Source: an uncultured Archangium sp. (GTDB lineage: Bacteria; Myxococcota; Myxococcia; Myxococcales; Myxococcaceae). From it: a stretch of 64,000 nucleotides of DNA. Below the pieces are notes generated by a model, which saw only the letters and a list, made by a program, of their open reading frames with translations, did not search any database and was not told the origin of the DNA. The stretch lies in NCBI GenBank assembly GCA_903905455.1, contig CAIVGN010000133.1:62001-126000 (forward strand). The letters run 5' to 3'. A program made the position numbers and the translations under genes. Below, piece after piece: positions 1-64,000 of the stretch (the stretch's first letter is position 1; every line of letters starts with the position of its first letter).

Positions 1-123
1 CCAGTAGGCGAAGAGCCGCTCGAAGAACACGGCGAGCGAGGCGAGGGCCATGCACAGCAGCGTGCTGGCGACGGCGATGGCCGGGGGGCCCATGTGGGCG
101 AGAATCTGGGTGATGGAGTCCAT
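1..123 (-). CDS. MotA/TolQ/ExbB proton channel family protein, N-terminal fragment
   Basis: This is the first 41 codons of a gene that runs off the left edge. It starts at an ATG (bases 123-121), 5 bases after the stop of the tonB-like gene. The fragment has a short N-terminal helix, then a hydrophobic segment (about residues 13-35, rich in A, V and L) followed by FFERLFAYW, the pattern of the first membrane helix of ExbB/TolQ proteins. In this family the protein is the proton-conducting partner of ExbD/TolR and energises TonB at the inner membrane. The call rests on this short piece plus the adjacent TonB; the conserved ExbB pore helices lie outside the window. Confidence 0.65.
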   Translation of the reverse strand, partial: MDSITQILAHMGPPAIAVASTLLCMALASLAVFFERLFAYW

Positions 124-128
124 GGCGT

Positions 129-917
129 TCAGTCCCTCAGCGAGAAGGTGATGTTGACGATCTTGAAGACGGCGATGGGCGCCCCCTCCAGCGTGGCGGG
201 CTGGTAGGTCCAGCTGCGCACGACGACGAGGGCGGCCGAGACGAAGGGCTCTTCGCCCTTGAGCACCTGTACCCGGCCGACGCGGCCGTCGAGCTCGACG
301 ACGATCTTGAGCACGACCCGCGCCTCCTGGCCGGTGGCGCGGGCGATCTCGGGGTATTCCGGTTGGGCGTTGGCTTCCGAAGGCTCTGGCGGCTCCGCGT
401 CTTCGGGGAGGTTCACCGGGCCCGACGCGCCAGCCTTCGCGATGACCGGCGCGGCCGACTCGTCTTCCTCGCGCGGCGCGCTGCCCACGCCGTTGCCGCT
501 GCCATCGCCCGTACCGCCCACGGCGAGCGCGATGGCGGCCACCGCGGTGTCCGACTCGGGCGCGGCCTGCTTCGGGACTTCGCGCGGCGCCACCATGGCG
601 GCCGCGGAGGGGGCCGGGGCGGTCGCGGCGACGGGCGCAGCGGGCGCCTGCGCCACGACGACGGGCGGCGGCTTCGGCTTGACGGCCCGCGGAGGCGGCG
701 GGGGCGCGACCTCGAGCTTCAGCGGCTCGGGCGGCGGCGGCGGGCGGAACGAGACGTCGACCTGCTTCGGTTTGAGCTCCTCGAGCGGGCGCGACGACGC
801 GACGGCCGCGACCAGCACCACGACGCCCCCGAGCACGACGGTGGCGGCGACGAAGGCCACGGTCATGCGCCGGCGGGTCAGGCCGACATCGGTCTCCAGC
901 TCGAAGGCATCGAACAT
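129..917 (-). CDS. TonB family protein (energy transducer)
   Basis: A 262-residue inner-membrane anchored periplasmic protein. A single membrane segment lies at about residues 19-41, followed by a proline-rich stretch (about 58-85, runs of PPPPP with lysines, typical of a TonB periplasm spacer). A low-complexity Ala/Pro and Gly/Asn region follows, then a C-terminal TonB domain from about residue 185 (PEYPEIARATG, then the ARVVLKIVVELDGRV strand and a late SWTYQPA segment). TonB proteins transmit proton-motive force from ExbBD to outer-membrane receptors; some family members in this phylum serve motility or secretion instead. It is followed after 5 bases by an ExbB-like gene, so the two are almost certainly co-transcribed. 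No outer-membrane receptor gene is visible in the window. Confidence 0.88.
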   Translation of the reverse strand: MFDAFELETDVGLTRRRMTVAFVAATVVLGGVVVLVAAVASSRPLEELKPKQVDVSFRPPPPPEPLKLEVAPPPPPRAVKPKPPPVVVAQAPAAPVAATAPAPSAAAMVAPREVPKQAAPESDTAVAAIALAVGGTGDGSGNGVGSAPREEDESAAPVIAKAGASGPVNLPEDAEPPEPSEANAQPEYPEIARATGQEARVVLKIVVELDGRVGRVQVLKGEEPFVSAALVVVRSWTYQPATLEGAPIAVFKIVNITFSLRD

Positions 918-1014
918 CGTGGGCGCGGTCTAGGCCCGGCCCTCGTCAGCGCGATGACGTCCCTGTCCCATCTTCGTCACGGGACTTCGTCGCGCATGTC
1001 ACACAGCCCCCGTT

Positions 1015-2031
1015 TCAGGGAGCACTCACCACGAAGCTCGCCTCGTCGATGCGCACGCCGGTCTTCGGGAAGTCGGCCTGGGTGAGCTGCCGGACCAGCT
1101 TCGCGCCGCGCCCGGTGTCGTCGGGGAACGGCACGCCCTTCCCTTCCTGCTTCGTGGGCACGAGCTTGCCGCCGGCAAAGCGCCCGTCTTCGGCCAGGGA
1201 CACCTCGAGCAGCACCGTGAAGCCTAAGGGCCCCGAGAGATCGAAGCGGCCGTAGGTGGCGAAGTTGCCCAGCGAGTAGGCGATGAGCCGGTCCTTGTAG
1301 AGCTCCATCGCGCGCACCACGTGGGGGCCGTGACCGAGCACGAGGTCGGCGCCGGCGTCGATGACGCCGTGGGTGAAGGTCTTCAGGTCGCCGCGGTTCT
1401 CCCCGAGGTAGCGCTCGGCGCCGTCCTTCACCCGGGTGGCGTTGGTGCCCTCGGCGCCGCCGTGGAAGCTGACGATGACCAGGTCGCTCTCGGCCTTCGC
1501 CTGGGCCACGAGCTTCTTCGCCGCGGCGAGATCGTTGACGTCGTTGCACGCCGCGCTGGTGTGGAACGCGACGAGGGCGACCTTCTTGCCCCGGGCGGTG
1601 ACGTGGGCGATCGACCCCGGCGGCCCCGACCAGGCGATGTGGTGGGCGTCGAGCGCGGCCTCGGTTTCGCGGCGGCACGCCTCACCGAAGTCACCCGAGT
1701 GGTTGTTCGCGGTGGAGCCGAAGTCGATGCCCGCGGCCTCGAGGTACTTCGCGTAGGCCGTGGGCGTGCGGAAGGCGAAGCAGTTGCCGCCCTTGCGGCA
1801 CTTGGCCGAGGTGCCCGAGTCGCACAGGGGCCCCTCGAAGTTCGCGAAGGTGAGATCCGCGTCTTGCAGCAGCGCGCTGACCCCCTCGAGCAGCTTCGCG
1901 CCGTCGTCCGGAGGCAACTTCCCCTCGGGCACGGTGGTGCCCATCATGATGTCGCCCACGGCGCGCAGCCGCAGGAAGGGTTCAGGGGGCGCGGCGGTGA
2001 GCGCGACGGCGACGAGCGCGGTGACGAACAT
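1015..2031 (-). CDS. CapA family protein (poly-gamma-glutamate/capsule-type metallophosphatase fold)
   Basis: A 338-residue protein with a short hydrophobic N-terminus (residues 1-14) consistent with a signal peptide. It shows the conserved motifs of the PGA_cap/CapA family in order: VGDIMMG near residue 25, ANFEGPL near 63, TANNHSGD near 107, VSFHGGAE near 188 and LGHGPHVV near 233. The Asp, Asn and His residues in these are the metal-binding set of the calcineurin-like fold. CapA homologues act in capsule or poly-gamma-glutamate export, but many family members have unknown roles, so the substrate is not predicted. It begins 12 bases after the stop of the upstream Cys-rich lipoprotein gene, suggesting co-transcription, and its stop is 97 bases before the tonB-like start. 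Confidence 0.88.
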   Translation of the reverse strand: MFVTALVAVALTAAPPEPFLRLRAVGDIMMGTTVPEGKLPPDDGAKLLEGVSALLQDADLTFANFEGPLCDSGTSAKCRKGGNCFAFRTPTAYAKYLEAAGIDFGSTANNHSGDFGEACRRETEAALDAHHIAWSGPPGSIAHVTARGKKVALVAFHTSAACNDVNDLAAAKKLVAQAKAESDLVIVSFHGGAEGTNATRVKDGAERYLGENRGDLKTFTHGVIDAGADLVLGHGPHVVRAMELYKDRLIAYSLGNFATYGRFDLSGPLGFTVLLEVSLAEDGRFAGGKLVPTKQEGKGVPFPDDTGRGAKLVRQLTQADFPKTGVRIDEASFVVSAP

Positions 2032-2043
2032 GGCCCTGCGGTA

Positions 2044-3222
2044 TCACGGCGTGGGGTCGGTGCAGAGCCCCAGGCTGGTGCCGCCGTCGCTGGCCACGCA
2101 GCGCAGCTCGGATACCAGGCCCGCGTCGGCTGGGCGCACCTGGGCGCAGGCGCCGCTCGCGCAGGAGCTGTTGGTGCCGGTGCAGGTCGCGCCCAGCGCC
2201 CCCGGCGTCGTGCAGCGCCCCCCGGCGACGCCAGATGCGCCCCGGCAGTAGAGCTCGCTGGCGCACTCCCCATCGCGCGCGCAGGTGTCGTTGAGCACGC
2301 CGAGCGGGGCACACGTCGCACCGCCGTCGCCCGGGGCGCAGCGCAGGTCGAGCCGACACACGCCACAACGCTGGCCGACGGTGGCGTATGGCTGGCAGAT
2401 GGGGCGCCCCGTGCCCACCTCGGGCTGGCACGAGAGGTAGGCGCCACACAGCGGGGCGCTGCCCCCATCGGGAAGCGCGCAGCTCGCGTTCGGCCCCCGG
2501 AGTTGCTCGCACACGCCGGAGCCGAGATTGCACACCAGGCCCTCCGTGCATGACTGGTAGTCGCCGCTGCAGCGCCCGCCGAGGCCCGCGCGCGCCGCGC
2601 AGACCGTCGCGGTACCCGCGATGCCCGGGCCGGCGTCGACGGTGGTGCGCTTGCCGAAGTAGCCCTCGAGGCACTGCTGGGCCCCGGAGACCACCGCCCC
2701 CGGGCCCGGCCGCGCGAGGCACGTGCCCGGGCAGACCCGGGCGGACGAGTCGCAGTAGCTGTTCAGGTCGCAGTCGTTGGCGACGTAGCAACCCGCGTCC
2801 ACCCCGACCCGGCCCAGGAAGATGCTCGAGCAACTGGTGGGCATTGCGCAGCTGGACCCCAGCGCCTCGAGACAGGTGGCGGCCGCGGTGCCGTCGAAGC
2901 CGAGTCGCCCGTCCCGCACCGAGGGGCCGTTGAGCGCGCAGGTGCCGATGCTCAGGGCCCTGGCGAAGTACGCGTTGCAGCCCGCGAGCGTGTCGAAGAG
3001 CCCGCAGCGCACCGCGAACTCGCAGTTCATGGGCTGGAGGGTGCTGCAGAACGCATCGAAGGTCACCGGGATGACGGTGGTGCCGCCGCCCGTGCCCGTG
3101 CCGCCGCCGGTCGCGGTGCCGCCCCCGGTGGCGCTCGAACCGCCGCCCTCACCGCCGTCGACCCCTGGGGAACCCGAGCACGCCGTCACCGCGAACACGA
3201 CCAGGAGCAGAAGGGAGCGCAT
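2044..3222 (-). CDS. Cysteine-rich lipoprotein of unknown function
   Basis: I start the gene at the ATG at 3222, which gives a clean lipoprotein signal (MRSLLLLVVFAVTAC, lipid-bearing Cys15). An in-frame start at 3273 would only add 17 polar residues ahead of it. After the Cys comes a Gly/Ser/Thr linker of repeated GGG(T/S) units (about residues 20-52). The rest of the 392-residue protein carries many cysteines in CxxxxxC-type spacing (for example near SYCDSSARVCPGTC and APLCGAYLSCQ), implying a disulphide-rich extracellular fold. Lipoproteins of this layout are common in myxobacteria but I cannot name a function. The downstream CapA-like gene starts 12 bases after its stop. Confidence 0.82.
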   Translation of the reverse strand: MRSLLLLVVFAVTACSGSPGVDGGEGGGSSATGGGTATGGGTGTGGGTTVIPVTFDAFCSTLQPMNCEFAVRCGLFDTLAGCNAYFARALSIGTCALNGPSVRDGRLGFDGTAAATCLEALGSSCAMPTSCSSIFLGRVGVDAGCYVANDCDLNSYCDSSARVCPGTCLARPGPGAVVSGAQQCLEGYFGKRTTVDAGPGIAGTATVCAARAGLGGRCSGDYQSCTEGLVCNLGSGVCEQLRGPNASCALPDGGSAPLCGAYLSCQPEVGTGRPICQPYATVGQRCGVCRLDLRCAPGDGGATCAPLGVLNDTCARDGECASELYCRGASGVAGGRCTTPGALGATCTGTNSSCASGACAQVRPADAGLVSELRCVASDGGTSLGLCTDPTP

Positions 3223-3317
3223 GGCGGCCGATGTTGCCCCATCTCGCGTGGCGGCGTGAGCGCCGACCCGCAAGCTTCGAAGGCACGAGCAGCCGGGGCC
3301 CGTTAGCCTGCCCCCGA

Positions 3318-4481
3318 ATGCCTGAGCCCCGCCTGAGACTGCTGGAGTCGATCTCCGATGCCCCGAAGGCGCAGTGGAACGCGCTCTTGCGCCCCGACGA
3401 CGCGCCGGTGCTGCGCCACGAGTGGATCGACGCCATGGAGGCCTCGGGCTCCGCGGTCGCAGAGCGCGGCTGGGTGGCGACCCACTTCACCCTGTGGCGT
3501 GGGGACACCCTGGTGGCCGCCGCCCCCGCCTTCCAGAAGCACCACTCCATGGGCGAGTACGTCTACGACTTCGGCTGGGCCAACGCCGCGCAGCAGCTGG
3601 GCGTGTCCTACTACCCCAAGCTGCTGGTGGGCCTGCCGCTCTCGCCGCTGACCGCGCGCCGGTTCCTCGTGGCCCCGGGCGAAGACGAGCCGAGGCTGCG
3701 CCGCCTGCTGCTCACGGCGATGACCGACTTCGCGAAGGACGCCGGCTGCTCGTCGGTGCACGTGCTCTTCCCCCCGGAAGACGAGGCGCTGGCGCTCGAG
3801 GCCGAGGGCTTCTTCCGCCGCGGCACCATGCAGTACCACTGGCAGAACCCGGGCTACCGCACCTACGACGACTACCTCTCGCGCTTCGACAGCAAGCGCC
3901 GCAACCAGTTCAAGCGCGAGCGCGGTGCGGCGGCCACCCAGGGCCTCACCCTGCGCACCGTGCGCAGCGGCGAGCTGACCCACGCGCACGCCCAGCTCGC
4001 GTGGCGCTTCTACGAGGCCACGGCTTCGCGCCACGCCTGGGGCCCGGTGCAGCTGACCCGCGACTTCTTCCACCGCGCCTTTGCCGGCATGCCCGACGCC
4101 ATCGAGCTGGTGGTGGCCCAGCGCGGCAACGGCGAGGTGGTGGCCGGGGCCTTCAACCTCTTCAACACCCAGCGCCTCTACGGCCGCTACTGGGGCTGCT
4201 TCCAGGAGTTCCCCTTCCTCCACTTTCACGTCTGCCTGTACCACTCGATCGACGACGCCATCGGCCGCGGGCTCGAGGCCTTCGAGCCGGGCGCGGGCGG
4301 CGAGCACAAGATCTCCCGGGGCTTCGAGCCGACGCAGATCCACTCGGTGCACCGCATCTTCCACCGCGGCCTCGAGACGGCCGTGAAGGACTTCTGTCGC
4401 CGCGAGCGCGCGCAGGTGGAAGAGGTCACCGCCGACGCCGAGCGCATCGCGGGCCTCAAGCCGTGGTCACCGGCGCCATGA
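3318..4481 (+). CDS. FemAB-like/GNAT-fold acyltransferase (DUF482 family)
   Basis: A 387-residue cytoplasmic protein. The ATG at 3318 is chosen because the family begins about ten residues before the WNALL segment; an upstream in-frame start at 3231 overlaps the divergent promoter region. It matches the DUF482/PF04339 family, annotated as peptidoglycan biosynthesis/recognition and belonging to the FemAB branch of GNAT folds. Visible marks are the N-terminal LRHEW-type segment (VLRHEWIDAMEASGS), a central YHWQNPGY and a C-terminal GAGGEHKISRGFEPTQIHS motif highly typical of the family. The substrate is unknown. It diverges from the lipoprotein gene at 3222 with a 95-base shared upstream region. 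Confidence 0.85.
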   Translation: MPEPRLRLLESISDAPKAQWNALLRPDDAPVLRHEWIDAMEASGSAVAERGWVATHFTLWRGDTLVAAAPAFQKHHSMGEYVYDFGWANAAQQLGVSYYPKLLVGLPLSPLTARRFLVAPGEDEPRLRRLLLTAMTDFAKDAGCSSVHVLFPPEDEALALEAEGFFRRGTMQYHWQNPGYRTYDDYLSRFDSKRRNQFKRERGAAATQGLTLRTVRSGELTHAHAQLAWRFYEATASRHAWGPVQLTRDFFHRAFAGMPDAIELVVAQRGNGEVVAGAFNLFNTQRLYGRYWGCFQEFPFLHFHVCLYHSIDDAIGRGLEAFEPGAGGEHKISRGFEPTQIHSVHRIFHRGLETAVKDFCRRERAQVEEVTADAERIAGLKPWSPAP

Positions 4482-4511
4482 CAGGGGGCGGCGCTCTGCT
4501 AGAACGGCCGC

Positions 4512-5087
4512 GTGCGTCTCCTGGCCGTCGTCACCCTCGCCTTCGCCTCCGCCGCCTGCGGGCCGGCGGCCTACGCGGGCAGCACCTTCGAGGGTGACTC
4601 CGAGGGGTGGACGCTCTCGAACAACGGCCCGCTGACCACCCCCACGCTCGAGCGCGAAGGCGGCAACCCGGCCGGCCACCTCTGCGGCAAGGACGAGGGC
4701 GACGGCGACATCTGGTACTTCGTGGCGCCGCAGAAGTACCTGGGCAACGCCAGCTCGACCTTCGGCAAGCGGCTCACCTTCGACCTCAAGCAGGGCAGCA
4801 TCTACAACCAGGTGCGCGGCCGCGACGTGGTGCTCAACGGCGGCGGGCTGGCCGTGACCTGGTTCTTCCGCTTCGCGCCGGGCCTCGACTGGACGCCGTA
4901 CTCGGTGCGCCTCGACGCCGACTCGGGCTGGAAGATCGACGAGCCCACCGGCCCCGGCGCAGCCGCCACCGAGGCCGACCTGCGCACCGTGCTCGGGGAC
5001 CTGCGCAGCGTGCGCATTCGCGGCGAGTACTTCGACGGGCTCAACGACACCGCGTGCATCGACAACGTCTACCTCGGGCGTGACTGA
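4512..5087 (+). CDS. Lipoprotein with a laminin B (domain IV)-like domain
   Basis: A 191-residue protein starting at GTG 4512. Residues 1-16 form a lipoprotein signal ending in ASAAC. The mature part is essentially one laminin-B-like domain: FEGDSEGWTLSNNGPL, then GGNPAGHLCGKDEGDGD, WYFVAPQKYLGNAS and FGKRLTFDLKQG. These correspond in order to the family's core (Gly-rich entry, Trp, GGNPGG-like, APxxFLGD, YGxxLxFxL). In animals the domain is part of laminin; bacterial copies are thought to bind carbohydrate or other extracellular ligands, so a surface-binding role is inferred. Its stop overlaps the start of the next gene by 8 bases, implying translational coupling to a YkgJ-type protein. Confidence 0.78.
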   Translation: MRLLAVVTLAFASAACGPAAYAGSTFEGDSEGWTLSNNGPLTTPTLEREGGNPAGHLCGKDEGDGDIWYFVAPQKYLGNASSTFGKRLTFDLKQGSIYNQVRGRDVVLNGGGLAVTWFFRFAPGLDWTPYSVRLDADSGWKIDEPTGPGAAATEADLRTVLGDLRSVRIRGEYFDGLNDTACIDNVYLGRD

Positions 5088-5400
5088 AGGCCCCGTGGCG
5101 CACGAATGCACGAAGTGTGGCGCCTGCTGCGTGGCCCCCGACATCGCCGCCCTCGACAAGCCGCTGGGCCTGCGCTGCCCGCACCTGGGTCCTGACGACC
5201 TGTGCACCGCCTACGAGCAGCGCCCCGCGGTGTGCCGCAGCTACGCCGCCGACGAGCTGTGCGAGGCCATCGCCGCGCCGACCCTCGCGGAGCGCGTGGC
5301 GAAGTACCTGGCGCACTTCGAGCTGACCGACGAGGCCGAGGCCGTGCGCAAGAGCGGCCAGACCTCGCGCGCGGCGCTCTTCAAAGGTCGAGGCGGCTGA
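5080..5400 (+). CDS. YkgJ family cysteine cluster protein
   Basis: A 106-residue protein starting at a GTG inside the last codons of the laminin-B lipoprotein gene (8-base overlap). It carries the typical cysteine cluster of the YkgJ/UPF0153 (CxxCxxCC) family: CTKCGACC at residues 10-17, RCPHL near 33, DLCTAYEQRPAVCR at about 40-53 and ELC near 60. The family is predicted to bind zinc or an iron-sulphur centre; no reaction is established. The last 20 bases overlap, tail to tail, the end of the minus-strand gene that stops at 5381. Confidence 0.85.
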   Translation: MTEGPVAHECTKCGACCVAPDIAALDKPLGLRCPHLGPDDLCTAYEQRPAVCRSYAADELCEAIAAPTLAERVAKYLAHFELTDEAEAVRKSGQTSRAALFKGRGG

Positions 5401-6520
5401 GCGCGCTGGCCAGCTCGGCGGTCAGCGGCATCAGCTCCTGCGCCTCCAGCTCGGCGACGTTCGACTTCGCGGCCTGGCGCAGCAGCTCGTCCACCACCTC
5501 GTCGACCCCGCGCAGGGGCTGGGCTGCGTCGAAGGCGGCCTCCAGCGCCCAGCCGGCGGCGCCGGTCTCGAGCGAGAGGTGCAGCTCGGCCTGCTCGGCG
5601 CGCCGCAGCGACAGGTTCCGCGCGTCGCGGTCGTGCGAGATGAGCACCGCCCGGGAGAGCTCGAAGCTGGTCGCGCCGAGCAGCTCAAGCATCGGCCGCA
5701 CCAGGGCGCCCACCTCTTCGGCCGTAGCGCCGCTGGTGGAGGCCGCCTTGAGCTGGGCGCGCAGCCGCAGCATGGCGCGCTTGGTGTCGATCTTCACGTG
5801 GCGCCATGCGGGCATCGAGCCGAGCACCGCGAAGTCCTCTTCGATGTTGCGCGCCAGCGCGTCGCCGGCGCTCGGGGGGGCGGCCTCGAGGCGCTGCTGG
5901 GCGGTGCGGCGCAGGGCGGTCTCGGTGGCGCGGAAGCTCAGGGCGCGCAGCACTTCCTGCCCGTAACCCGGCACCACCTCGTCGCGAGACACCGCCCCCA
6001 GGGCCGCGGCCAGGAGGTACACCCCGTCGCTGACCCGCGCGCGGATCTGGGCGCGCAGCCGCTGCAACTCGGAGAGCAACCCCCAGGGGCTCGAGAGCAT
6101 CTCGGGCCGGCGCATGAGGCTGCCGACCTCGCCGACCTCCTTCTTGATCAGCGGGCTGATGCTGCGGAAGACCGCCGTGGCCTCGTACTCGGCGCGCTGA
6201 TCAGACCCCTCGCGGCCGAAGAGGCTCTCGCGGTTGCCCGTGGTGGGCAGGCACTCGTCGACCACGGTGCACAGCTCGTTGACCGCCACGACCATCTCGC
6301 CCACCGTGGGGGCCATCTTCTCCCACAGCGCGAGGTCGGCCGACCCGTCGTCGGCGTCGGCGGGCTCCAGGGCCACGAGGTTGATGCCCGCCAGGCGCTC
6401 GATGCAGCGGCCCGCGGCGGTGAGCACGTCGGTCAGCCGCGTAGCCAGCTCTCGATCGATGATCGCCTCGAGCAGCTCCACCAGCGCCGCGGGCAGTTCG
6501 CCGTCGTTCTGCTTCTTCAT
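5381..6520 (-). CDS. Hypothetical all-helical protein
   Basis: A 379-residue protein I do not recognise. It has no signal peptide and no membrane segment. Composition is rich in Leu, Ala and Glu and the predicted structure is almost wholly helical (for example AALVELLEAIIDRELATRL at the N-terminus and QLKAASTSGATAEEVGALVRPMLELLG later), suggesting a cytoplasmic helical bundle. It begins at ATG 6520, 15 bases after the stop of the L7/L12-like gene, so the two probably share a transcript. Its last 20 bases overlap the convergent YkgJ gene. Codon use (G/C at third positions throughout) supports it being real. Confidence 0.7.
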   Translation of the reverse strand: MKKQNDGELPAALVELLEAIIDRELATRLTDVLTAAGRCIERLAGINLVALEPADADDGSADLALWEKMAPTVGEMVVAVNELCTVVDECLPTTGNRESLFGREGSDQRAEYEATAVFRSISPLIKKEVGEVGSLMRRPEMLSSPWGLLSELQRLRAQIRARVSDGVYLLAAALGAVSRDEVVPGYGQEVLRALSFRATETALRRTAQQRLEAAPPSAGDALARNIEEDFAVLGSMPAWRHVKIDTKRAMLRLRAQLKAASTSGATAEEVGALVRPMLELLGATSFELSRAVLISHDRDARNLSLRRAEQAELHLSLETGAAGWALEAAFDAAQPLRGVDEVVDELLRQAAKSNVAELEAQELMPLTAELASALSRLDL

Positions 6521-6535
6521 GCCCTGCGGTCTAGC

Positions 6536-6994
6536 TCAGCTGGCGCGCATGCGGTCACGCCACGCTTCCACCGCGTCCTTCGCTTCTTTCAACCCCACGC
6601 CATTTTTCTCGCGATACAGCTTGATGGCGTCGATCAGGTGCCCGGTGCGGATCTGCGCCTCGATCTCCGAGTCGTTGACCTGGCGCAGCAGGGCGGTCTT
6701 CGCGGGGAGGCGCAGCGTGCCCTCGCGCTCGAAGGCCTCGATGGCCTCCTTCGCGTCGCGCAGGCCCACGCCGGTCAGCTCGCGGTAGCGCTTGATGGCT
6801 TCGATCTTCCGCCCCGCGCGGACCAACTGCTCGGGGGTGGCCTCAGGCCCGAGCTGCTGCCCGGGCACCGGGGGCACCCCGGGCGGCGGCCGCTCGAGAG
6901 AGACGACCTCGACGCCGCGACGCCCCGCGAGGAGCACCACGGCGACGACGCCGATGACCAGTGAAACGAGAGCGAGCCCGAGCAGGAGAACCAT
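6536..6994 (-). CDS. Membrane-anchored protein with two ribosomal L7/L12 C-terminal-like units
   Basis: A 152-residue protein. Residues 1-23 are a membrane anchor (MVLLLGLALVSLVIGVVAVV), followed by a basic RR pair and a Pro-rich linker (35-50). Two similar units follow: residues 55-92, containing IKRYRELTGVGLRDAKEAIEAF, and residues 112-148, containing IKLYREKNGVGLKEAKDAVEAW. Both copy the helix-turn-helix core of the L7/L12 C-terminal domain (consensus IKxxRexTGlGLKEAKdlVe), which in the ribosome recruits GTPase factors. It lacks the L7/L12 N-terminal dimerisation domain and cannot be a stalk protein. Function is unknown; a membrane-bound protein-interaction role is inferred. It lies upstream of the helical hypothetical gene in the same orientation. 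Confidence 0.75.
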   Translation of the reverse strand: MVLLLGLALVSLVIGVVAVVLLAGRRGVEVVSLERPPPGVPPVPGQQLGPEATPEQLVRAGRKIEAIKRYRELTGVGLRDAKEAIEAFEREGTLRLPAKTALLRQVNDSEIEAQIRTGHLIDAIKLYREKNGVGLKEAKDAVEAWRDRMRAS

Positions 6995-7035
6995 GACGAT
7001 TGTCGACTCTAGTCACATGCCCGGGCCGGCGGCAG

Positions 7036-8205
7036 TCAGGCCACTTCGAAGAGCGCCGCGGCGCCCATGCCGCCACCAATGCACATGGTGACGACGCCGT
7101 ATTTCCCGCCGCGCCGCTTGAGCTCGCGCAGCAGCGTGCCCGTCATGCGCGTGCCCGAGACGCCCAGCGGGTGCCCCATGGCGATGGCGCCGCCGTTGGG
7201 GTTCACCTTCGCCGGGTCGAGGCCCAGCTCGCGGATGCAGTACAGCGACTGCGCCGCGAAGGCCTCGTTGAGCTCGAAGACGTCGATGTCCTTCACCGTG
7301 AGCTTGTTCTTGGCGAGCAGCTTGCGCACCGCGGGCACCGGGCCGATGCCCATCACGTCGGGCGGCACGCCGGCCACCGCGAAGTCGATGAAGTAGCCCA
7401 GGGCCTTGACGCCCAGCGCCTTGGCCTTGGCCTCGCTCATCACCACCACCGCGCCCGCGCCGTCGGTCAGCGGCGACGCGTTGCCGGCGGTGACCGTGCC
7501 CTTCAGGTCGAAGGCCGGCTTGAGCTTGGTGAGGCCCTCGAGCGTGGTCTCCGCGCGAATGATGGTGTCGTCGCTGACGGTGACCTGCTTGCCCTTGCCG
7601 TTCTCGTCGTAGAGCGTGACCGTGATGGGAGCGATCTCGTCCTTGAAGAGGCCCTTCTCGCGCGCCTCGCTCGCCTTCTTCTGCGACGCGGCGGCGAAGG
7701 CATCCTGGTCGGCGCGGGTGATGCAGAACTTCGCGGCGACCTTCTCGGCCGTGGCGCCCATGGTCGTGTAGACCTCGGGGTGGCTCTCCATCACCTCGGG
7801 GTTGGCCGAGAACTTGTTCCCGCCCATGGGGATCATGGTCATGGTCTCGGTGCCGCCGGCGACGCCCACCTCGTACTGCCCCGCCAGGATCGCCTGCGCG
7901 ACCATGGCGATGGACTGCACGCCCGACGAGCAGAAGCGGTTGACGGTCATGGCCGACACGGTGTCCGGCAGGCCGGCCATCAGCGCGGCCACGCGGGCCA
8001 CGTTGTTGCCCTGCTCGCCTTCGGGCATGGCGCAGCCGAGCACCACGTCTTCGATCTCTTCCAACTTCAGGCCGGGCACGCGGGCCACGGCTTCGCGGAT
8101 GGCGTGGGCGGCCATGGTGTCGGGCCGCGTGTCCTTCAGCTCACCCTTGTGCGCGCGGGTGAACGGCGTGCGCGCGGTGCTGGCAATGACGATTCGCTGG
8201 GTCAT
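7036..8205 (-). CDS. fadA: Acetyl-CoA acyltransferase (3-ketoacyl-CoA thiolase)
   Basis: A 389-residue type II thiolase that cleaves 3-ketoacyl-CoA to acetyl-CoA plus a shortened acyl-CoA, the last beta-oxidation step. The active-site residues are in place: nucleophile Cys92 in NRFCSSGVQ, the NEAF motif at about 312-315, the catalytic His in GGAIAMGHPLG (about 344) and the second Cys in TMCIGGGMG (about 374). Length fits the family. A good ribosome-binding site (AAAGGAAC) lies 8-9 bases before the ATG at 8205. It follows the fadN-like gene by 33 bases on the same strand, matching the fadN-fadA order known in Bacillus. This context favours fatty-acid degradation over an acetoacetyl-CoA biosynthetic role. 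Confidence 0.93.
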   Translation of the reverse strand: MTQRIVIASTARTPFTRAHKGELKDTRPDTMAAHAIREAVARVPGLKLEEIEDVVLGCAMPEGEQGNNVARVAALMAGLPDTVSAMTVNRFCSSGVQSIAMVAQAILAGQYEVGVAGGTETMTMIPMGGNKFSANPEVMESHPEVYTTMGATAEKVAAKFCITRADQDAFAAASQKKASEAREKGLFKDEIAPITVTLYDENGKGKQVTVSDDTIIRAETTLEGLTKLKPAFDLKGTVTAGNASPLTDGAGAVVVMSEAKAKALGVKALGYFIDFAVAGVPPDVMGIGPVPAVRKLLAKNKLTVKDIDVFELNEAFAAQSLYCIRELGLDPAKVNPNGGAIAMGHPLGVSGTRMTGTLLRELKRRGGKYGVVTMCIGGGMGAAALFEVA

Positions 8206-8238
8206 GGTCTTGGTTCCTTTTCAGTTCCGTAGATGGCG

Positions 8239-10629
8239 TCAGTTGCGAAGCGGCTTGCCCTTTTCGAGCATGAACTGGAGCCGGTCCTGCGTCTTCGCCT
8301 CGCCGCACAGCGAGAGGAAGGCCTCGAGCTCCAGGTCGAGCAACTGCTGCTCGGTCACCGGCGTCGAGGTGGAGGTGTCACCACCGGTCAGCACCATGCC
8401 CAGCTTCTTGCCGATGAGCCGATCGTGGTCGCTGATCTGGTGGTTGAGCACCATGTCGTAGAGCTGCATGTCCACCGTGGCCGCGCCGCTGCGACCGGGC
8501 AGCAGGAAGGTGGTCTGCCGCGGCGGGCGGAACCCGGCCTCGGCCATGCCCAGGGCGCGCGCCTTGGCGTCGGCCAGGAGGTGATCGCGGTTCATGGAGA
8601 TGAACGCATCGGGCGCGAGGAAGCCGAACTCCTTGGCCTCTTCGGCCGAGGTCGCGACCTTCGCGGTGCCGATGGTGAGGAACGCCTTCTTCACGAAGTT
8701 GAACGAGTCGATGTCCTTCGTGCCCCCGTACATGCCCGAGAGGTTGCGCAGCAGCTGCATGTTGCCGCCACCACCGGGGATGAGGCCCACGCCGAACTCC
8801 ACGAGCCCGATGTACGTCTCGGCCGCCGCGACCTGGGTGTTGCCGCCCATGGTCGCCTCGCAGCCGCCGCCCAGCGCCAGCTGGTAGGGCGCGGTGACCA
8901 CCGGGATGGTCGAGTAGCGCATGCGCTGGTTGGCCGACTGGAAGCCGCCGACGAGCTTCTTGATGTCGGCCCACTGCCCTTCCTTCGAGGCCCACAGCAG
9001 CATCGCGATGTTCGCGCCCGCCGAGAAGTTGCCCCCGTCGTTGCCGATGACCAGGCCCTTGCAGTGCCGCTCCGCCCACTCGACCGAGTCGTGCATCATG
9101 GCGATGATGTCGGTGTCGATGCTGTTCATCTTGGAGTGGAAGGCGAGCAGCGCGATGCCGTCGCCCATGTCGTAGAGCGAAGCCGAGTCGTTGCCCTTGA
9201 TGAACTTGTTGGCCCGCTTGAGCCCGTCGACGGTGATCTGCCGCTCGACCTCCGGCACGTAGCGCACCGACTTGCTGCCGATGTTCCAGTACGTGTCGAA
9301 CTGGCGCTCCTGGCCGTAGAAGCTGGTGCGGCCGGCGGCGACCATCGCCTCGACCCACGGCGCCACGGGAATGCCCAGCTCGTGCATGCGCTTGACGCCC
9401 TTGTCGACGCCGTACGCATCCCACGTCTGGAAGGGGCCCTGCTCCCACGCGAAGCCCCAGCGCATGGCCCGGTCCACGTTCACCACGTCGTCGGCGATCT
9501 CGCCCATGAGGCGCGCGGCGTAGGCCAGGGTGTCGAGCGTCACCTGCTCGGCGAACTTCGCGGCCTTGTCGGTGCCACCGAGCACCACGCGGATCTTCTC
9601 TTCCAGCGTCTCGGCGTCACGCGCCGCGCCCAGCGACTCGAAGCGCACCTTGTTCTGCGCGCGGTACTCGAAGGTCTTGAGGTCGAGGACGAGGATCTCC
9701 TTGCCGCCGTCGCCCTTGCTCTTCTTGTAGAAGCCGCTGCCCGTCTTGTCGCCGAGCATCTTCTTCTCGACCATCTGCTCGAGCCAGACCGGCGCCTTGA
9801 AGGTCTCGCGCGCGGGGTCCGCGGGCAGCGAGTCGTAACAGTTCTTCGTCACGTGGAGGAACGTGTCCAGGCCCACGATGTCCGCGGTGCGGAACACGGC
9901 CGACTTGGGGCGGCCCATGGCCGGCCCGAAGATCTTGTCGACCTCCTCGATGGTCACGCCGTGCTGGTCCATCAACTGGATGGTGCGCATCATCCCGTAG
10001 GTGCCGATGCGGTTGGCGATGAAGTTGGTGGTGTCCTTGCCGTAGACGATGCCCTTGCCCAGGGTGCGCTCGCCGAACTCGGCCAGCGAGGCCAGCACCG
10101 CGGGGTTGGTCTTCTTGCCCGGCACCAGCTCCAGCAGCTTCATGTAGCGCACGGGGTTGAAGAAGTGCGTCACCAGGAAGCGGCTCTTGAAGTCTTCCGA
10201 GCGGCCCTCGGTCATGCCCTCGATGCTCATGCCCGAGGTGTTCGAGCTGACGATGCAGGTCTTGCTCACCAGCGGCTCGAGCTTCGCGAAGAGCCCGTTC
10301 TTGAGCTTCAGGTCTTCCTTGATGACCTCCACCACCCAGTCACACTCGCCGACGCGCGCCAGGTCGTCGTCGAAGTTGCCGATCTCGATCAGCGAGAGCG
10401 CCTTCTCGGTCATCAGCGGCGCGGGGCGCTGCTTGCGCAGGTTCAAGAGCGCGCTGGCGGCGAACTTGTTGCGGAACGCCTTGCCCTCGGTCTGCTCACC
10501 CGGAGCGGCCTGGGGCGGGACGATGTCGAGGAGAATGACGGGGATGCCGGCGTTCGCGAGGTGCGCTGCGATGCCGCTGCCCATCACGCCGGCGCCCAGG
10601 ACGGCGGCCTTGCGGATGCGGAAGCTCAT
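8239..10629 (-). CDS. fadN: 3-hydroxyacyl-CoA dehydrogenase / enoyl-CoA hydratase, FadN type
   Basis: A 796-residue bifunctional beta-oxidation enzyme. The dehydrogenase half comes first: the NAD-binding loop GAGVMGSGIAAHLANAG is at residues 12-28 and the HFFNPVR segment near 160 marks the catalytic HCDH core. The enoyl-CoA hydratase/isomerase half follows at about 470-690 (NDGGNFSAGANI and YQLALGGGCEATMGG form the oxyanion hole, then GLVEFGVGLIPGGGG). This order is the reverse of proteobacterial FadB and matches FadN of Bacillus. It hydrates enoyl-CoA and oxidises the 3-hydroxyacyl-CoA. A thiolase gene follows after 33 bases. No acyl-CoA dehydrogenase (fadE) is present in the window. A perfect palindrome lies 115 bases upstream of the start. 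Confidence 0.92.
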   Translation of the reverse strand: MSFRIRKAAVLGAGVMGSGIAAHLANAGIPVILLDIVPPQAAPGEQTEGKAFRNKFAASALLNLRKQRPAPLMTEKALSLIEIGNFDDDLARVGECDWVVEVIKEDLKLKNGLFAKLEPLVSKTCIVSSNTSGMSIEGMTEGRSEDFKSRFLVTHFFNPVRYMKLLELVPGKKTNPAVLASLAEFGERTLGKGIVYGKDTTNFIANRIGTYGMMRTIQLMDQHGVTIEEVDKIFGPAMGRPKSAVFRTADIVGLDTFLHVTKNCYDSLPADPARETFKAPVWLEQMVEKKMLGDKTGSGFYKKSKGDGGKEILVLDLKTFEYRAQNKVRFESLGAARDAETLEEKIRVVLGGTDKAAKFAEQVTLDTLAYAARLMGEIADDVVNVDRAMRWGFAWEQGPFQTWDAYGVDKGVKRMHELGIPVAPWVEAMVAAGRTSFYGQERQFDTYWNIGSKSVRYVPEVERQITVDGLKRANKFIKGNDSASLYDMGDGIALLAFHSKMNSIDTDIIAMMHDSVEWAERHCKGLVIGNDGGNFSAGANIAMLLWASKEGQWADIKKLVGGFQSANQRMRYSTIPVVTAPYQLALGGGCEATMGGNTQVAAAETYIGLVEFGVGLIPGGGGNMQLLRNLSGMYGGTKDIDSFNFVKKAFLTIGTAKVATSAEEAKEFGFLAPDAFISMNRDHLLADAKARALGMAEAGFRPPRQTTFLLPGRSGAATVDMQLYDMVLNHQISDHDRLIGKKLGMVLTGGDTSTSTPVTEQQLLDLELEAFLSLCGEAKTQDRLQFMLEKGKPLRN

Positions 10630-10743
10630 GGTGACTCCAGGGTGGTTGGGAGGAACAGACAGGGACGACGGCGCGGATCCTTAGCGCAGCGTTCCTGCGA
10701 TGGCCGTCAAATCGACTCTGGAATCAGTGATCCGGGCCCAAGA

Positions 10744-10758
10744 GTCTCCACTGGAGAC
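10744..10758. promoter_or_regulatory. Perfect 7+1+7 palindrome in the fadN/BIG2 divergent intergenic region
   Basis: Bases 10744-10758 read GTCTCCA-C-TGGAGAC, a perfect inverted repeat of 7-base arms around one base. It sits in the 288-base gap between the divergent fadN-like gene (start 10629) and the giant lipoprotein gene (start 10918), at a distance suited to a dimeric repressor such as a TetR-type fatty-acid regulator. No T-run follows on either strand, so it is not a terminator. The operator role is inference. Otherwise the gap shows nothing I can name. Confidence 0.4.
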
Positions 10759-10917
10759 ATCAAGCCACGCTGATGAGGTGGGGCCGACCCGGCGCACACC
10801 CGATGACTCGCCTCTGGCCACCCCAGGTCCGCAGAATCACGCGCCGTACGTCTGGCCCGACCCATGAAGTGCAGGGGCCCGGTGCGTGTCTGCGCCGGGG
10901 AAGGAAGCGGGAAGCCC

Positions 10918-13900
10918 ATGAACTCCATTCGCGCAATCGCGGCGCTGTGCCTCTTCGCCCTCTCGGGGTGTCCGCGAACGCTGGTCGAGTTCAGCTCGCT
11001 CTCGGTGACGCCCGACAACGCCCGCGTCGCCCGCGGCGAGAGCGTGCAGTACGTGGCCTCGGCCCTCTTCTCCGACGGCTCGGTCAGGGACGTGACCGCC
11101 GACGCCCTGTGGTCGGTGGACGACGAGTTCATCGCCACGGTCGGCGACGCGCCGGGCGTGGTGCGCTCGCTGCGCCAGGGCCAGACGGTGGTGCGCGTGC
11201 GCTACGCCGAGCGCACCCTGACGCGCCCCCTCATCGTGGGCCCCGCCGCGCTGCGCGAGCTTCAGCTCGACCCGCCGCACCCGGTGCTGCCCGTGGGCCT
11301 CGGGGTGCCGCTCACCGTGATGGCCATCGACAGCGACGGCGCCAAGCGCGAGGTGACCGCCGAGGCCGTGTGGACGAGCCTCGTGCCCGCCATCGCCTCC
11401 ATGGAGGGCAACGCCATCGTCGGCCGGCGCGTGGGCGCCACCACCTTGACCGCCTCGGTGGAGGGGCTGCTGGCCACCGTGCCCGTCGACGTCACCGCGG
11501 CCACCATCGACCAGCTCGACGTGCAGCCCGCGGCCCCGGCGCTCCCGCTGGGCGTCAACCGCCAGCTCACCGCCACCGCGGTGCTCAGCGACGGCAGCTC
11601 TCTCGACGTCACCACCCGCGCCACCTGGCGCTCGTCGGCGCCGGCCATCGCCTTCGCCTCCGAGTTGCCCGGCGAAGAGGGCCTCGTCGCCGCGCGCGCC
11701 CTGGGCAGCGCGCAGGTCACCGCCACCGTGCTCGGCCACGAGGGCGCCAGCGACGTCACCGTGGCCGCGGCCACGCTCACCTCGCTCGAGCTCTCGCCTT
11801 CGCTCGCCACCCTGGCCATCGGCACCAGCCGGCGCTTCACCGCCACCGGCGTGTTCTCCAACGGCACCACCGCCGACCTCTCGCTGCAGGTGAGCTGGGC
11901 CTCGAGCAACGACGCCGTGTTCACCGTCACCGGAGGCCTGGCGCGCGCCGTCTCCGTGGGCCACGCATCCATCACCGCGAGCTTCGGCGCGGTGCGCGTC
12001 AGCCGCGCCCTCGACGTCACCGACGCCGCGGTCACCACCCTCGAACTCGGGCCCACGCCGGCCACCGTCGCCCGCGGGCTCACCCTCGCCGCGAGCGCCT
12101 GGGGCGTGCTCACCGACGGCTCCCGCCAGGACCTCACCGGCCAGGTGCTCTGGCGCGTGGCGAACCCCGCCCTCGCGAGCGTCTCCAACGCGCCGGGCAC
12201 CAGCGGCCGCGTCACCGCCCTCGCCGAGGGCGTGACCGAGCTGAGCGCCACCGTGGGCAACGTCACCGCTCGCCTGCCCCTGACCATCTCCGCCGCCGAC
12301 CTGCTGTCGGTGCAGGTCGCGCCCACCGCGCCCAACCTCCCGCTGGGCACCCGGCTCCCCTTCACCGCGACGGGCCTCTTCACCGACGGCTCCACGCAGG
12401 ACCTCACCGCGCAGGCGACCTGGGCCAGCTCGGCGCCCGCCCGCGTGTCCATCTCGAGCCAGGGCGCCTCGCGCGGTGAAGCCGCCGCCCTCGCGCTGGG
12501 CCCGGCGACCGTCTTCGCCAGCGTCGGGGGACGCACCGGCCGCACCGTGGCCACCGTGACCGACGCGGTGCTGGTGCGCATCGACCTGACCCCGGCGGCC
12601 GCCTCTCTGCCGCTGGGCGTCACCGATGCCCTGGTGGCCACCGGCGTGTTCTCCGACGGCACGGTGACCGACCTCACCACGCAGGTCACCTGGCGCAGCA
12701 GCGCACCGGCGACGCTCTCGGCCTCGAACGCACCGGGGAGCCAGGGCGAGGTGCGCGCGCTGCTGGTCGGCGCGGCCACGGTGACCGCCCAGCTGGGCGC
12801 CATGCTCGGCACCGCGGAGCTGCAGGTGACCGCGGCCACCATCACCCGCATCGAGCTGACGCCCGGCAGCGCCACCATCGCCGTGGGCCTGACGCGCGAC
12901 TTCACCGTCACCGCGACCTACAGCGACGCCAGCACCCTCGACTACACCGAGCACTCGACCTTCAGCACCCTGGCCGCCGACGTCGCCTCGGTCTCGAACA
13001 TGGCCGGAAGCCGCGGCCGGGTGTTGGGCCTGAAGGCCGGGGCCACGCGCCTCTTCGCCAGCGCCATGGGCCTCGAGGCCTCGGCCGACGTGGTGCTCAC
13101 CCCGGCCACGCTGAGCAGCCTGACCATCACTCCGCCCTCGATCCTGCTCGCCCGGGGCACCACGGCCACGCTGCGCGCCGACGCGACCTTCAGCGACGGC
13201 TCGACGGCCGACGTCACCACCCAGGTCGCGTGGAGCAGCAGCGACTCCGCCGTGGCCACCGTGGCCAACGCCGCGGGCACCGAGGGGCTCGTCACCACGC
13301 TGACCGCGGGCACCGCCACGGTGCACGCGCAGCTCGGCGCCACCCACGCCACCGCGGCCCTCACGGTGACCCCGGCGACGCTCGACACCATCGAGGTCGG
13401 CCCCACCCAGCCCTCGGTGCCCCTGGGCGCCTCGCTGCGCCTGGCGGCCACCGGCCGCTACAGCGACGGCTCCGCGCAAGATCTGTCGACGCAGGTGACC
13501 TGGGCCAGCGCCGCGCCGGGCGTGGCGTCGGTGTCCAACACCGCGGGCAGCGAAGGCCTGCTCGCCGCCCTCGCGCAGGGCACCACGGGCCTCACCGCGA
13601 CCTTCGGGGGCAAGAGCGGCGGCACCACGGTGACCGTCACCGCGGCGACCCTTTCGCGCGTCGAGCTGACCCCGGCCACGCCGCGGCTGGCGAAGGACAC
13701 CCGCATCGCGCTGCACGCCACCGGCGTGTGGACCGACGGCGCCACCCAGGGCCTGACCGACGTCTGCGTGTGGGCCAGCCTCGCGCCGGCCATCGCCACC
13801 GTGTCGAACGCCTCGGGCGTGCGCGGCCGGGTCACCGGCCTCACCGGCGGCACCGTCTCCATCACCGCCACCTGCGCGGGCATCACCGGCGCGGTCGACG

Positions 13901-16326
13901 TGGTCGTCACCAACGCGACCCTCACGGCCATCGAGCTCACCCCGCCGCTGCCCACGGCGGCCGCCGGCTTCACGGTGCAGCTCACCGCCACCGGCCTCTT
14001 CTCTGACGCCACCACGCAACCCTTTTCCGACTTCGTGAGCTGGTCCTCCGCCGACACCACGAAGGCCACCGTCTCCACCAGCGCCGGCAGCGAAGGCCTG
14101 GTGCTCGCCCGCGCCCAGGGCACCGCGCTCATCTCGGCCACCGCGCTGGGGGTCACCGGCAGCGTGAGCTTCACCGTCAGCGCCGCCGCGCTGCAGGGCC
14201 TCGACGTGACGCCGGCGACGGCCTCGGTGCCGCGCGGCCTCGCGCAGGGCTTCGTGGCCACCGGCCACTTCTCCGACGGCACCAGCGCGCCCATCACCGA
14301 GACGGCGACCTGGAGCACCACCGCGCCCAGCATCGCCACCGTGTCCAACGCGCCGGGCACGCGCGGGCACACCACCGCGCTGCTCGAGGGCACCACCACC
14401 ATCTCCGCGGCGCTCTCGGGCTTCAGCGCGAGCGCGAGCCTCACCGTGAGCCCGGCCGCCTTGACCACGCTGACGGTCACCCCCGCCACGCCCTCGCTCG
14501 CCAAGGGGCAGTCGGTGCAGCTGACCGCCACCGGCTCCTTCACCGACGGCAGCACCCGGGACCTCACCGCCAGCGTCACCTGGAGCCTCGCCGACGGCGC
14601 CGTGGCCAACGTCTCGAACGCCGCCGGCAGCCGCGGCCTGGTGCAGACGCTGGGCACCGGCGCCACCACCGTGCTCGCCAGCTCGGGCGCCGTGGTGGGC
14701 AGCACCCCGCTGACGGTCACCCCGGCGCTGTTGGTGTCCATCGGGCTGACGCCCTCGAGCCCCACCGTGCCGCGCGGGCTGGCCCTGCAGTTGACGGCCA
14801 CCGGCGTGTACACCGACGGCACGACGGCCGACCTCACCGGCCAGGCCACCTGGTCGAGCACCGACGGCGCCCACGTCTCGGTGAGCAACGCGCCGGGCAG
14901 CCAGGGCCGGGTACAGGCGCTGGCCCTGGGCACCGCGACGCTCAGCGCGAGCTTCGGGGGCTTCTCCGGAACCACGGGCGTGACGGTGAGCGCGGCGGTG
15001 CTGCAGCGCCTCGACCTGACGCCCAGCGCGCCGAGCGTGCCCGCCGGCCTCACCACGGCGCTCGTGGCCACCGGCGTCTACTCAGACGCGAGCACGCAAG
15101 ACCTCAGCGCCACCGCGTCGTGGAGCACCGGTGACGCGACCATCGCCACCGTCGCCGGGGGCATGGTCAGCGCCGCCCGCGCGGGCTCGACCGTGGTCTT
15201 CGCCACCGTGGGCAGCGTCACCGGCAGCACCCCGCTGGTGGTCTCGGCGGCGCTGCTGCAGCAGGTGCAGGTCACCCCCCAGAACGTCTCGCGGCCGCGC
15301 GGCCTCACGCAGCAGTTCGCGGCGACGGGGGTGTACTCGGACGCCACCACCCAGGACCTCACCGACAGCGTGACCTGGGCCAGCAGCGACGCGGCGAAGG
15401 TGGTGGTCTCGAACGCCAGCGGCAGCCGGGGCCTCGCCACCACGCCGGGCCTGGGCGCGGTCACCCTCTCCGCCACCCGCATGGGCGTGACCGGCAGCAC
15501 GCCCTTCACCGTCACCGCCGCGCAGCTGACCAGCCTCACCGTGAGCCCGGGCAACAGCAGCGCCCCCTTGGGCTCGGTGCGGCAGTACGTCGCCACCGGC
15601 CACTACACCGACGGCAGCACCCAGAACCTCACCGCCCAGGCCACCTGGAGCTCGAGCGCCCCGGCCGTGGCCAACATCTCCAACGCCGTGGGCAGCAACG
15701 GGCTGGCCACCACGCTCTCCACGGGCGCGACGTCGATCGCCTCGAGCTTCGGCGGGTTCAGCGGCAGCTCGAACCTGGTCGTCTTCCAGACCACGCTGAC
15801 CCGCATCGACGTGAGCCCCGCCGGCGGCAGCACCGCGCTGGGCTACAGCCGCCAGTTCATCGCCACCGGCACCTACAGCGACGGCACCACGCAGGTGCTG
15901 GCCAACGCCACCTGGAGCTCGAGCAACGAGAACGTGGCCCTGGTCTCGAACGCCGCCGGCAGCCGGGGCCTGTTGTCGACCGTCGACCTCGGCACGGTCA
16001 GCGTCACCGCGACCTTCAACGCCGTCAGCGGCAGCACCGCGCACACCGTGACGCCCGCGGTGCTGGTGTTGCTGAGCCTCGCCCCCGGCAGCCTGGGCCT
16101 CGCCAGCGGGGCCACCGCCCCGGTCACCGCCACGGGCTACTTCAGCGACGGATCGATGCAGAACCTGACCTCGTCCGTGACCTGGACCAGCACCAACCCG
16201 GCCGTCGCCCAGGTGAGCAACGCGGCGGGCAGCGAGGGCCTGGTGAGCGCGATTTCCCCGGGGAATTCCACGGTGGATGCGGCCTCCGGCGCCGTCACGG
16301 CAAGCCTGAACGTGGTCGTCAACTAG
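10918..16326 (+). CDS. Giant lipoprotein with 20 tandem BIG2 (bacterial Ig-like) domains
   Basis: An 1802-residue surface protein. I start at ATG 10918, preceded by a purine-rich GGAAGCGGGAAG, because this exposes a lipoprotein signal ending LFALSGC (Cys18); an in-frame ATG at 10864 would bury it. From residue 22 to the end it is 20 consecutive units of 85-91 residues. Each begins with a strand of the type LTxLxLTPA, then a (A/P)xG turn, ATGxFSDGSTQDLT, VTWSSS, AxVSNAAGSxGLV and a final strand before the next unit. This is the BIG2 fold of intimin-like and surface adhesins. There is no other domain, transmembrane tail or LPXTG signal, so attachment is by the N-terminal lipid. Two cysteines in repeat 11 could form a disulphide. 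An adhesive or stalk-like role is inferred. The calpain gene follows on the same strand after 115 bases. Confidence 0.92.
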   Translation: MNSIRAIAALCLFALSGCPRTLVEFSSLSVTPDNARVARGESVQYVASALFSDGSVRDVTADALWSVDDEFIATVGDAPGVVRSLRQGQTVVRVRYAERTLTRPLIVGPAALRELQLDPPHPVLPVGLGVPLTVMAIDSDGAKREVTAEAVWTSLVPAIASMEGNAIVGRRVGATTLTASVEGLLATVPVDVTAATIDQLDVQPAAPALPLGVNRQLTATAVLSDGSSLDVTTRATWRSSAPAIAFASELPGEEGLVAARALGSAQVTATVLGHEGASDVTVAAATLTSLELSPSLATLAIGTSRRFTATGVFSNGTTADLSLQVSWASSNDAVFTVTGGLARAVSVGHASITASFGAVRVSRALDVTDAAVTTLELGPTPATVARGLTLAASAWGVLTDGSRQDLTGQVLWRVANPALASVSNAPGTSGRVTALAEGVTELSATVGNVTARLPLTISAADLLSVQVAPTAPNLPLGTRLPFTATGLFTDGSTQDLTAQATWASSAPARVSISSQGASRGEAAALALGPATVFASVGGRTGRTVATVTDAVLVRIDLTPAAASLPLGVTDALVATGVFSDGTVTDLTTQVTWRSSAPATLSASNAPGSQGEVRALLVGAATVTAQLGAMLGTAELQVTAATITRIELTPGSATIAVGLTRDFTVTATYSDASTLDYTEHSTFSTLAADVASVSNMAGSRGRVLGLKAGATRLFASAMGLEASADVVLTPATLSSLTITPPSILLARGTTATLRADATFSDGSTADVTTQVAWSSSDSAVATVANAAGTEGLVTTLTAGTATVHAQLGATHATAALTVTPATLDTIEVGPTQPSVPLGASLRLAATGRYSDGSAQDLSTQVTWASAAPGVASVSNTAGSEGLLAALAQGTTGLTATFGGKSGGTTVTVTAATLSRVELTPATPRLAKDTRIALHATGVWTDGATQGLTDVCVWASLAPAIATVSNASGVRGRVTGLTGGTVSITATCAGITGAVDVVVTNATLTAIELTPPLPTAAAGFTVQLTATGLFSDATTQPFSDFVSWSSADTTKATVSTSAGSEGLVLARAQGTALISATALGVTGSVSFTVSAAALQGLDVTPATASVPRGLAQGFVATGHFSDGTSAPITETATWSTTAPSIATVSNAPGTRGHTTALLEGTTTISAALSGFSASASLTVSPAALTTLTVTPATPSLAKGQSVQLTATGSFTDGSTRDLTASVTWSLADGAVANVSNAAGSRGLVQTLGTGATTVLASSGAVVGSTPLTVTPALLVSIGLTPSSPTVPRGLALQLTATGVYTDGTTADLTGQATWSSTDGAHVSVSNAPGSQGRVQALALGTATLSASFGGFSGTTGVTVSAAVLQRLDLTPSAPSVPAGLTTALVATGVYSDASTQDLSATASWSTGDATIATVAGGMVSAARAGSTVVFATVGSVTGSTPLVVSAALLQQVQVTPQNVSRPRGLTQQFAATGVYSDATTQDLTDSVTWASSDAAKVVVSNASGSRGLATTPGLGAVTLSATRMGVTGSTPFTVTAAQLTSLTVSPGNSSAPLGSVRQYVATGHYTDGSTQNLTAQATWSSSAPAVANISNAVGSNGLATTLSTGATSIASSFGGFSGSSNLVVFQTTLTRIDVSPAGGSTALGYSRQFIATGTYSDGTTQVLANATWSSSNENVALVSNAAGSRGLLSTVDLGTVSVTATFNAVSGSTAHTVTPAVLVLLSLAPGSLGLASGATAPVTATGYFSDGSMQNLTSSVTWTSTNPAVAQVSNAAGSEGLVSAISPGNSTVDAASGAVTASLNVVVN
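10981..16323 (+). repeat. 20 tandem degenerate ~255-270-base repeats encoding BIG2 units
   Basis: The coding sequence repeats with a period of about 270 bases (255 in units lacking one short insertion, such as the 4th and 16th). Units are recognisably related in DNA but diverged, with conserved blocks such as GCCACCGGC(G/A)(T/C)(G/C)TxCTxCGACGGC and GTCTCxAACGCC. The insertion/deletion that distinguishes 85- from 90-residue units falls in the loop after VTWSSS. The even divergence along the array argues for an old expansion rather than a recent duplication. Confidence 0.85.
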
Positions 16327-16441
16327 CGTTATTCCAGTCGGTTACATAGGCTCTCCGGGTTTCTTCCACCCGGGACGCAACCCGCGTGGGCCGATGTACG
16401 ACAATTCGGCACCTCGCCTCACTCACCCACGGACGACGCCC

Positions 16442-18190
16442 ATGCCCATCATCACCGATCGCCGACTCGCCACGCTGTACGCCGCCTTCGAGACCCAGAA
16501 GCGGTCCAACCCGAGCCTGAAGCTGGGCACCGAGCAGGCGCTGCAGATTCTCGCCGAGGTGGGTGATCGCAGCGGCTGGTCGGCGAGCAAGGCGCTGACC
16601 GAGTTGAAGAAGCCGGGCATGACGCAGGCGCAGCAGATCGCCTTCGCCCAGAAGGGCCTGTCGGCGGGCGAGAAGAAGGACCTGGCGCAGATCCTCGACG
16701 CGGGCACGGTGCCCCTCGAGGCGTCGGCCAAGCAGTTCCTCGAGGCGGTGCTGGGGCGCACCTCGCCGGGCGGGAACACGGACATCGGCGTCAACGGGCT
16801 CACCGTCACCACCGACCAGGCCAGCGGGCTGTCGGGCAAGACCAAGGCGGGCGCGACCATCGAGGCCATCAACCTCTCGCAGTCGCCCGTGGGCCGGTAC
16901 CACAACGACGACACCTTCGTGATCGGCAAGGCCGACGCGAGCGGCAACTTCTCGGGCGCCAAGCTCCAGGGCGACATGGCGATGAAGGAAGGCGACGTCA
17001 TCCGCATGCGCGCGCGCTACGCCGATGGCACCACCTCCGACTGGGTCAACGTCAAGGCCAACACCGCCGAGACCTCGGACACCCGCAACGCGCAGGTCGC
17101 CGTGTTCCGCATCGGCCTGACCGCCGGCACGGGCGGCGCGATCAACGTCGAGAACATCAACGAAGGCCGGCCCATCTCCGAGCCCGGCGCCAAGGTGCAG
17201 TTCACCAACCTGCGCACCGGCGAGAAGCAGGTCGTCACTCTCGACGGCGAAGGCACCTTCCCCAAGAACCTCCAGCTCAAGGGCAACGCCGGCGACAACT
17301 TCTCGGTCGCGGCCTCCGACGGCGCCAACAACAAGGACTTCCGCGTGACGGTGGGCAACGTCACCGTGCCCGGCGGCACCACCACCGGCGACATCCTCCC
17401 CGACCCGGCGCTGCACAAGGACGAGCTGAACACCGACGGCACGCCCAAGTTCGGCAAGAAGACCTTCAACGGCCCGCTCTTCGTCAACGGCGTCGACTCG
17501 GGTGACGTGCAGCAGGGCCAGCTGGGCAACTGCTACTTCCCCGCGGCCGTCGCGGCCATCGCCAAGGCGAACCCCGACGTGATCAACAACATGGTCAAGG
17601 CCAACGGCGACGGCACGTACACCGTCACCTTCAAGGAGCGCGACTGGGCGACCGGCAAGACCAAGGACGTGCCGGTACGCATCGACGGCGACTTCTACGC
17701 CCGCAGCTGGGGTGGCCCGCTCTACGGCCACAGCAGCAACAGCGGCGAGACCAGCAAGATGGAGATGTGGTTCCCCCTGGTGGAGAAGGCCTACGCCCAG
17801 TGGAAGGGCAGCTACAACACCATCGGCAACGGCGGCTCGTCGGCCGACGTCTTCGAAGACTTCACCGGCGCCCAGGGCAAGTCGATCAACGCCGCGGGCA
17901 GCGCGGACAACGTGTGGAAGACCATCACCACCGCCATCGACGCCAAGAAGCCGGTCGCCGCGGGCACCCACGATGACGGCGGGCCGGTGAACTACGCCAA
18001 CACCGGCGTGTACGGCGACCACGCGTACTCCATCCTCGGCTACGAGAAGACGGGCACCGAGCGCTACGTGGTGCTGCGCAACCCCTGGGGCGAATCAGAG
18101 CCCGCGGGCAACGGCGCCAACGACGGCGTCTTCAAGCTGAAGCTCGAAGAGTTCCAGAAGCTCTACGACAACGTCATGTACACGAACTGA
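16442..18190 (+). CDS. Calpain-family (C2) cysteine protease with Ig-like central domain
   Basis: A 582-residue protein. I use ATG 16442 (MPIITDRR); an in-frame ATG at 16394 adds 16 non-conserved residues. Residues 1-105 are helical and charged. Residues about 115-310 form two beta-rich Ig-like segments (GLTVTTDQASGLSGKTKAG, then a second strand-rich unit). The C-terminal 250 residues are a C2 peptidase core: QQGQLGNCYFPAA with catalytic Cys364, GDHAYSILGYE with His527 and LRNPWGESEP with Asn547, plus the MEMWFPLVEKAYAQ helix seen in calpains. No calcium-binding EF-hand (PEF) domain and no signal peptide are present, so export, if any, is by another route. A terminator-like hairpin lies just downstream. 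Substrate and biological role are unknown. Confidence 0.88.
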   Translation: MPIITDRRLATLYAAFETQKRSNPSLKLGTEQALQILAEVGDRSGWSASKALTELKKPGMTQAQQIAFAQKGLSAGEKKDLAQILDAGTVPLEASAKQFLEAVLGRTSPGGNTDIGVNGLTVTTDQASGLSGKTKAGATIEAINLSQSPVGRYHNDDTFVIGKADASGNFSGAKLQGDMAMKEGDVIRMRARYADGTTSDWVNVKANTAETSDTRNAQVAVFRIGLTAGTGGAINVENINEGRPISEPGAKVQFTNLRTGEKQVVTLDGEGTFPKNLQLKGNAGDNFSVAASDGANNKDFRVTVGNVTVPGGTTTGDILPDPALHKDELNTDGTPKFGKKTFNGPLFVNGVDSGDVQQGQLGNCYFPAAVAAIAKANPDVINNMVKANGDGTYTVTFKERDWATGKTKDVPVRIDGDFYARSWGGPLYGHSSNSGETSKMEMWFPLVEKAYAQWKGSYNTIGNGGSSADVFEDFTGAQGKSINAAGSADNVWKTITTAIDAKKPVAAGTHDDGGPVNYANTGVYGDHAYSILGYEKTGTERYVVLRNPWGESEPAGNGANDGVFKLKLEEFQKLYDNVMYTN

Positions 18191-18217
18191 AGCTTCATCC
18201 CCCCCGGACCTGAAGTG

Positions 18218-18260
18218 CGCGGCCGCTCCCCTTCACCGGGTGAGCGGCCGTGGTTGTTTC
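18218..18260 (+). terminator. Probable rho-independent terminator after the calpain gene
   Basis: Arms CGGCCGCTC (18220-18228) and GAGCGGCCG (18242-18250) are perfectly complementary over 9 bases around a 13-base loop, and are followed by the T-rich stretch TGGTTGTTTC. The polarity of the T-run fits the plus-strand calpain transcript. The opposing minus-strand gene ends at 18278, so the hairpin also separates the two convergent units. Confidence 0.65.
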
Positions 18261-18277
18261 CAGGGGCCAACGAAAGC

Positions 18278-19333
18278 TCAGGGCGCGACGACGGCCAGGG
18301 TGCGCATGGCGTGCTCGACGTCGTGCTGCTGCGGCACCGAGGCGGCTTCCAGCGGGTCGGCCAGCCCGATGCCCGGCACGAACTTCCCGGCCAGCAGCTT
18401 GGGCGGCGCGAGGAGCTTGAAGAACAGCTCCTCGACGGTGCGGCGCATGAGGTGCTCGCCGAAGTTGGTGACCTCGGTGTCCTCGTTCACGAAGAGCACC
18501 CGGCCGGTCTTCTCGATCGACGCCTTCACCGCGTCCCAGTCGTAAGGCCACAGGGTCCGCAGGTCGATGACCTCGGCGTCGATGCCCTCGGCGGCCAGCG
18601 TCTCGGCGGCCTGGGCGCACAGGGGCAGCGTGCGGCCGTAGCTCACCACCGTCAGCTGCGAGCCCGCGCGCACCAGCTTCGCCTTGCCGATGGGGATCAT
18701 CGGGTCGCTCAGCTCGGGCCACTGCGGCGCCCACTTGCTGCGATCGCCCAAGGGGGCGTCGATCATCTTCGAGAGCGCCTTGTCTTCGGCCGGCTCCCCG
18801 GGAATCAGCTCCACCCCACGGCTGCGCATCAGCGCCTTGGGAATGAGGAACATGACCGGGTTGGTCTCCTTGCACGCGGCCAGCAGCAGGCCGTAGGTGT
18901 CCAGGGGCGTGGAAGGCATGACGATCTTCCACCCGGGGATGTGGGTGGCCGACGCGTCGAACGAGTGCGAGTGGTAGATCGACCCGCGAATGCCGCTGCC
19001 CACCGGCGTCATCACCACCATCGGCAGGTTCCACTGCCCGTTGCTCGACCAGTGCGTGTTGCCCGCGAGCTTGAGCAGGTCGATGGTGTTGTAGATGTAG
19101 TCGCAGAACTGGATCTCGGCGACCGGCTTGCCGCCCGCCATGGCGATGCCCATGGCCATGCCGATGATCCCGCGCTCGTCGAGCGGCGAGTTCCAGCTGG
19201 TCTTGAGCCCCTGGGTGCAGGTGAAGGCGCCGCCCAGCGGGGGCCCCACGTCTTCGCCGAAGACGTCAGTCACGCCGAGGTTCTCTTCGGCGAAGTGCAG
19301 CGCCATGCGGACCGCTTGCGCGATGTTGGCCAT
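18278..19333 (-). CDS. 2-oxoacid dehydrogenase E1 component, beta subunit
   Basis: A 351-residue transketolase-like subunit. It has the family order of features: LGVTDVFGEDVG near residue 20, the ERGIIGMAMGIAMAG helix near 55, EIQFCDYIYNTIDLL near 75, the substrate-pocket segment SHSFDASATHIPGWKIVMPSTP and the C-terminal LRTLWPYDWD and NEDTEVTNFGEH segments. With the alpha subunit upstream (37-base gap, same strand) it forms the thiamine-diphosphate E1 that decarboxylates pyruvate or branched-chain 2-oxoacids. Sequence features lean towards the branched-chain type but I cannot decide. The E2 acyltransferase and E3 dehydrogenase genes are not in the window. Confidence 0.88.
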   Translation of the reverse strand: MANIAQAVRMALHFAEENLGVTDVFGEDVGPPLGGAFTCTQGLKTSWNSPLDERGIIGMAMGIAMAGGKPVAEIQFCDYIYNTIDLLKLAGNTHWSSNGQWNLPMVVMTPVGSGIRGSIYHSHSFDASATHIPGWKIVMPSTPLDTYGLLLAACKETNPVMFLIPKALMRSRGVELIPGEPAEDKALSKMIDAPLGDRSKWAPQWPELSDPMIPIGKAKLVRAGSQLTVVSYGRTLPLCAQAAETLAAEGIDAEVIDLRTLWPYDWDAVKASIEKTGRVLFVNEDTEVTNFGEHLMRRTVEELFFKLLAPPKLLAGKFVPGIGLADPLEAASVPQQHDVEHAMRTLAVVAP

Positions 19334-19370
19334 GGTGTCGGGTCTCTTTTCGAGGGGAAGGTTTGAGGGT

Positions 19371-20462
19371 TCAGCCAGCGAAGGGGTCGCGACCCGGCTC
19401 GCCGTGGAAGACGTGGTCCCAGATGGTCGACCCGTCGGGGAAGGGCTCTTCCTTGGCCAGCCGCGCCAGGTCGGCGAGCTGCTCGGTGTAGCGTTCGCGG
19501 ATGGCCTGGGCCTGCGGCTTCGTCAGCAACCCGGCCTTCTCGAGCTTCGCCTCGAACATGGCGATGCAGTCGGCCTCGACGGTGTTCATGTTCGCGCCCG
19601 AGGCCGACGAGTGGCCGTAGAGCCGCGAGACGCGCGCCTCGACGAGGTACGGCTTGCGCTCGGTGCGCACGTACTCGAAGGCCTCCTTGAGCTCGAGGTA
19701 GGCCGAGATGGGGTCGTTGCCGTCGATGGTCTTGGTCTTCATGCCGAAGGCCACGCCGCGATCGCTGATCTTCTCGACGCCCTGCACCTGCTCGAAGGGC
19801 GTGGAGATGCCCCAGCGGTTGTTGGTCACCAGGATGAGCACCGGCAGCTCCTGGCCCTTGCGCGAGGACCACACGAGGCAGCTGGCGAACTCGCCCTCGG
19901 CCGTGCCCGCGTCGCCGCCGGTGACGATGGTCACCCCGTCGCCGCCGTGGCGCTTCTGCACCAGCGCCGTACCCGGGGCCATGGCGTACTGGACCTCGAT
20001 GGGCGAGCTGACCGGGGCGATGTTCCACTCGCGCTTCGAGAAGTGCCCCGCGAAGTTGCGGCCACCCGAGTAGGGGTCGCTGGCGGAGTTCTTCATCTGG
20101 CGGATGGCGCCCACCGGGTCTTCGCCCATGGCCAGCAGGGTCGCCGACTGGCGGTAGTGGAAGTGGCAGAAGTCGAAGGCCGGGCCCTGGCCCTTCTTGA
20201 TCAGCAGGCCCAGGGGCACGTTGAAGGCCTCTTCGCCGGGCCCGCCGATCCAGAAGTAGCCGTGGCCGGTCTTGTACATGGCGATCAGGCGCTCTTCGAG
20301 GCAGCGCGCCTTGACCATCGTGTCGTGCATCGACAGCAGCAGCTCCTTTTCGAGCGGCAGCGCATCGGAGTGCGTCACCAATGCCTTGAAGGGCTTTGCC
20401 GCGGGCGTGGCAGCCTTCGCCGACTTCGCCGGGGCGCTCAGTTTCTTCGCGTCGCGAGCCAT
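19371..20462 (-). CDS. 2-oxoacid dehydrogenase E1 component, alpha subunit
   Basis: A 363-residue subunit starting at ATG 20462; an upstream TTG at 20486 is possible but less likely. After an Ala/Lys-rich leader (residues 1-25) comes the E1 alpha core: MVKARCLEERLIAMYKTGHG, GGPGEEA, then the thiamine-diphosphate motif GGDAGTAEGEF with the closing VTNNRWGIST. The usual GDG of the cofactor motif reads GDA here; the magnesium-binding Asp and the later Asn pair remain. RLYGHSSASGANM corresponds to the phosphorylation-loop region of mammalian E1 (YRYHGHS-like). It lies 37 bases upstream of the beta subunit and 48 bases below the kinase gene stop, so a three-gene transcript is possible. Confidence 0.87.
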   Translation of the reverse strand: MARDAKKLSAPAKSAKAATPAAKPFKALVTHSDALPLEKELLLSMHDTMVKARCLEERLIAMYKTGHGYFWIGGPGEEAFNVPLGLLIKKGQGPAFDFCHFHYRQSATLLAMGEDPVGAIRQMKNSASDPYSGGRNFAGHFSKREWNIAPVSSPIEVQYAMAPGTALVQKRHGGDGVTIVTGGDAGTAEGEFASCLVWSSRKGQELPVLILVTNNRWGISTPFEQVQGVEKISDRGVAFGMKTKTIDGNDPISAYLELKEAFEYVRTERKPYLVEARVSRLYGHSSASGANMNTVEADCIAMFEAKLEKAGLLTKPQAQAIRERYTEQLADLARLAKEEPFPDGSTIWDHVFHGEPGRDPFAG

Positions 20463-20510
20463 GGGTGAGGCGTCGTCTACACCCAAATCGCCGCCGACTG
20501 ATCCACGAAA

Positions 20511-22427
20511 CTACTGCTTGTAGAAGCGCAGGCTCTGCTTGGTCAGCTCGTCTTCGCAGTTGTCGAGCTTGCGCAGGGTGGTGGCCTCGTCGCACAGCTT
20601 CTTGACCCGGGCGAAGACCTTCTCGAACTGCTCGGCCCGGTCGGGGTCCTGCTTCATCACCGCCTGCATGTCGTCGAGGGTCACGTCGATGCGCTTGGCG
20701 CGCTTCTTCTCGCCCAGGGTGACGTCGTCGAGCGGCGCGTCGCGGTCTTCCTCGAGCGCCGCCACCTCGCCCGCGTCCGCGTCCCCTTCGGCCGCCGGGG
20801 GGGTGGTGGGGTTGGCCACCGGCACCACGGGGTCGGGGTTCAGGGTCGGGTTCTTCGGGGGATCTTCGGGCCGGGCGACGACCGGGGGATCGTTGGACTT
20901 CGGGGGCTCGCCGGTGGCCAGCATCGGGTTCTTGAGCACCGGCTTGAGGGGCGTGACGTCCTTCGGGCCCTTCTTGCCCAGGCCCACCGGGGGCGTAGGC
21001 CCCGTCGGGCTCGCGGGCCACATCACGTAGAGCAGCACCGCGAGGAACCACACGCCCACCACGCCGCCGAGCACGAAGGGCCACTTGCGGGTCACCTTGC
21101 GCTTCAGGTCGGCCACCTGCGCCGACACGGCGAGCTCGCGGGCGCGCTTCTTCTCGTCGTCCTGGCCGCCCTTCCCGTCGACCACCGGGTCGATGGCCAT
21201 CAGGCTCATCATGGTGGCCGCGTTGCGCATCTGCTTGGTGGCCGCGCGCAGGTCGGCCTTCACCTGGGCCGCGTCGGGGCGCTCGCTGGGGTCCTTGGCG
21301 AGGAGCTTCAAGATGAGCTCGGACAGCGCCTTGGGGATGTCCTTGTTGATTTCGTGCGGCACCGGCGGCGGCGAGTGCACGTGCTTCTCCATCACCTCCA
21401 TGGGCGTGTTGCCCAGGAAGGGGAGCTGCCCGGTGAGCATGTGGAAGCACAAGATGCCGAAGCCGTAGAGGTCGGCCGGGGGCCCCGCGGGGCGGCCGCG
21501 CGCGTGCTCGGGCGAGATGTAGTCGGGGGTCCCGGCGATGCGCGTGACGTTCTGCTGGTTGCGCCGCGCGAGCCCGAAGTCGAGCAGCTTCACGTAGAAG
21601 AGCGGCCCCTCCTTCACGAGGAAGATGTTGGCCGGCTTGAGATCGCGGTGCACCACCCCGGCCTCGTGCGCGGCCGAGAGGGCCGAGAGCACCTGCTCGA
21701 GGATGATCACCGCGTCGCCGGCGGGCACCTTGCCTTCGCGCTGCATGAGCTGCTCGAGGGCCTCGCCCTCCAGCAGCTCCATGATCAGGTAATTGCGGCC
21801 GTCGTCGAGGGCGCCGGCGCCGAAGATGTTGATGATCCCGCGGTTCTTGATGGAGCTGATGATCCGCGCCTCATCGAGGAGCCGGTCCATGTCGCGCGGG
21901 TCCTGCACGATGTCGGGCCGCAGCACCTTGATGGCCACGGCCTTGCCGATCAGCTGGTGCGTCGCCTTGTAGACGACGCCCATGCCGCCGACGCCGAGGC
22001 GCGACTCGATGACGTATTCCTGCAGCTTCTTGCCGATGAGCGAGTCGCGGGAGCCGGTCACCGGCGCCGAGCTGCCCTCTCCCTGGTTTGCGGACTTGCC
22101 GCCGTTGGTACGGCGGTTGACGCCGGACGGGGGCGTCGACGGCACCGGGCCCGCCGGTCGCGGCGCAGGCTTCCGGGGCGCGGCCGGCTTCTCTTCTTCC
22201 GCCATGGTGTCGTCGGGGGCGGTCTCCAACGACGGGTCGTTCGCTGCCGGGCGCTTCACCGCGGGCCGGGCGCTGATGGGCCGGGGGCCCGAGAGCGCCT
22301 TGCTGCGCGAGGTGGGCTCGACGCTGGTGGCGAGCAACGTGCCGCACTGAGGGCACGACCGGGTCTCGGTCGGCGAGACGGTTCCACACTTGGGACAGAG
22401 GACTTCGCCGGCCATGAGCGCGCGCAT
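20511..22427 (-). CDS. Membrane Ser/Thr protein kinase with N-terminal zinc ribbon
   Basis: A 638-residue kinase. Residues 11-28 hold two CxxC pairs (CPKC and CPQC) forming a zinc ribbon. A Pro/Ala-rich linker follows to residue 130. The kinase domain spans about 138-400: glycine loop RLGVGGMGVVYKA, Lys167 in AIKVL, catalytic loop HRDLKPAN (260-267), DFG at 283-285 and the GTPDYISPEHARG activation segment. A single membrane helix lies near 452-474, then a Pro/Asp/Glu-rich region ending with a charged helical tail. All catalytic residues are present, so it should be active as a PknB-like Hanks kinase; substrates are unknown. ATG 22427 is used; ATG 22415 (MAGEVLCPKCG) is an equally plausible start. 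Confidence 0.92.
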   Translation of the reverse strand: MRALMAGEVLCPKCGTVSPTETRSCPQCGTLLATSVEPTSRSKALSGPRPISARPAVKRPAANDPSLETAPDDTMAEEEKPAAPRKPAPRPAGPVPSTPPSGVNRRTNGGKSANQGEGSSAPVTGSRDSLIGKKLQEYVIESRLGVGGMGVVYKATHQLIGKAVAIKVLRPDIVQDPRDMDRLLDEARIISSIKNRGIINIFGAGALDDGRNYLIMELLEGEALEQLMQREGKVPAGDAVIILEQVLSALSAAHEAGVVHRDLKPANIFLVKEGPLFYVKLLDFGLARRNQQNVTRIAGTPDYISPEHARGRPAGPPADLYGFGILCFHMLTGQLPFLGNTPMEVMEKHVHSPPPVPHEINKDIPKALSELILKLLAKDPSERPDAAQVKADLRAATKQMRNAATMMSLMAIDPVVDGKGGQDDEKKRARELAVSAQVADLKRKVTRKWPFVLGGVVGVWFLAVLLYVMWPASPTGPTPPVGLGKKGPKDVTPLKPVLKNPMLATGEPPKSNDPPVVARPEDPPKNPTLNPDPVVPVANPTTPPAAEGDADAGEVAALEEDRDAPLDDVTLGEKKRAKRIDVTLDDMQAVMKQDPDRAEQFEKVFARVKKLCDEATTLRKLDNCEDELTKQSLRFYKQ

Positions 22428-22480
22428 TCAACCACAGTCGGTCGAAGCCCAGCCGCTTGAAATGGCCCCCAACGGGGGGG

Positions 22481-23536
22481 TCAGGCCGGCGCCGACAGGG
22501 GCGAGAAGCCCGAACCGTCGCGCGAGAGCACCAACTGCCCACACGCCGCGGCGATCTCCCGGCCCCGGGGCCAGCGAATGAGGGTCAACAGCCCCTGCTT
22601 CACCACCCGCGCGTGGAAGGCCATCACCCGCTCGGGGCTCGGCGTCTCCAGCCCGGTGCCGGGGTACGGGTTGTAGGGAATGAGGTTCACCCGGGAGGGG
22701 ATGCCCTCGAGCAGCTTCACCAGGCGATCGGCGTCGGCGTCGGTGTCGTTGAGCCCACCGAAGAGCACGTACTCGATGAAGTAGTCGCGCTTGTTCGCGC
22801 GCCGCGCCGCGTCTTCCCGCAGCGCCTCGAGCAACGAGGCGATGGGCCACGACTTCGTCTGCGGCATCACCTGCGCGCGCACCTCGTCGGTGGTGGCGTT
22901 GAGGGAGAGCGCCAGCGAGGCCTTCGACTCGGCGAGGAACCGCTTGAGCCCCGGCAACACGCCCGAGGTGGACACCGTGACCGACACGTGGCGCAGCTGC
23001 GGCGCGGGGCTCTGGGTCAGCACGTCGACGGCGTGGAGCACCTCGTCGAGGTTGTCCATCGGCTCGCCCATGCCCATGAACACCACGTTGCTCGCGGGCT
23101 GCGCGGCCGGGGCCTCGCTGCGGGCCAGGAGGTACTGGGCGATCATCTCCTCGGCCTTGAGCTGGCGGATGAAGCCGAGCTCCTTGGTCGCACAGAAGGT
23201 GCACTTGCGGGTGCAGCCGGCCTGGCTCGAGACGCAGATGGTGCTGCGCCCCTTCGCGGGGATGCGCACCGTCTCGACGTTGGTGCCCTCGAAGTCGAGG
23301 GCGTACTTGGTGGTGCCGTCCGCGCTCTCCTGCCGCTCGGTCACCTTCGGGGTGATCAGCTTCTGCCGCGCGAGGAAGGGCTTCCACACCCGGTGGGTGA
23401 CGCCGGGCATGTCGTCGGGCAGCGCCGTGGGCAGCGGGCGCTGGGCGTAGAGCCACTTGATGGCCTCGATGGCGCGCGTGCGACTGCCCAGCTCGAGGGC
23501 GAGTTCGTCGACGGTCAGCGCAGGGAAGTGACGCAC
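22481..23536 (-). CDS. rlmN: 23S rRNA (adenine(2503)-C2)-methyltransferase RlmN
   Basis: A 351-residue radical-SAM enzyme that methylates C2 of A2503 in 23S rRNA (and A37 of some tRNAs in relatives). The start is set at GTG 23536 because GAGGGAGG lies just upstream; a longer frame from 23614 adds an unconserved leader. The cluster motif CxxxCxxC is CTRKCTFC (Cys108, 112, 115). The two mechanistic cysteines are also present: Cys101 in TICVSSQAGC and Cys332 in the C-terminal AACGQL. GMGEPMDN and LNATTDEVR are further family marks. Unlike Cfr-type resistance enzymes, its context is housekeeping. It diverges from the cytochrome gene, sharing the 131-base region 23537-23667. Confidence 0.95.
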   Translation of the reverse strand: MRHFPALTVDELALELGSRTRAIEAIKWLYAQRPLPTALPDDMPGVTHRVWKPFLARQKLITPKVTERQESADGTTKYALDFEGTNVETVRIPAKGRSTICVSSQAGCTRKCTFCATKELGFIRQLKAEEMIAQYLLARSEAPAAQPASNVVFMGMGEPMDNLDEVLHAVDVLTQSPAPQLRHVSVTVSTSGVLPGLKRFLAESKASLALSLNATTDEVRAQVMPQTKSWPIASLLEALREDAARRANKRDYFIEYVLFGGLNDTDADADRLVKLLEGIPSRVNLIPYNPYPGTGLETPSPERVMAFHARVVKQGLLTLIRWPRGREIAAACGQLVLSRDGSGFSPLSAPA

Positions 23537-23667
23537 CGGCCCTCCCTCGCAGAGGTGTCGAGAGGGTGTCAATTCGTGTCGGCCCGATTGGGGTGTTTTG
23601 CGTCTTGCGTCCAAGGGGCCGGTTGAGGTCTGAGGCGCCGCTCAAAGGGTTGCTTCGGAGTCTCGGC

Positions 23668-25317
23668 ATGCGTCGGATCAGTACCGTTGGCGGTCTCACG
23701 CTGGGCGTGGCGGTGGCGTTTACCCTCGTGGGCTGCGGTCAGGCGGTAGGCAAGAAGGCCTCCGATGCCGGGACCCTGCCGGGCGTGGTCGATGGGGGCG
23801 CCGTGGCGCTGACGCCCCGCGCCCCCGAAGTCATCGTCGGTGAGGCCCTCGCCCAGGCGCGCGGGTGCGTGGGGTGCCACAGCTCCACGGCCGGGCTCCT
23901 CGCGGGATCGAATGCGGGCGTCGGCGGTCAGCCGGTCTACGCCCCCAACCTCACCCCCGACCCGGCCACCGGCGTGGGCGAGTGGACCGACGAGGCGCTG
24001 ATCACCGCCATCCGCTACGGCATCGACGACGAGGGCGCGACGCTGTGCTCCGAGATGCCGCGCGAGCCCGACCTGAGCGACGCCGACGCGGCGAAGCTCG
24101 TGGCCTGGCTGCGCAGCGTGCCGGCCATCGTCAACACCACCAACGCGAGCAGCTGCACCCCGCGGCTGAGCGACATCGTGCTGCATGGCCAGCTGGTGGC
24201 CCGCGAAAACGGCTGCGGCGAGTGCCATGGCCCCGCCCTCAGCGGCATCGACACCGCGCTGCCGCGCACCAGCTCGTACGCGCCCAACCTCACGCCTGAC
24301 CTCGACACGGGCCTGGGGAGCTGGACCACGCAGCAGATCGCCGACGCGGTGAAGCTCGGCGTCGACGACGAGGGCGCGCAGTTGTGCGGCACCATGCCTC
24401 GCTTCGACGCGCTGACCGACGAAGAGGCCACCGCGATCGCCACCTACCTGCAGTCGCTCACGCCCTCGGCGCACCAGGTGCCGACGACGATCTGTGAGCC
24501 CAACACCTTCGCTCCTGATGCGGGGATTGAACCGATCGATGCCGGGACGCTGCCGTACGACGCGGGGACCCCGACGTATGACGCGGGCACCTCGACGCAC
24601 GACGCAGGCACCTCGAGCCCCGACGCGGGTAGCTCGGCGCACGACGCGGGCACCTCGAGTCCCGACGCGGGCACCTCGACGCCCGACGCCGGCACCTCGA
24701 CCCCTGACGCCGGCACCTCGACGCCTGACGCGGGCCCGGCGACGTGCACCAGCGCCGCGGTGGTCATCTCGCAGGTCTACGGTGGCGGCGGCAACGCGGG
24801 CGCCCTGTACAAGGCCGACTTCATCGAGCTCCACAACCGCACCGGGCAGCCGGTCTCGCTGACGGGTTGGGCGCTGCAGTACGCGTCGTCCGCCGGCACG
24901 AGCTGGACGAGCTCACCGCTGCCCGCCGGCGCGACGCTGGCCCCCGGCGCCTTTGCCCTCTTCGCCGTGGGCACCGTGGGGACGACCGGCGCCGCGCTCC
25001 CCGGCACCGCGACGACGCTGGCGACCGCGCTCAACCTCTCGGCCACCACCGGCAAGGTCGCCCTCACGCAGACCGTGACCGCGCTCACCGGCTCGTGCCC
25101 CAACAGCAGCGCGCTGGTCGACTTCTTCGGCTACGGCGGCACCAACTGCTCCGAGGGCTCGATGCCCGCCGCGGCGCTCACCAGCAGCACTGCCGGCTTC
25201 CGCAAGGAGCTCACCGGGGCCTCGGTCGCGTGCACCGACACCGACGTGAACGCCGACGACTTCAGCAACGGCGCGCCGGCCCCGCACCAGGGCACGGCGA
25301 TCTGCAGCTGCCCGTGA
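23668..25317 (+). CDS. Diheme cytochrome c lipoprotein fused to a lamin-tail domain
   Basis: A 549-residue protein. ATG 23668 gives a lipoprotein signal ending FTLVGC (Cys23); the longer frame from 23566 overlaps rlmN's leader. Two cytochrome c domains follow, with heme sites CVGCH (67-71) and CGECH (183-187). Each is followed by a matching APNLTPD(P/L)(A/D)TG(V/L)G segment and a conserved MP(R) that could supply the axial Met, so the halves are an internal duplication. Residues 284-358 are a DAG-rich linker, and about 358-549 form a lamin-tail domain (VVISQVYGGGG, DFIELHNRTGQPVSLTGWAL, VDFFGYGG). A surface electron-transfer role is likely; the partner is unknown. The fusion is unusual. Confidence 0.85.
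   Translation: MRRISTVGGLTLGVAVAFTLVGCGQAVGKKASDAGTLPGVVDGGAVALTPRAPEVIVGEALAQARGCVGCHSSTAGLLAGSNAGVGGQPVYAPNLTPDPATGVGEWTDEALITAIRYGIDDEGATLCSEMPREPDLSDADAAKLVAWLRSVPAIVNTTNASSCTPRLSDIVLHGQLVARENGCGECHGPALSGIDTALPRTSSYAPNLTPDLDTGLGSWTTQQIADAVKLGVDDEGAQLCGTMPRFDALTDEEATAIATYLQSLTPSAHQVPTTICEPNTFAPDAGIEPIDAGTLPYDAGTPTYDAGTSTHDAGTSSPDAGSSAHDAGTSSPDAGTSTPDAGTSTPDAGTSTPDAGPATCTSAAVVISQVYGGGGNAGALYKADFIELHNRTGQPVSLTGWALQYASSAGTSWTSSPLPAGATLAPGAFALFAVGTVGTTGAALPGTATTLATALNLSATTGKVALTQTVTALTGSCPNSSALVDFFGYGGTNCSEGSMPAAALTSSTAGFRKELTGASVACTDTDVNADDFSNGAPAPHQGTAICSCP
24517..24744 (+). repeat. 21-base tandem repeat coding for the DAG linker
   Basis: Eleven units of seven codons begin with Asp-Ala-Gly (GAC/GAT-GC-GGx), for example DAGTSTP, DAGTSSP and DAGTPTY. 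Three DAGTSTP units near the 3' end are almost identical, indicating recent slippage or recombination. It links the heme domains to the lamin-tail domain and probably acts as a flexible spacer. Length variation between strains is expected. Confidence 0.85.
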
Positions 25318-25330
25318 AACACTGAGCGCC

Positions 25331-25930
25331 ATGGCCGACCCGCGCGAGTTTTGGAACCACCGCTACGCCCTCCCCGGCTGGGCGTACGGCACGCAGCCCA
25401 ACGATTTCGTGCGCGAGGTCGCGACGCACCTCGAGGGGCCGGTGCTCTGCCTGGGCGAAGGTGAAGGGCGCAACGCGGTGTTCCTCGCCGAGCGCGGCCT
25501 CGAGGTCACCGCCATCGACCTGAGCCCGAAGGCCCTGGAAAAGGCACAGCAGCTCGCCACCGAGCGCGGCGTGACGCTCACCACCCAGGAAGCAGACCTC
25601 GCCGACTTCGTGCTCGGCGAGGGGCGCTGGGGCACCATCCTCTCCATCTGGTGTCACCTGCCGCCGTGGCTGCGCACGCGCGTGCACCGCGACGTAGTGC
25701 GCGCGCTCAAGCCCGGCGGCCGCTTCGTGCTCGAGGCGTACACCCCCGCCCAGCTCGCCTTCGACACCGGCGGCCCCAAGAGCCTCGACCTGCTGGTTCC
25801 TCCCGACGCGCTGAAGGCCGAGCTCGAGGGGTTGACCTTCGAACGCTTCGAAGTGCGCGAGCGCGAGGTGCAGGAAGGCGACTGGCACCACGGTCGCAGT
25901 GCGGTGGTGCAGGTGCTCGCCCGGCGCTGA
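25331..25930 (+). CDS. Class I SAM-dependent methyltransferase (TehB-like)
   Basis: A 199-residue soluble Rossmann-fold methyltransferase. The N-terminus FWNHRYALPGWAYGTQPNDFV is typical of the TehB/thiopurine-like small methyltransferases. Motif I is LCLGEGEGRNAVFLA (residues 39-53), followed by the acidic end of beta-2 in VTAIDLSPKAL and the post-motif LSIWCHLPPW. ALKPGGRFVLEAY is motif III. The substrate cannot be told; relatives methylate tellurite, selenite or small organics. The start at 25331 is 13 bases after the stop of the cytochrome gene, so both may share a transcript. Confidence 0.85.
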   Translation: MADPREFWNHRYALPGWAYGTQPNDFVREVATHLEGPVLCLGEGEGRNAVFLAERGLEVTAIDLSPKALEKAQQLATERGVTLTTQEADLADFVLGEGRWGTILSIWCHLPPWLRTRVHRDVVRALKPGGRFVLEAYTPAQLAFDTGGPKSLDLLVPPDALKAELEGLTFERFEVREREVQEGDWHHGRSAVVQVLARR

Positions 25931-26003
25931 AGGGGTGGAACAACGCTTCCCCCCGGTGTGTCGACGGGTACGATGCCGCCTCTTCTGAAGGGGGAACACC
26001 CGA

Positions 26004-29000
26004 ATGCACTCCTCACCCCGCGGCGCCGTGAGCCGTCGTCTGCTCATCGGCCTCGGCCTCGCCGCCCTCGCCATTCTCGGCATCGCCAGCACCCGCACCT
26101 GCCTGCGCGTCGGCTTCAGCACCGGGCTGTGGCTCGATGAGTGCCCCGATGGCGAGCTGCGCCAGACCATCAGCGTCTCGGCCCCCGAGCTCAAGCGCGG
26201 CGCCAAGGGGTGGGTGACGGTCACCGTCAACGCGACCTACCTCGTCGCGCCCAACGACTCGCGCAAGACCGAGCCCATCACCCGCTTCACGCCCATCGTC
26301 GCCCTCGTCGGCCCCAGCGGCGAGACGCTGCTGCAGCCGAAGAAAGCCTGGGCCTCGAACGGCAGCGCGATGCAGGGCGAGGTCGAGCTCCCCAAGGTGA
26401 ACGACGGCGACTACACGCTGCGCACCCGGGTCACCTCGCCCATCGGTGAACAGACCCTCGATCTCCCCTTGCCGCTCTACACGCCGGCGCGCGTGCACGT
26501 GCTGACCGACCGCCCGCTGTACGAGCCGGGCAACACCGTGAAGTTCCGCGCGCTGGCCCTGCGCGCCTCGGATCTCACGCCGCTCGAAGAACGCCCGGGT
26601 ACCTGGCGCGTCACCTCTCCCTCCGGGGACGTGCTGCTCGAAGAGCGCGCGCCCAGCGGATCGTGGGGCGTGGTGTCCGGCAGCTTCCCCCTCGATCACG
26701 CCGCCGAATCGGGTGAGTGGTCGGTGTCGTGGTCTTCCGGCAGCCAGAGCGAGTCGCGCTCCTTCACCGTCAAGCCCTTCACCCTGCCCCGCTTCCGCGT
26801 CGAGGCCGCCACGCTCAAGCCCTTCTACCGCCGCAACGAGCGCCCGGTGCTCAAGGGCTCGGTGACCTACAGCTCCGGCGCTCCGGTCGCGAACGCCAAG
26901 GTCGACCTCCAGTGGTCCGTGTCCGGCACCTGGCCGCCCCCCACCAGCTGGGTCGACGGCACCGGCCTGCCGAAGCTCGCGACCACCAACGCCAGCGGCG
27001 TGTTCACCCTCGAGCTGCCCATGGTGCCCGAAGACCTGCAGGACCAGGCCTCGCTCATCGCCGCCATCGGCGCGGTGGACCCCTCGGGGGATCGCGTCGA
27101 GGGCCGGGCCTCGGTGCTCCTCTCCCAAGACCTCGTCGCGGTGACCGGCGTGACTGAGCTCGCCGACGGGTTGGTCGAGGGCTTCAACAACCGCCTCTTC
27201 CTGCGCGCCACCACGGCCGACGGGCGCTTGCTCGAAGGCGTCACCCTCAACGTGAAGCGCCTGTGGGAGCCCACCGACAAGGGCACCGACGCGCTCGTCG
27301 ACGAAGACGGCGTGGCCAGCGTGCAGGTCGACCCGGGACCGCCGGTGAACATCATCGTGCCCGCGATGCCCTTCCGCGCGCCGCCGCCCACGCCGCTCGT
27401 CGCGCGAGGCAGCCTGAGCGAGCGCCTCGGGCTCAACGAAGACGACGGCGCGGTCTCGCTCGCCGACCGCATGGCCTTCGATCGCCTCGACGCGAAGCTC
27501 GTGCCCTGCGCGCGCTACGTGCTCGGCGGCTCGGCCACGGTGACCGTGGGACTGCTGGTGCGCGCCAGCGGCTCCATCGCGGCCACCGCCACCTCCCCCA
27601 GCTCGCGCCTGGGCCGCTGCGTCGAGGGCACCCTCAAGGGCCTCCAGCTCGGCGCCGGCAAGGAGCGCTTCTTCGACGTGGTGTGGGGTTTCAACGACGA
27701 GGAACTGCCGCACTTCGAGGTCTCGCTCGACGGCATGCCCTCGGTGCCCGGCGCCCTCGAGACGGCCTTCGACGACGCCATGCTCGAGGCCCGCGATTGC
27801 CTGAGCGCGACGGTCAAGTCCGGACAGCTCCCGCGGCTGGTGCAGTGGAAGCTCAAGGGTCGGAACGTGGAGCTCACCTGGGTGCCGGTGAAGGGCGACG
27901 CCTATGCCGAGAGCGCGCTGTCGTGCATCGCCTCGCGCGTGAAGTCGCTGACCCTGCCGAAGGTTGCTGCCGAAGGAGACGAATCGGAAGAGGCCGAAGG
28001 CACGAGCCCCATCGGCGTGGCGCACGTGTCGATCAACGCCCCTGAGAAGTACGAGAACGCCCGGCCTCAGGACACGGTGATGGTCGGCTACGAGTTCCTC
28101 GTCACCGCGAAGAAGGGCACCGAGAGCTTCGGCAGCACCCGGCTGCGCATGACGCCGGGCACCGTGCCTTCCATTCGCCTGCGCGCGTCGTCGCAGCTGG
28201 TCAAGCCGGGAGACGCGGTGAAGATCGAGGTGCTCCGCGGCCCCGAATTCACCGGAGAGCTGCCCGAGAAGCTCTTCCTGACCCACGCCTTCCAGAGCCT
28301 CGAGGCGAAGCTCGACGAGAAGACCCGCGCCGCGACCTTCACCATCCCCGCCGACTGGCAGGGCTGGGCCGGCGTGCAGTGGGGCGGCGGCCAGGTGTTC
28401 CTCTTCGTGCAGCCCACCGCGTCGCTCGCGGTGAAGGTGACGCCCGAGAAGGCCCGCTACGCCCCGGGCCAGGTCGCCCAACTGGGCATCGAGACCACCC
28501 TGGGCAACGTGGGGGGCGCGGCCGCCGTCGGGCTCTTCGGCGTCGATGACAGCCTCTCGCAGCTCGCCACCCTGCCCGGCGCCGACGAGCTCGCGCCGCT
28601 GCGGCCCCAGGCCACCGGCGTCGCCGCCTTCGGATCCATGGATGCGCAGGCGCTCTCGTTGGGTCGCGTGCGCGGGGCCAACGCCGCGGCGGCCACCCTG
28701 GTTCGCGTGTCGGCGATGCCGCCTCCGCCGCAAGTCGAAGCCGCGGTCTCGGTCATGGGCAACACCGTGTTCGACCCCAACGAGGCCCAGGTCGATCGCT
28801 TCTACGTGGTGCTCGGCGAGCTCTACGCGCAGGTGCGCACGTGGGAGACCTCGGCGCCCGCCGCCGAAAAGATGAGCCCGCCGGTGATGGCGCGGCTGTG
28901 GAACCAGTCGCTCGAGGCCGTCGAGGGTCGCAAGGACTCGGCCCGGGACGCGTGGGGCCGCAGGTTGAGGTTGCACCGCTTGCCGACCGACCTGCTCGCG

Positions 29001-29093
29001 CTCACCGAGCCGCGGGCGGTCGTGATCAACGGCACGCGCCTGCCGGAAGACACCCAGAACTGGTCGCAGTGGGTCGCCAAGGAGAAGCCGTGA
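26004..29093 (+). CDS. Alpha-2-macroglobulin family protein, N-terminal half
   Basis: A 1029-residue protein beginning at ATG 26004 after AAGGGGGAA. A membrane anchor (residues 12-29) places it in the periplasm, with no lipobox. The MG2 domain begins near residue 160 (ARVHVLTDRPLYEPGNTVKFRALAL, the family signature), followed by further beta-sandwich segments (FTVKPFTLPRFRV, GFNNRLFLRATT). A non-A2M insertion at about 490-670 has two Cys-containing repeats of a DUF-like fold (CVEGTLKGLQL and CLSATVKSGQL). MG-like strands return to the C-terminus. It lacks the A2M and thioester regions, which lie in the next gene; the GTGA overlap (29090-29093) couples them. A protease-trapping or structural periplasmic role is inferred. 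Confidence 0.85.
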   Translation: MHSSPRGAVSRRLLIGLGLAALAILGIASTRTCLRVGFSTGLWLDECPDGELRQTISVSAPELKRGAKGWVTVTVNATYLVAPNDSRKTEPITRFTPIVALVGPSGETLLQPKKAWASNGSAMQGEVELPKVNDGDYTLRTRVTSPIGEQTLDLPLPLYTPARVHVLTDRPLYEPGNTVKFRALALRASDLTPLEERPGTWRVTSPSGDVLLEERAPSGSWGVVSGSFPLDHAAESGEWSVSWSSGSQSESRSFTVKPFTLPRFRVEAATLKPFYRRNERPVLKGSVTYSSGAPVANAKVDLQWSVSGTWPPPTSWVDGTGLPKLATTNASGVFTLELPMVPEDLQDQASLIAAIGAVDPSGDRVEGRASVLLSQDLVAVTGVTELADGLVEGFNNRLFLRATTADGRLLEGVTLNVKRLWEPTDKGTDALVDEDGVASVQVDPGPPVNIIVPAMPFRAPPPTPLVARGSLSERLGLNEDDGAVSLADRMAFDRLDAKLVPCARYVLGGSATVTVGLLVRASGSIAATATSPSSRLGRCVEGTLKGLQLGAGKERFFDVVWGFNDEELPHFEVSLDGMPSVPGALETAFDDAMLEARDCLSATVKSGQLPRLVQWKLKGRNVELTWVPVKGDAYAESALSCIASRVKSLTLPKVAAEGDESEEAEGTSPIGVAHVSINAPEKYENARPQDTVMVGYEFLVTAKKGTESFGSTRLRMTPGTVPSIRLRASSQLVKPGDAVKIEVLRGPEFTGELPEKLFLTHAFQSLEAKLDEKTRAATFTIPADWQGWAGVQWGGGQVFLFVQPTASLAVKVTPEKARYAPGQVAQLGIETTLGNVGGAAAVGLFGVDDSLSQLATLPGADELAPLRPQATGVAAFGSMDAQALSLGRVRGANAAAATLVRVSAMPPPPQVEAAVSVMGNTVFDPNEAQVDRFYVVLGELYAQVRTWETSAPAAEKMSPPVMARLWNQSLEAVEGRKDSARDAWGRRLRLHRLPTDLLALTEPRAVVINGTRLPEDTQNWSQWVAKEKP

Positions 29094-31507
29094 AGAAGGT
29101 CATCGTCTTCGGGCTCACCGCCCTCGCCATCGCCTTCGTCGCCCTCATCGGCATGGGCGACAACATCAAGGCCCTCTTCGGCATGAGCGCCGACGCCCTG
29201 TCGGGTGACACCAGCGTCTACCGCCGCGAGAAGAACATGGTCATGCCGTCGGCCGCGGCACCGCCGATGGAGGAAGCCATGGCCGCCGAGCCCATGGACA
29301 AGGCGAGGCCCAAGCGGAGCAACCTGCTCAAGTCCCTCGGCTCCGGCGAAGGCGGCGGGGGCCTCGCTGATTCCATCGGCATCGGCGGCATCGGCACCAA
29401 GGGCCGCGGCGGTGGCCTCGGCGACTCCAACTCGTTCGGCGGACTCCTCGACGGCAAGGCCTCGAAAGAAGAGGCCAGCCCTGAGGCCCCCGGAGGGCTC
29501 GAGCCGGCCCCCACCCGCGCGTGGTTCCCCGAGACCTTCCTCTTCGAGCCGCTCATCGTCACCGACGCGCAGGGTCGCGCGAACGTGCCGGTGAAGGTGC
29601 CGGATCGCCTCACCACCTGGCGCGTGCTCGCGCTCGCCCATTCCCGCCAGGGTAGCCAGGCCGGCGCCGTGGCCAGCTTCCTGGGCACGCTGCCCACCTA
29701 CGTCGACCCCGTCACCCCGCCCTTCCTCTACGCGGGCGACACGCTGCGGGTGCCGGTGCAGGTGGTGAACACCACCGAAGAAGACGTCACCAGCGCGCTC
29801 ACGTACCGGGCCAGCGGAGGCACGCTGTCCGCCACCGGCGCCACGGTGAAGGTGCCCGCCTTCGGCAACGCGCTGCAGTACGTGACGCTCTCCACCACCC
29901 GGCCGGGCACCGCGGTCTTCAAGACCACCCTGGGCACGACCGACGCAGTGGAGAAGACCATCGAGCTCAAGCCCGCCGGTCGCCGCGAGACGCAGAGCAA
30001 GGCGGGCACCCTCGCCGCGCCGCGCACCTTCACCCTCACCGGGCCGAGCAACCCGCTGCCCGGCACCGAGACCGTCCGCGTGCAGGTGTACCCGGGCGCC
30101 CTGGGCCTCGTGCGCAACGAGCTTTCGGCAGCGCCGGGCCGCGGGGGCGTGGCCGAAGACGCCTACCTGCTCCAGCTGCTGGGCCAGGCGCCCGCGCTGC
30201 TGCGCTCGCTGGGCGCGACGCCCGACGAGCCGGTGATCCGCGACCTGTCGATCCTCGCGACGCAGCGGGTGATGCAGTACGCGCGCTCGCCGTCGGTGGA
30301 CGCCGCGACGCTGCTGACCGAGGCGGCGCTGGCGCACCCGCAGAACCCGGTGCTCGCGCGGCTGGGCGAGCGCCTCGCGTTGCAGGTCGCCCAGTCCCAG
30401 CGCGCCGACGGCACTTGCCAGGGCGCGACAGGGTGGACGCTCCAGCGCCTGCTCGTCACCACCGCCGAGTGCGTGCGCGCCTCCCGGGCCTCGATGGACG
30501 CGCCCGCCGCCCGCCAACGCGCGACGGCGGTGACCCTCAAGGCCTCGGGCGCCTTCGAGCGCAACGCCGCGCGCGTCAACGACGGGTACACCGCCGCGGC
30601 CATCCTCGCCTCGGGCGCCCTGACCGGCGGCGCGGGCGACACGTACCGCAAGCTCATCCTCGAGAAGCTCACCGACTCGGGCGACGGCGGGAAGTACCTC
30701 GCGGTGGACCCCGGCGTGGTGCGCGCCGACGGCCGGGCGCCTTCGACGTACGAGGCGACGGCCATGGCCATCCTCGCGCTCGACGGCGTGAAGGACGCCC
30801 CGCTCGCCGATCTCGGCACCTACCTGCTCTCGGGCTACACGACGTACGCGGGGTGGGGTGACGGCCGCGCGAACCTCGTGGCGCTGAGGGCCGCGGTGCA
30901 GCTCTTCAAGGACCCCGTGCCTCCGGGCGTGAAGATCACCGTGCTGCGCGACGGCCAGGCGCTGACCTCCGGGGCCTTCGACGCCAGCACCCTCAAGGAG
31001 GTGCTCTCGCTGGGCGCCGACGCCAGCGGCAGCGGTGGCGTGCACGAGTGGACCATCAGGGCCGAGCCCGCGGTGCCCGGCCTGGGCTACGCGCTGCAGC
31101 TCATCTCGTACGCCCCCTGGAAGGACGAAGCGGGCGGCGGCCTCGAGCTACGGACCACGCTGCCCACGAGCCTCAAGGTGGGCCTGCCCGGCGACGTGAA
31201 GCTCACCGCCTCGGTCCCCGGGGGCACGCCGATGAAGCTCGAGCTCTCGCTGCCGGCCGGCGTGCAGGCCGACTCGACCTCCCTGGGCAAGCTGGTCTCG
31301 AGCAACGCCATCCTCCGCTACGAGAGCGAAGACGGGCTCCTCACCCTGCACCTGCCCGCGCTGCCCAACGGCGCCACCTGGGAGCACGAGCTGCAGGTCA
31401 TCGCCACGCTGGGCGGCACCCTGCACTCGGGGGCCTCGTCGCTGTCGCCCGAGGACACCCCTTCGAAGCAGAAGGACTTCGCGCCGGTCACCTGGCGCAT
31501 CGACTGA
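29090..31507 (+). CDS. Alpha-2-macroglobulin family protein, C-terminal half, thioester lost
   Basis: An 805-residue protein starting at GTG 29090, which overlaps the previous stop and is preceded by AAGGAGAAG. Residues 1-20 form a membrane anchor, then a Gly-rich linker. The A2M signature TRAWFPETFLFEPLIVTD at about residue 141 and the VPDRLTTWRVLAL segment after it are classical. Where thioester macroglobulins carry GCGEQ, near residue 350, the sequence reads GRGGVAEDAYLLQ, so the covalent trap chemistry is absent. A helical alpha/alpha-toroid region (about 350-600) and a C-terminal receptor-like beta domain follow. With the upstream gene it would rebuild a full macroglobulin from two anchored chains. 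The convergent AAA gene begins one base after its stop. Confidence 0.87.
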   Translation: MKKVIVFGLTALAIAFVALIGMGDNIKALFGMSADALSGDTSVYRREKNMVMPSAAAPPMEEAMAAEPMDKARPKRSNLLKSLGSGEGGGGLADSIGIGGIGTKGRGGGLGDSNSFGGLLDGKASKEEASPEAPGGLEPAPTRAWFPETFLFEPLIVTDAQGRANVPVKVPDRLTTWRVLALAHSRQGSQAGAVASFLGTLPTYVDPVTPPFLYAGDTLRVPVQVVNTTEEDVTSALTYRASGGTLSATGATVKVPAFGNALQYVTLSTTRPGTAVFKTTLGTTDAVEKTIELKPAGRRETQSKAGTLAAPRTFTLTGPSNPLPGTETVRVQVYPGALGLVRNELSAAPGRGGVAEDAYLLQLLGQAPALLRSLGATPDEPVIRDLSILATQRVMQYARSPSVDAATLLTEAALAHPQNPVLARLGERLALQVAQSQRADGTCQGATGWTLQRLLVTTAECVRASRASMDAPAARQRATAVTLKASGAFERNAARVNDGYTAAAILASGALTGGAGDTYRKLILEKLTDSGDGGKYLAVDPGVVRADGRAPSTYEATAMAILALDGVKDAPLADLGTYLLSGYTTYAGWGDGRANLVALRAAVQLFKDPVPPGVKITVLRDGQALTSGAFDASTLKEVLSLGADASGSGGVHEWTIRAEPAVPGLGYALQLISYAPWKDEAGGGLELRTTLPTSLKVGLPGDVKLTASVPGGTPMKLELSLPAGVQADSTSLGKLVSSNAILRYESEDGLLTLHLPALPNGATWEHELQVIATLGGTLHSGASSLSPEDTPSKQKDFAPVTWRID

Positions 31508-33247
31508 TCAGCGCTCTTCGAGGAGCGTCTTGATCTCCCGCACCCGGCGGGTGACGAACTCGCGCTCCAGGTTCTGGAACACCTCGGGCAGCAGGTCCCG
31601 GCTGGTGCACTCCTGCACGGCCACCAGGTTCTGCAGCTCGATCTCCAGCGGGTAGCTGGGGGGCACGAAGTCCTTGAGCACCGCCTCCACGTCGGCGGCG
31701 GTGACCTCCTCGCGGGCGTCGATCACCGCGCGGAACTTGGCGCGCACGAGGATCGCCTCGATGTCCGCGCCCGAGTACGGGTTGCCCGCGGTCAGCTTGG
31801 CGAAGTCGGGTACGTCGACCTTCACCTTCGTCTTCTTCTGCATCGCCCGGAACAGCTCTTCGCGCTCGGCGTCGGTCTGCGGGTAGAACAACGCGATGTG
31901 CTCCTCGGCGCGGCCCTGGCGCTTCAAGTCGATGGGCAGCAGGTCGGGCCGGCACGTCAGCAGGAACCACACGATCTTCCCGCGGAAGGCCGTGTTGCCC
32001 ATGAAGCTGGCGATGGAGGCGAAGATGCGGCTCGAGGTGCCCGAATCTCCGCCCGCGTCGCGATCACCGAGGAACGCGTCGGCCTCGTCGATCATCACCG
32101 CCACCGGCCACAGCGCCTTGAGCAGGTTGAAGATCTTCTCCAGGTTCGCCTCGGTCACGCCCTGCCACTGGCTGCGGAAGTTGAGGAACTTCACGCACGG
32201 CACGCCGATTTCACCGGCGAAGCACGTCACGAGGAAGGTCTTGCCCGTGCCCACCGGCCCCGACACCAGGTAGCCCATGGGCATCACCTCGATGCGCCCC
32301 TTCTTGAGCGCCCCCGAGGCGTCGCGCAGCATCTTCTTGGCCTTGGCGTGGCCGGCCACCACGTCGAGCGTGTACTCGGGCTCGATGAACTCCAGCAGCC
32401 CGTGACACTCGGCCTGGATGATCTCCTTCTTCTTCTCCTTGAGGGTCTCGGTGGTGATCCGCGCGCCTGATTCGATGGCCTCGGTCAGCAGGCGGTCCAG
32501 GTTGATGCGCGAAAGGCCGGCGGTCATCTTCGCCAGGGCCTGCTGGCTGACGTCGGAGATCGACTGCAGCTTCTTGCCCTCCAGCTTCCACTTCACGAAG
32601 TCGAGGCGCTCGTCCTCGGTGGGGAGGTTGATCTCGATGTTCGCCACGTAGGGGTTGCGCGAGATGCGCGGCGTGAGATCGGCCAGGTTCTCCACCACGA
32701 GCACGATGGAGAGATCGCCGTTCAAGAACTGGGGGTCCGACGCCCACTTCACCAGGGTGGCCAGCACGAAGCGGTCCTCCGCCTGGAGGTTCGACATGTC
32801 GCCCGCCGGCGCGATGGTCTCGGCGAAGTCGATCACCAGGGCCAGCGACTTGCCGTCGGACAGGCGCATGCGCAGGTAGTTCTCGAGCACCTGCAGCGCG
32901 CGGCCCGGGTCTCGGGGCATCACCTTCGCGAAGTCGGTGCCGTAGAGCGAGTCGTAGCCCGCGAGCACCCGGTTCAGGTCCTGCTGGGTCTCGGTGGCCG
33001 CGGCGCGAATGCCGGAGCTGCGATCGTAGAAGACGACGTGGTCGCGCCCCCCGAAGAGATCGTCGGAGAGGAACTGCTTGAGGTTCGCGAACTCGCGGCC
33101 CCCGTCTTCCCGGGTGATGGGCTGCAGGTCACGCACCGCGCCGTAGACCACGAAGGTGCTGACGGTGCGCGTGTAGTACCGCTGGGCGAGCTTCTGCGCC
33201 CACGACGGGAGTCCCGCCAGTGGGTCATCGGTCTTCTTGCGAGCCAT
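31508..33247 (-). CDS. AAA+ ATPase with a degenerate first AAA domain (Ycf46-like)
   Basis: A 579-residue cytoplasmic protein starting at ATG 33247 behind AGGGGAA. Residues about 30-260 resemble an AAA module without a Walker A motif (VVYGAVRDLQPI, LVIDFAETI, INLPTEDERL). The second module is intact: Walker A GPVGTGKTF (about 329-337), Walker B VAVMIDEADAF (about 381-391), sensor 1 FLLTCRPDLL and an arginine-containing helix before a C-terminal lid. The layout matches Ycf46-type ATPases. The protein lacks protease motifs, so it is likely a remodelling factor. It lies 42 bases after the PEGA-kinase stop on the same strand and abuts the A2M gene stop tail to tail. Confidence 0.87.
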   Translation of the reverse strand: MARKKTDDPLAGLPSWAQKLAQRYYTRTVSTFVVYGAVRDLQPITREDGGREFANLKQFLSDDLFGGRDHVVFYDRSSGIRAAATETQQDLNRVLAGYDSLYGTDFAKVMPRDPGRALQVLENYLRMRLSDGKSLALVIDFAETIAPAGDMSNLQAEDRFVLATLVKWASDPQFLNGDLSIVLVVENLADLTPRISRNPYVANIEINLPTEDERLDFVKWKLEGKKLQSISDVSQQALAKMTAGLSRINLDRLLTEAIESGARITTETLKEKKKEIIQAECHGLLEFIEPEYTLDVVAGHAKAKKMLRDASGALKKGRIEVMPMGYLVSGPVGTGKTFLVTCFAGEIGVPCVKFLNFRSQWQGVTEANLEKIFNLLKALWPVAVMIDEADAFLGDRDAGGDSGTSSRIFASIASFMGNTAFRGKIVWFLLTCRPDLLPIDLKRQGRAEEHIALFYPQTDAEREELFRAMQKKTKVKVDVPDFAKLTAGNPYSGADIEAILVRAKFRAVIDAREEVTAADVEAVLKDFVPPSYPLEIELQNLVAVQECTSRDLLPEVFQNLEREFVTRRVREIKTLLEER

Positions 33248-33289
33248 GTGGGTTCCCCTCGGGAGTTCACCCGCGCGCGCGGTGCCGCG

Positions 33290-35257
33290 TCACGGGGCCT
33301 TCTTCTTCAGTTCCTGCTTGAGCTGCGCCGGCTCGTTGCCTTCGCTGACGACGACCGTCTCGACGATGGTCTCGTAGCCGGGGGCCTTGAGCATCACCGT
33401 CACCTTGCCCACGGGCACCGAGATGATCTGCGGCCATTCCTTGTCGGCCACCGGCTTGCCGTTGATGCTCAAGGTGGCCGTGGCCGCGACCGAGTCGGGG
33501 ACGGTGACCATCACCAGCCCCGTCGCTGCGGGCCGCAACATCATCACGCCCACCACGCCGACGATGAGCAGCGCGATGATGCCCGCCAGCGCGATGATCA
33601 ACCGGGTGTTGCCACCCGACGGCGCAGCCTGCGCGACCTGGGGCAACTGGTTCGAGGTCTGCTGGTACAGCACCGCCGAGAGCGTGGGCGAGGTGTCGCT
33701 GGGCGACATCACCGGCGGCGGCGGAGGCAGGCCCATGGGCCCGCGCGTGTTGCGGCGGGGCTCGGCGGGAGACATCACCGGGGGGCCCGGCGGCTCGCCG
33801 CGCGAGAGCGCAGGCCGGCCCGGGTCGGTGGCCACGTCCTGCACCACGGGCTCGGCCCGGTTGCGGATGTTGAGGGCGCGCGTCGGGTCGGGCCGGCCCT
33901 GGTTGCCGGGGTTCGTCGCCGGCTCGTCGAAGAGGTTGGCGCCGCTGCCCGAGTCGGCGAGCACCGTCGACTCGTGCTCTTCCTTGCCGTTGGTGAGCAT
34001 GGGCGCGACGGCGGTCAGCCGCGGCATGCTGGTGAGGCTCGGCGAGCGGTTCTGCTGCGGCGGCCCCGCGGGCGCCAGCGTGGGCGGCATGGGCCGCACG
34101 ATGGGCGGCAGGCCCGGCGAGGTGCCGGCGGCCTGGTTCTGCATGCCCGCGCTGATGGGCATCATGGTGGGCACCGAGGTCACCGCGCTGGGGCTCTGCG
34201 CCTGGCCACCCATCTGCGGCACCTGGCCCACGCCGAAGCCCATCTCCGCGGCGGCGAGCATGCCCTCGGGCGCCTTGACCTCGGCGTACTCCGCGATGCG
34301 CGCCTTTTCCTTCTCGTAGTCTTCCGCGAACGTCGCCTTCATGAAGGCGGCGAGGTCCTTGCGGGCGAAGGCGTTGCCCGTCGAGTACATGAACGAGCGC
34401 AGGTCTTCGCCCAGCTCGCTGGCGTGCTGGTAGCGGTCGTCGACGTCCTTGGCGAGCGCCTTCATCACGATGCGCTCGAGCTGCTCGGGGATCTTCCGGT
34501 TGAAGTGCGAGGGCGGCAGCACCTCGACCTTGCGCACCTTCTCGAGCACCGAGAAATCGGAGTCGCCGACGAAGAGCCGCTCGCCGGTGAGCATCTCGTA
34601 GAGGCACACGCCCATGGCGAAGATGTCGCTGCGCCCGTCGAGCGGGAGCCCGCGGATCTGCTCCGGGCTCATGTACCCGAACTTGCCCTTCAGGATGCCG
34701 GCCTGCGTCTTGGTGGCCTTGCCCGCGGCCTTGGCGATGCCGAAGTCGATGACCTTGACCTCGCCGTCGTACGACACCAGCGCGTTCTGCGGCGAGACGT
34801 CGCGGTGCACGATGCTCATGTCGCGCCCCTGCCGGTCCTTCGCGCGATGGGCGTAGTCGAGCCCTTCACAGCACTGCGCGATGGCGTAGCAGGTCAGCGG
34901 AATGGGGGCCGGCTCGCCGCGCTTGCGGCAGCGATCGAAGACCGCGCGCAGGTCCTTGCCCGACACGTACTCCATGGCGATGAAGTACGAGTTCGAGAGG
35001 TTATTGAGCTCGTGGATCTGCGCGATGTTGGCGTGGTTCAGCTGAACCGTGATCTTCGCCTCGTCGAGGAACATCGAGATGAACTCTTCGTCCTCCGCGA
35101 TGTTGGGAAGAATGCGCTTGATGGCCACGATGCGCTCGAAGCCGCCGGCGCCGAACGTCTTGGCGCGCCAGACCTCGGCCATGCCGCCGATGTTGACGCG
35201 ATCGAGCAGGAGGTACTTCCCGAAGGGAATGGGCTGGCGTTTCGGAGCGGTGGTCAC
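33290..35257 (-). CDS. Membrane Ser/Thr protein kinase with C-terminal PEGA domain
   Basis: A 655-residue kinase. I use GTG 35257, preceded by TGGAAG; an upstream ATG at 35323 adds a basic, unconserved leader. The kinase domain is at residues 14-290: INIGGMAEVW-type glycine loop, Lys47 in AIKRI, catalytic loop HRDVSPQN (151-158), DFG (171-173) and the FGYMSPEQIRG activation segment. HRDVSPQN in place of HRDLKPEN is frequent in myxobacterial kinases. A long Pro/Met/Gly-rich linker follows, then one membrane helix (LIIALAGIIALLIVGVVGVMML) and a PEGA domain (LSINGKPVADKEWP, VTVMLKAPGYETI) on the far side, likely periplasmic. It follows the small membrane protein gene by 76 bases, at the end of the PspA/ABC gene run. 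Confidence 0.92.
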   Translation of the reverse strand: MTTAPKRQPIPFGKYLLLDRVNIGGMAEVWRAKTFGAGGFERIVAIKRILPNIAEDEEFISMFLDEAKITVQLNHANIAQIHELNNLSNSYFIAMEYVSGKDLRAVFDRCRKRGEPAPIPLTCYAIAQCCEGLDYAHRAKDRQGRDMSIVHRDVSPQNALVSYDGEVKVIDFGIAKAAGKATKTQAGILKGKFGYMSPEQIRGLPLDGRSDIFAMGVCLYEMLTGERLFVGDSDFSVLEKVRKVEVLPPSHFNRKIPEQLERIVMKALAKDVDDRYQHASELGEDLRSFMYSTGNAFARKDLAAFMKATFAEDYEKEKARIAEYAEVKAPEGMLAAAEMGFGVGQVPQMGGQAQSPSAVTSVPTMMPISAGMQNQAAGTSPGLPPIVRPMPPTLAPAGPPQQNRSPSLTSMPRLTAVAPMLTNGKEEHESTVLADSGSGANLFDEPATNPGNQGRPDPTRALNIRNRAEPVVQDVATDPGRPALSRGEPPGPPVMSPAEPRRNTRGPMGLPPPPPVMSPSDTSPTLSAVLYQQTSNQLPQVAQAAPSGGNTRLIIALAGIIALLIVGVVGVMMLRPAATGLVMVTVPDSVAATATLSINGKPVADKEWPQIISVPVGKVTVMLKAPGYETIVETVVVSEGNEPAQLKQELKKKAP

Positions 35258-35333
35258 GCGACTTCCAGGGTGAAGGTCGGTACGAAAACGAGGGCGAGCG
35301 TAACGCGCCCGCACGACCGCCATGCGACGAAAG

Positions 35334-36074
35334 TTACGGCTCGCCCTCGGGTGTAGGCGAGCCCCACACAGGCGGCGCTGCCTCTTCTGCCGGTTCCGGG
35401 GCGGCGAACACCTCGCCCAGCCACCCGCCCTCGGCGGCCACGATGGCCGGGGCGCCGAAGGTCTGCCCGAGGGCCGTACCCACCAGGGTCACCCACGCGC
35501 GGTGTCGATCGCCGGACACGCAGTAGATGAGGGTGCCCGGGGGGGAAGCGCCGGGCTCGAGCGCCGGGCCCGTGCACCGCTCGCGGACCTCGACCTTCCA
35601 CGGGGCCACCCGTTCCCCCTGCTGGAAGAGCGGCACGGGCCCCAGGCCGTCGAGGAACGAGCGCAGCAGCGCGGGGTCGCGCGGCACGGACTGGGGCGAG
35701 GCCTCGGCATTCGCGCCCTGGGTGAGCGCCTGCACCGCGGCGAGCAACCGCTCCTCGGCGCTCTGCGGTGAGCGCCTTGCCGAGAGAAACGAGAAGTCGA
35801 GGAAGAGCAGGCCCAGGCCCACGACGAGCGCGAGGCTGCGCGGGCGCCAGGCGGCCGGCTTGCGGCTCGTCACCGTGACGCCCAGCGTGCCCAGCAACCC
35901 CAGCGCCACCACCGAGCCCAGGAGCGCGAGCACCAGCGAGGGCGCGTCCCCCACGGTGGCCACCTCGGCCGACTCCAGGCGCACGAAGCGGACCACGTCA
36001 CCCACGTAGAGCCACGTGAGGAAGGCCCCGAAGAGCCCCTGCACCACGAGGGACGCTGGACGCAGGGGCTTCAC
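35334..36074 (-). CDS. Small polytopic membrane protein, unknown function
   Basis: A 246-residue protein starting at GTG 36074, whose TGA overlap with the ABC permease stop (bases 36071-36074) implies translational coupling. Three hydrophobic segments lie in the first half (SLVVQGLFGAFLTWLYV; LVLALLGSVVALGLLGTLGV; LALVVGLGLLFLDFSFL). The second half is a soluble domain of about 120 residues with a possible beta-rich fold (VEVRERCTGPALEPG, TLIYCVSGDRHRAWVTL); its two Cys could pair. I recognise no family. Position at the end of the ABC transporter run suggests an accessory subunit of that system. A longer in-frame start (36191) overlaps the permease and is rejected. Confidence 0.7.
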   Translation of the reverse strand: MKPLRPASLVVQGLFGAFLTWLYVGDVVRFVRLESAEVATVGDAPSLVLALLGSVVALGLLGTLGVTVTSRKPAAWRPRSLALVVGLGLLFLDFSFLSARRSPQSAEERLLAAVQALTQGANAEASPQSVPRDPALLRSFLDGLGPVPLFQQGERVAPWKVEVRERCTGPALEPGASPPGTLIYCVSGDRHRAWVTLVGTALGQTFGAPAIVAAEGGWLGEVFAAPEPAEEAAPPVWGSPTPEGEP

Positions 36075-37354
36075 GCGCCCTGCCCCGCGAGCACGCGCGC
36101 CGGGTCGATGCGCGAGGCCCGGCGGGCCGGCAGCCACGCGCCGGCGACGGCCGCGAGCACGCCCAAGGCCACGCCCAGCAGCGGCAGCCACGCCGGGACG
36201 AGGAAGAAGGTGTCGGGCTTGAAGGGGAACTCGGGGAGCACGTGGCCGGCCAGCATATCCACCCCGAGGGCCGCGAGGATGGCGGTGATCGTCCCCAGGA
36301 GCCCTCCGCCCAGGCCCAGCACCACCGCCTCGGCGAGCACCAGGCGGAAGATGTCGGCCCGGCTGGCCCCCACGGCGCGCATCACCCCCAGTTCCCGTTC
36401 GCGCGCGCGCACCGCCGCCGAGAGCGCGTGGGCGATGTTGAAGGCCGCCAGGAGGCAGATGAGCGCCGAGAGCAGGGCCATGGCCGAGGTGGTGATGGCC
36501 ACGGCCGCGCCGGCGTTCTCCGACATGCGGCGCTCCTGGTCGTCGATGCGCAGGCCCATGTCCTTGACCGCGGCCACGATGGCCGGAATGTCCGAGGGCG
36601 ACGCCGCCTGGAGCGCGACGCCGGTGAAGGTGGCCGCGTCGACGTTGGCTTCCTGGTTGAGGCGCACCGCGACGGCGAGGGGCACGGTGACGCCGGCGAG
36701 CAGCCCGCGATCCGACACGCCCACCACCTGCAGCTGCGACGACGTGACCTTTCCCGGCGCGACGGAGGCCACGAAGCTGCGGTTCCAGTCGACGGGGAAG
36801 CTGAAGCCCACCAGCATCGTCGCCGAGAGCTGGGGCAGCGAGCGGGCCGGGGCGAAGCTCTTGTTGTAGATCTCGATGAGCCGCGAGGCGGCGACGACGG
36901 GAATGGGCTTGCCCACGCCGGGGTCGCTGAAGTCACCGAGCTGCACGTCGGCACGCACGAAGTCGGGGTCGACGCCCACGGCGAGCACCTCGATGCCCAT
37001 GCGCAGCCGGCGCCCAAAGAAGTCCCCGTCGTAGAAGCTCACCGCCGGCACGCGCACGTTCATCTTGCGGTACGCGCGCTGGACCCCGGGCAACCGGGCG
37101 AGGCGATCGACCGCGTCCTGGTCGAGCTTGCCGCCGAACAGGCCGATGGCGAGCTGCGAGGGCACGACGTCCACCAGCCTGGTGTCCACGGGGAAGATCT
37201 TCTCACGCACCACGCGGCCCACGCCGAGACCCAGGGCCACGAAGAACACGAGGGAGGCGACGCCGATGGCGATGCCGAAGCTCGAGCTGAACGCCCCGCG
37301 GCGATCGCGCGAGAGCTGCAACCGCACCAGCTTCCTCAGGGCGGCGCGCTTCAC
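36071..37354 (-). CDS. ABC transporter permease, MacB/LolC (FtsX-like) family
   Basis: A 427-residue permease starting at GTG 37354, overlapping the ATPase stop by 4 bases. Topology is the type VII exporter pattern. The first membrane helix is near residues 22-46 (FGIAIGVASLVFFVALGLGVG). A periplasmic MacB-like domain of about 200 residues follows (VNVRVPAVSFYDG, LRMGIEVLAVG), then three helices from about 290 on, with the conserved cytoplasmic loop ERELGVMRAVGASRADIF that docks to the ATPase. It would work as a homodimer with the LolD-like ATPase. Such mechanotransmission systems move lipoproteins, lipids or peptides rather than small nutrients. The lipoprotein gene two places upstream is a candidate client. 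Confidence 0.88.
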   Translation of the reverse strand: MKRAALRKLVRLQLSRDRRGAFSSSFGIAIGVASLVFFVALGLGVGRVVREKIFPVDTRLVDVVPSQLAIGLFGGKLDQDAVDRLARLPGVQRAYRKMNVRVPAVSFYDGDFFGRRLRMGIEVLAVGVDPDFVRADVQLGDFSDPGVGKPIPVVAASRLIEIYNKSFAPARSLPQLSATMLVGFSFPVDWNRSFVASVAPGKVTSSQLQVVGVSDRGLLAGVTVPLAVAVRLNQEANVDAATFTGVALQAASPSDIPAIVAAVKDMGLRIDDQERRMSENAGAAVAITTSAMALLSALICLLAAFNIAHALSAAVRARERELGVMRAVGASRADIFRLVLAEAVVLGLGGGLLGTITAILAALGVDMLAGHVLPEFPFKPDTFFLVPAWLPLLGVALGVLAAVAGAWLPARRASRIDPARVLAGQGA

Positions 37355-38013
37355 GTCGACAGCCGCCCGTCGGTGAGGCTCACCACGCGGCCCGCGGCCT
37401 CGCGCAGGCGATCCTCGTGCGTCACCGCGATGATGGTCAGGCCCTGGGCGTTGAGGCTCTTGAAGAGCGCGATGACCTCGTCGGCGGTCTGCGCGTCGAG
37501 GTTGCCGGTGGGCTCGTCGCACAGCAGCACCTGGGGCCGGTTGAAGAGGGCGCGGGCGATGGCCACGCGCTGCCGTTCCCCGCCCGAGAGCTGGCTGGGC
37601 AGGCGCAGCGCCTTGTCGCCGAGGCCCACGCGGGTCAACGCCTCGCGGGCCTGGGCCTCGCCGCCACCTTCCCCCGCCGCGAAGGCCGCCGGGAGCATCA
37701 CGTTCTCCAGCGCCGAGAGGCCCTGCACGAGGTGGAACGACTGGAAGACGAAGCCCACCGACTCGTTGCGGAACCGGGACAGCGCCCCGTCCTTCAACTT
37801 CGAGAGCTTCGTGCCCGCCACCGTGACCTCGCCGGTGAAGCCGGTGTCGAGCCCCCCGAGCACGTGGAGCAGCGTCGACTTCCCGGTCCCGCTGCGCCCG
37901 ACGATGGCCACGAACTCGCCTTTGGCCACCTCGAGCTTCACGCCGTCGAGCACCCGCACCGTGCCCCGCGCGCCATCGTCGTAGCCGCGGCTGACGCCTT
38001 CGACGGAGATCAC
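37351..38013 (-). CDS. ABC transporter ATP-binding protein, LolD/MacB type
   Basis: A 220-residue ATPase starting at GTG 38013, overlapping the upstream lipoprotein stop by 4 bases. The motifs are complete: Walker A GRSGTGKST, Q-loop in FQSFHLVQ, signature QLSGGERQRVAIARAL, Walker B VLLCDEPTGNLD and the switch His in IAVTHEDRL. The sequence around DEPTGNLD and the short length are typical of LolD/FtsE/MacB-type subunits that pair with FtsX-like permeases. The permease gene begins on the last bases of this gene (GTGA), so the complex is made in step. Together they probably extract or export a lipid-anchored or hydrophobic substrate. Confidence 0.93.
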   Translation of the reverse strand: MISVEGVSRGYDDGARGTVRVLDGVKLEVAKGEFVAIVGRSGTGKSTLLHVLGGLDTGFTGEVTVAGTKLSKLKDGALSRFRNESVGFVFQSFHLVQGLSALENVMLPAAFAAGEGGGEAQAREALTRVGLGDKALRLPSQLSGGERQRVAIARALFNRPQVLLCDEPTGNLDAQTADEVIALFKSLNAQGLTIIAVTHEDRLREAAGRVVSLTDGRLST

Positions 38014-39593
38014 TTCGCGGCCGGCCCGAGCGTGAGCTGCAGCCGCGCCTGCACGACCTTCTCCTTCGCGCCGACGGAGAGCGAGACCGCCTTGAGGTCG
38101 TCCGTGGCGTCGAGCCAGCGCACCGTGGTGGCCTTGATGGCGAAGCCGCCGATGCCCCACGCGCTCTCGGGCAACGCGCGCACCGAGGCCGAGAGCTTCG
38201 AGAGGTCGACGGCCACGCTGAGCGCCTCGTCACCGAGCGACGCCACCTTCGAGTCGCCCTTGCCGTCGCTCTTCACCAGCGCGTCGAGGCGCTGCACCGG
38301 CGAGGCGAAGAACACGAGGTCGCCCTTCGGCGCGAAGTGCACCCCTTCGCCCTGGGCGTAGGTGGTGAGCATGGCCTTCTGCCCGTCGTCGCGGGTGCGC
38401 AGCTCCATCTGGGCGCCGAACTTCGGCGCGAAGCCGGCGACCTTCTCCAGCGTGGGCAGCACGGTGTCGGCCGACTTCGCCAGGGCGACGCCCGAGAGGT
38501 GCGCGTAGGTGAAGGGGTTGGTCTGGCGCAGGTCGAGCGACGGCAGGCCGCGATCCATCGGGGGGCGCTCGCTGAGCGAGAGCGAGGCGACCACGCCGGG
38601 CTGCAACTGGCCCAGCTCCTTCGTCAGGTCGAACTCGCCCTCGTTGAAGGCGCGGTTCAGGTACGGCCCCATGAGCTGCCGCAGCCAGGGCGCGAGCTGC
38701 GCGGGGTCGCCCGAGAAGCGGGTCACGAGGAAGGCGTCGCGGGGGAGGTACCCCAACAGGGACTTCGAGAGCGGCTGCGGCTGGAGCGACGCCAGCTCGG
38801 TGGGGTCGCCCTTCCACGTGGCGTTGACGAGCACCGACAGGCCAGCCGGGGTGAGCGAGACGGCGCCGGTGGCGCTGGTGAACGGCGCGCGCATCAGGGC
38901 CGGGGTGCCGTTGGGCAGGTACACCACCAGGTCGCGCTCTTTGGGCAACGCCTTGAGCTCGGCCATGTAGCCGCGGTCGGACATGAGCGAATCGGTCTCG
39001 GTCATGGACGCGAAGCCGGGCAACGCCCCCACGCCGGGGCCGTCGGTGATCAACGCGAAGCCATGGGCCAGCACGTAGCCGAGCTTCGCGGGCTCGCCCT
39101 GGCGCGGGGCGAAGCTCCTGACCGTCAGCTCGCCGAACTTCTGCTCGCTCAGCGCGCCGGCGCCGAGCCTGCGGTGGGCCAGCGTCTCGATGGCCCCCTG
39201 GAACTTCTGCGCGTCCTTCACCGGCAGCGCGAGGTACACGCTGGCCGTCACCAGCGCCGCCATGCCCGCCGAGCGCGAGCCGTCGAGGCCGGCCTTCTCG
39301 AGCGCCTCGGGGCTGCGCACGTCGACGCCCAGCTCACCGACCAGCGCGTCGGCGAAGGCCTTGCCGTCACCGAAGCCCTGCAGCTGGGCCGCGAAGCCCG
39401 TCACCTTGAGCGCCTCGAGGATCTGCAGCTTCTGCCCGGCCCCCGCCAACGAGGGCACGATCACCACGCCCACCGCGCCCCGGGGCAACACGCGCTCCAC
39501 GGGCTCGCCCACGCGCGACGAGGCCTTGGGTTCACCACACTTCGAGCAGCCCGCGACCAGGGCCAGCGCCAGCAACGGCCAGGCGCGCCTCAT
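38010..39593 (-). CDS. Lipoprotein of unknown function, DUF3352-like, in the ABC operon
   Basis: A 527-residue protein with lipoprotein signal MRRAWPLLALALVAGC (Cys16). The mature chain opens with VERVLPRGAVGVVIVPSL and continues with repeated alpha/beta segments (VYLALPVKDAQKFQGAIETLA, YLPRDAFLVTRFSGDPAQL, SVAVDLSKLSA). This resembles DUF3352-type proteins, which have no known activity. No catalytic motif is visible. ATG 39593 overlaps the preceding stop by 4 bases (ATGA), and its own stop overlaps the LolD-like gene start in the same way, so it is made stoichiometrically with the transporter. It may be the transporter's substrate or a periplasmic partner. Confidence 0.78.
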   Translation of the reverse strand: MRRAWPLLALALVAGCSKCGEPKASSRVGEPVERVLPRGAVGVVIVPSLAGAGQKLQILEALKVTGFAAQLQGFGDGKAFADALVGELGVDVRSPEALEKAGLDGSRSAGMAALVTASVYLALPVKDAQKFQGAIETLAHRRLGAGALSEQKFGELTVRSFAPRQGEPAKLGYVLAHGFALITDGPGVGALPGFASMTETDSLMSDRGYMAELKALPKERDLVVYLPNGTPALMRAPFTSATGAVSLTPAGLSVLVNATWKGDPTELASLQPQPLSKSLLGYLPRDAFLVTRFSGDPAQLAPWLRQLMGPYLNRAFNEGEFDLTKELGQLQPGVVASLSLSERPPMDRGLPSLDLRQTNPFTYAHLSGVALAKSADTVLPTLEKVAGFAPKFGAQMELRTRDDGQKAMLTTYAQGEGVHFAPKGDLVFFASPVQRLDALVKSDGKGDSKVASLGDEALSVAVDLSKLSASVRALPESAWGIGGFAIKATTVRWLDATDDLKAVSLSVGAKEKVVQARLQLTLGPAAK

Positions 39594-40408
39594 CGCACGC
39601 GCTCCGAGCGGTGGGCGAGGGAGGCCGTCGACGAGAACTCCTCGGTGACCTGCATGAACGACTCCATTTCTCTGACCGTCTCTTCCGTGGCGGTGACCTC
39701 GGCGGTCAGCGCATCCAACTGGCGGCTGACGACTTCCGGGTCCCTGATGGCGATCGACTGTTCGTGGGTGAGTCTCAACACGTCCTCGATGCTGGCGAGC
39801 TGGTGGCTGACGACTTCGCGGCTCTCTTCGGCCTGTACGAAGCGCGCCACGCGCTTCTTCAAGATCTCCACGCGTCGCGACTTCACTTCCTTCAGCCGCT
39901 CGTTCTTCTCGCCCACCACCTCGGCCTCCAGCGCGTGGAGCTCTTCCTCGATGGCCTTGCGATCGGTGGCGTTGAGGTACTTGCGGTAGCTGTTCAGCGT
40001 CGCCACCAGGCGCAGGAAGCTGGTGAGCAGGGCCTCGAGGCGGCGCTCGCTGCTGGCCACCAACACCCGGCCCCCGGGCATCTTCCCGTAGCTCTCGAGG
40101 ATGCGGTCCTTGAGCCCGCGCAGCACCTCGTAGTGCTCCTTCTGGGAGACGGCGAGCTCGCCCAGCAGGGCCTCGCGCTCCTCGGGCGAGGCGACGTCCG
40201 AGCTCACCTGGGCCTCGAGGTTGGCCCGCACCGCGCGCCGGAACGAGGGCAGCAGCGAGAGCATCACCGAGTAGAGGAACGAGCCGCCCGCGGCCGCCGC
40301 CAGGGGCACCCAGTCCCCCATGGCCACCGAGGCGAGGCCCCCGGCGGCCAACGCGAAGAAGTTGGCGGGCATCGACAGGGCGGCCTTCAGGCTGCTGCGC
40401 GTCTTCAC
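39590..40408 (-). CDS. Membrane protein with long coiled-coil domain
   Basis: A 272-residue protein starting at GTG 40408, 7 bases after the stop of the binding-protein gene; a longer frame from 40438 would overlap that gene. Residues about 10-55 contain two close hydrophobic segments (ANFFALAAGGLASVAMG and VPLAAAAGGSFLYSVML), a membrane hairpin. The remaining 210 residues are strongly helical and charged with heptad-like spacing (for example IEEELHALEAEVVGEKNERLKEV and LASIEDVLRLTHEQ), a coiled coil in the cytoplasm or periplasm. I recognise no family. The neighbouring PspA is also a coiled-coil protein, so a scaffold or membrane-bound partner of PspA is a reasonable inference. Confidence 0.72.
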   Translation of the reverse strand: MKTRSSLKAALSMPANFFALAAGGLASVAMGDWVPLAAAAGGSFLYSVMLSLLPSFRRAVRANLEAQVSSDVASPEEREALLGELAVSQKEHYEVLRGLKDRILESYGKMPGGRVLVASSERRLEALLTSFLRLVATLNSYRKYLNATDRKAIEEELHALEAEVVGEKNERLKEVKSRRVEILKKRVARFVQAEESREVVSHQLASIEDVLRLTHEQSIAIRDPEVVSRQLDALTAEVTATEETVREMESFMQVTEEFSSTASLAHRSERVR

Positions 40409-40415
40409 GGCTGGC

Positions 40416-41585
40416 TCACGGGGGTTGGGGCGTCGCAACGTACTGGAGGGGCCCCAGGTCCGCAGTCTCGTCGGCCTCCGGGGCAGGCGGGGCGCCGAAC
40501 AGCTTCTGGTTCAGGGCCGCGGCGCTGTTGAACAGCTCCGCGTAGGTCACCGGCGTGGCGTCGCCCAGGTGGAAGAAGGCGAGGTTCTCCTGGAGCGTGG
40601 CGGGCGGCGCGGCGCCGATGGCCTCCATGGGGTCCCCGAGCTGCGGCGCGAGCGTGCCCAGCACCCGGGCGGCCTCGGTGCGGTCCTTGAGCACCTGGCC
40701 GTTGGCGTCGAGGGTGCCGCGCACGAAGCGGCGAATGGCGTCCGGGTAGCGCGCCGAGAAGTCGCCGCGGGCGACCAGCACCGTGGCCAGCAGGTGCGGG
40801 GCGTCGGCGGTGGAGGCCAGCTGGGTGGCGCCCACTTCCCTCGCCACGGGTTCGACGTCACCCAGGAAGCCGGCGACGGCGTCGACCTTCTCGTCGCGCA
40901 GGGCCGCGCCCGCCGAGAACGCCGAGTCGAGGTTCACCAACTGCACGTCGCGCAGGGTGAGCCCGGCCCGCGAGAGGCTCCACAGCAGCAGGTACCAGGC
41001 GCCGCTGCGATCTTCGACGGCGATGCGCTTGCCCAGCAGCGCCTGCAGCCGGGTCACGCCCTTGGCGAAGATCACCTCGTGACCGCGGCTGCGGCCCAGG
41101 AGCATCACCACGCGCGGCGCGGCGTCACGCAGCAGCGACGCGCTCATGGCGATCGACGACACCGGGAGCACCGCGAGATCGACGCCGCCGTTCTCTCCGC
41201 CGCGAATGAGCGCCTTGCGCAGCTCCTCTTCGCGCTCGAAGCGCCGCACCTTGACGTCGATGGCGTAGGCCGCGCGGTACAGGCCCACGCGCTCGGCGTC
41301 GCCCGCGGCCCACAGCACCGGCGCGACGCTCCCCCGGGCCACGAGGCCGACGACCATGGCCCGCGAGGGGATCATCACCACGTCGTCGATGGGGGCCATC
41401 ACCCCGGCGGGGAAGTCACCGGCGGTCAGCCGCGGCGGCCGGCCGTACAGGCGCTCCCGCGCGCGGTCGATGTAGCCCAGGCGCGAGGCGGTCACCGAGG
41501 CGGCGGCGAGGAGCACGGAAAACACCACGAGCAGCCACCGGCCGACAGGACGTCGCTTCCGGGGACTGCTCGCGGCTTGGTTCAC
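40416..41585 (-). CDS. Membrane-anchored NMT1/THI5-like solute-binding protein
   Basis: A 389-residue protein with a basic N-terminus and one membrane helix (about residues 16-34), after which the chain is periplasmic; there is no lipobox. The body has the two-lobed binding-protein pattern of the NMT1/THI5/SsuA families: [73 protein letters not shown] and a helical second lobe. Such proteins normally serve importers for sulphonates, taurine or thiamine precursors, but no matching importer permease is nearby: the adjacent permease is of the export-type FtsX class. It could act as a ligand sensor instead. It starts 31 bases after the PspA stop. Confidence 0.75.
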
Positions 41586-41616
41586 GATGGGGACGCCTGG
41601 TGCCAGGGGACGGCGG

Positions 41617-42351
41617 TTACTTGACCTCGACCTTCTTGCCGATGGTCTTCTCCCCGGTCGACGAGACGTCGGCGACGGGCGCGGGGCTCTGCAGGCCCAT
41701 CTCCATCTTGAACTGCTTCACCAGCTCGGCCGCCTGCAGCGCCTCGGCCTCTTCTTCGATCTTGAACGACTGGGTGTCGACGGTCTCCAGCGCCATCTGC
41801 ATGCGCGCCTCGTTCACCGCGGTCTGCTCTTCGACCTTGCGGAGCATCTCGTCGTGGGTGGCGTCGATGCCGCCCACTTCGAAGCTCTCCATGGCGTCGG
41901 CGACCTTGCCCTGCCACTTGGCGCGGCGCGCGTCACGAATGGCCGACATCGCCTCGTTGGTCTTCTTGTCCTTCTCGCGCATGAACGCCTTCTTCACGTT
42001 CAGCGCCTTGTCGTAGGCGGACTTCGCGGTCGCCAGCTGCAGCTCGTTGCGGGACAGCGCGCCCTTCTCCATCTGGAGCCGCGTGGCGTACTGGGCCGCG
42101 AGATCGTCGCGCCCGCCCTGGATGGCCGCCTTCACCTTCGCGGTCAGATCGCCGACCTCGACCTTGTACTTGGCGTTCTCTTTTTCCAGCAGCGTGACGT
42201 TCGCCCGGACCATGGCGATCGACTCGTTCATCTTGGGGACCTGGTCGTTCAGGTCACGGATGTTCTGCTCGAGGATCAGCTCCGGGTCCTCAATGGTGCT
42301 GACGAAGAAGCCGACAAAGCTGCGCATCGCGCGCCGAAACCGTTGCCACAT
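41617..42351 (-). CDS. pspA: PspA/IM30 family membrane-stress protein
   Basis: A 244-residue cytoplasmic coiled-coil protein of the ESCRT-III-like PspA/Vipp1 family. The N-terminal amphipathic region [29 protein letters not shown] is the family start that binds stressed membranes; the following 190 residues form the helical hairpin ([55 protein letters not shown]). A short, disordered tail ends it. PspA oligomers stabilise leaky inner membranes. It has no pspF or pspBC neighbours; instead it heads a run with a binding-protein-like membrane protein, a coiled-coil membrane protein, a lipoprotein and an FtsX-type ABC system, and is preceded 55 bases upstream by an ABC-2 exporter pair. Confidence 0.9.
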
Positions 42352-42406
42352 GGGGTCACGCTCTCCCGAAAGTCATCTAGGTGCGGGTTGAAAAACAGGG
42401 GTGAGT

Positions 42407-43630
42407 CTACACGGGTTTACGGGTGAACAACGCCTTCCATCCTCCCGTTCCGCCGAAGCGGAAAGTCTCGCTGTTGAAGGCACTTGCAGCGACCTTGAGG
42501 GCCAGCGCGGCGAAGGCGAGCACCGAGACCGAGGTCAGGCCGACGTCGAGGGCGGTGGCCGTGCCCAGCACCGCGGCCTTGATCAGCAGCGCCACGTTGA
42601 GCAGGGGGATCAACGCGGTGAACGGCCCCAGCTCCACCCCGGGCATCTGGCTCAAGAGCGCCGGCGCGAGGCACACCAGCATCACCGGGGACATCAGCGA
42701 CTGGCCTTCCTTGAAGGTGCGCGCCGTGGAGGCCACCGCCAGCGAGATGCCGCTGAGCAGCAGGGCCGCGGGCACCAGGCAGGCGAGCATGGTGAGCACC
42801 TGGCCGAAGGTGAGCTGGAAGGTGGTGGTGGCCGGCCCGCCCAGCGAAATTCCCATGCCGAAGGTCACGCCCATGGCCGCGAGGTTGGCCAGGGCGGTGG
42901 CGACGGCGACGAGGCTGACGGTGAGGTACTTGGCGGCCATCACGTCGACGGGGCGCACCGCGGAGACCAGCAGCGTCTCGAGGGTGCCGCGTTCCTTCTC
43001 GCCGGCGGTGAGATCCACGGCCGGGTACAGCGCGCCGATGATCAGCATGGTCAGCAGGATGATCGGCAGGAGCCGGGAGGCGAGCAGCGGCCCGAGGTCC
43101 TTCTGGAAGTCGAGATCCACCGGGTCGGTCTTCACCGGCTGCACGAAGCCGGCCTCGAGGTTCAGGGCGTCGAGGCGGACCTGGAGCGCCTGGGTGTTGA
43201 GCGCGTCGAGCAGCGGCTTGATGCGGTCGAGGCCCTCCATCGAGCGATCGAAGCGCTTGGTGTAGAGCACGGTGATCACCGCCTGCTTGCCGCCCGCGAT
43301 CGTGGCCTCGACGTCGTCGGGCGCGATGACCACGGCGACGACCTTCTGGTCCTTGAGCAGCGCCGCGCCCTCGGCCCGGGTGTGCAGGGCCCAGCTCGTC
43401 TTCGGCGGCGGCTCGCGCTTCGAGAGCAGCGCCAGCGTGGGCGCACCGACCACGGCGACGGTCATGGGCTCGTTCTTCAGCCGCAGCGTGCCGGCGGCGA
43501 TGATCGTCCCCATCAGCAACAAGATGCCCGGGTAGAGCAGCACCGGCAGCAGCACGGTCAGCAGCAGCGTGCGGCGATCGCGGACCACGTCGAGCAGTTC
43601 CTTGCCCAGCAAGATGCGCCACGGGCTCAC
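42407..43630 (-). CDS. ABC-2 type exporter permease (NatB-like)
   Basis: A 407-residue membrane protein starting at GTG 43630, which overlaps the ATPase stop by 4 bases (GTGA). The topology is one helix near the N-terminus ([20 protein letters not shown]), a large extracytoplasmic domain of about 150 residues, then five or more helices from about residue 180. The cytoplasmic loop [22 protein letters not shown] is the hallmark of the NatB/YhaP ABC-2 family. With the NatA-like ATPase it would form an exporter; natural relatives export sodium or peptides, but the substrate here is undetermined. The stop at 42407 lies 55 bases before the PspA gene, in the same direction. Confidence 0.88.
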
Positions 43631-44358
43631 GAGAGGGCCCCGGCGAAGAAGAGGAAGGCGTCGGTCAAGCTGGTCTTTCCGCTCTGGGCGAGCAGCTCGG
43701 CGCAGGTGCCCCGGGCGCGGATCTGTCCCGCGCGCATGAAGAGCAGCCGGGTGCAGAGAGACTCCGCCTCTTCCATGCGGTGGGTGGAGAAGAGCACGGC
43801 CTTGTTCCGCGCCCTGGCCCGGCGCACCAGCTCGAGGATCTCGCGCGACGCCACCGGGTCGAGCGTCGCGGTGGGCTCGTCGAGCACGTAGGCCGACGGG
43901 TCGTGCACCACCGCGCGGGCGATGGAGATGCGCTGCTTCTGACCGCTGGAGAGCGCCCCGCACCGCTTGTCGAGGAAGGGCGTGAGCTCGAGCTCCTCGG
44001 CCAGTTCGTGGATGCGCGCGGCGAGCGTGGCTTCGTCGAGCCGCTGCAGGCGCCCGAAGATCTGCAGCACCTCGCGGCCGGTGAGGCGGTCGTAGAGGCC
44101 GGTGCTGGCGGTGAGGAAGCCCAGGTGCTTGCGCGCCTCGAGGGGGTGTTCCTTCACGCCGATGCCGGCGATGCGCGCGGAGCCCGACGCGGGCGTGAGC
44201 AGCCCCGCGAGCACCCGCAGGGTCGTGGTCTTGCCCGCGCCGTTGGGCCCCAGCAGGCCCACCACTTCGCCGGGCTCCACGGAGAACGAGACGTCGTCGA
44301 CCGCGCGGGTGGCCCCGAAGTTGCGAACGATGGACTCGACCTCGATGACCGCGGGCAT
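43627..44358 (-). CDS. ABC transporter ATP-binding protein (NatA-like)
   Basis: A 243-residue ATPase with complete motifs: Walker A GLLGPNGAGKTTTLRVLAG (about residues 34-52), Q-loop LGFLTASTGLYDRLTG, signature ALSSGQKQRISIARA, Walker B AYVLDEPTATLDP and switch His in LFSTHRMEEAE. The signature reads LSSGQ rather than LSGGQ. The NatA/DrrA-type Q-loop context fits an ABC-2 exporter, and the permease gene overlaps its end by 4 bases. The ATG at 44358 is 31 bases after the stop of the lipoprotein gene, so the lipoprotein and exporter may be one transcription unit. Confidence 0.92.
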   Translation of the reverse strand: MPAVIEVESIVRNFGATRAVDDVSFSVEPGEVVGLLGPNGAGKTTTLRVLAGLLTPASGSARIAGIGVKEHPLEARKHLGFLTASTGLYDRLTGREVLQIFGRLQRLDEATLAARIHELAEELELTPFLDKRCGALSSGQKQRISIARAVVHDPSAYVLDEPTATLDPVASREILELVRRARARNKAVLFSTHRMEEAESLCTRLLFMRAGQIRARGTCAELLAQSGKTSLTDAFLFFAGALS

Positions 44359-44389
44359 GGACGCCGCGCAGCGTGACCCAGCTTCCCGG

Positions 44390-46387
44390 TCAGCGCACGA
44401 AGTTCATGAAGGGCTCGCCGGCCAGCGCCACGCCCAGCTTGAAGCCCATCGAGGCGTGACCCCAGGCGACCCCGTCGAGGGCGTTCTCGAAGATGACGAA
44501 ATCGAGCGCGTAGCTGCCCCGGGGCACGCGCAGCACGTAGTTCGGCTCGCCGCCCTGGAAGCGCCAGTCGAAGGTCTGGAAGTCCTGCTGGCGGAGCATC
44601 GAGAGGCCCACCTCGGGGCCGCCCAGCGTGTCCGCCACCACTTCGCCGCCGACGCGCAGCGGGCCGGAGATCTCGAAGGTCTCGTAGTTCATCTCCAGGG
44701 TGACGTCTTCCTGGAGGGGCACGCGGGAGAACATCAACTGCCGGCCCGAGGCGTAGGTCGGGTAGGTCTCGCGATCGATGGTGAAGTACACCTCGTAGTC
44801 GCCCTTCGGGAGCTTGACGGTGAAGGTGCCGTCGTCGGCCGGCACCACGCCCTTGAAGAACCAGCTGTACTGGCCCTGCATGGCGCGGTTGCGGAAGGCG
44901 AAGGTGCCCACCTTGCGATTGGGCACCGGGTCGTGGCCGTCGATGCTGATCTTCCCCTGGAACCGGGCCGTCTCCAGCGAGATGGGCATCGAGCGGTTGT
45001 CCTGCAACTGGTAGTAGCGGTCGATCACCCAGAAGCCGGTGGCGAGGTCGTCCGCCAGCCCGTCGTCGAGGCTCAAGACGGTGAAGTAGTTGCCGGGGAA
45101 GGCCTTGATGCGGAACGACGCGGTGTCCAGCGGCACCTCGTACATGAGGAAGCTCGACGAGGCCGAGGCCCCGGCGATGCCGAACAGGTAGAGCTGGAAG
45201 TTGTAGTTGGGGTTGGGCCGCGCGGGCCGGCCGTCGATGACGATGCTCCCCTCGATGGACCGGGTGGGGAAGTCGACGGAGAAGGTCGTGTCCTGCCGGA
45301 GATCCACCACCTGCTGCAGCAGCTTGCCGGCGATGCGCGAGGGCAGCGTGCGGTTGGGCAGGCCGTTGAAGTCGAGGGTGGTGCCGTACTGCCCCCTGGG
45401 GATCAGCGCGGTGAAGCCGGGGAGCCCGCCCTCGTGGTGCGAGGTGACCGTGGACGAGGTGTCGCCGGGCCGGGTGTAGGTGACGGTGAAGTCGGGCCCC
45501 GTGCGCGCGTCGGCCAGCGCCTCGCCGTCGATGGTGACCGAGGCCTCGAGCACCGACGAGGCGATGTCGACGTCGAACTCCTGGTCGTGATCGAAGTTGA
45601 TGTTGGTGGTGGGCGTGACGGGGAACTTGGTCAGCTCCGTGCCGAAGAGCGAGGCCGCGGGCGTCGAGAGGAACAGCCCGAAGGTGCCCTCGAGGAGCCG
45701 CAGCTCATAGCTGCCACCCGAGCTGGTGACCATGGACTGCTGCCAGGTGGGCAGGCCGTAGGCGTCGAACCACACGTCTTGCGGAAAGGCGTTGGGGGTG
45801 AAGGGCAGGCCGCCGAAGCGCACCGCGCCGCGCAGGAGGTGCGAGGTGGCCGCGAAGCTGCGCTGCTGATCCCGCGTCATGTCGGCCCAGCCGTGGTCGA
45901 TGAAGCCCTCGAAGTACGGCCACACGCCGCCCGGCTGGTGCTGGAGGATGTCGTAGCGACCGCGCATCACCTTCACCTGGAAGACGCCCTGCGGGTCGGG
46001 CACGCGCGTCAGCTCCGACTGGCCACCACCGGAGATGAACTGCACCTTCACCGGCTTGGTCTCCGGGGCGCCGTCGAGGAAGGCATCGGCGGTCAGGGTG
46101 CGCAGCGGCACGCAGATGCCCATGAGCAGGCCACCGTCGCTCCGGGTCGCGCCGCCGTCATCGCCGCTGAAGCCGAACGCTTCGCTGGGGCACGGCTCGC
46201 TGGCGTACATCGTCGGCCACTGGCTGGCCGGGGTCTCGGGCGCGAGAATGATGAAGCTGGCGTCGGGTGACGGGGCCACCCCGGAGTCATCGGGGCCGGC
46301 ATCGGGAGCGGTCACGTCCGGCCCACACTGACAGCCGGCGAGCGCCAGCAGGGTCACGGCCAGCGCTGCGGTGAAACGCGCGTTCAC
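44390..46387 (-). CDS. Large lipoprotein with carboxypeptidase-regulatory-like repeats
   Basis: A 665-residue surface protein with lipoprotein signal MNARFTAALAVTLLALAGC (Cys19), then an Asp/Ala/Pro linker. The body is beta-rich with recurring units of about 90 residues. Examples are FVPxGxY-like endings (MRGRYDILQHQPGG, PRGQYGTTLDFNG, PGNYFTVLSLDDG, PKGDYEVYFTIDRE, PRGSYALDFVIFE) and preceding VxFGGLP or VSIDGHD strands. Such units resemble the carboxypeptidase-regulatory-like fold, often found in surface-anchored or transport-accessory proteins. No catalytic motif is visible. It is read in the same direction as the NatA-like gene 31 bases downstream and could be part of that system. Confidence 0.75.
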   Translation of the reverse strand: MNARFTAALAVTLLALAGCQCGPDVTAPDAGPDDSGVAPSPDASFIILAPETPASQWPTMYASEPCPSEAFGFSGDDGGATRSDGGLLMGICVPLRTLTADAFLDGAPETKPVKVQFISGGGQSELTRVPDPQGVFQVKVMRGRYDILQHQPGGVWPYFEGFIDHGWADMTRDQQRSFAATSHLLRGAVRFGGLPFTPNAFPQDVWFDAYGLPTWQQSMVTSSGGSYELRLLEGTFGLFLSTPAASLFGTELTKFPVTPTTNINFDHDQEFDVDIASSVLEASVTIDGEALADARTGPDFTVTYTRPGDTSSTVTSHHEGGLPGFTALIPRGQYGTTLDFNGLPNRTLPSRIAGKLLQQVVDLRQDTTFSVDFPTRSIEGSIVIDGRPARPNPNYNFQLYLFGIAGASASSSFLMYEVPLDTASFRIKAFPGNYFTVLSLDDGLADDLATGFWVIDRYYQLQDNRSMPISLETARFQGKISIDGHDPVPNRKVGTFAFRNRAMQGQYSWFFKGVVPADDGTFTVKLPKGDYEVYFTIDRETYPTYASGRQLMFSRVPLQEDVTLEMNYETFEISGPLRVGGEVVADTLGGPEVGLSMLRQQDFQTFDWRFQGGEPNYVLRVPRGSYALDFVIFENALDGVAWGHASMGFKLGVALAGEPFMNFVR

Positions 46388-46427
46388 GAAGGTTGCTCCC
46401 GGCCAGAGGCGAGTCCCCCTGAAGTGT

Positions 46428-46450
46428 CGCTGGCTTAAGCAAAGCCAGCG
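46428..46450. promoter_or_regulatory. Perfect 9-base inverted repeat in an AT-richer intergenic stretch
   Basis: CGCTGGCTT (46428-46436) and AAGCCAGCG (46442-46450) are perfectly complementary around a 5-base loop. It lies in the 151-base gap between the amidohydrolase stop (46539) and the lipoprotein start (46387), both on the minus strand. No T-run follows on the minus strand, so it may be a rho-independent-like stem without a tail, a processing site or an operator for the downstream run. The nearby TTGTCA on the minus strand could be a -35 element. Confidence 0.4.
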
Positions 46451-46538
46451 CCATTTGACAAGGTGGCGACCTTCTTAGGGAATTTCCCCAGTGCTTCCGG
46501 GCCCCCGCGACTGGGCAGGCGCCGCCGGTAGCGGGCTG

Positions 46539-47870
46539 TCAGTCGAGCTGGGCGACGAGCCGGGCCGAGGCCACGCGGGCCGCCTCGCGGATCTGCCCGT
46601 CGTCCATGGTCAGCAGCTGGCGGTCGCGCATCAGGACCTGGCCGTCGACCACCACGTCGCGCACGTCCTGGCTCTGGCCGGCGTAGACCAGCGTGGCCAC
46701 CACGTCTTGCGAGTTGGGGGTGGCGTGGGCCCGCGAGAGATCGACGGTGATCACGTCGGCCTTCGCGCCTTCCTGCAGCACGCCGACCTGCCCCTCGAGG
46801 CCGAGCGCCCTGGCGCCGTTCAGGGTGGCCATCTCCAGCACCTTCATCGCGGGTAGCGAGGTGGGACCGGTGCGCGGGAGGTGGATGAGGGCCGCGAGCC
46901 GGAGCTCCACGAAGATGTCGAGGTTGTTGTTGCAGGCCGCGCCGTCAGCGCCGAGGCCGACGGTGATGCCCTGCTTCATCAGCTCGGGCACCTTGGCGGT
47001 CCCCGAGGCGAGCTTGAAGTTCGCGCTCGGGCAGTGGGCGACGCGGGTGTCGGTCTCGCGCAGCAGGCGCTGCTCTTCGGCGGTCAGCCACACGCAGTGG
47101 GCGAGCGTGGTGTGCGTGCCCAGCAGGCCGAGGTGGTGGAAGTAGCTGACGTTGTCCATGCCCGTCTTCTCGCGGACGACGTCGCACTCGGTGGGGTTCT
47201 CGGAGGCGTGGGTATGGATGCGCACCCCGCGTTCTTTCGCCAGCGCCTGCACGCGGCGCAGGAGGTTCTCGGTGCACGAGAGCACGAAGCGCGGGGCGAG
47301 CGCGTAGCGGAGCCGCCCGTTCTCGGCGCCGTGCCACTGCTCGATGAGCTTGATCGACTCGGCCAGCGAGCCCTCGGTGGTCTCGCGCAGGCCCGCGGGC
47401 ACGCCCTGCCCCGCGTCCATCATGCACTTGCCGCCGACGAGGCGGATGCCGGTGTCCCGGGCCGACTCGAAGACCGACGCGTAGTGACGCACGGTACCCA
47501 TGTCGAGCACCGAGGTGGCGCCCGAGCGGATGCACTCGAGGAAGGTGAGATCGGCCGAGGCGCGCAGGGACTGGGCGTCGTGGGAGGCCTCGAAGGGCCA
47601 GATGCGGTCGCGGAGCCAGTCGAGCAGCTCGAGGCCGTCGGCGTGGTTGCGGCACAGGGTCTGGCAGGCGTGCAGGTGGCTGTGAATGAGCCCCGGCAAG
47701 ACCGCCTGGCCGCGCGCGTCGATGAAGCGCCGCACGCCATTCTTCCCACCGCGCTTGCGGGGGCCGACCTTGACGATGCGATCACCCTGGATGACCACTT
47801 CCGCGTCGCGCAAGACTTCGCGCTTCGCGTTCATGGTGATGACGGTGGCGTTGCCGATGACGAGATCCAC
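46539..47870 (-). CDS. Amidohydrolase family protein (ATZ/TRZ/SAH-deaminase-like)
   Basis: A 443-residue metal-dependent hydrolase of the amidohydrolase superfamily. The start at GTG 47870 is preferred because the protein then begins VDLVIGNATVITMN, as relatives do; an ATG at 47915 adds 15 unconserved residues. Metal ligands and signature are seen: PGLIHSHLHACQ (the HxH motif), HTHASENPTE, LAHCVWLT and GLGADGAACNNNLD. Related enzymes deaminate S-adenosylhomocysteine, 5'-methylthioadenosine, guanine or triazines; the substrate here is not decidable. It diverges from the small membrane gene at 47918 with only 47 bases between, so promoters must overlap. Confidence 0.88.
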   Translation of the reverse strand: MDLVIGNATVITMNAKREVLRDAEVVIQGDRIVKVGPRKRGGKNGVRRFIDARGQAVLPGLIHSHLHACQTLCRNHADGLELLDWLRDRIWPFEASHDAQSLRASADLTFLECIRSGATSVLDMGTVRHYASVFESARDTGIRLVGGKCMMDAGQGVPAGLRETTEGSLAESIKLIEQWHGAENGRLRYALAPRFVLSCTENLLRRVQALAKERGVRIHTHASENPTECDVVREKTGMDNVSYFHHLGLLGTHTTLAHCVWLTAEEQRLLRETDTRVAHCPSANFKLASGTAKVPELMKQGITVGLGADGAACNNNLDIFVELRLAALIHLPRTGPTSLPAMKVLEMATLNGARALGLEGQVGVLQEGAKADVITVDLSRAHATPNSQDVVATLVYAGQSQDVRDVVVDGQVLMRDRQLLTMDDGQIREAARVASARLVAQLD

Positions 47871-47917
47871 GAGAGCGGACCTTCCCCTACCTGCCGGGCC
47901 GGGTACACTTTTCATCC

Positions 47918-48343
47918 GTGTTCCACGAACTCTTTGTCCCCGTCGCCCTGCTGCTCATCGATCTCCCCGGCGACCCGCCGCGTTACACGAAGCCCGCCGG
48001 CTCGGCCTCGGTGCGGTACTTCGAGTTCCTCGAGAACAACACCCACATCATCTACCCGATCATCGCGGTGAGCGTGGTCGCGCTCATCGCCTTCGGGGTC
48101 ATCTCGGCCTGGCGCAGCGAGGACATCGACGGGATCAAGAAGGCCGAGCTGAAGCGGGAGATCATCCGCGAGCTCCGGCGCGAGGTCTACGGCATGACCG
48201 CCGACCGGCTCGCCAAGTCCATCGGCGTGCCCGGCGGGCGCATGCTCAAGCTGCTCGAGGAGATGGCCGAGTCGAACATCGTCGAGTCACGCACGGATAC
48301 GTCGCGCGTGACCACGTGGCGCATGAAGGGCCTGACGAACTGA
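47918..48343 (+). CDS. Small membrane protein with a helix-turn-helix-like C-terminus
   Basis: A 141-residue protein starting at GTG 47918. A short hydrophobic segment at residues 5-15 and a membrane helix at about 45-62 (IIYPIIAVSVVALIAFGVIS) frame a short loop. The C-terminal 75 residues contain KKAELKREIIRELRREVYGMTADRLAKSIGVPGGRMLKLLEEMAESNIVESR, with the turn GMTADRLAKSIGVP resembling a MarR-type winged helix. The tail would lie in the cytoplasm. I recognise no named family. It faces the amidohydrolase divergently and converges on the ASH lipoprotein gene (4 bases apart). Confidence 0.65.
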   Translation: MFHELFVPVALLLIDLPGDPPRYTKPAGSASVRYFEFLENNTHIIYPIIAVSVVALIAFGVISAWRSEDIDGIKKAELKREIIRELRREVYGMTADRLAKSIGVPGGRMLKLLEEMAESNIVESRTDTSRVTTWRMKGLTN

Positions 48344-48346
48344 GCC

Positions 48347-50035
48347 TTACGGCTGCAGCCGTCCGATGATGGCCACGGTGACCGTCGGCGTATACGGGTC
48401 GCTGGTCCCCACCACCGCGAACACGCGCTGCTGCTGCGAAGGCACCTGGTAGACACCGGCGTCGTCGAGCGTGCCGTAGGCCAGCGTGCCGACCACCTTG
48501 TCGATGAGCGCGCTGGGCACCGAGGTCCCCTCGAGCAACACGGGGAACGTGGGCGGCGTAATCCAGTTGAAGAGCGAGCACGGGCCCGCATCGACGTCGC
48601 TGCAGCGCACGTTGGGCGTGGTGCCACCGTCCGCCGACTGCCACATCTCGACGTTGAGCAACCGCACCGGCGCGTTGCCCGCGTTGGACACCAGCCGCAC
48701 CTGCTGGGGCACAGGCTGGTTGCCGGTGAAGGTCACCGGGAACGGCACCGGCGAGGGCAGCAACGACGAGCCATTGAGCGTGGCCAGCATGGTGTTCGGG
48801 CGGCGCGCGGTGCCCAGCGGCTCGGCCTGGCGCGTCCAGATGATGGTCGAAGAGTCCGCGCCGTCGCTGATGCAGATCGATCGCGGGTGGTAGGTGATGG
48901 TCACCGGCGCGGTCTCCCAGGGCTTCGGGTCGCTCACCGCCATCGGGAGCTTGAAGGACGGCACCATCCACGTCGCGGGCGAGCCACCATCCGCCAGCAC
49001 CGGCGCGGTCGAGTACGCGTAGTCGATGGGCGCCCCACCGTCGCAACGGGCCGGCTGCCCCGCGGTGATGCCCAGCGTGTAGCTGACCGGGGTATTGCCC
49101 TCGTTGCGCACGTACATCTTGCCGCTGCGCGCGTACGGCACCGCGCCACCGTCGAGCTCGCACGGCAGCCCACCGTCGATGGGGAACACGCGCGCGTCAC
49201 ACAACGAGCCGAAGCGCACGTCGAGGTTCATGCCCGCCGTTCCGTCGGTGCACTGCTCGAAGGCCGAGTCGTCGAACTTGAAGCACAGCTTCGGCTGCGC
49301 CTGGATGCCCGCTCCCCGAATGGGGATCGACTTGTTGCCCACGCCGTTGGGCAGCACCAGCTCCAGCGAGCCCATGAGCAGCACCTGCTGCGTCGGCGCG
49401 AAGCGCACGGTGACCCTCACGCTCTCGCCACCGGCCAGCGTCTTCACCAGCGGCGCCAGGTTCGCGGTCACGCCCGGGTCGACCATCATCAACGTGGCCG
49501 AGGTCACCGGCAGCTCGTTGGAGCCCGAGTTGGTCAGGCTGAAGGTCAGCTCCTTCATCTCGCCCACGTAGATCTCGCCGAAGTCGAGCGAGGTGGGCTC
49601 CACCACGGCGGTCGCGGTGACGCCGGTGCCCGCCAACGAGAGTTCCACGGTCGGATGGTCCGGGTCGTCGGTGGTGAGGGTCACCGTGCCCAACTCGAGT
49701 TGGTCAGCGGCGGTGGGGGTGAAGGTGAGCGGCAGCTCGAGCTCTTCGTTGACCCCGAGCGAGACCGGCACGGTCTGCCCCAGCCCGAAGAGCGCCTTGG
49801 TGAACACTGCCTTCTCGAGGGTCAGCGCCGCGGCGCCCGCGTTGCGGATACGCACCTTCTTGGTGGCCGTGAAGTTGAGCTGCACCTTGCCGAAGTCGAC
49901 GTTGGTGCGCGCGTTGCCCACGTCATCGAGCACTTCGATCTTCGGGAAGCGCTTGCGGGTCTGGGTTTCGCAGTTGCAGCCGACGAGGCTGACCAACAGG
50001 GCGGCGGTGGCGAGGCTCTTGAACGTGAACGTCAT
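48347..50035 (-). CDS. Lipoprotein with ASH/choice-of-anchor D domains
   Basis: A 562-residue surface protein with lipoprotein signal ending LLVSLVGC (Cys20). The mature N-terminal 220 residues contain at least two ASH (ASPM-SPD2-Hydin) Ig-like units: VDFGKVQLNFTATKKVRIRNAGAAALTL and LDFGEIYVGEMKELTFSLTNSGSNELPV, each with the typical DFG-V strand and an NxG turn, followed by LTFTPTAADQLELGTVTL and VRFAPTQQVLLMGSLEL. The rest is beta-rich with Cys pairs and PVTFTGNQPVPQQVRLVSNAGNAPV, a third unit. It is of the choice-of-anchor-D type seen widely in myxobacteria. Ligand and role are unknown. GpsA is encoded 15 bases upstream on the same strand. Confidence 0.85.
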   Translation of the reverse strand: MTFTFKSLATAALLVSLVGCNCETQTRKRFPKIEVLDDVGNARTNVDFGKVQLNFTATKKVRIRNAGAAALTLEKAVFTKALFGLGQTVPVSLGVNEELELPLTFTPTAADQLELGTVTLTTDDPDHPTVELSLAGTGVTATAVVEPTSLDFGEIYVGEMKELTFSLTNSGSNELPVTSATLMMVDPGVTANLAPLVKTLAGGESVRVTVRFAPTQQVLLMGSLELVLPNGVGNKSIPIRGAGIQAQPKLCFKFDDSAFEQCTDGTAGMNLDVRFGSLCDARVFPIDGGLPCELDGGAVPYARSGKMYVRNEGNTPVSYTLGITAGQPARCDGGAPIDYAYSTAPVLADGGSPATWMVPSFKLPMAVSDPKPWETAPVTITYHPRSICISDGADSSTIIWTRQAEPLGTARRPNTMLATLNGSSLLPSPVPFPVTFTGNQPVPQQVRLVSNAGNAPVRLLNVEMWQSADGGTTPNVRCSDVDAGPCSLFNWITPPTFPVLLEGTSVPSALIDKVVGTLAYGTLDDAGVYQVPSQQQRVFAVVGTSDPYTPTVTVAIIGRLQP

Positions 50036-50050
50036 GACGATCCTTTGCGG

Positions 50051-51055
50051 TTACACCAGCTCGCTCTTGGGCGTGCGGCCCATGAGTTCGGCGACGGCGG
50101 CCTTCGGTGACTTGCCTTCCCAGGCGATGCGGTAGACCTGATCGCAGATGGGCAGCTCGACGCCCATCTTCAACGAGAGATCGCGCGCGCTGACGGCGGT
50201 CTTCACGCCCTCGGCGACCTGCTTCATCTCCTTCAAGATGTCGTCGAGCGAGCGGCCGCGGCCCAGCTCCACGCCGACCTTGCGGTTACGCGACAGCTCG
50301 CCGGTGCAGGTGAGCACCAGGTCCCCCATGCCCGCCAGCCCCGAGAGCGTCAGGGGGTTGCCGCCCATGCGCACCGCGATGCGGGAGATCTCCGCCAGGC
50401 CGCGGGTGATGATCGCCGCCCGCGAGTTGTGCCCGAGGCCCAGCCCGTCCGACATGCCCGCGGCGATGGCGATGACGTTCTTGAGCGCGCCGCCGACCTG
50501 CACCCCCACCACGTCGTTGGAGCTGTAGGCGCGGAACGAATCGCTGGCGAACATGCTCTGCGCGGCCCGGGCGGTGTTCTCGAACTTGCTCGCCACGGTG
50601 ACCACGGTGGGCATGCGCTGCACCATCTCCTTGGCGAACGAGGGGCCGGAGAGCACCGCGATGTGCGGGTGGTAGCTCTCGGGCAGGCACTGCTCGAGCA
50701 CCTCGGTCATGGTGCACAGCGTGACGTTCTCGATGCCCTTGGCGACGCTGACGATGGGCACGTGCAGGGGGAAGAGGTTCTGCGTCTTGCCCAGCAGGTC
50801 GCGCGTGGCCTGCGAGGGCGTGGCGACGATCACCAGCTCCGCGCCGGCGGCCGCCTCCTGGAGATCGGTGGAGCCGCGGATCTTCGGCGAGAGCGGCAAC
50901 CCCGGGAGGTAGTTCACGTTCTCGTGCGTGCGGTTGAGCGTCTCGATCAACGCCGCGTCGCGCCCCCAGAGCACGACCTCGTCGAAGTTCGCGGTCAGGA
51001 CGTGGGCGATGGCTGAACCAAAGCTGCCGGCTCCGAAGACAGTGGCCTTTTTCAT
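50051..51055 (-). CDS. gpsA: Glycerol-3-phosphate dehydrogenase [NAD(P)+]
   Basis: A 334-residue cytoplasmic enzyme that reduces dihydroxyacetone phosphate to sn-glycerol 3-phosphate for phospholipid synthesis. Nucleotide loop GAGSFGSAIA (residues 8-17), VVLWGRD, the second-substrate segment LSGPSFAKE, catalytic-lysine region GGALKNVIAIAAGMSDGLGLG, LAGMGDLVLTCTGELSRNR and the C-terminal ELPICDQVY are all as in the GpsA family, and length is typical. It lies between the probable outer-membrane protein (21 bases upstream) and the ASH lipoprotein (15 bases downstream), all on the minus strand. Catalytic residues are intact. Confidence 0.96.
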   Translation of the reverse strand: MKKATVFGAGSFGSAIAHVLTANFDEVVLWGRDAALIETLNRTHENVNYLPGLPLSPKIRGSTDLQEAAAGAELVIVATPSQATRDLLGKTQNLFPLHVPIVSVAKGIENVTLCTMTEVLEQCLPESYHPHIAVLSGPSFAKEMVQRMPTVVTVASKFENTARAAQSMFASDSFRAYSSNDVVGVQVGGALKNVIAIAAGMSDGLGLGHNSRAAIITRGLAEISRIAVRMGGNPLTLSGLAGMGDLVLTCTGELSRNRKVGVELGRGRSLDDILKEMKQVAEGVKTAVSARDLSLKMGVELPICDQVYRIAWEGKSPKAAVAELMGRTPKSELV

Positions 51056-51076
51056 GAGGCCCGGGGTTCTACTACC

Positions 51077-51934
51077 TCACAGCGACGTGACGAGCCCCAC
51101 CGACGCATGCGGCATGACCACCGAGTCTTCGATGCGCCCGTGGACGTCGAAGCCGAAGGTGAACACGAAGGCCGTCTTCGCCGACAGGGGCAGCTCGGCG
51201 CCGGCCTTGAAGCCCACGTTGTGCCCGGCCAGCAGCAGCGGGGGAACGCCGGACAGCGGGTCGCTCGCGTAGGGCTCGGTGTCGAGGGCCAGCAGGTAGC
51301 GCAGCTCGAGGAACAGCCGCGCCGCCCGCGGGGTCGGCCCCTGGTACGAGACGACGAGCGCCGGGGCCACGTTGATGTTGCGCCGCCCCGTCAGCCATCG
51401 CGACCCGCGGACTTCGCGTGACGCGCGCTGGGTGAAGAAGGCGTAGCCCGCCTCGAGCGTGGCGCTGAAGACCCAGCTGTCGCCGCGGGCCAGGGTGAGC
51501 CGCGCCATGGCCAGCGGCTCGTTCATCAGGAAGTAGTACGTGTCGAAGCCCACCCCGAGATCGAAGCGCTCGCCCAGGCCGAACAGCGCGCGAAGGTTGA
51601 TGAGGGGGAACCCCAGCGCCACCAACTGGCCCCGCTTGCCCGCGCCCAGAGAGGGGGCGCCGAGCATCGAGACCTGGTTGCGGTCTTCCACGCGACGAAC
51701 CTGGGCGAGGATCTCGGGCCGGGGCCGCAGCGGGGTGACCTGGTTGAGGTTGGCCGGAGGGGGCCCGCGCGGCGCCTCGTAGGGAACGGGTTGCGACGGC
51801 GGCATCGGCGGAGGCAAGGGCCGCGCGGTGGTCGTCGGCGGCAGCCCACCCCACTCGTCTTCCGGAGCCTGCGCGCGCGCGACGCCCCCGAGGAACACGA
51901 GGGCGAGCAGGACGCCGATGAGGGAGCGGTTCAT
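51077..51934 (-). CDS. Probable outer-membrane beta-barrel protein
   Basis: A 285-residue exported protein. ATG 51934 begins a signal peptide (MNRSLIGVLLALVFLGGVARAQA, cleavage after ARA); a longer frame from 52912 runs antisense-like through the neighbouring gene and is rejected. After a Pro-rich region (about 30-65) the chain is made of alternating short strands ending in aromatic residues (ALFGLGERFDLGVGFDTYYF, WVFSATLEAGYAFF, LFLELRYLLALD, FVFTFGFDVHG), as in small outer-membrane barrels. It lies 62 bases after the beta-propeller/diheme gene and 21 before gpsA. Function unknown; it might be a partner of the diheme lipoprotein. Confidence 0.7.
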   Translation of the reverse strand: MNRSLIGVLLALVFLGGVARAQAPEDEWGGLPPTTTARPLPPPMPPSQPVPYEAPRGPPPANLNQVTPLRPRPEILAQVRRVEDRNQVSMLGAPSLGAGKRGQLVALGFPLINLRALFGLGERFDLGVGFDTYYFLMNEPLAMARLTLARGDSWVFSATLEAGYAFFTQRASREVRGSRWLTGRRNINVAPALVVSYQGPTPRAARLFLELRYLLALDTEPYASDPLSGVPPLLLAGHNVGFKAGAELPLSAKTAFVFTFGFDVHGRIEDSVVMPHASVGLVTSL

Positions 51935-51996
51935 CGAGGCTCGCAGTGTGTCACGCCAGGGCGACGCGCGCCCAGGCGGACTGCACGGCGACGACG

Positions 51997-53982
51997 TCAG
52001 AGCGCCTTGAGGTACGCGATGAGGTCGGTCTTCTCGGCCTGGCTGAGCACCGAGGTGTTGCCGTGGCGGTCGCCCACGTTCGAGAGCACCCGCTCGGCGA
52101 GCGAGCGCTGCGAGCCGTCGTGGAGGTACGGCGCGGTGCGGCCCAGGCCCAGCAGCGAGGGCACGTTGAAGCCGTTGCTGCTGACGAAGCCGTTGTCGGG
52201 GTTGGCGCCCTGGAAGTGCAGCGTGCCTACGTCGGCGTTGGCGTTGTTGGTGAGCAGCTCGCCCGCGTGGCAGCTGCCGCAGGCCGCCTTCTCGAAGGCC
52301 GCCTTGCCACGCACCTGGCTGTCGGTGGGCACCGCGACGCGCAGCGCGTTCTCGGCCGCGGGCAGCGAGTCGATGAAGAAGTCGAGCTTGCCGGCGGTGG
52401 TGGTGTCGAGGCCCGAGCCGCCCATGCGCTCGGTGATGGTGTGCACGTTGAACTGGCTGAGCGACTTGAACTCGCCGCTCCAGTGGTAGGGCGCGGTGGC
52501 GAGCAGCTTGCGGCCCGCGAGCGCCGGCGTCTGGCGCGCCCCGTCGGGGAACTGCCACACGTGCCCGTCTTCTCGGCCGTCGAGGTGGCACGAGGAGCAG
52601 GCCACGGTGGTCTGCTTCGAGCTCATGCGCGGGTCCAGCGCGTCGAAGAAGAGCTTGCGGCCGTCCTGGAAGTCCGCGCTCAGGCCCGACTGGTCTTCCA
52701 CGGACACGGTGGCGATGCGGGCGATGGTGGTGTCGGCGCCCTTGCCGCGGCTCTCGAAGACCTCGAGCTGGTGGCTGAACTGGCTGTAGACGAAGGCGCG
52801 CCCGCTGCGGGCGACCGCGAGGCCGTCGGCGCCGTGGCCGTCGACCTTCTGCACCATGCGAATGGAGCTGCCGGTGGTGTCGAAGTCGATGCCCGTGCCG
52901 CCTCGCGACCACGTGGGCATGAAGGCCAGGTTGCGCGTCTCGCGGTTGAGCACGAGCAGGAAGTCACCGCTGGTGTCGAGCACGCCCACCGTGGGGCCCT
53001 GGATGCCGGGGAAGTCGGTGGCGCTCGAGGCGAGCGTGCTGACCGGGAAGTCCTTGGCGTCGGAGTTGCGGCCGCTGCTGAAGCACGAGGTGAGATCGTC
53101 GACCTGCGGCTGCGGCGAGCCCGCGGTGTCGATGGTCACCAGGCCAGCGGTGGTGACCGCGCCGATGTTGCACGGGCCGCCCGCGGCGTAATACCCGCCG
53201 GCCGCCGTGGGTCGACGCCCGATGGAGTCTTCGCGGGCCCACACCACGGGGGCGAACACGCGGTCGCCCTGGGCGGTGACCACGAGATCGTTCATGGCGC
53301 GGGGGTGGTAGGTGGACAGCCCCGCGCTGCCGGGGGTCGCGAGGCGCGTGGCGTTGGCCGACTGGTAGATGGTCTTGTTCTCGCTCCTGGGCACCAGCGC
53401 GCCGGTGCCGAGATCGACCTCCACCAGCTCGCCCGCCTTGAAGAGAGAAACGAGGGCCCGGTTGCCGGCGATGATCGCCACCGCGCGGGGCTCTTCACCG
53501 ACCTCGATCTCCCAGCGCTTCTCGAGGGTGTTGGTGTCGAAGGCGGTCAGGAGGCCCACCTCGGTCTTGTCGAGGGCGGTGGCCGAGACCACCAGCAGGG
53601 TCTTGCCATCGGCGGTCATGGCCATGCCCGCGGGCTCGACGCCCACCGGGAGGCGCCGGGCCTCGGTCCACTCGCCGCGGCGAATGACGGAGACCGAGCG
53701 GTCGCCCTTGTTGGTGACGAAGGCCGTGTCGTCGGCGCCGACGATGATCCGCACCGGGGACTGGCCCACGGGAATGCGCTGGGTGACCTCGCGGGTCTCG
53801 GGGTTGATCACCACCATGACCCCGTTGTCGGTGTCGACCGCGTAGAGCAGCGCGTCGTCTTGCGTGAGGGCCAGGGACCCCGAGGCCCGCGCCGAAGCGC
53901 CGGTGTTCGGAGGGGTGCAGCCGGAGAAGGACAACGCGGCGGCCAGGGCCCCCAACAGCATCGATCGCTTGAACCAGTTCAT
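51997..53982 (-). CDS. Beta-propeller lipoprotein with C-terminal diheme cytochrome c peroxidase-like domain
   Basis: A 661-residue protein with lipoprotein signal ending LSFSGC (Cys22). Residues about 35-420 form a YncE/40-residue-type beta-propeller (LYAVDTDNGVMVVINPETREV, AFVTNKGDRSVSVI, AGMAMTADGKTLLVV). The C-terminal 230 residues resemble MauG/cytochrome c peroxidase modules with two CxxCH heme sites, CSSCH (about 461-465) and CGSCH (about 567-571). The conserved segments RQTPALAGRKLLATAPYHWSG and FNVPSLLGLGRTAPYLHDGS around the second heme are typical. It may oxidise a partner or sense redox. The small barrel protein is encoded 62 bases downstream. Confidence 0.87.
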   Translation of the reverse strand: MNWFKRSMLLGALAAALSFSGCTPPNTGASARASGSLALTQDDALLYAVDTDNGVMVVINPETREVTQRIPVGQSPVRIIVGADDTAFVTNKGDRSVSVIRRGEWTEARRLPVGVEPAGMAMTADGKTLLVVSATALDKTEVGLLTAFDTNTLEKRWEIEVGEEPRAVAIIAGNRALVSLFKAGELVEVDLGTGALVPRSENKTIYQSANATRLATPGSAGLSTYHPRAMNDLVVTAQGDRVFAPVVWAREDSIGRRPTAAGGYYAAGGPCNIGAVTTAGLVTIDTAGSPQPQVDDLTSCFSSGRNSDAKDFPVSTLASSATDFPGIQGPTVGVLDTSGDFLLVLNRETRNLAFMPTWSRGGTGIDFDTTGSSIRMVQKVDGHGADGLAVARSGRAFVYSQFSHQLEVFESRGKGADTTIARIATVSVEDQSGLSADFQDGRKLFFDALDPRMSSKQTTVACSSCHLDGREDGHVWQFPDGARQTPALAGRKLLATAPYHWSGEFKSLSQFNVHTITERMGGSGLDTTTAGKLDFFIDSLPAAENALRVAVPTDSQVRGKAAFEKAACGSCHAGELLTNNANADVGTLHFQGANPDNGFVSSNGFNVPSLLGLGRTAPYLHDGSQRSLAERVLSNVGDRHGNTSVLSQAEKTDLIAYLKAL

Positions 53983-54222
53983 CGTGTGGAACCCCCGGGA
54001 AGAAAAGTCATCCTGCCATGCGTGTCAGGGCCGACTGGAAGGCCCGCTGCCCCGACGACGTAACTGCTTGAATTTCAAACTTGAGTGGCCAAGGCCGGCG
54101 CCGTTCTGCAGGTGCTGTGCCCGACGAACAGGGCGGCGAAGCGGGGGTTTGTTGCCGAAGAAGACCCGGGCGATCCCTGCGATGCGCAAGAAAGTGCCGA
54201 CGCCGTGTGCAAGAAGCTGCGC
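53983..54222. promoter_or_regulatory. 240-base divergent intergenic region with short palindrome
   Basis: The gap between the minus-strand propeller gene and the plus-strand histidine kinase contains a local AT-rich island. TTGAA-T-TTCAA (54068-54078) is a perfect 11-base palindrome that could be a regulator site or part of a promoter. In-frame GTG 54085 would extend the kinase by 46 residues into this region, but the added sequence is Cys/Arg-rich and not kinase-like. Nothing else is recognisable. Confidence 0.35.
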
Positions 54223-55743
54223 ATGGCCGGGCCCCAGAACGCCGAGCTGCTGTCGTTCCGGCGCACGTTCACGCTGCTCATCGTGCTCATCGTGTTGCCC
54301 TCGGCGGGGCTCTCGGGCTTCGGCGTGGTGGCCATCGTCAACGAGCGCGCCGCGGTGGAAAAGCGCCTCGAGTCGGTCTGGGCCAGCCGCCTGGACACGG
54401 TGGAGCGCGAGCTGCTCACCGCCCTGAGCGCCGAGACCCAGGTGCGCACCCTCGAGCCGATGTTGGTGCTCCAGCGCCAGGGCCTGCAGCTGACGGACAC
54501 CGGCTTCACCCTCATCGACGGCGAGGTGCAGTCGAGCGACCCGCACATCGCCACCGCGGTCAAGGCCATGGGACCGGAGCTGGCCTCGGTGCCCGCGCGG
54601 CCGGTGGTGTTCTCGGTCACCTCGCCCCAGGGCACCTACCTGCTGGCGGCGATGAAGGACGGCCCGCGCGTGGTGGGCGCCCAGGTGTCGGCGGTGGCCA
54701 TGGAGCAGCTGCTGGAGACCCTCGGCACCCCGGTCACCCCCGCGGGCGAAGAGGGCCGCTTCCTGCTGGTGCCCGTCAAGCGCGAGACGGCGCCCGAGGG
54801 CGTGCTGGCGCGCCTGGTCTCCGGGGTCAGCGAAGCGAAAGAGGCGGCGCTCGGGCCCCGCGAGCTGGCGGGCGTGGCGTTGCCTCCGCCGATGCAGGAC
54901 TTCCGGTTGGTGGTGCAGGCGACGGGCGAGGACCCGGTGGCCAAGGCCTCGACGCGCAACCGGGTGGTGTACTCGGTGCTGCTGGGCCTCTTCTACGTGA
55001 CCCTCACCCTGGGCGTGCTCTACACGGGCCGCACCCTGTACCGGGAGGCGAAGCTGTCGCGCCTCAAGACCGACTTCGTGTCCCTGGTGAGCCACGAGCT
55101 GCGCACCCCGCTGACCTCCATCCGCATGTTCATCGAGATGCTCGCCCTGGGCCGGGTGAAGGATCAGCAGGAGATGCAGACGGTGCTCGATCTCCTGATG
55201 AAGGAGACCGCCCGGCTCTCGGGGATGATCGAGTCGGTGCTCGACTGGTCGCGCATCGAGAGCGGGAAGAAGGAGTACCGCAAGGAGCGGCTCGCCGCGG
55301 CCACCCTGGTCGACGCCGCGGTCTCGGCCTTCAAGGCCCAGCACCTCCACGAGCCGACCGATCTCACGGTCACCCTCGAGCCCACGCCCAACGAGGTGGA
55401 GATCGATCTCGCGGCCATCTCCGGCGCGCTGCTCAACCTGCTGCAGAACGCGTGGAAGTACTCGAAGGACGACAAGCACATCGACCTGCGGGTGCACCGC
55501 GACGACGAGTTCGTGGTCTTCGAGGTCGAGGATCACGGGGTGGGCATCCCCCGGAGAGATCAGAAGCGCATCTTCGACCGCTTCTACCGGGTGGACACGC
55601 TGCTCACGCGCGACACCGAGGGCTCGGGCCTGGGCCTGTCCATCGCGCAGCGCATCGTGCAGGCCCACGACGGTTGGATCTCGGTCGAGAGTGAACCCGG
55701 CCGCGGCAGTACCTTTCGCATTCACCTCCCGGTGGCCTCATGA
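54223..55743 (+). CDS. Sensor histidine kinase, membrane-bound
   Basis: A 506-residue kinase starting at ATG 54223 (MAGPQNAELLSF). TM1 is at about residues 12-38 (FTLLIVLIVLPSAGLSGFGVVAI), followed by a roughly 200-residue extracytoplasmic sensor region and TM2 near 250-272 (VVYSVLLGLFYVTLTLGVLYTG). The dimerisation/phosphoacceptor domain has the H-box VSHELRTPLTSIRMF with phospho-His291. The ATPase domain carries the N-box LLNLLQNAWKYS, G1 VEDHGVGIP, F-box FDRFYRVD and G2 GSGLGLSIAQ. All catalytic boxes are intact. No HAMP domain is obvious. The response regulator follows with an ATGA overlap, so the pair is co-translated; the signal is unknown. Confidence 0.92.
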   Translation: MAGPQNAELLSFRRTFTLLIVLIVLPSAGLSGFGVVAIVNERAAVEKRLESVWASRLDTVERELLTALSAETQVRTLEPMLVLQRQGLQLTDTGFTLIDGEVQSSDPHIATAVKAMGPELASVPARPVVFSVTSPQGTYLLAAMKDGPRVVGAQVSAVAMEQLLETLGTPVTPAGEEGRFLLVPVKRETAPEGVLARLVSGVSEAKEAALGPRELAGVALPPPMQDFRLVVQATGEDPVAKASTRNRVVYSVLLGLFYVTLTLGVLYTGRTLYREAKLSRLKTDFVSLVSHELRTPLTSIRMFIEMLALGRVKDQQEMQTVLDLLMKETARLSGMIESVLDWSRIESGKKEYRKERLAAATLVDAAVSAFKAQHLHEPTDLTVTLEPTPNEVEIDLAAISGALLNLLQNAWKYSKDDKHIDLRVHRDDEFVVFEVEDHGVGIPRRDQKRIFDRFYRVDTLLTRDTEGSGLGLSIAQRIVQAHDGWISVESEPGRGSTFRIHLPVAS

Positions 55744-56432
55744 CCTCCACGTCCGAACAGAAGCTGCGCATCCTCGTGGTCGAAGACGATCTCTCCATCC
55801 TCACCGGGCTCTCCATGAGCCTGCGCTTCGAGGGCTACGAGGTGCTCCAGGCGCAAGACGGGCGCACCGGGCTGCAGAAGGTGATCGACGAGCGGCCCGA
55901 CCTGCTGGTGCTCGACGTGATGCTCCCGCAGATGAACGGCTTCGAGGTGCTCGAGGAGCTCAAGAAGCGCGGCAGCACCGTGCCGGTGGTGGTGCTCTCG
56001 GCCAAGGGCGTGGAGACCGACCGGGTGATGGGCCTCAACCTCGGCGCCGACGACTACCTGGTCAAGCCCTTCGGCCTGCAGGAGCTGCTGGCCCGCATCC
56101 GCGCGGTGCTGCGCCGCCGGGTGCGGGACGAGGCCCTGGTGCGCTTCTCGGACACGGTGGTCGACCTGAACGCCAAGACCGTCAGCCGCGCCGGCACGCC
56201 CATCGAGCTCACCGCCCAGGAGTTCAAGCTGCTGGGCCACTTCGTCAGCCACCCCGGCCACACCTTCAGCCGCGAGGAGCTGCTCTCGGGCGCCTGGGGC
56301 TATGGCTACGAGGGCACGGCGCGCACGGTGGACAACTTCGTCAGCCAGCTGCGCGCGAAGTTCGAGCCCGACCCCGAGGAGCCGAGGCACTTCAAGACGG
56401 TGCGGGGCCTGGGCTACCGCTTCGACGCCTGA
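55740..56432 (+). CDS. Response regulator, OmpR/PhoB family
   Basis: A 230-residue transcription regulator that starts on the last bases of the kinase gene (ATGA). Receiver domain: acidic pair VVEDD at 13-17, phospho-acceptor Asp59 in LLVLDVMLP, conserved Ser/Thr region VVVLSAKG and Lys in DDYLVKPFG. The C-terminal winged helix (about residues 130-230) is of OmpR type, with ELTAQEFKLLGHFVSHPGHTFSREELLSGAWGYGYEGTARTVDNFVSQLRAKFE containing the alpha-loop and recognition helix. The neighbouring kinase is its likely partner. Direct targets cannot be told from this sequence. Its stop abuts the convergent FHA gene stop. Confidence 0.94.
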   Translation: MTSTSEQKLRILVVEDDLSILTGLSMSLRFEGYEVLQAQDGRTGLQKVIDERPDLLVLDVMLPQMNGFEVLEELKKRGSTVPVVVLSAKGVETDRVMGLNLGADDYLVKPFGLQELLARIRAVLRRRVRDEALVRFSDTVVDLNAKTVSRAGTPIELTAQEFKLLGHFVSHPGHTFSREELLSGAWGYGYEGTARTVDNFVSQLRAKFEPDPEEPRHFKTVRGLGYRFDA

Positions 56433-56942
56433 TCAGGCCGCGCGGAACCGCTCGCCGACGAAGGCCTTGAGGGCCGCGGGCAGGAAGAAGGTCAGCTCGA
56501 CCTCGCCCACCTTGAGCTTCGCGCCGTCGCGCAGGGGCATGCGCTGCCGGGGCCCGGCCTGCGCCCTGTCGACCCAGGTGCCGTTCTTGCTCTCGGCGTC
56601 GGTCAGCGACCACTGCCCGGTGCGATCGTCGCGCTGGAGCCAGCAGTGGAAGCGGCTCACCGAGCCGTCGTCGAGCACCACGTCGTTGCTGTCGACCCGG
56701 CCGATGGTCACGCCCATGGCGAAGGGGTTGTTGCCGTGGGCGAGCTTCTCCACGAAGAAGATCAGCGGCTCACCGGCGTGCGGCCGGGCACTCACGCCGC
56801 CGGCCCCGGTCATCTCCCAGTGGCCCGAATCGGTGATGGCCTCGGGCGGCGCTTCCCACACCAGGCCGGGCACGGTCGGGTCACTCCCCGGTTTAGGGGC
56901 GACGAACAGCTTCAACGCGAGCTGAGAGAGCGGTACAGGCAC
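56433..56942 (-). CDS. FHA domain protein
   Basis: A 169-residue cytoplasmic protein starting at GTG 56942. A short N-terminal region is followed by a complete forkhead-associated fold: TIGRVDSNDVVLDDGSVSRFHCWLQRD (the GR and SRFH phosphothreonine-binding residues) and SLTDAESKNGTWVDR with the NGT signature. FHA domains bind phosphothreonine, so it is a candidate reader of the Ser/Thr kinases encoded elsewhere in this window. It stands alone, with no fused output domain. Tail-to-tail with the response regulator gene, whose last base is directly adjacent. Confidence 0.9.
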   Translation of the reverse strand: MPVPLSQLALKLFVAPKPGSDPTVPGLVWEAPPEAITDSGHWEMTGAGGVSARPHAGEPLIFFVEKLAHGNNPFAMGVTIGRVDSNDVVLDDGSVSRFHCWLQRDDRTGQWSLTDAESKNGTWVDRAQAGPRQRMPLRDGAKLKVGEVELTFFLPAALKAFVGERFRAA

Positions 56943-56986
56943 GCAGCGGAGCGTAGATCAGCGCTCCCTCTGACAGTGGGTTCATC

Positions 56987-57247
56987 ATGCATCGTCGATA
57001 CTCGATTCACCGCGACGGCGACCTCCTGGTCGAAGATCTCGGCCCCGATGGCAAGCCGCTCGAGCCGGAGCCCGTGCCCCCCGAGGAGCGGCTCCCGGTG
57101 GAGCTGGTGATCCTCGCACCCGACGACACCGACTCGCGCGCCCAGCTGCTCGACCTGATGGAGATGGCCCTGGGGCTGGAGACCGAGGGCCCCGAGTCCG
57201 TGGGGCTGCGGAAGAAAGACGGTCACAAGCTCAACGTCTTGAGCTGA
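56987..57247 (+). CDS. Small hypothetical protein, 86 residues
   Basis: A small acidic, Pro/Glu/Asp/Leu-rich open frame starting at ATG 56987. It has no signal peptide, membrane segment or recognisable motif. A weak helical C-terminal half (QLLDLMEMALGLE) is visible. High third-position GC favours a real gene, but its short size and lack of homologue recognition keep confidence modest. It diverges from the FHA gene with 44 bases between the starts. Confidence 0.5.
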   Translation: MHRRYSIHRDGDLLVEDLGPDGKPLEPEPVPPEERLPVELVILAPDDTDSRAQLLDLMEMALGLETEGPESVGLRKKDGHKLNVLS

Positions 57248-57376
57248 TCAGCGCGGCGAGATCGTCGAGCGAGGCGCCCTTCACCTCGAGGGCGTGGCGG
57301 GCCCGCGAGCGGAAGGCGGGCATGACCCGGGCTTGTCGCCCCGGGCGGCGCGAGGTTGCATCCTGCCCAGCCCCTC

Positions 57377-58864
57377 CTACTGACTGAGGATTCTGCGCGC
57401 GTCCGCCGAGCTGGCGAACGGCTCCTGGCCTGCGGCCCAGGGCAGCGAGGCCAGGGCGCGGCGCTTCTGGCTGGCGTTGGCGGTGACGTCCGAGGGCAGC
57501 TCGCGCATCGCCTGCTGGATCTTGCGCAGGGCCGCGTCGTCGGAGGTGTCCCCGTCGGAGCGCAGCTCCTTGATGGCCTGGGAGAGCGCGGCGTCCTTCA
57601 TCAGCAGCGGGTAGGAGTCGGCCGAGCCGGTGACCGCCTGCTGCACCACCGCGACCGAGTCGTTGCACACGCCGGTGATGCCGTAGCCGCCGGCGTAGAG
57701 GTTCTGCTCGCGGGCGGTGGTGTTGACCACGTCGGTGAACGCGCCGGCGATGGAGATGGCCTCGAGGGCCCTGGCACCCGACAGCGGCGCGTGGCTCGAG
57801 CGGCCACACCACGACGGGTCGGCCGCGGTGTTCGCGGGGAAGAAGCCGGTGCCGCTGATGCCCTGGTAGAACTTGAGGTCGGCGTCGAACTTCGGGCCCT
57901 TCGCCTGGGGGCCGGCCTTGATGGAGACGATCATCTCGGAGTGCGCCGCGGGCACCACGGCCTCCTTGCCCAGCGCGTCCTTGATGCCGGTCTTCACCAT
58001 GAGCGGCGCGGGCACGTCGAGGAACTGGGGAGGGTTCGAGCCGGGCACCACGGTCTTCAGGTTCGCGAAGTTGGCCACGCGCTCGTCGAAGTGCACGTCG
58101 ACCTCGTAGCCGTCGGCCACGAGCTGCTTCGTGAAGTCGTCGAGCTTGGTGAACTCCTGGCCCGCATACGTCACCGAGAACTTCTGGTCAGCGGCCGCGC
58201 CCGGGTTGTTCGAGAGCCGACCGAAGACCTCGGCCAGCACCTGGTTGCGCTTGACCTGCTGGTCGCTGGCGCTGCTCGGCAGGTCGCCCTGGAAGAGGCC
58301 GGGCGCGAGCTGCTTCATCTCGGTGCTGGGGCGCGCCACGTCGACGCTGTCGAGGGTCGCGAGGTCGAAGTGCTGGGGGAGGAAGGGCTTCGCCTCTGCG
58401 CCCTTCTTGATCTTCCCCGACTGGTAGCCGGCGTTGAGGGCCACGAGGCCGCCGCTGAGCTGCGCGGGCGTGAGCTCCAGGACCTTCGTGAGCGCAGCGG
58501 GGTTGGAGAGCACCGCGGCGCGCAGCTCGGGCGGCACGTCGACGCCGGTCTTTGCCTTGAGGTCGTCGAGCACCTTGTTGAGCGCGGCCTGGCCCTGCGG
58601 CGACTGGCCGACGGCGGCGAGCACCGCGGGCAAGGGCACGGCGTCGGGGTAGCGACCGGGCACGAGCTCGAAGTCGGAAGGGCCCTGCTGGCGAAGGGCG
58701 TTGCCCACCGCGTTGAAGGCGTCGCGGACCGCGGGGCCCGCGGGGCCCGTCCAATTCGCGGGGCGCGTCGGGGCGGTCGCCGCCGGCGTCGCCGGTGCGC
58801 TGGGCGTGGCCACGGTGGTGGGCGTGATGAGGCCGGGGGTGTTCGGGCGAATCGGACCAGGCAT
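57377..58864 (-). CDS. Hypothetical protein, 495 residues, Pro/Thr/Ala-rich N-terminus
   Basis: I do not recognise this protein. It starts at ATG 58864. Residues 1-45 are a Pro/Thr/Ala-rich low-complexity stretch without a hydrophobic core, so there is no classical signal peptide. The rest is mixed alpha/beta, with two small Cys-containing motifs (SWCGRSSHAPLSG and GVCNDSVAVVQQ) and a helical C-terminus (AALRKIQQAMRELPSDV). Cys/His/Asn/Asp residues occur in patterns that might suit a hydrolase, but I cannot assign one. It is followed on the same strand by no close gene; the next minus-strand gene upstream is the histidine kinase at 58973. Shadow frames overlap it on the plus strand. Confidence 0.6.
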   Translation of the reverse strand: MPGPIRPNTPGLITPTTVATPSAPATPAATAPTRPANWTGPAGPAVRDAFNAVGNALRQQGPSDFELVPGRYPDAVPLPAVLAAVGQSPQGQAALNKVLDDLKAKTGVDVPPELRAAVLSNPAALTKVLELTPAQLSGGLVALNAGYQSGKIKKGAEAKPFLPQHFDLATLDSVDVARPSTEMKQLAPGLFQGDLPSSASDQQVKRNQVLAEVFGRLSNNPGAAADQKFSVTYAGQEFTKLDDFTKQLVADGYEVDVHFDERVANFANLKTVVPGSNPPQFLDVPAPLMVKTGIKDALGKEAVVPAAHSEMIVSIKAGPQAKGPKFDADLKFYQGISGTGFFPANTAADPSWCGRSSHAPLSGARALEAISIAGAFTDVVNTTAREQNLYAGGYGITGVCNDSVAVVQQAVTGSADSYPLLMKDAALSQAIKELRSDGDTSDDAALRKIQQAMRELPSDVTANASQKRRALASLPWAAGQEPFASSADARRILSQ

Positions 58865-58972
58865 GGGTGACCCTCGCGAGCGCGTGACTTGGTGGGGGAA
58901 ACGGAAGTGAAAGTGCCTCTCAGCGGCGCACGTGGCTCATCACACCCCGGCCCCCCCCAGCTGTGCAACCCT

Positions 58973-60268
58973 TCAGGCGGTGCGCTTGACCGAGAAGCCG
59001 ATGCGCGCCCCGCCGCCCTCGCGCGGCACGGCCCACACCGCGCCACCGTGGGCCGCGGCGATGCGCTTGACCAGGGCCAGGCCGAGGCCGAGCCCATCAG
59101 GCCCGTCTCCGTTCTGCCCGCGGTTGAACTTGGCGAAGAGCGCCTGCCCGTCACCGGTGATGCCGGGGCCGCGATCGAGCACCTCGAACTTGAGGTCGGC
59201 GTCGTCGACCGTGACCTCGAAGGCGTCGGCGCCGTGGCCGTGCTTGGTGGCGTTGTCGAAGAGGTTGGCCAGCGCGCGCTGCAGCAGCGTGGGGTCGGCG
59301 GCCACCGTGTCGGGCTCCCCGATGACCGCGAGCGCCGTGGCCGGCAGCCCGGCACGCTCCACGGCGCGGGACGCGAGGTCGCGAATGGACAGGTCGCGCT
59401 TGCTGACCTGGCCGAACTCGAGGCGCGAGTTGGCGAGGAGTTCGCCGACCAGCGAGTCCATCTCCACCACCTCGCGATCGAGCTCGTCGAAGGTGAGCGG
59501 GGTGGCGCCGGTGTCCCGGGCGATCTCCGAGATGATGCGCAGGCGGGCCAGCGGGGTGCGCAGCTCGTGCGAGACGGTGGCCAGCAGCTCGCGTTGATCT
59601 TCGACCTGCTTCTCGATGCGCGCGGCCATGTCGTTGACCGCCTCGGCCACCACGCCGATCTCATCGCTGTGCGAGCAGGCGAGATCGGCCCTGGCCTTCA
59701 AGTCGCCGTTGCCGATGCGCCGCACCACCTCGGCCAGGTGATCGAGCGGGCCCGCCAGGCGCCGGGCGACGCGGCCCGACACCGTCCAGACCGCGCCCAG
59801 GGCGATGGCCAGGAAGGCGAACGCGCGCCACGTGCCGGCGTGAGGGCGCTGCATGCACACCTTCACCGTGCCCACGAGCACCCCGCCCTGCCGCACGGGC
59901 GCCTCGAGCACCGCGCGCCGACACAGCTCGCCGGTCGAGACCAGCCTGGTGCCGTCGGCGTCGTAGAGGTCGATGTTCGCCTCGAGCTCGGTGGCCGTGT
60001 CGCGGGCGAACTGGTCGCGGCCCACGGGGTCGTTCCACTCGCGGGCAAACTGCTTGCCCACCCAGTCCTGGCTGCGTTCCCAGGTGCGGGCCCACTCGGG
60101 CTCCTGGATGCGGGCCACGAGGCTCATCACGAGGAAGACGAGGAACCCGGTGGTGAGGATGCTGCCGAGGAACCACGCGAAGATGCGGGTGCGCAGGCGG
60201 GCGCGCACGCGGTGGCCCAGGGGGCCGATCTTCGGGCCGTGCACGTGGCGGTGGTGGCGGCGGAACAT
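58973..60268 (-). CDS. Sensor histidine kinase with HAMP domain
   Basis: A 431-residue kinase. It has a His-rich N-terminal tail (RRHHRHVH at 3-10), TM1 at about 29-51, a sensor loop of about 100 residues and TM2 near 148-163. A HAMP domain follows (VARRLAGPLDHLAEVVRRIGNGDL), then an H-box ATVSHELRTPLARL with phospho-His about 233. The ATPase region has the N-box LANLFDNATKHG, G1 VLDRGPGI, F-box FAKFNRG and G2 GLGLGLALVKRI. The loop contains Cys residues and the tail is metal-binding-like, suggesting a sensor of metal or envelope stress of CpxA/RstB type. It begins 4 bases after the response regulator stop. Confidence 0.92.
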   Translation of the reverse strand: MFRRHHRHVHGPKIGPLGHRVRARLRTRIFAWFLGSILTTGFLVFLVMSLVARIQEPEWARTWERSQDWVGKQFAREWNDPVGRDQFARDTATELEANIDLYDADGTRLVSTGELCRRAVLEAPVRQGGVLVGTVKVCMQRPHAGTWRAFAFLAIALGAVWTVSGRVARRLAGPLDHLAEVVRRIGNGDLKARADLACSHSDEIGVVAEAVNDMAARIEKQVEDQRELLATVSHELRTPLARLRIISEIARDTGATPLTFDELDREVVEMDSLVGELLANSRLEFGQVSKRDLSIRDLASRAVERAGLPATALAVIGEPDTVAADPTLLQRALANLFDNATKHGHGADAFEVTVDDADLKFEVLDRGPGITGDGQALFAKFNRGQNGDGPDGLGLGLALVKRIAAAHGGAVWAVPREGGGARIGFSVKRTA

Positions 60269-60272
60269 GCGC

Positions 60273-60956
60273 TCAGTCCCGGGTCAGCACGTAGCCGACG
60301 CCACGGACGGTCTTGATCAACTTCGGGGGGTCGTCGTTGAGCTTCTGGCGCAGGTGGCTGATGTGCACGTCGACGGTGCGCTCGCCGACGATGACGTCGC
60401 TGCGACCCGCCTCGGACAACAGCGCGTCCCGCGGCACCACCCGCCCCGCGCGCCGCACCAGCGCCACCAGGATGTCGAACTCGATGCCCGTGAGGTCCAC
60501 CAGCACGCCCTTGTTGGTCGCGGTGCGCGCCGGCACGTCCACCACGATGTCGCCGATGGTCAGCTGCTCGCTCATCACCTCGGGCCGCGAGCGACGCAGC
60601 ACCGCGCGCAGCCGGGCCAGCAGCTCGCGGGGGGAAAACGGCTTGCCGACGTAGTCGTCGGCGCCCAGCTCGAGGCCGACCACGCGATCGGTCTCGTCGC
60701 CGCGGGCGGTGAGCATGATCACCGGCACGCTGCTCTTGCTGCGGATCTTCTTGCAGACCTCGAGCCCGTCCATGCCGGGCATCATCACGTCGAGGAGCAC
60801 GGCGTCGAAGGCGCCCTGTTCCAGCATGAGGAGTCCCCGGGCGCCGTCGGGCGCGTGACTGAGCGCGACCCCGTTCTGCTCGAGATACGAGCGGAGGAGA
60901 TCAGGCAGTCGCACGTCGTCGTCGATCAACAGCACCCGGGAAGCCATCGTGGTCAT
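60273..60956 (-). CDS. Response regulator, OmpR/PhoB family (CpxR-like context)
   Basis: A 227-residue regulator starting at ATG 60956, with GAGGGTAAGG just upstream. Receiver marks are the acidic IDDD (11-14), Asp56 in VLLDVMMP, the IMLTARG segment and Lys in DDYVGKPFSP. The C-terminal winged helix shows VLVDLTGIEFDILVALVRRAGRVVPRDALL and the RTVDVHISHLRQKL recognition helix. It is the partner of the HAMP kinase 4 bases downstream. Genes read before it on the same strand encode a small Pro/Ala-rich anchored protein and a Spy/CpxP-like protein, so the four are probably one operon. Confidence 0.94.
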   Translation of the reverse strand: MTTMASRVLLIDDDVRLPDLLRSYLEQNGVALSHAPDGARGLLMLEQGAFDAVLLDVMMPGMDGLEVCKKIRSKSSVPVIMLTARGDETDRVVGLELGADDYVGKPFSPRELLARLRAVLRRSRPEVMSEQLTIGDIVVDVPARTATNKGVLVDLTGIEFDILVALVRRAGRVVPRDALLSEAGRSDVIVGERTVDVHISHLRQKLNDDPPKLIKTVRGVGYVLTRD

Positions 60957-60986
60957 GACCTTACCCTCGTGAGGCGGGGAAGCCCG

Positions 60987-61301
60987 TTACGGAGTGGCAG
61001 GCGCCGGCGCGGCGGCCGGAGCGGGGACGGTGACCACCTGGGGCGCAGCGGCCTGGCCCCCGGGCATGATGATGAAGACCTGCGGCTGGGCCGCGGGCGC
61101 CGGGGCGGCCTGGGGGACGATGACCGTCTGCGGCGCGGCCGCGGGGGCCGGAGGCGCGGAGGGCCTCAGCGCGTCCTCGCGCTCTTGCCAGCGGCTCTCG
61201 CAGCCGCCGTGGTGACGCGCGTGCCAGCGGGCGCTGGCGATGCCCGAGCCGAAGCCCGCGAAGATTCCGAAACCGAGGATGACGAGAAGGATGCGACGCA
61301 T
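60987..61301 (-). CDS. Small membrane-anchored Pro/Ala-rich protein
   Basis: A 104-residue protein starting at ATG 61301, behind GAGAAAGG (a TTG at 61319 is in frame but is less likely). Residues 1-20 are a membrane or signal anchor (MRRILLVILGFGIFAGFGSG), followed by a short His/Cys-containing segment (RWHARHHGGCESRW) and then a low-complexity Pro/Ala/Val/Gln-rich region of about 60 residues. It may be a periplasmic tether. It lies between the His-rich Spy-like gene (22 bases) and the response regulator gene (30 bases). No named family. Confidence 0.65.
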   Translation of the reverse strand: MRRILLVILGFGIFAGFGSGIASARWHARHHGGCESRWQEREDALRPSAPPAPAAAPQTVIVPQAAPAPAAQPQVFIIMPGGQAAAPQVVTVPAPAAAPAPATP

Positions 61302-61323
61302 GGTGGGTACCTTTCTCAACTGC

Positions 61324-61824
61324 TTAGAGGTTGACGCTGCTGGGGGAACCGCCGGCGGGGCGGAAGCCGTGGTGGTGGTGATGGCCGCCGTGCGAGCAGC
61401 CGCCGTGCATGCGGGAGGGCCCGAACTCGACGAGGTCCGCCAGCCGGTTGCGCTGGTCGGGGTTGAGCGCCTCGTGCACCTGCTGCATGCCCTCGCGCAC
61501 CGCCTTCTTCATCTCTTCGATCGAGGCCTGCTGCGTCTCGAAGGCCTCGTTGACCGCGGCCGAATCGAAGGCCTCGGCGCGCATCGCCTTGGCGTAGGTG
61601 CTGCGCGCACGCACGAACTGCTCGCGGGCCTGCAGGGCCACGCGCTCGGCGTTCTCCGTCACCTGGAGGATGACCTTCTCCTGGCCCGGCGTGGTGTCGA
61701 GGTGCTGGAAGAGGCGGCGCGTCATCCACCTGCGCGCGCCACCGCGGTGACCGAAGCCGCGACCATGACGCCAGACCTTCATGAACCCGATCAAGCTCAA
61801 CGTCCCAACGAGAAATCCAAACAT
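61324..61824 (-). CDS. Spy/CpxP-like periplasmic heavy-metal or stress sensor
   Basis: A 166-residue protein starting at ATG 61824 behind GGAGGAAG. Residues 1-15 are hydrophobic and would act as a signal or anchor. The helical body contains TPGQEKVILQVTENAERVALQAREQ and LNPDQRNRLADLVE, the second being the LTxxQ motif of Spy/CpxP/CnrX-type proteins. The C-terminal tail is rich in His (GGCSHGGHHHHH). Spy-like proteins buffer envelope stress and CnrX-like ones bind metals; the His tail favours metal. Adjacent two-component genes support regulation by envelope or metal stress, with this protein the possible signal input. Confidence 0.78.
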   Translation of the reverse strand: MFGFLVGTLSLIGFMKVWRHGRGFGHRGGARRWMTRRLFQHLDTTPGQEKVILQVTENAERVALQAREQFVRARSTYAKAMRAEAFDSAAVNEAFETQQASIEEMKKAVREGMQQVHEALNPDQRNRLADLVEFGPSRMHGGCSHGGHHHHHGFRPAGGSPSSVNL

Positions 61825-61966
61825 GTGCTTCCTCCGTCACTGCGACGAGAGCCGAGATGGCTCCCACTCGCGAAGGGCTTGCTTCGTCCTTGCGTGAGAG
61901 GAAGGTAGGAACCCAATGTGAAGGGCTTGAGGTGGTTCGGGTGAAGAAGCGTGAAGGAGCGGGTTC
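61825..61966. promoter_or_regulatory. Divergent promoter region with 10-base direct repeats
   Basis: The 142-base gap serves both the Spy-like gene (minus) and the membrane protein gene (plus). GTGAAGAAGC (61941-61950) is followed by GTGAAGGAGC (61951-61960), identical at 9 of 10 positions and on the same face of the helix, a spacing that suits OmpR-family regulators. A third GTGAAG lies at 61918. The second repeat also contains the ribosome-binding site of the plus-strand gene, so coincidence is possible. GAAGGGCTTG occurs twice (61872-61881 and 61920-61929). Confidence 0.35.
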
Positions 61967-62590
61967 GTGACTCAAGCCATCGCCATTGCTCGCACCTTGC
62001 TGCTGACTGCCCTTCTGGCCGGGGTCGCGCACGCGCAGCTCCCCGAGCCCAGCCCGCCGCCGCTGGTGACGGGGGAACCGGGGAAAGAGGAAGCCGTGCT
62101 CGAGCCCGCGGTGGTGGCCAACCCGCCCCTGCCCCCGGAGGCGCCGGCCCCGCCCAGCCGCATGCCGCGCATCGCCATGGGCCTGCTCGTCGGCGCCGGC
62201 GCCGGTGCGCTGGGTGGGGTCGCGGGTGGCTTCATCGGCCAGGCGGCCATCCCCAACGCGTCGGTGCAGCCGCTGGGCGGGGCGTGGACGGGCGCGGCCA
62301 TCGGCTTCGCCCTGCTCGCGCCGGTGGGGGTGCTGCTCGCCGGCCGGTGGTTCGAGGGCAACGGCGCGTGGTGGGCCACGGCGCTGGGAGACCTGCTCGG
62401 CGTGGGCCTGGGCGTCGCCAGCGTGGCGTTCGGAGGCGCGGAGGCCACCCCGCTGCTCTTCGCCCTGCCGCTGGCGGGTTCGGTGATCGGCTCCGAGGTC
62501 ACCTCGAGCACTCGCGCGCCGACCCCGGTGGCCGTGACCTTCAGCAGCAAGAGCGGGACCTCCACCGTCTCGCTCCTCGGTCGATTCTGA
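61967..62590 (+). CDS. Membrane protein with N-terminal signal, unknown function
   Basis: A 207-residue protein starting at GTG 61967, behind GAAGGAG. An N-terminal signal peptide (about residues 1-24, ending HAQ) is followed by a Pro/Glu-rich stretch, then three or four hydrophobic segments from residue 66 to about 180 (GLLVGAGAGALGGVAGGFIG, TGAAIGFALLAPVGVLLAG, ATALGDLLGVGLGVASVAFGG, PLLFALPLAGSVIGSE). Many small residues (Gly, Ala) suggest packed helices or a glycine-zipper protein. I recognise no family. It is divergent from the Spy-like gene and may be a target of the two-component system, by position only. Confidence 0.65.
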   Translation: MTQAIAIARTLLLTALLAGVAHAQLPEPSPPPLVTGEPGKEEAVLEPAVVANPPLPPEAPAPPSRMPRIAMGLLVGAGAGALGGVAGGFIGQAAIPNASVQPLGGAWTGAAIGFALLAPVGVLLAGRWFEGNGAWWATALGDLLGVGLGVASVAFGGAEATPLLFALPLAGSVIGSEVTSSTRAPTPVAVTFSSKSGTSTVSLLGRF

Positions 62591-62626
62591 AGTTGCCGGC
62601 CCGCACCGCCCGTGGGAACAGGGGGC

Positions 62627-63499
62627 ATGCGACTGTGTTTCGTGCTCCTCCCTGATGCCCAGCAGCTGACCCCCCGCAAGCTCGAGCTCGCCGCGAAGCA
62701 GGAATTCCCCGAGCTGGGGAAGGCCACGTGGAAGAAGTCGAAGGAGGGCACCTCGGAGTTCACCTTGGGGGGCGTGCCGGTGATCACCGCGCTCATGCCC
62801 GTGCCGGTGCCCGAAGGTGAAGCCGACGAGGCCACCGACCGCAGCTTGAGCGGCCTCGACGGGAGCTGGACCCTGCCCGAGCACCGCGCGCACCTCGTCG
62901 TCGTGCGCCAGGGCCCGGAGTCGAACAAGGTGGAAGAGCTGGCGGCCTTCACCCGCGTGGTGGCGGTCATCGTGCGCGCGACCGGAGCGGTCGGCGTGTA
63001 CTGGGGCGAAGGCGGCGCCACGCACCACCCCGAGTTCGTGATGAACATCGCCCAGAGCGAGCTCCCGCTGCCCATCTGGGTCGGCCTGTCCGTGGCGAAG
63101 ACCAAGAAGGGCTTCGAGCTGCTGAGCATCGGCATGGCCCAGCTGGGCTTGCCCAACCTCCTGCTGCGCGCGCCGGACCTCGGCGGGCCCACGCTGGAGT
63201 TCTTCTACGATCTCCTCGCCTACGCCGCGCGGCGGGGCAGCGCCTTCGCCGAGGGCGAGACGGTCGGTCGTGATGAGCACGAGCGGCTGCCGGTCACCCA
63301 TGAGAAGTCGCCGGTCGTCGCCAACGAGCAGGTGTGGGCGGTCACGATCGGGAAGTCCGCGGCGGTGAAGGTGAAGAAGCCCGCGGCGGTGAAGGCGAAG
63401 AAGCCGGCGGCGCCCAAGGCGAAGAAGAAGGCCGCCGCGCCCGCGCCCGCGAAGAAGGCCCCGGCGAAGAAGCAGGTCGCCGCGAAGAAGAAGCGCTGA
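62627..63499 (+). CDS. DUF4261-like protein with a histone-H1-like lysine/alanine tail
   Basis: A 290-residue protein, started at ATG 62627 (a GTG at 62612 is in frame). The first 220 residues fit the DUF4261 pattern, a family of unknown function: LCFVLLPDAQQLTPRKLELAAK, a central RATGAVGVYWGEGGATHHPEFV and WVGLSVAKTKKGFELLSIGMAQLG. The last 70 residues are a Lys/Ala/Pro tail (about VKKPAAVKAKKPAAPKAKKKAAAP), like the tail of eukaryotic histone H1 and bacterial HU fusions, which implies nucleic-acid or anionic-surface binding. Combination of the two is unusual. The photolyase gene starts 34 bases downstream. Confidence 0.75.
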   Translation: MRLCFVLLPDAQQLTPRKLELAAKQEFPELGKATWKKSKEGTSEFTLGGVPVITALMPVPVPEGEADEATDRSLSGLDGSWTLPEHRAHLVVVRQGPESNKVEELAAFTRVVAVIVRATGAVGVYWGEGGATHHPEFVMNIAQSELPLPIWVGLSVAKTKKGFELLSIGMAQLGLPNLLLRAPDLGGPTLEFFYDLLAYAARRGSAFAEGETVGRDEHERLPVTHEKSPVVANEQVWAVTIGKSAAVKVKKPAAVKAKKPAAPKAKKKAAAPAPAKKAPAKKQVAAKKKR

Positions 63500-63532
63500 A
63501 GTCGCGCGGGGCCGCCGTTACATCGGCGGTCC

Positions 63533-64000
63533 ATGACTGTTCCTGAAGGCCGGGTCCGGGTGCTGCGTGACGGGCCCGTTCGCGCCGAGCGCGACTACGT
63601 CCTGTACTGGATGACCTCGTTTCGCCGGGCGCGTTCGAACTTCGCGCTCGAGCGGGCCATCGAGCACGCAAGGGCCCTGAAGAAGCCGCTGGTGGTCTTC
63701 GAGCCGCTGCGCGTGGCGTACCCCTTCGCCAACGATCGCCTGCACACCTTCGTGCTCCAGGGCATGGCGGAGAACCAGCGGCGCTTCGCCGCATCGCCGG
63801 TGCACTACTTCCCCTTCGTCGAGACCGAGCCGGGTGAAGGCAAGGGGTTGCTCGAGGCGTTGGCGAGTTCCGCGTGCGTGCTGGTGGGCGACGACTGGCC
63901 CTCGTTCTTCGTGCCCTCGATGCAGGCCGCGGCGGCGAAGAAGCTCGAGGTGCGCTTCGAGGTGGTCGACTCGAACGGGCTGTACCCCATGCACGACACC
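63533..64000 (+). CDS. Deoxyribodipyrimidine photolyase, N-terminal fragment (class II-like)
   Basis: The first 156 residues of a photolyase cut by the right edge. The N-terminal alpha/beta domain begins RVRVLRDGPVRAERDYVLYWM, continues with RRARSNFALERAIEHARAL, KKPLVVFEPLRVAYPFANDRLHTFVLQGMAENQ and VLVGDDWPSFFVP. The YVLYWM plus N-AL-RA and PLVV signature at this spacing is characteristic of class II CPD photolyases, which use light and FAD to reverse pyrimidine dimers. FAD-binding and class-defining C-terminal regions lie outside. A short hairpin (CCGCCG/CGGCGG, 63512-63529) sits just before the ATG. Confidence 0.82.
   Translation, partial: MTVPEGRVRVLRDGPVRAERDYVLYWMTSFRRARSNFALERAIEHARALKKPLVVFEPLRVAYPFANDRLHTFVLQGMAENQRRFAASPVHYFPFVETEPGEGKGLLEALASSACVLVGDDWPSFFVPSMQAAAAKKLEVRFEVVDSNGLYPMHDT

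Follow-up and report, generated by a model that had tools for sequence, protein, structure and literature searches.

Two overlapping genes of an uncultured Archangium sp. encode the N-terminal and the C-terminal chain of a protein that belongs to the alpha-2-macroglobulin (A2M) superfamily by its MG2 domain, its A2M domain and its thioester-domain (TED) fold. We lean towards reading this pair as an ancient two-subunit A2M, clamped at the inner membrane and non-covalent, that would act as a scaffold or sensor of the cell envelope. Bacterial A2Ms are usually viewed as single-chain protease traps, covalent or non-covalent. The clade described here is widespread and has dropped both the thioester and the continuous bait, yet the complete fold survives, spread over two conserved genes. 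Its hosts include genetically tractable predators such as Myxococcus xanthus, and the role of an A2M scaffold that has neither bait nor thioester becomes directly testable.

Two coupled genes and their anchors

We analysed a stretch of 64,000 nucleotides (the window), in which the gene pair is laid out as follows.

26004..29093, + strand: gene A, the N-terminal A2M chain (1029 aa), with the domain order transmembrane helix, MG1-MG4, two TonB-C-like domains, MG5, MG6alpha and a helical C-terminal tail
26037..26093, + strand: membrane anchor of chain A (residues 12-30), from hydropathy; the hydrophobic segment is kept in all chain A sequences
26490..26771, + strand: MG2 domain of chain A (residues 163-256)
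29079..29084, + strand: Shine-Dalgarno sequence AAGGAG of gene B, a 6-base match lying within gene A
29090..29093, + strand: GTGA, in which gene A stops and gene B starts; the exact 4-base overlap is also found in relatives
29090..31507, + strand: gene B, the C-terminal A2M chain (805 aa, GTG start), with the domain order anchor, linker, MG6beta, MG7, CUB, TED without thioester and MG8
29099..29155, + strand: membrane anchor of chain B (residues 4-22), transmembrane here and a lipobox in other lineages

The first-pass annotation had described an A2M divided between two genes that share GTGA, with MG2 in the first and the A2M domain in the second, and this arrangement was borne out. PF01835 (MG2) matched chain A at 66.9 bits (cut-off 32.8), and PF00207 (A2M) matched chain B at 52.2 bits (cut-off 21). 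The bait-region profile PF07703 scored 20.1 bits on chain A, under its cut-off of 22.7 bits, and only its last third was matched (residues 806-854); it was nevertheless matched at E<=1 in 31 of 31 chain A sequences. At the junction the two frames differ by one base. A Shine-Dalgarno sequence of at least 4 bases preceded gene B at all 48 distinct junctions, compared with about 36% of the other RTGA sites in gene A. Judged from these sequences, the arrangement is one of translational coupling of two proteins.

Each chain also has an N-terminal anchor of its own, as had been proposed, in the form of one hydrophobic helix with predicted N-in topology. The anchor of chain A is followed by Cys33 and Cys47, which were invariant in 46 sequences. 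In several lineages outside family f1, chain B begins with a lipobox in place of the helix, so that its anchor is kept although the kind of anchor changes.

Chain boundary, thioester site and inserted domains

The following features define the boundary between the chains and the thioester site.

28419..28601, + strand: MG6alpha half-domain of chain A (residues 806-866), matched by the end of the A2M_BRD profile (806-854) and lying within the structural match to the C3/C4/C5 beta chains
28602..29090, + strand: C-terminal tail of chain A (residues 867-1029), conserved, occupying the place where the bait region begins
29180..29509, + strand: Gly-rich linker of chain B (residues 31-140), disordered, occupying the place where the bait region ends
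29510..29686, + strand: MG6beta half-domain of chain B (residues 141-199)
30095..30907, + strand: thioester-domain fold of chain B (12 helices, residues 336-606), matching the C5 TE domain
30137..30160, + strand: GRGGVAED at the GCxEQ position (chain B residues 350-357), thioester loop absent

AlphaFold models of chain A (pLDDT 86.9) and chain B (pLDDT 82.2) were compared with PDB structures. Residues 161-905 of chain A aligned to the C3, C4 and C5 beta chains with Z of about 16, and residues 145-804 of chain B aligned to the alpha chains of C3 and C5, from about residue 745-767 to the C-terminus, with Z of about 27. In these models chain A corresponds to the complement/A2M beta chain (MG1-MG6alpha) and chain B to the alpha-prime chain (MG6beta-MG8). 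Because of these matches, we place the gene boundary between MG6alpha and MG6beta. This point falls within the bait region and near the junction of the beta and alpha chains in complement. In the numbering used for bacterial A2Ms, the bait region lies within MG8 (PMC4498604).

Conservation differed sharply along the two chains: MG6beta was the most conserved block of either (0.77), and the chain B linker, with pLDDT <50 over residues 31-136, was the least conserved (0.17). Both MG6 halves had lowered confidence in the single-chain models, and this one MG domain, divided between the chains, would be completed across both. Since MG6 is split and no other block of the two chains is as well conserved as its beta half, an obligate A/B heterodimer is likely. 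The C-terminal tail of chain A had a column conservation of 0.57-0.58 and predicted helices. We considered the tail, with its DAWGRRL sequence, as a homologue of a DPWG...GPDE module in the bait of fused relatives and rejected the match: the tail lies in the right place, but the similarity was insignificant (hhalign probability <=7%). The module itself, DPFG/DPWG...SAGPDE..GTxDD, was observed in the fused Myxococcota A2Ms at loci L204, L205, L206, L213, L214 and L215, and it is reminiscent of the C-terminus of type II pseudopilins.

The proposed loss of the thioester was likewise upheld. Chain B gave a full-length match to the profile of myxobacterial fused proteins (693 columns, probability 100%), and the GC[FM]EQ loop of these relatives fell in a 5-residue gap of the chain B alignment. 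CxEQ was absent from the thioester site in 32 of 32 chain B sequences. The fold of the domain is retained: the best single-domain match of its model was the C5 TE domain, with Z 23.5 and 3.3 A over 266 residues. The same genome encodes three further A2Ms, all of them single-chain proteins that carry GCLEQ or GCVEQ.

At the same site, some fused myxobacterial A2Ms have TGA, in frame, precisely where the codon of the thioester cysteine should stand (LPGG[TGA]FEQ). These are L203/L221/L264/L277 (G004:C438, two tandem genes) and L202/L222/L265 (G005:C449). The frame is open for more than 475 codons on either side, the genomes carry tRNA-Sec and SelB, and a similar hairpin lies about 20-49 bases 3' of each TGA. 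This codon probably encodes selenocysteine, and the product of these genes may be a selenoester A2M. No Rfam match to a SECIS family was obtained in the TGA-containing genes. An Acido-Lenti-1 RNA (RF01687; 48.3 bits, gathering score 37) was detected near the TGA-containing A2M of G005 (L222:1257-1301, - strand).

Between MG4 and MG5, chain A carries an insertion of two units, and a related sequence motif lies in the linker of chain B.

27456..27713, + strand: TonB-C-like (AgmX/PglI) unit 1 (chain A residues 485-570, Cys502/Cys539; hhalign 93%)
27726..28043, + strand: TonB-C-like (AgmX/PglI) unit 2 (chain A residues 575-680, Cys599/Cys641; hhalign 66%)
29378..29404, + strand: GIGGIGTKG motif in the chain B linker, shared with linkers upstream of AgmX/PglI domains

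Two Cys-repeat units had been noted in this part of the first chain, and both cysteine pairs proved invariant in 46 chain A sequences. The hhalign values come from comparison with 19 AgmX/PglI (NF033768) domains of the same genome, in which the paired cysteines of each unit were aligned with those of the AgmX/PglI domains; other regions of chain A, used as controls, gave probabilities of at most about 3%. The units have a predicted alpha-beta-beta-alpha-beta order. Single members did not reach the NCBIfam NF033768 cut-off, and 1 of 31 matched, at E 0.046 only. The insert is a tandem of TonB-C-like AgmX/PglI domains, and among the folded parts of chain A it has the lowest conservation (0.30-0.36). 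In the gliding machinery of M. xanthus, PglI is GltG and AgmX is GltJ, and GltG has a TonB-type motif (PMC3169522).

The AgmX/PglI (GltJ/GltG) proteins defined by NF033768 resemble the pair in having a TonB-C-like domain with paired cysteines and a similar Gly-rich linker, whereas in the pair two such domains follow one another within an A2M chain and the linker belongs to the partner chain. The sequence GIGGIGTKGRGGG of the chain B linker recurs at another place in the same genome (L178), where it precedes an AgmX/PglI domain by about 35 residues. This genome (G000) encodes 26 AgmX/PglI C-terminal domains, 20 of them above the NF033768 cut-off. In another genome, a fused thioester A2M (L209, G102:C25) resembles the split chain B in that MG6beta is immediately preceded by a Gly-rich linker of AgmX type, GFGGLGSRGTGAGGGGAGYG.

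Possible roles of the pair

In classical A2Ms, a cut in the bait separates the two halves of MG6, and the thioester bonds to the protease. The pair has no continuous bait and no thioester and is therefore not a classical covalent, bait-triggered trap. It shares its domain order with Type I bacterial A2Ms (ECAM, SaA2M) and with the single-chain myxobacterial A2Ms, which differ in being one chain with a GC[FLVM]EQ thioester. As in our reading of the pair, the bait of Type I A2Ms is disordered, lies inside a split MG domain, and belongs to a protein anchored in the inner membrane (PMC4498604). Type II bacterial A2Ms (MagD of Pseudomonas aeruginosa, YfaS) are, like the pair, without the CxEQ thioester, and they are periplasmic, as the pair is predicted to be (PMC5764988). 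MagD, however, is a single chain whose bait region is intact and whose gene belongs to a six-gene mag operon, whereas the pair consists of two genes with an interrupted bait, a TonB-C-like insert and no phylum-wide conserved neighbours. The pair thus departs from Type I in having no thioester, and from both bacterial types in that its bait is not contained in one chain.

Complement C3 and C5 also have two chains, with the boundary at the same place, and C5 is likewise without a thioester. In these proteins a single precursor is cut by proteolytic processing and disulfide bonds join the two chains; in the pair, by contrast, the cut lies in the gene, and conservation of the chain B cysteines is incomplete. 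Because the MG6 halves lie in separate chains, the pair would behave like two-chain C3/C5 with the cut placed in the gene, and it offers a natural two-chain counterpart to these proteins. A search of mostly open-access literature returned no papers on split A2Ms, membrane-embedded baits or selenocysteine A2Ms.

In the model that we favour, one mRNA would yield chains A and B through stop/start coupling, and the N-terminus of each would clamp it to the inner membrane, leaving its body in the periplasm. The chains would assemble via MG6, each contributing half, and the pair would act non-covalently as a membrane-clamped scaffold or sensor of the envelope, holding a partner through the MG ring, the TED-like domain and the two TonB-C-like modules. 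We prefer this reading because the bait is permanently open, the chain B linker resembles structural linkers and the TonB-C-like modules are built in. The first-pass suggestion of a two-chain, non-covalent trap or a structural protein was a reasonable one.

Its first half, a non-covalent protease trap, appears rather unlikely, although several features fit it. The thioester-free MagD of Pseudomonas still traps protease (PMC5764988), so that loss of the thioester leaves such a trap possible, with the chain B linker as bait. This linker lies at the end of the bait position and is disordered and fast-varying, as a bait would be, and the TED fold and MG ring are kept. Cutting of the linker would free the MG6beta end from its anchor, the heterodimer would close, and the protease would be held non-covalently, as has been reported of MagD. 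However, the bait is already open on the chain A side, and a cut would leave the two MG6 halves unseparated, although their separation is the normal trigger; the linker is also rich in Gly, Pro and Ala, like the structural linkers of AgmX-type proteins.

A more speculative and less probable version of the pair is that of a genetically pre-cut macroglobulin, in which the bait would have become a gene boundary plus an anchor in Myxococcota, leaving a machine that is permanently in two chains and free of the thioester. The TonB-C-like modules of chain A would then grip the linker of chain B or an outer-membrane partner, coupling an A2M-type conformational change to the envelope.

Still more doubtful is an envelope-spanning adaptor, in which the TonB-C-like domains would have as their ligand either a protein of the outer membrane or the Gly-rich chain B linker, and the pair would pass force or signal between the inner and outer membranes, akin to GltG/GltJ of the gliding machinery. 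The AgmX/PglI-like insert and the linker motif that recurs upstream of an AgmX/PglI domain are consistent with such a role, as are ExbD-like, TonB-like and TonB-dependent-receptor-like genes found 5-10 kb downstream in Myxococcus and Citreicoccus (L143, L120). This downstream cluster, however, is limited to these two clades, and the low conservation of the insert within chain A also argues against the adaptor.

Distribution and origin

We searched 195 whole Myxococcota genomes with each chain and counted from the result tables. Chain B gave strong matches in 87 genomes, and chain A was found in 86 of the same genomes, plus one fragment at a contig end; on this count the two chains co-occur perfectly. 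In all 31 extracted loci, gene A ended in a TGA inside ATGA or GTGA, the first three bases of which started gene B. A scan of named GTDB contigs yielded 76 loci, from Archangium, Myxococcus, Corallococcus, Pyxidicoccus, Hyalangium, Citreicoccus, Kofleriaceae MAGs and others, with titles that were nearly all Myxococcota or legacy 'Deltaproteobacteria' names. The exact 4-base overlap was present in 60 of the 68 GTDB loci with both genes; in the other eight, the genes were 1 to a few bases apart, the frames were broken on MAG contigs, or the junction was unscored. The 31-locus and 68-locus sets overlap, with some genomes common to both. No fused version of the pair occurred among the 31 extracted and 68 two-gene loci, which answers the earlier question of whether relatives are fused or split: every relative with intact frames is split.

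That programmed frameshifting makes one polypeptide, or that a sequencing error broke one gene, has almost no chance of being correct: junction frames one base apart would suit either, but in relatives with intact frames chain A stops and chain B starts at ATG or GTG with its own Shine-Dalgarno sequence and anchor, no conserved slippery sequence was found at the junctions, no fused relative of the split clade was found, and a sequencing error or pseudogene is ruled out because the exact ATGA/GTGA overlap recurs in so many genomes.

In a tree of the C-terminal halves, the split chain B sequences formed a single clade on a long branch (support 100/100), separate from every fused form, also from those whose bait is membrane-embedded. 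The split pair is, on this phylogeny, an ancient clade of Myxococcota with a single origin. The membrane-embedded baits occur in single-chain A2Ms (L202, L207, L208, L216, L217, L220, L226), whose bait region, between MG6alpha and MG6beta, contains 3-6 predicted transmembrane helices; most of these proteins have the thioester, and L202 has TGA there. In L217, a thioester A2M of the same phylum, the last bait helix together with the LFGDNIRRMFGASVDSIAG that comes after it is similar to the chain B N-terminus, e.g. LFGDNIRRLFGASAEALAG (profile E 3e-5; best decoy 1.5e-3), a likeness that may reflect either common descent or later exchange between paralogues. Together with the probable selenocysteine at the thioester site, the transmembrane baits of these single-chain relatives widen the chemistry and topology of A2Ms.

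No neighbouring gene was conserved across the phylum, neighbours being kept within clades only, and therefore no partner gene hints at the process in which the pair takes part. A search of a plasmid collection returned distant partial matches only. One record named Comamonas sp. KCTC 72670 (L137, BNCN01000015.1) carries a Myxococcus-like pair and neighbourhood and is probably misnamed. Elsewhere in the window, at 23566-25317, the translation reads as a predicted lipoprotein that combines two haem-type CxxCH motifs with a long linker of (T/S)(S/T)PDAG repeats and ends in a lamin-tail-like region.
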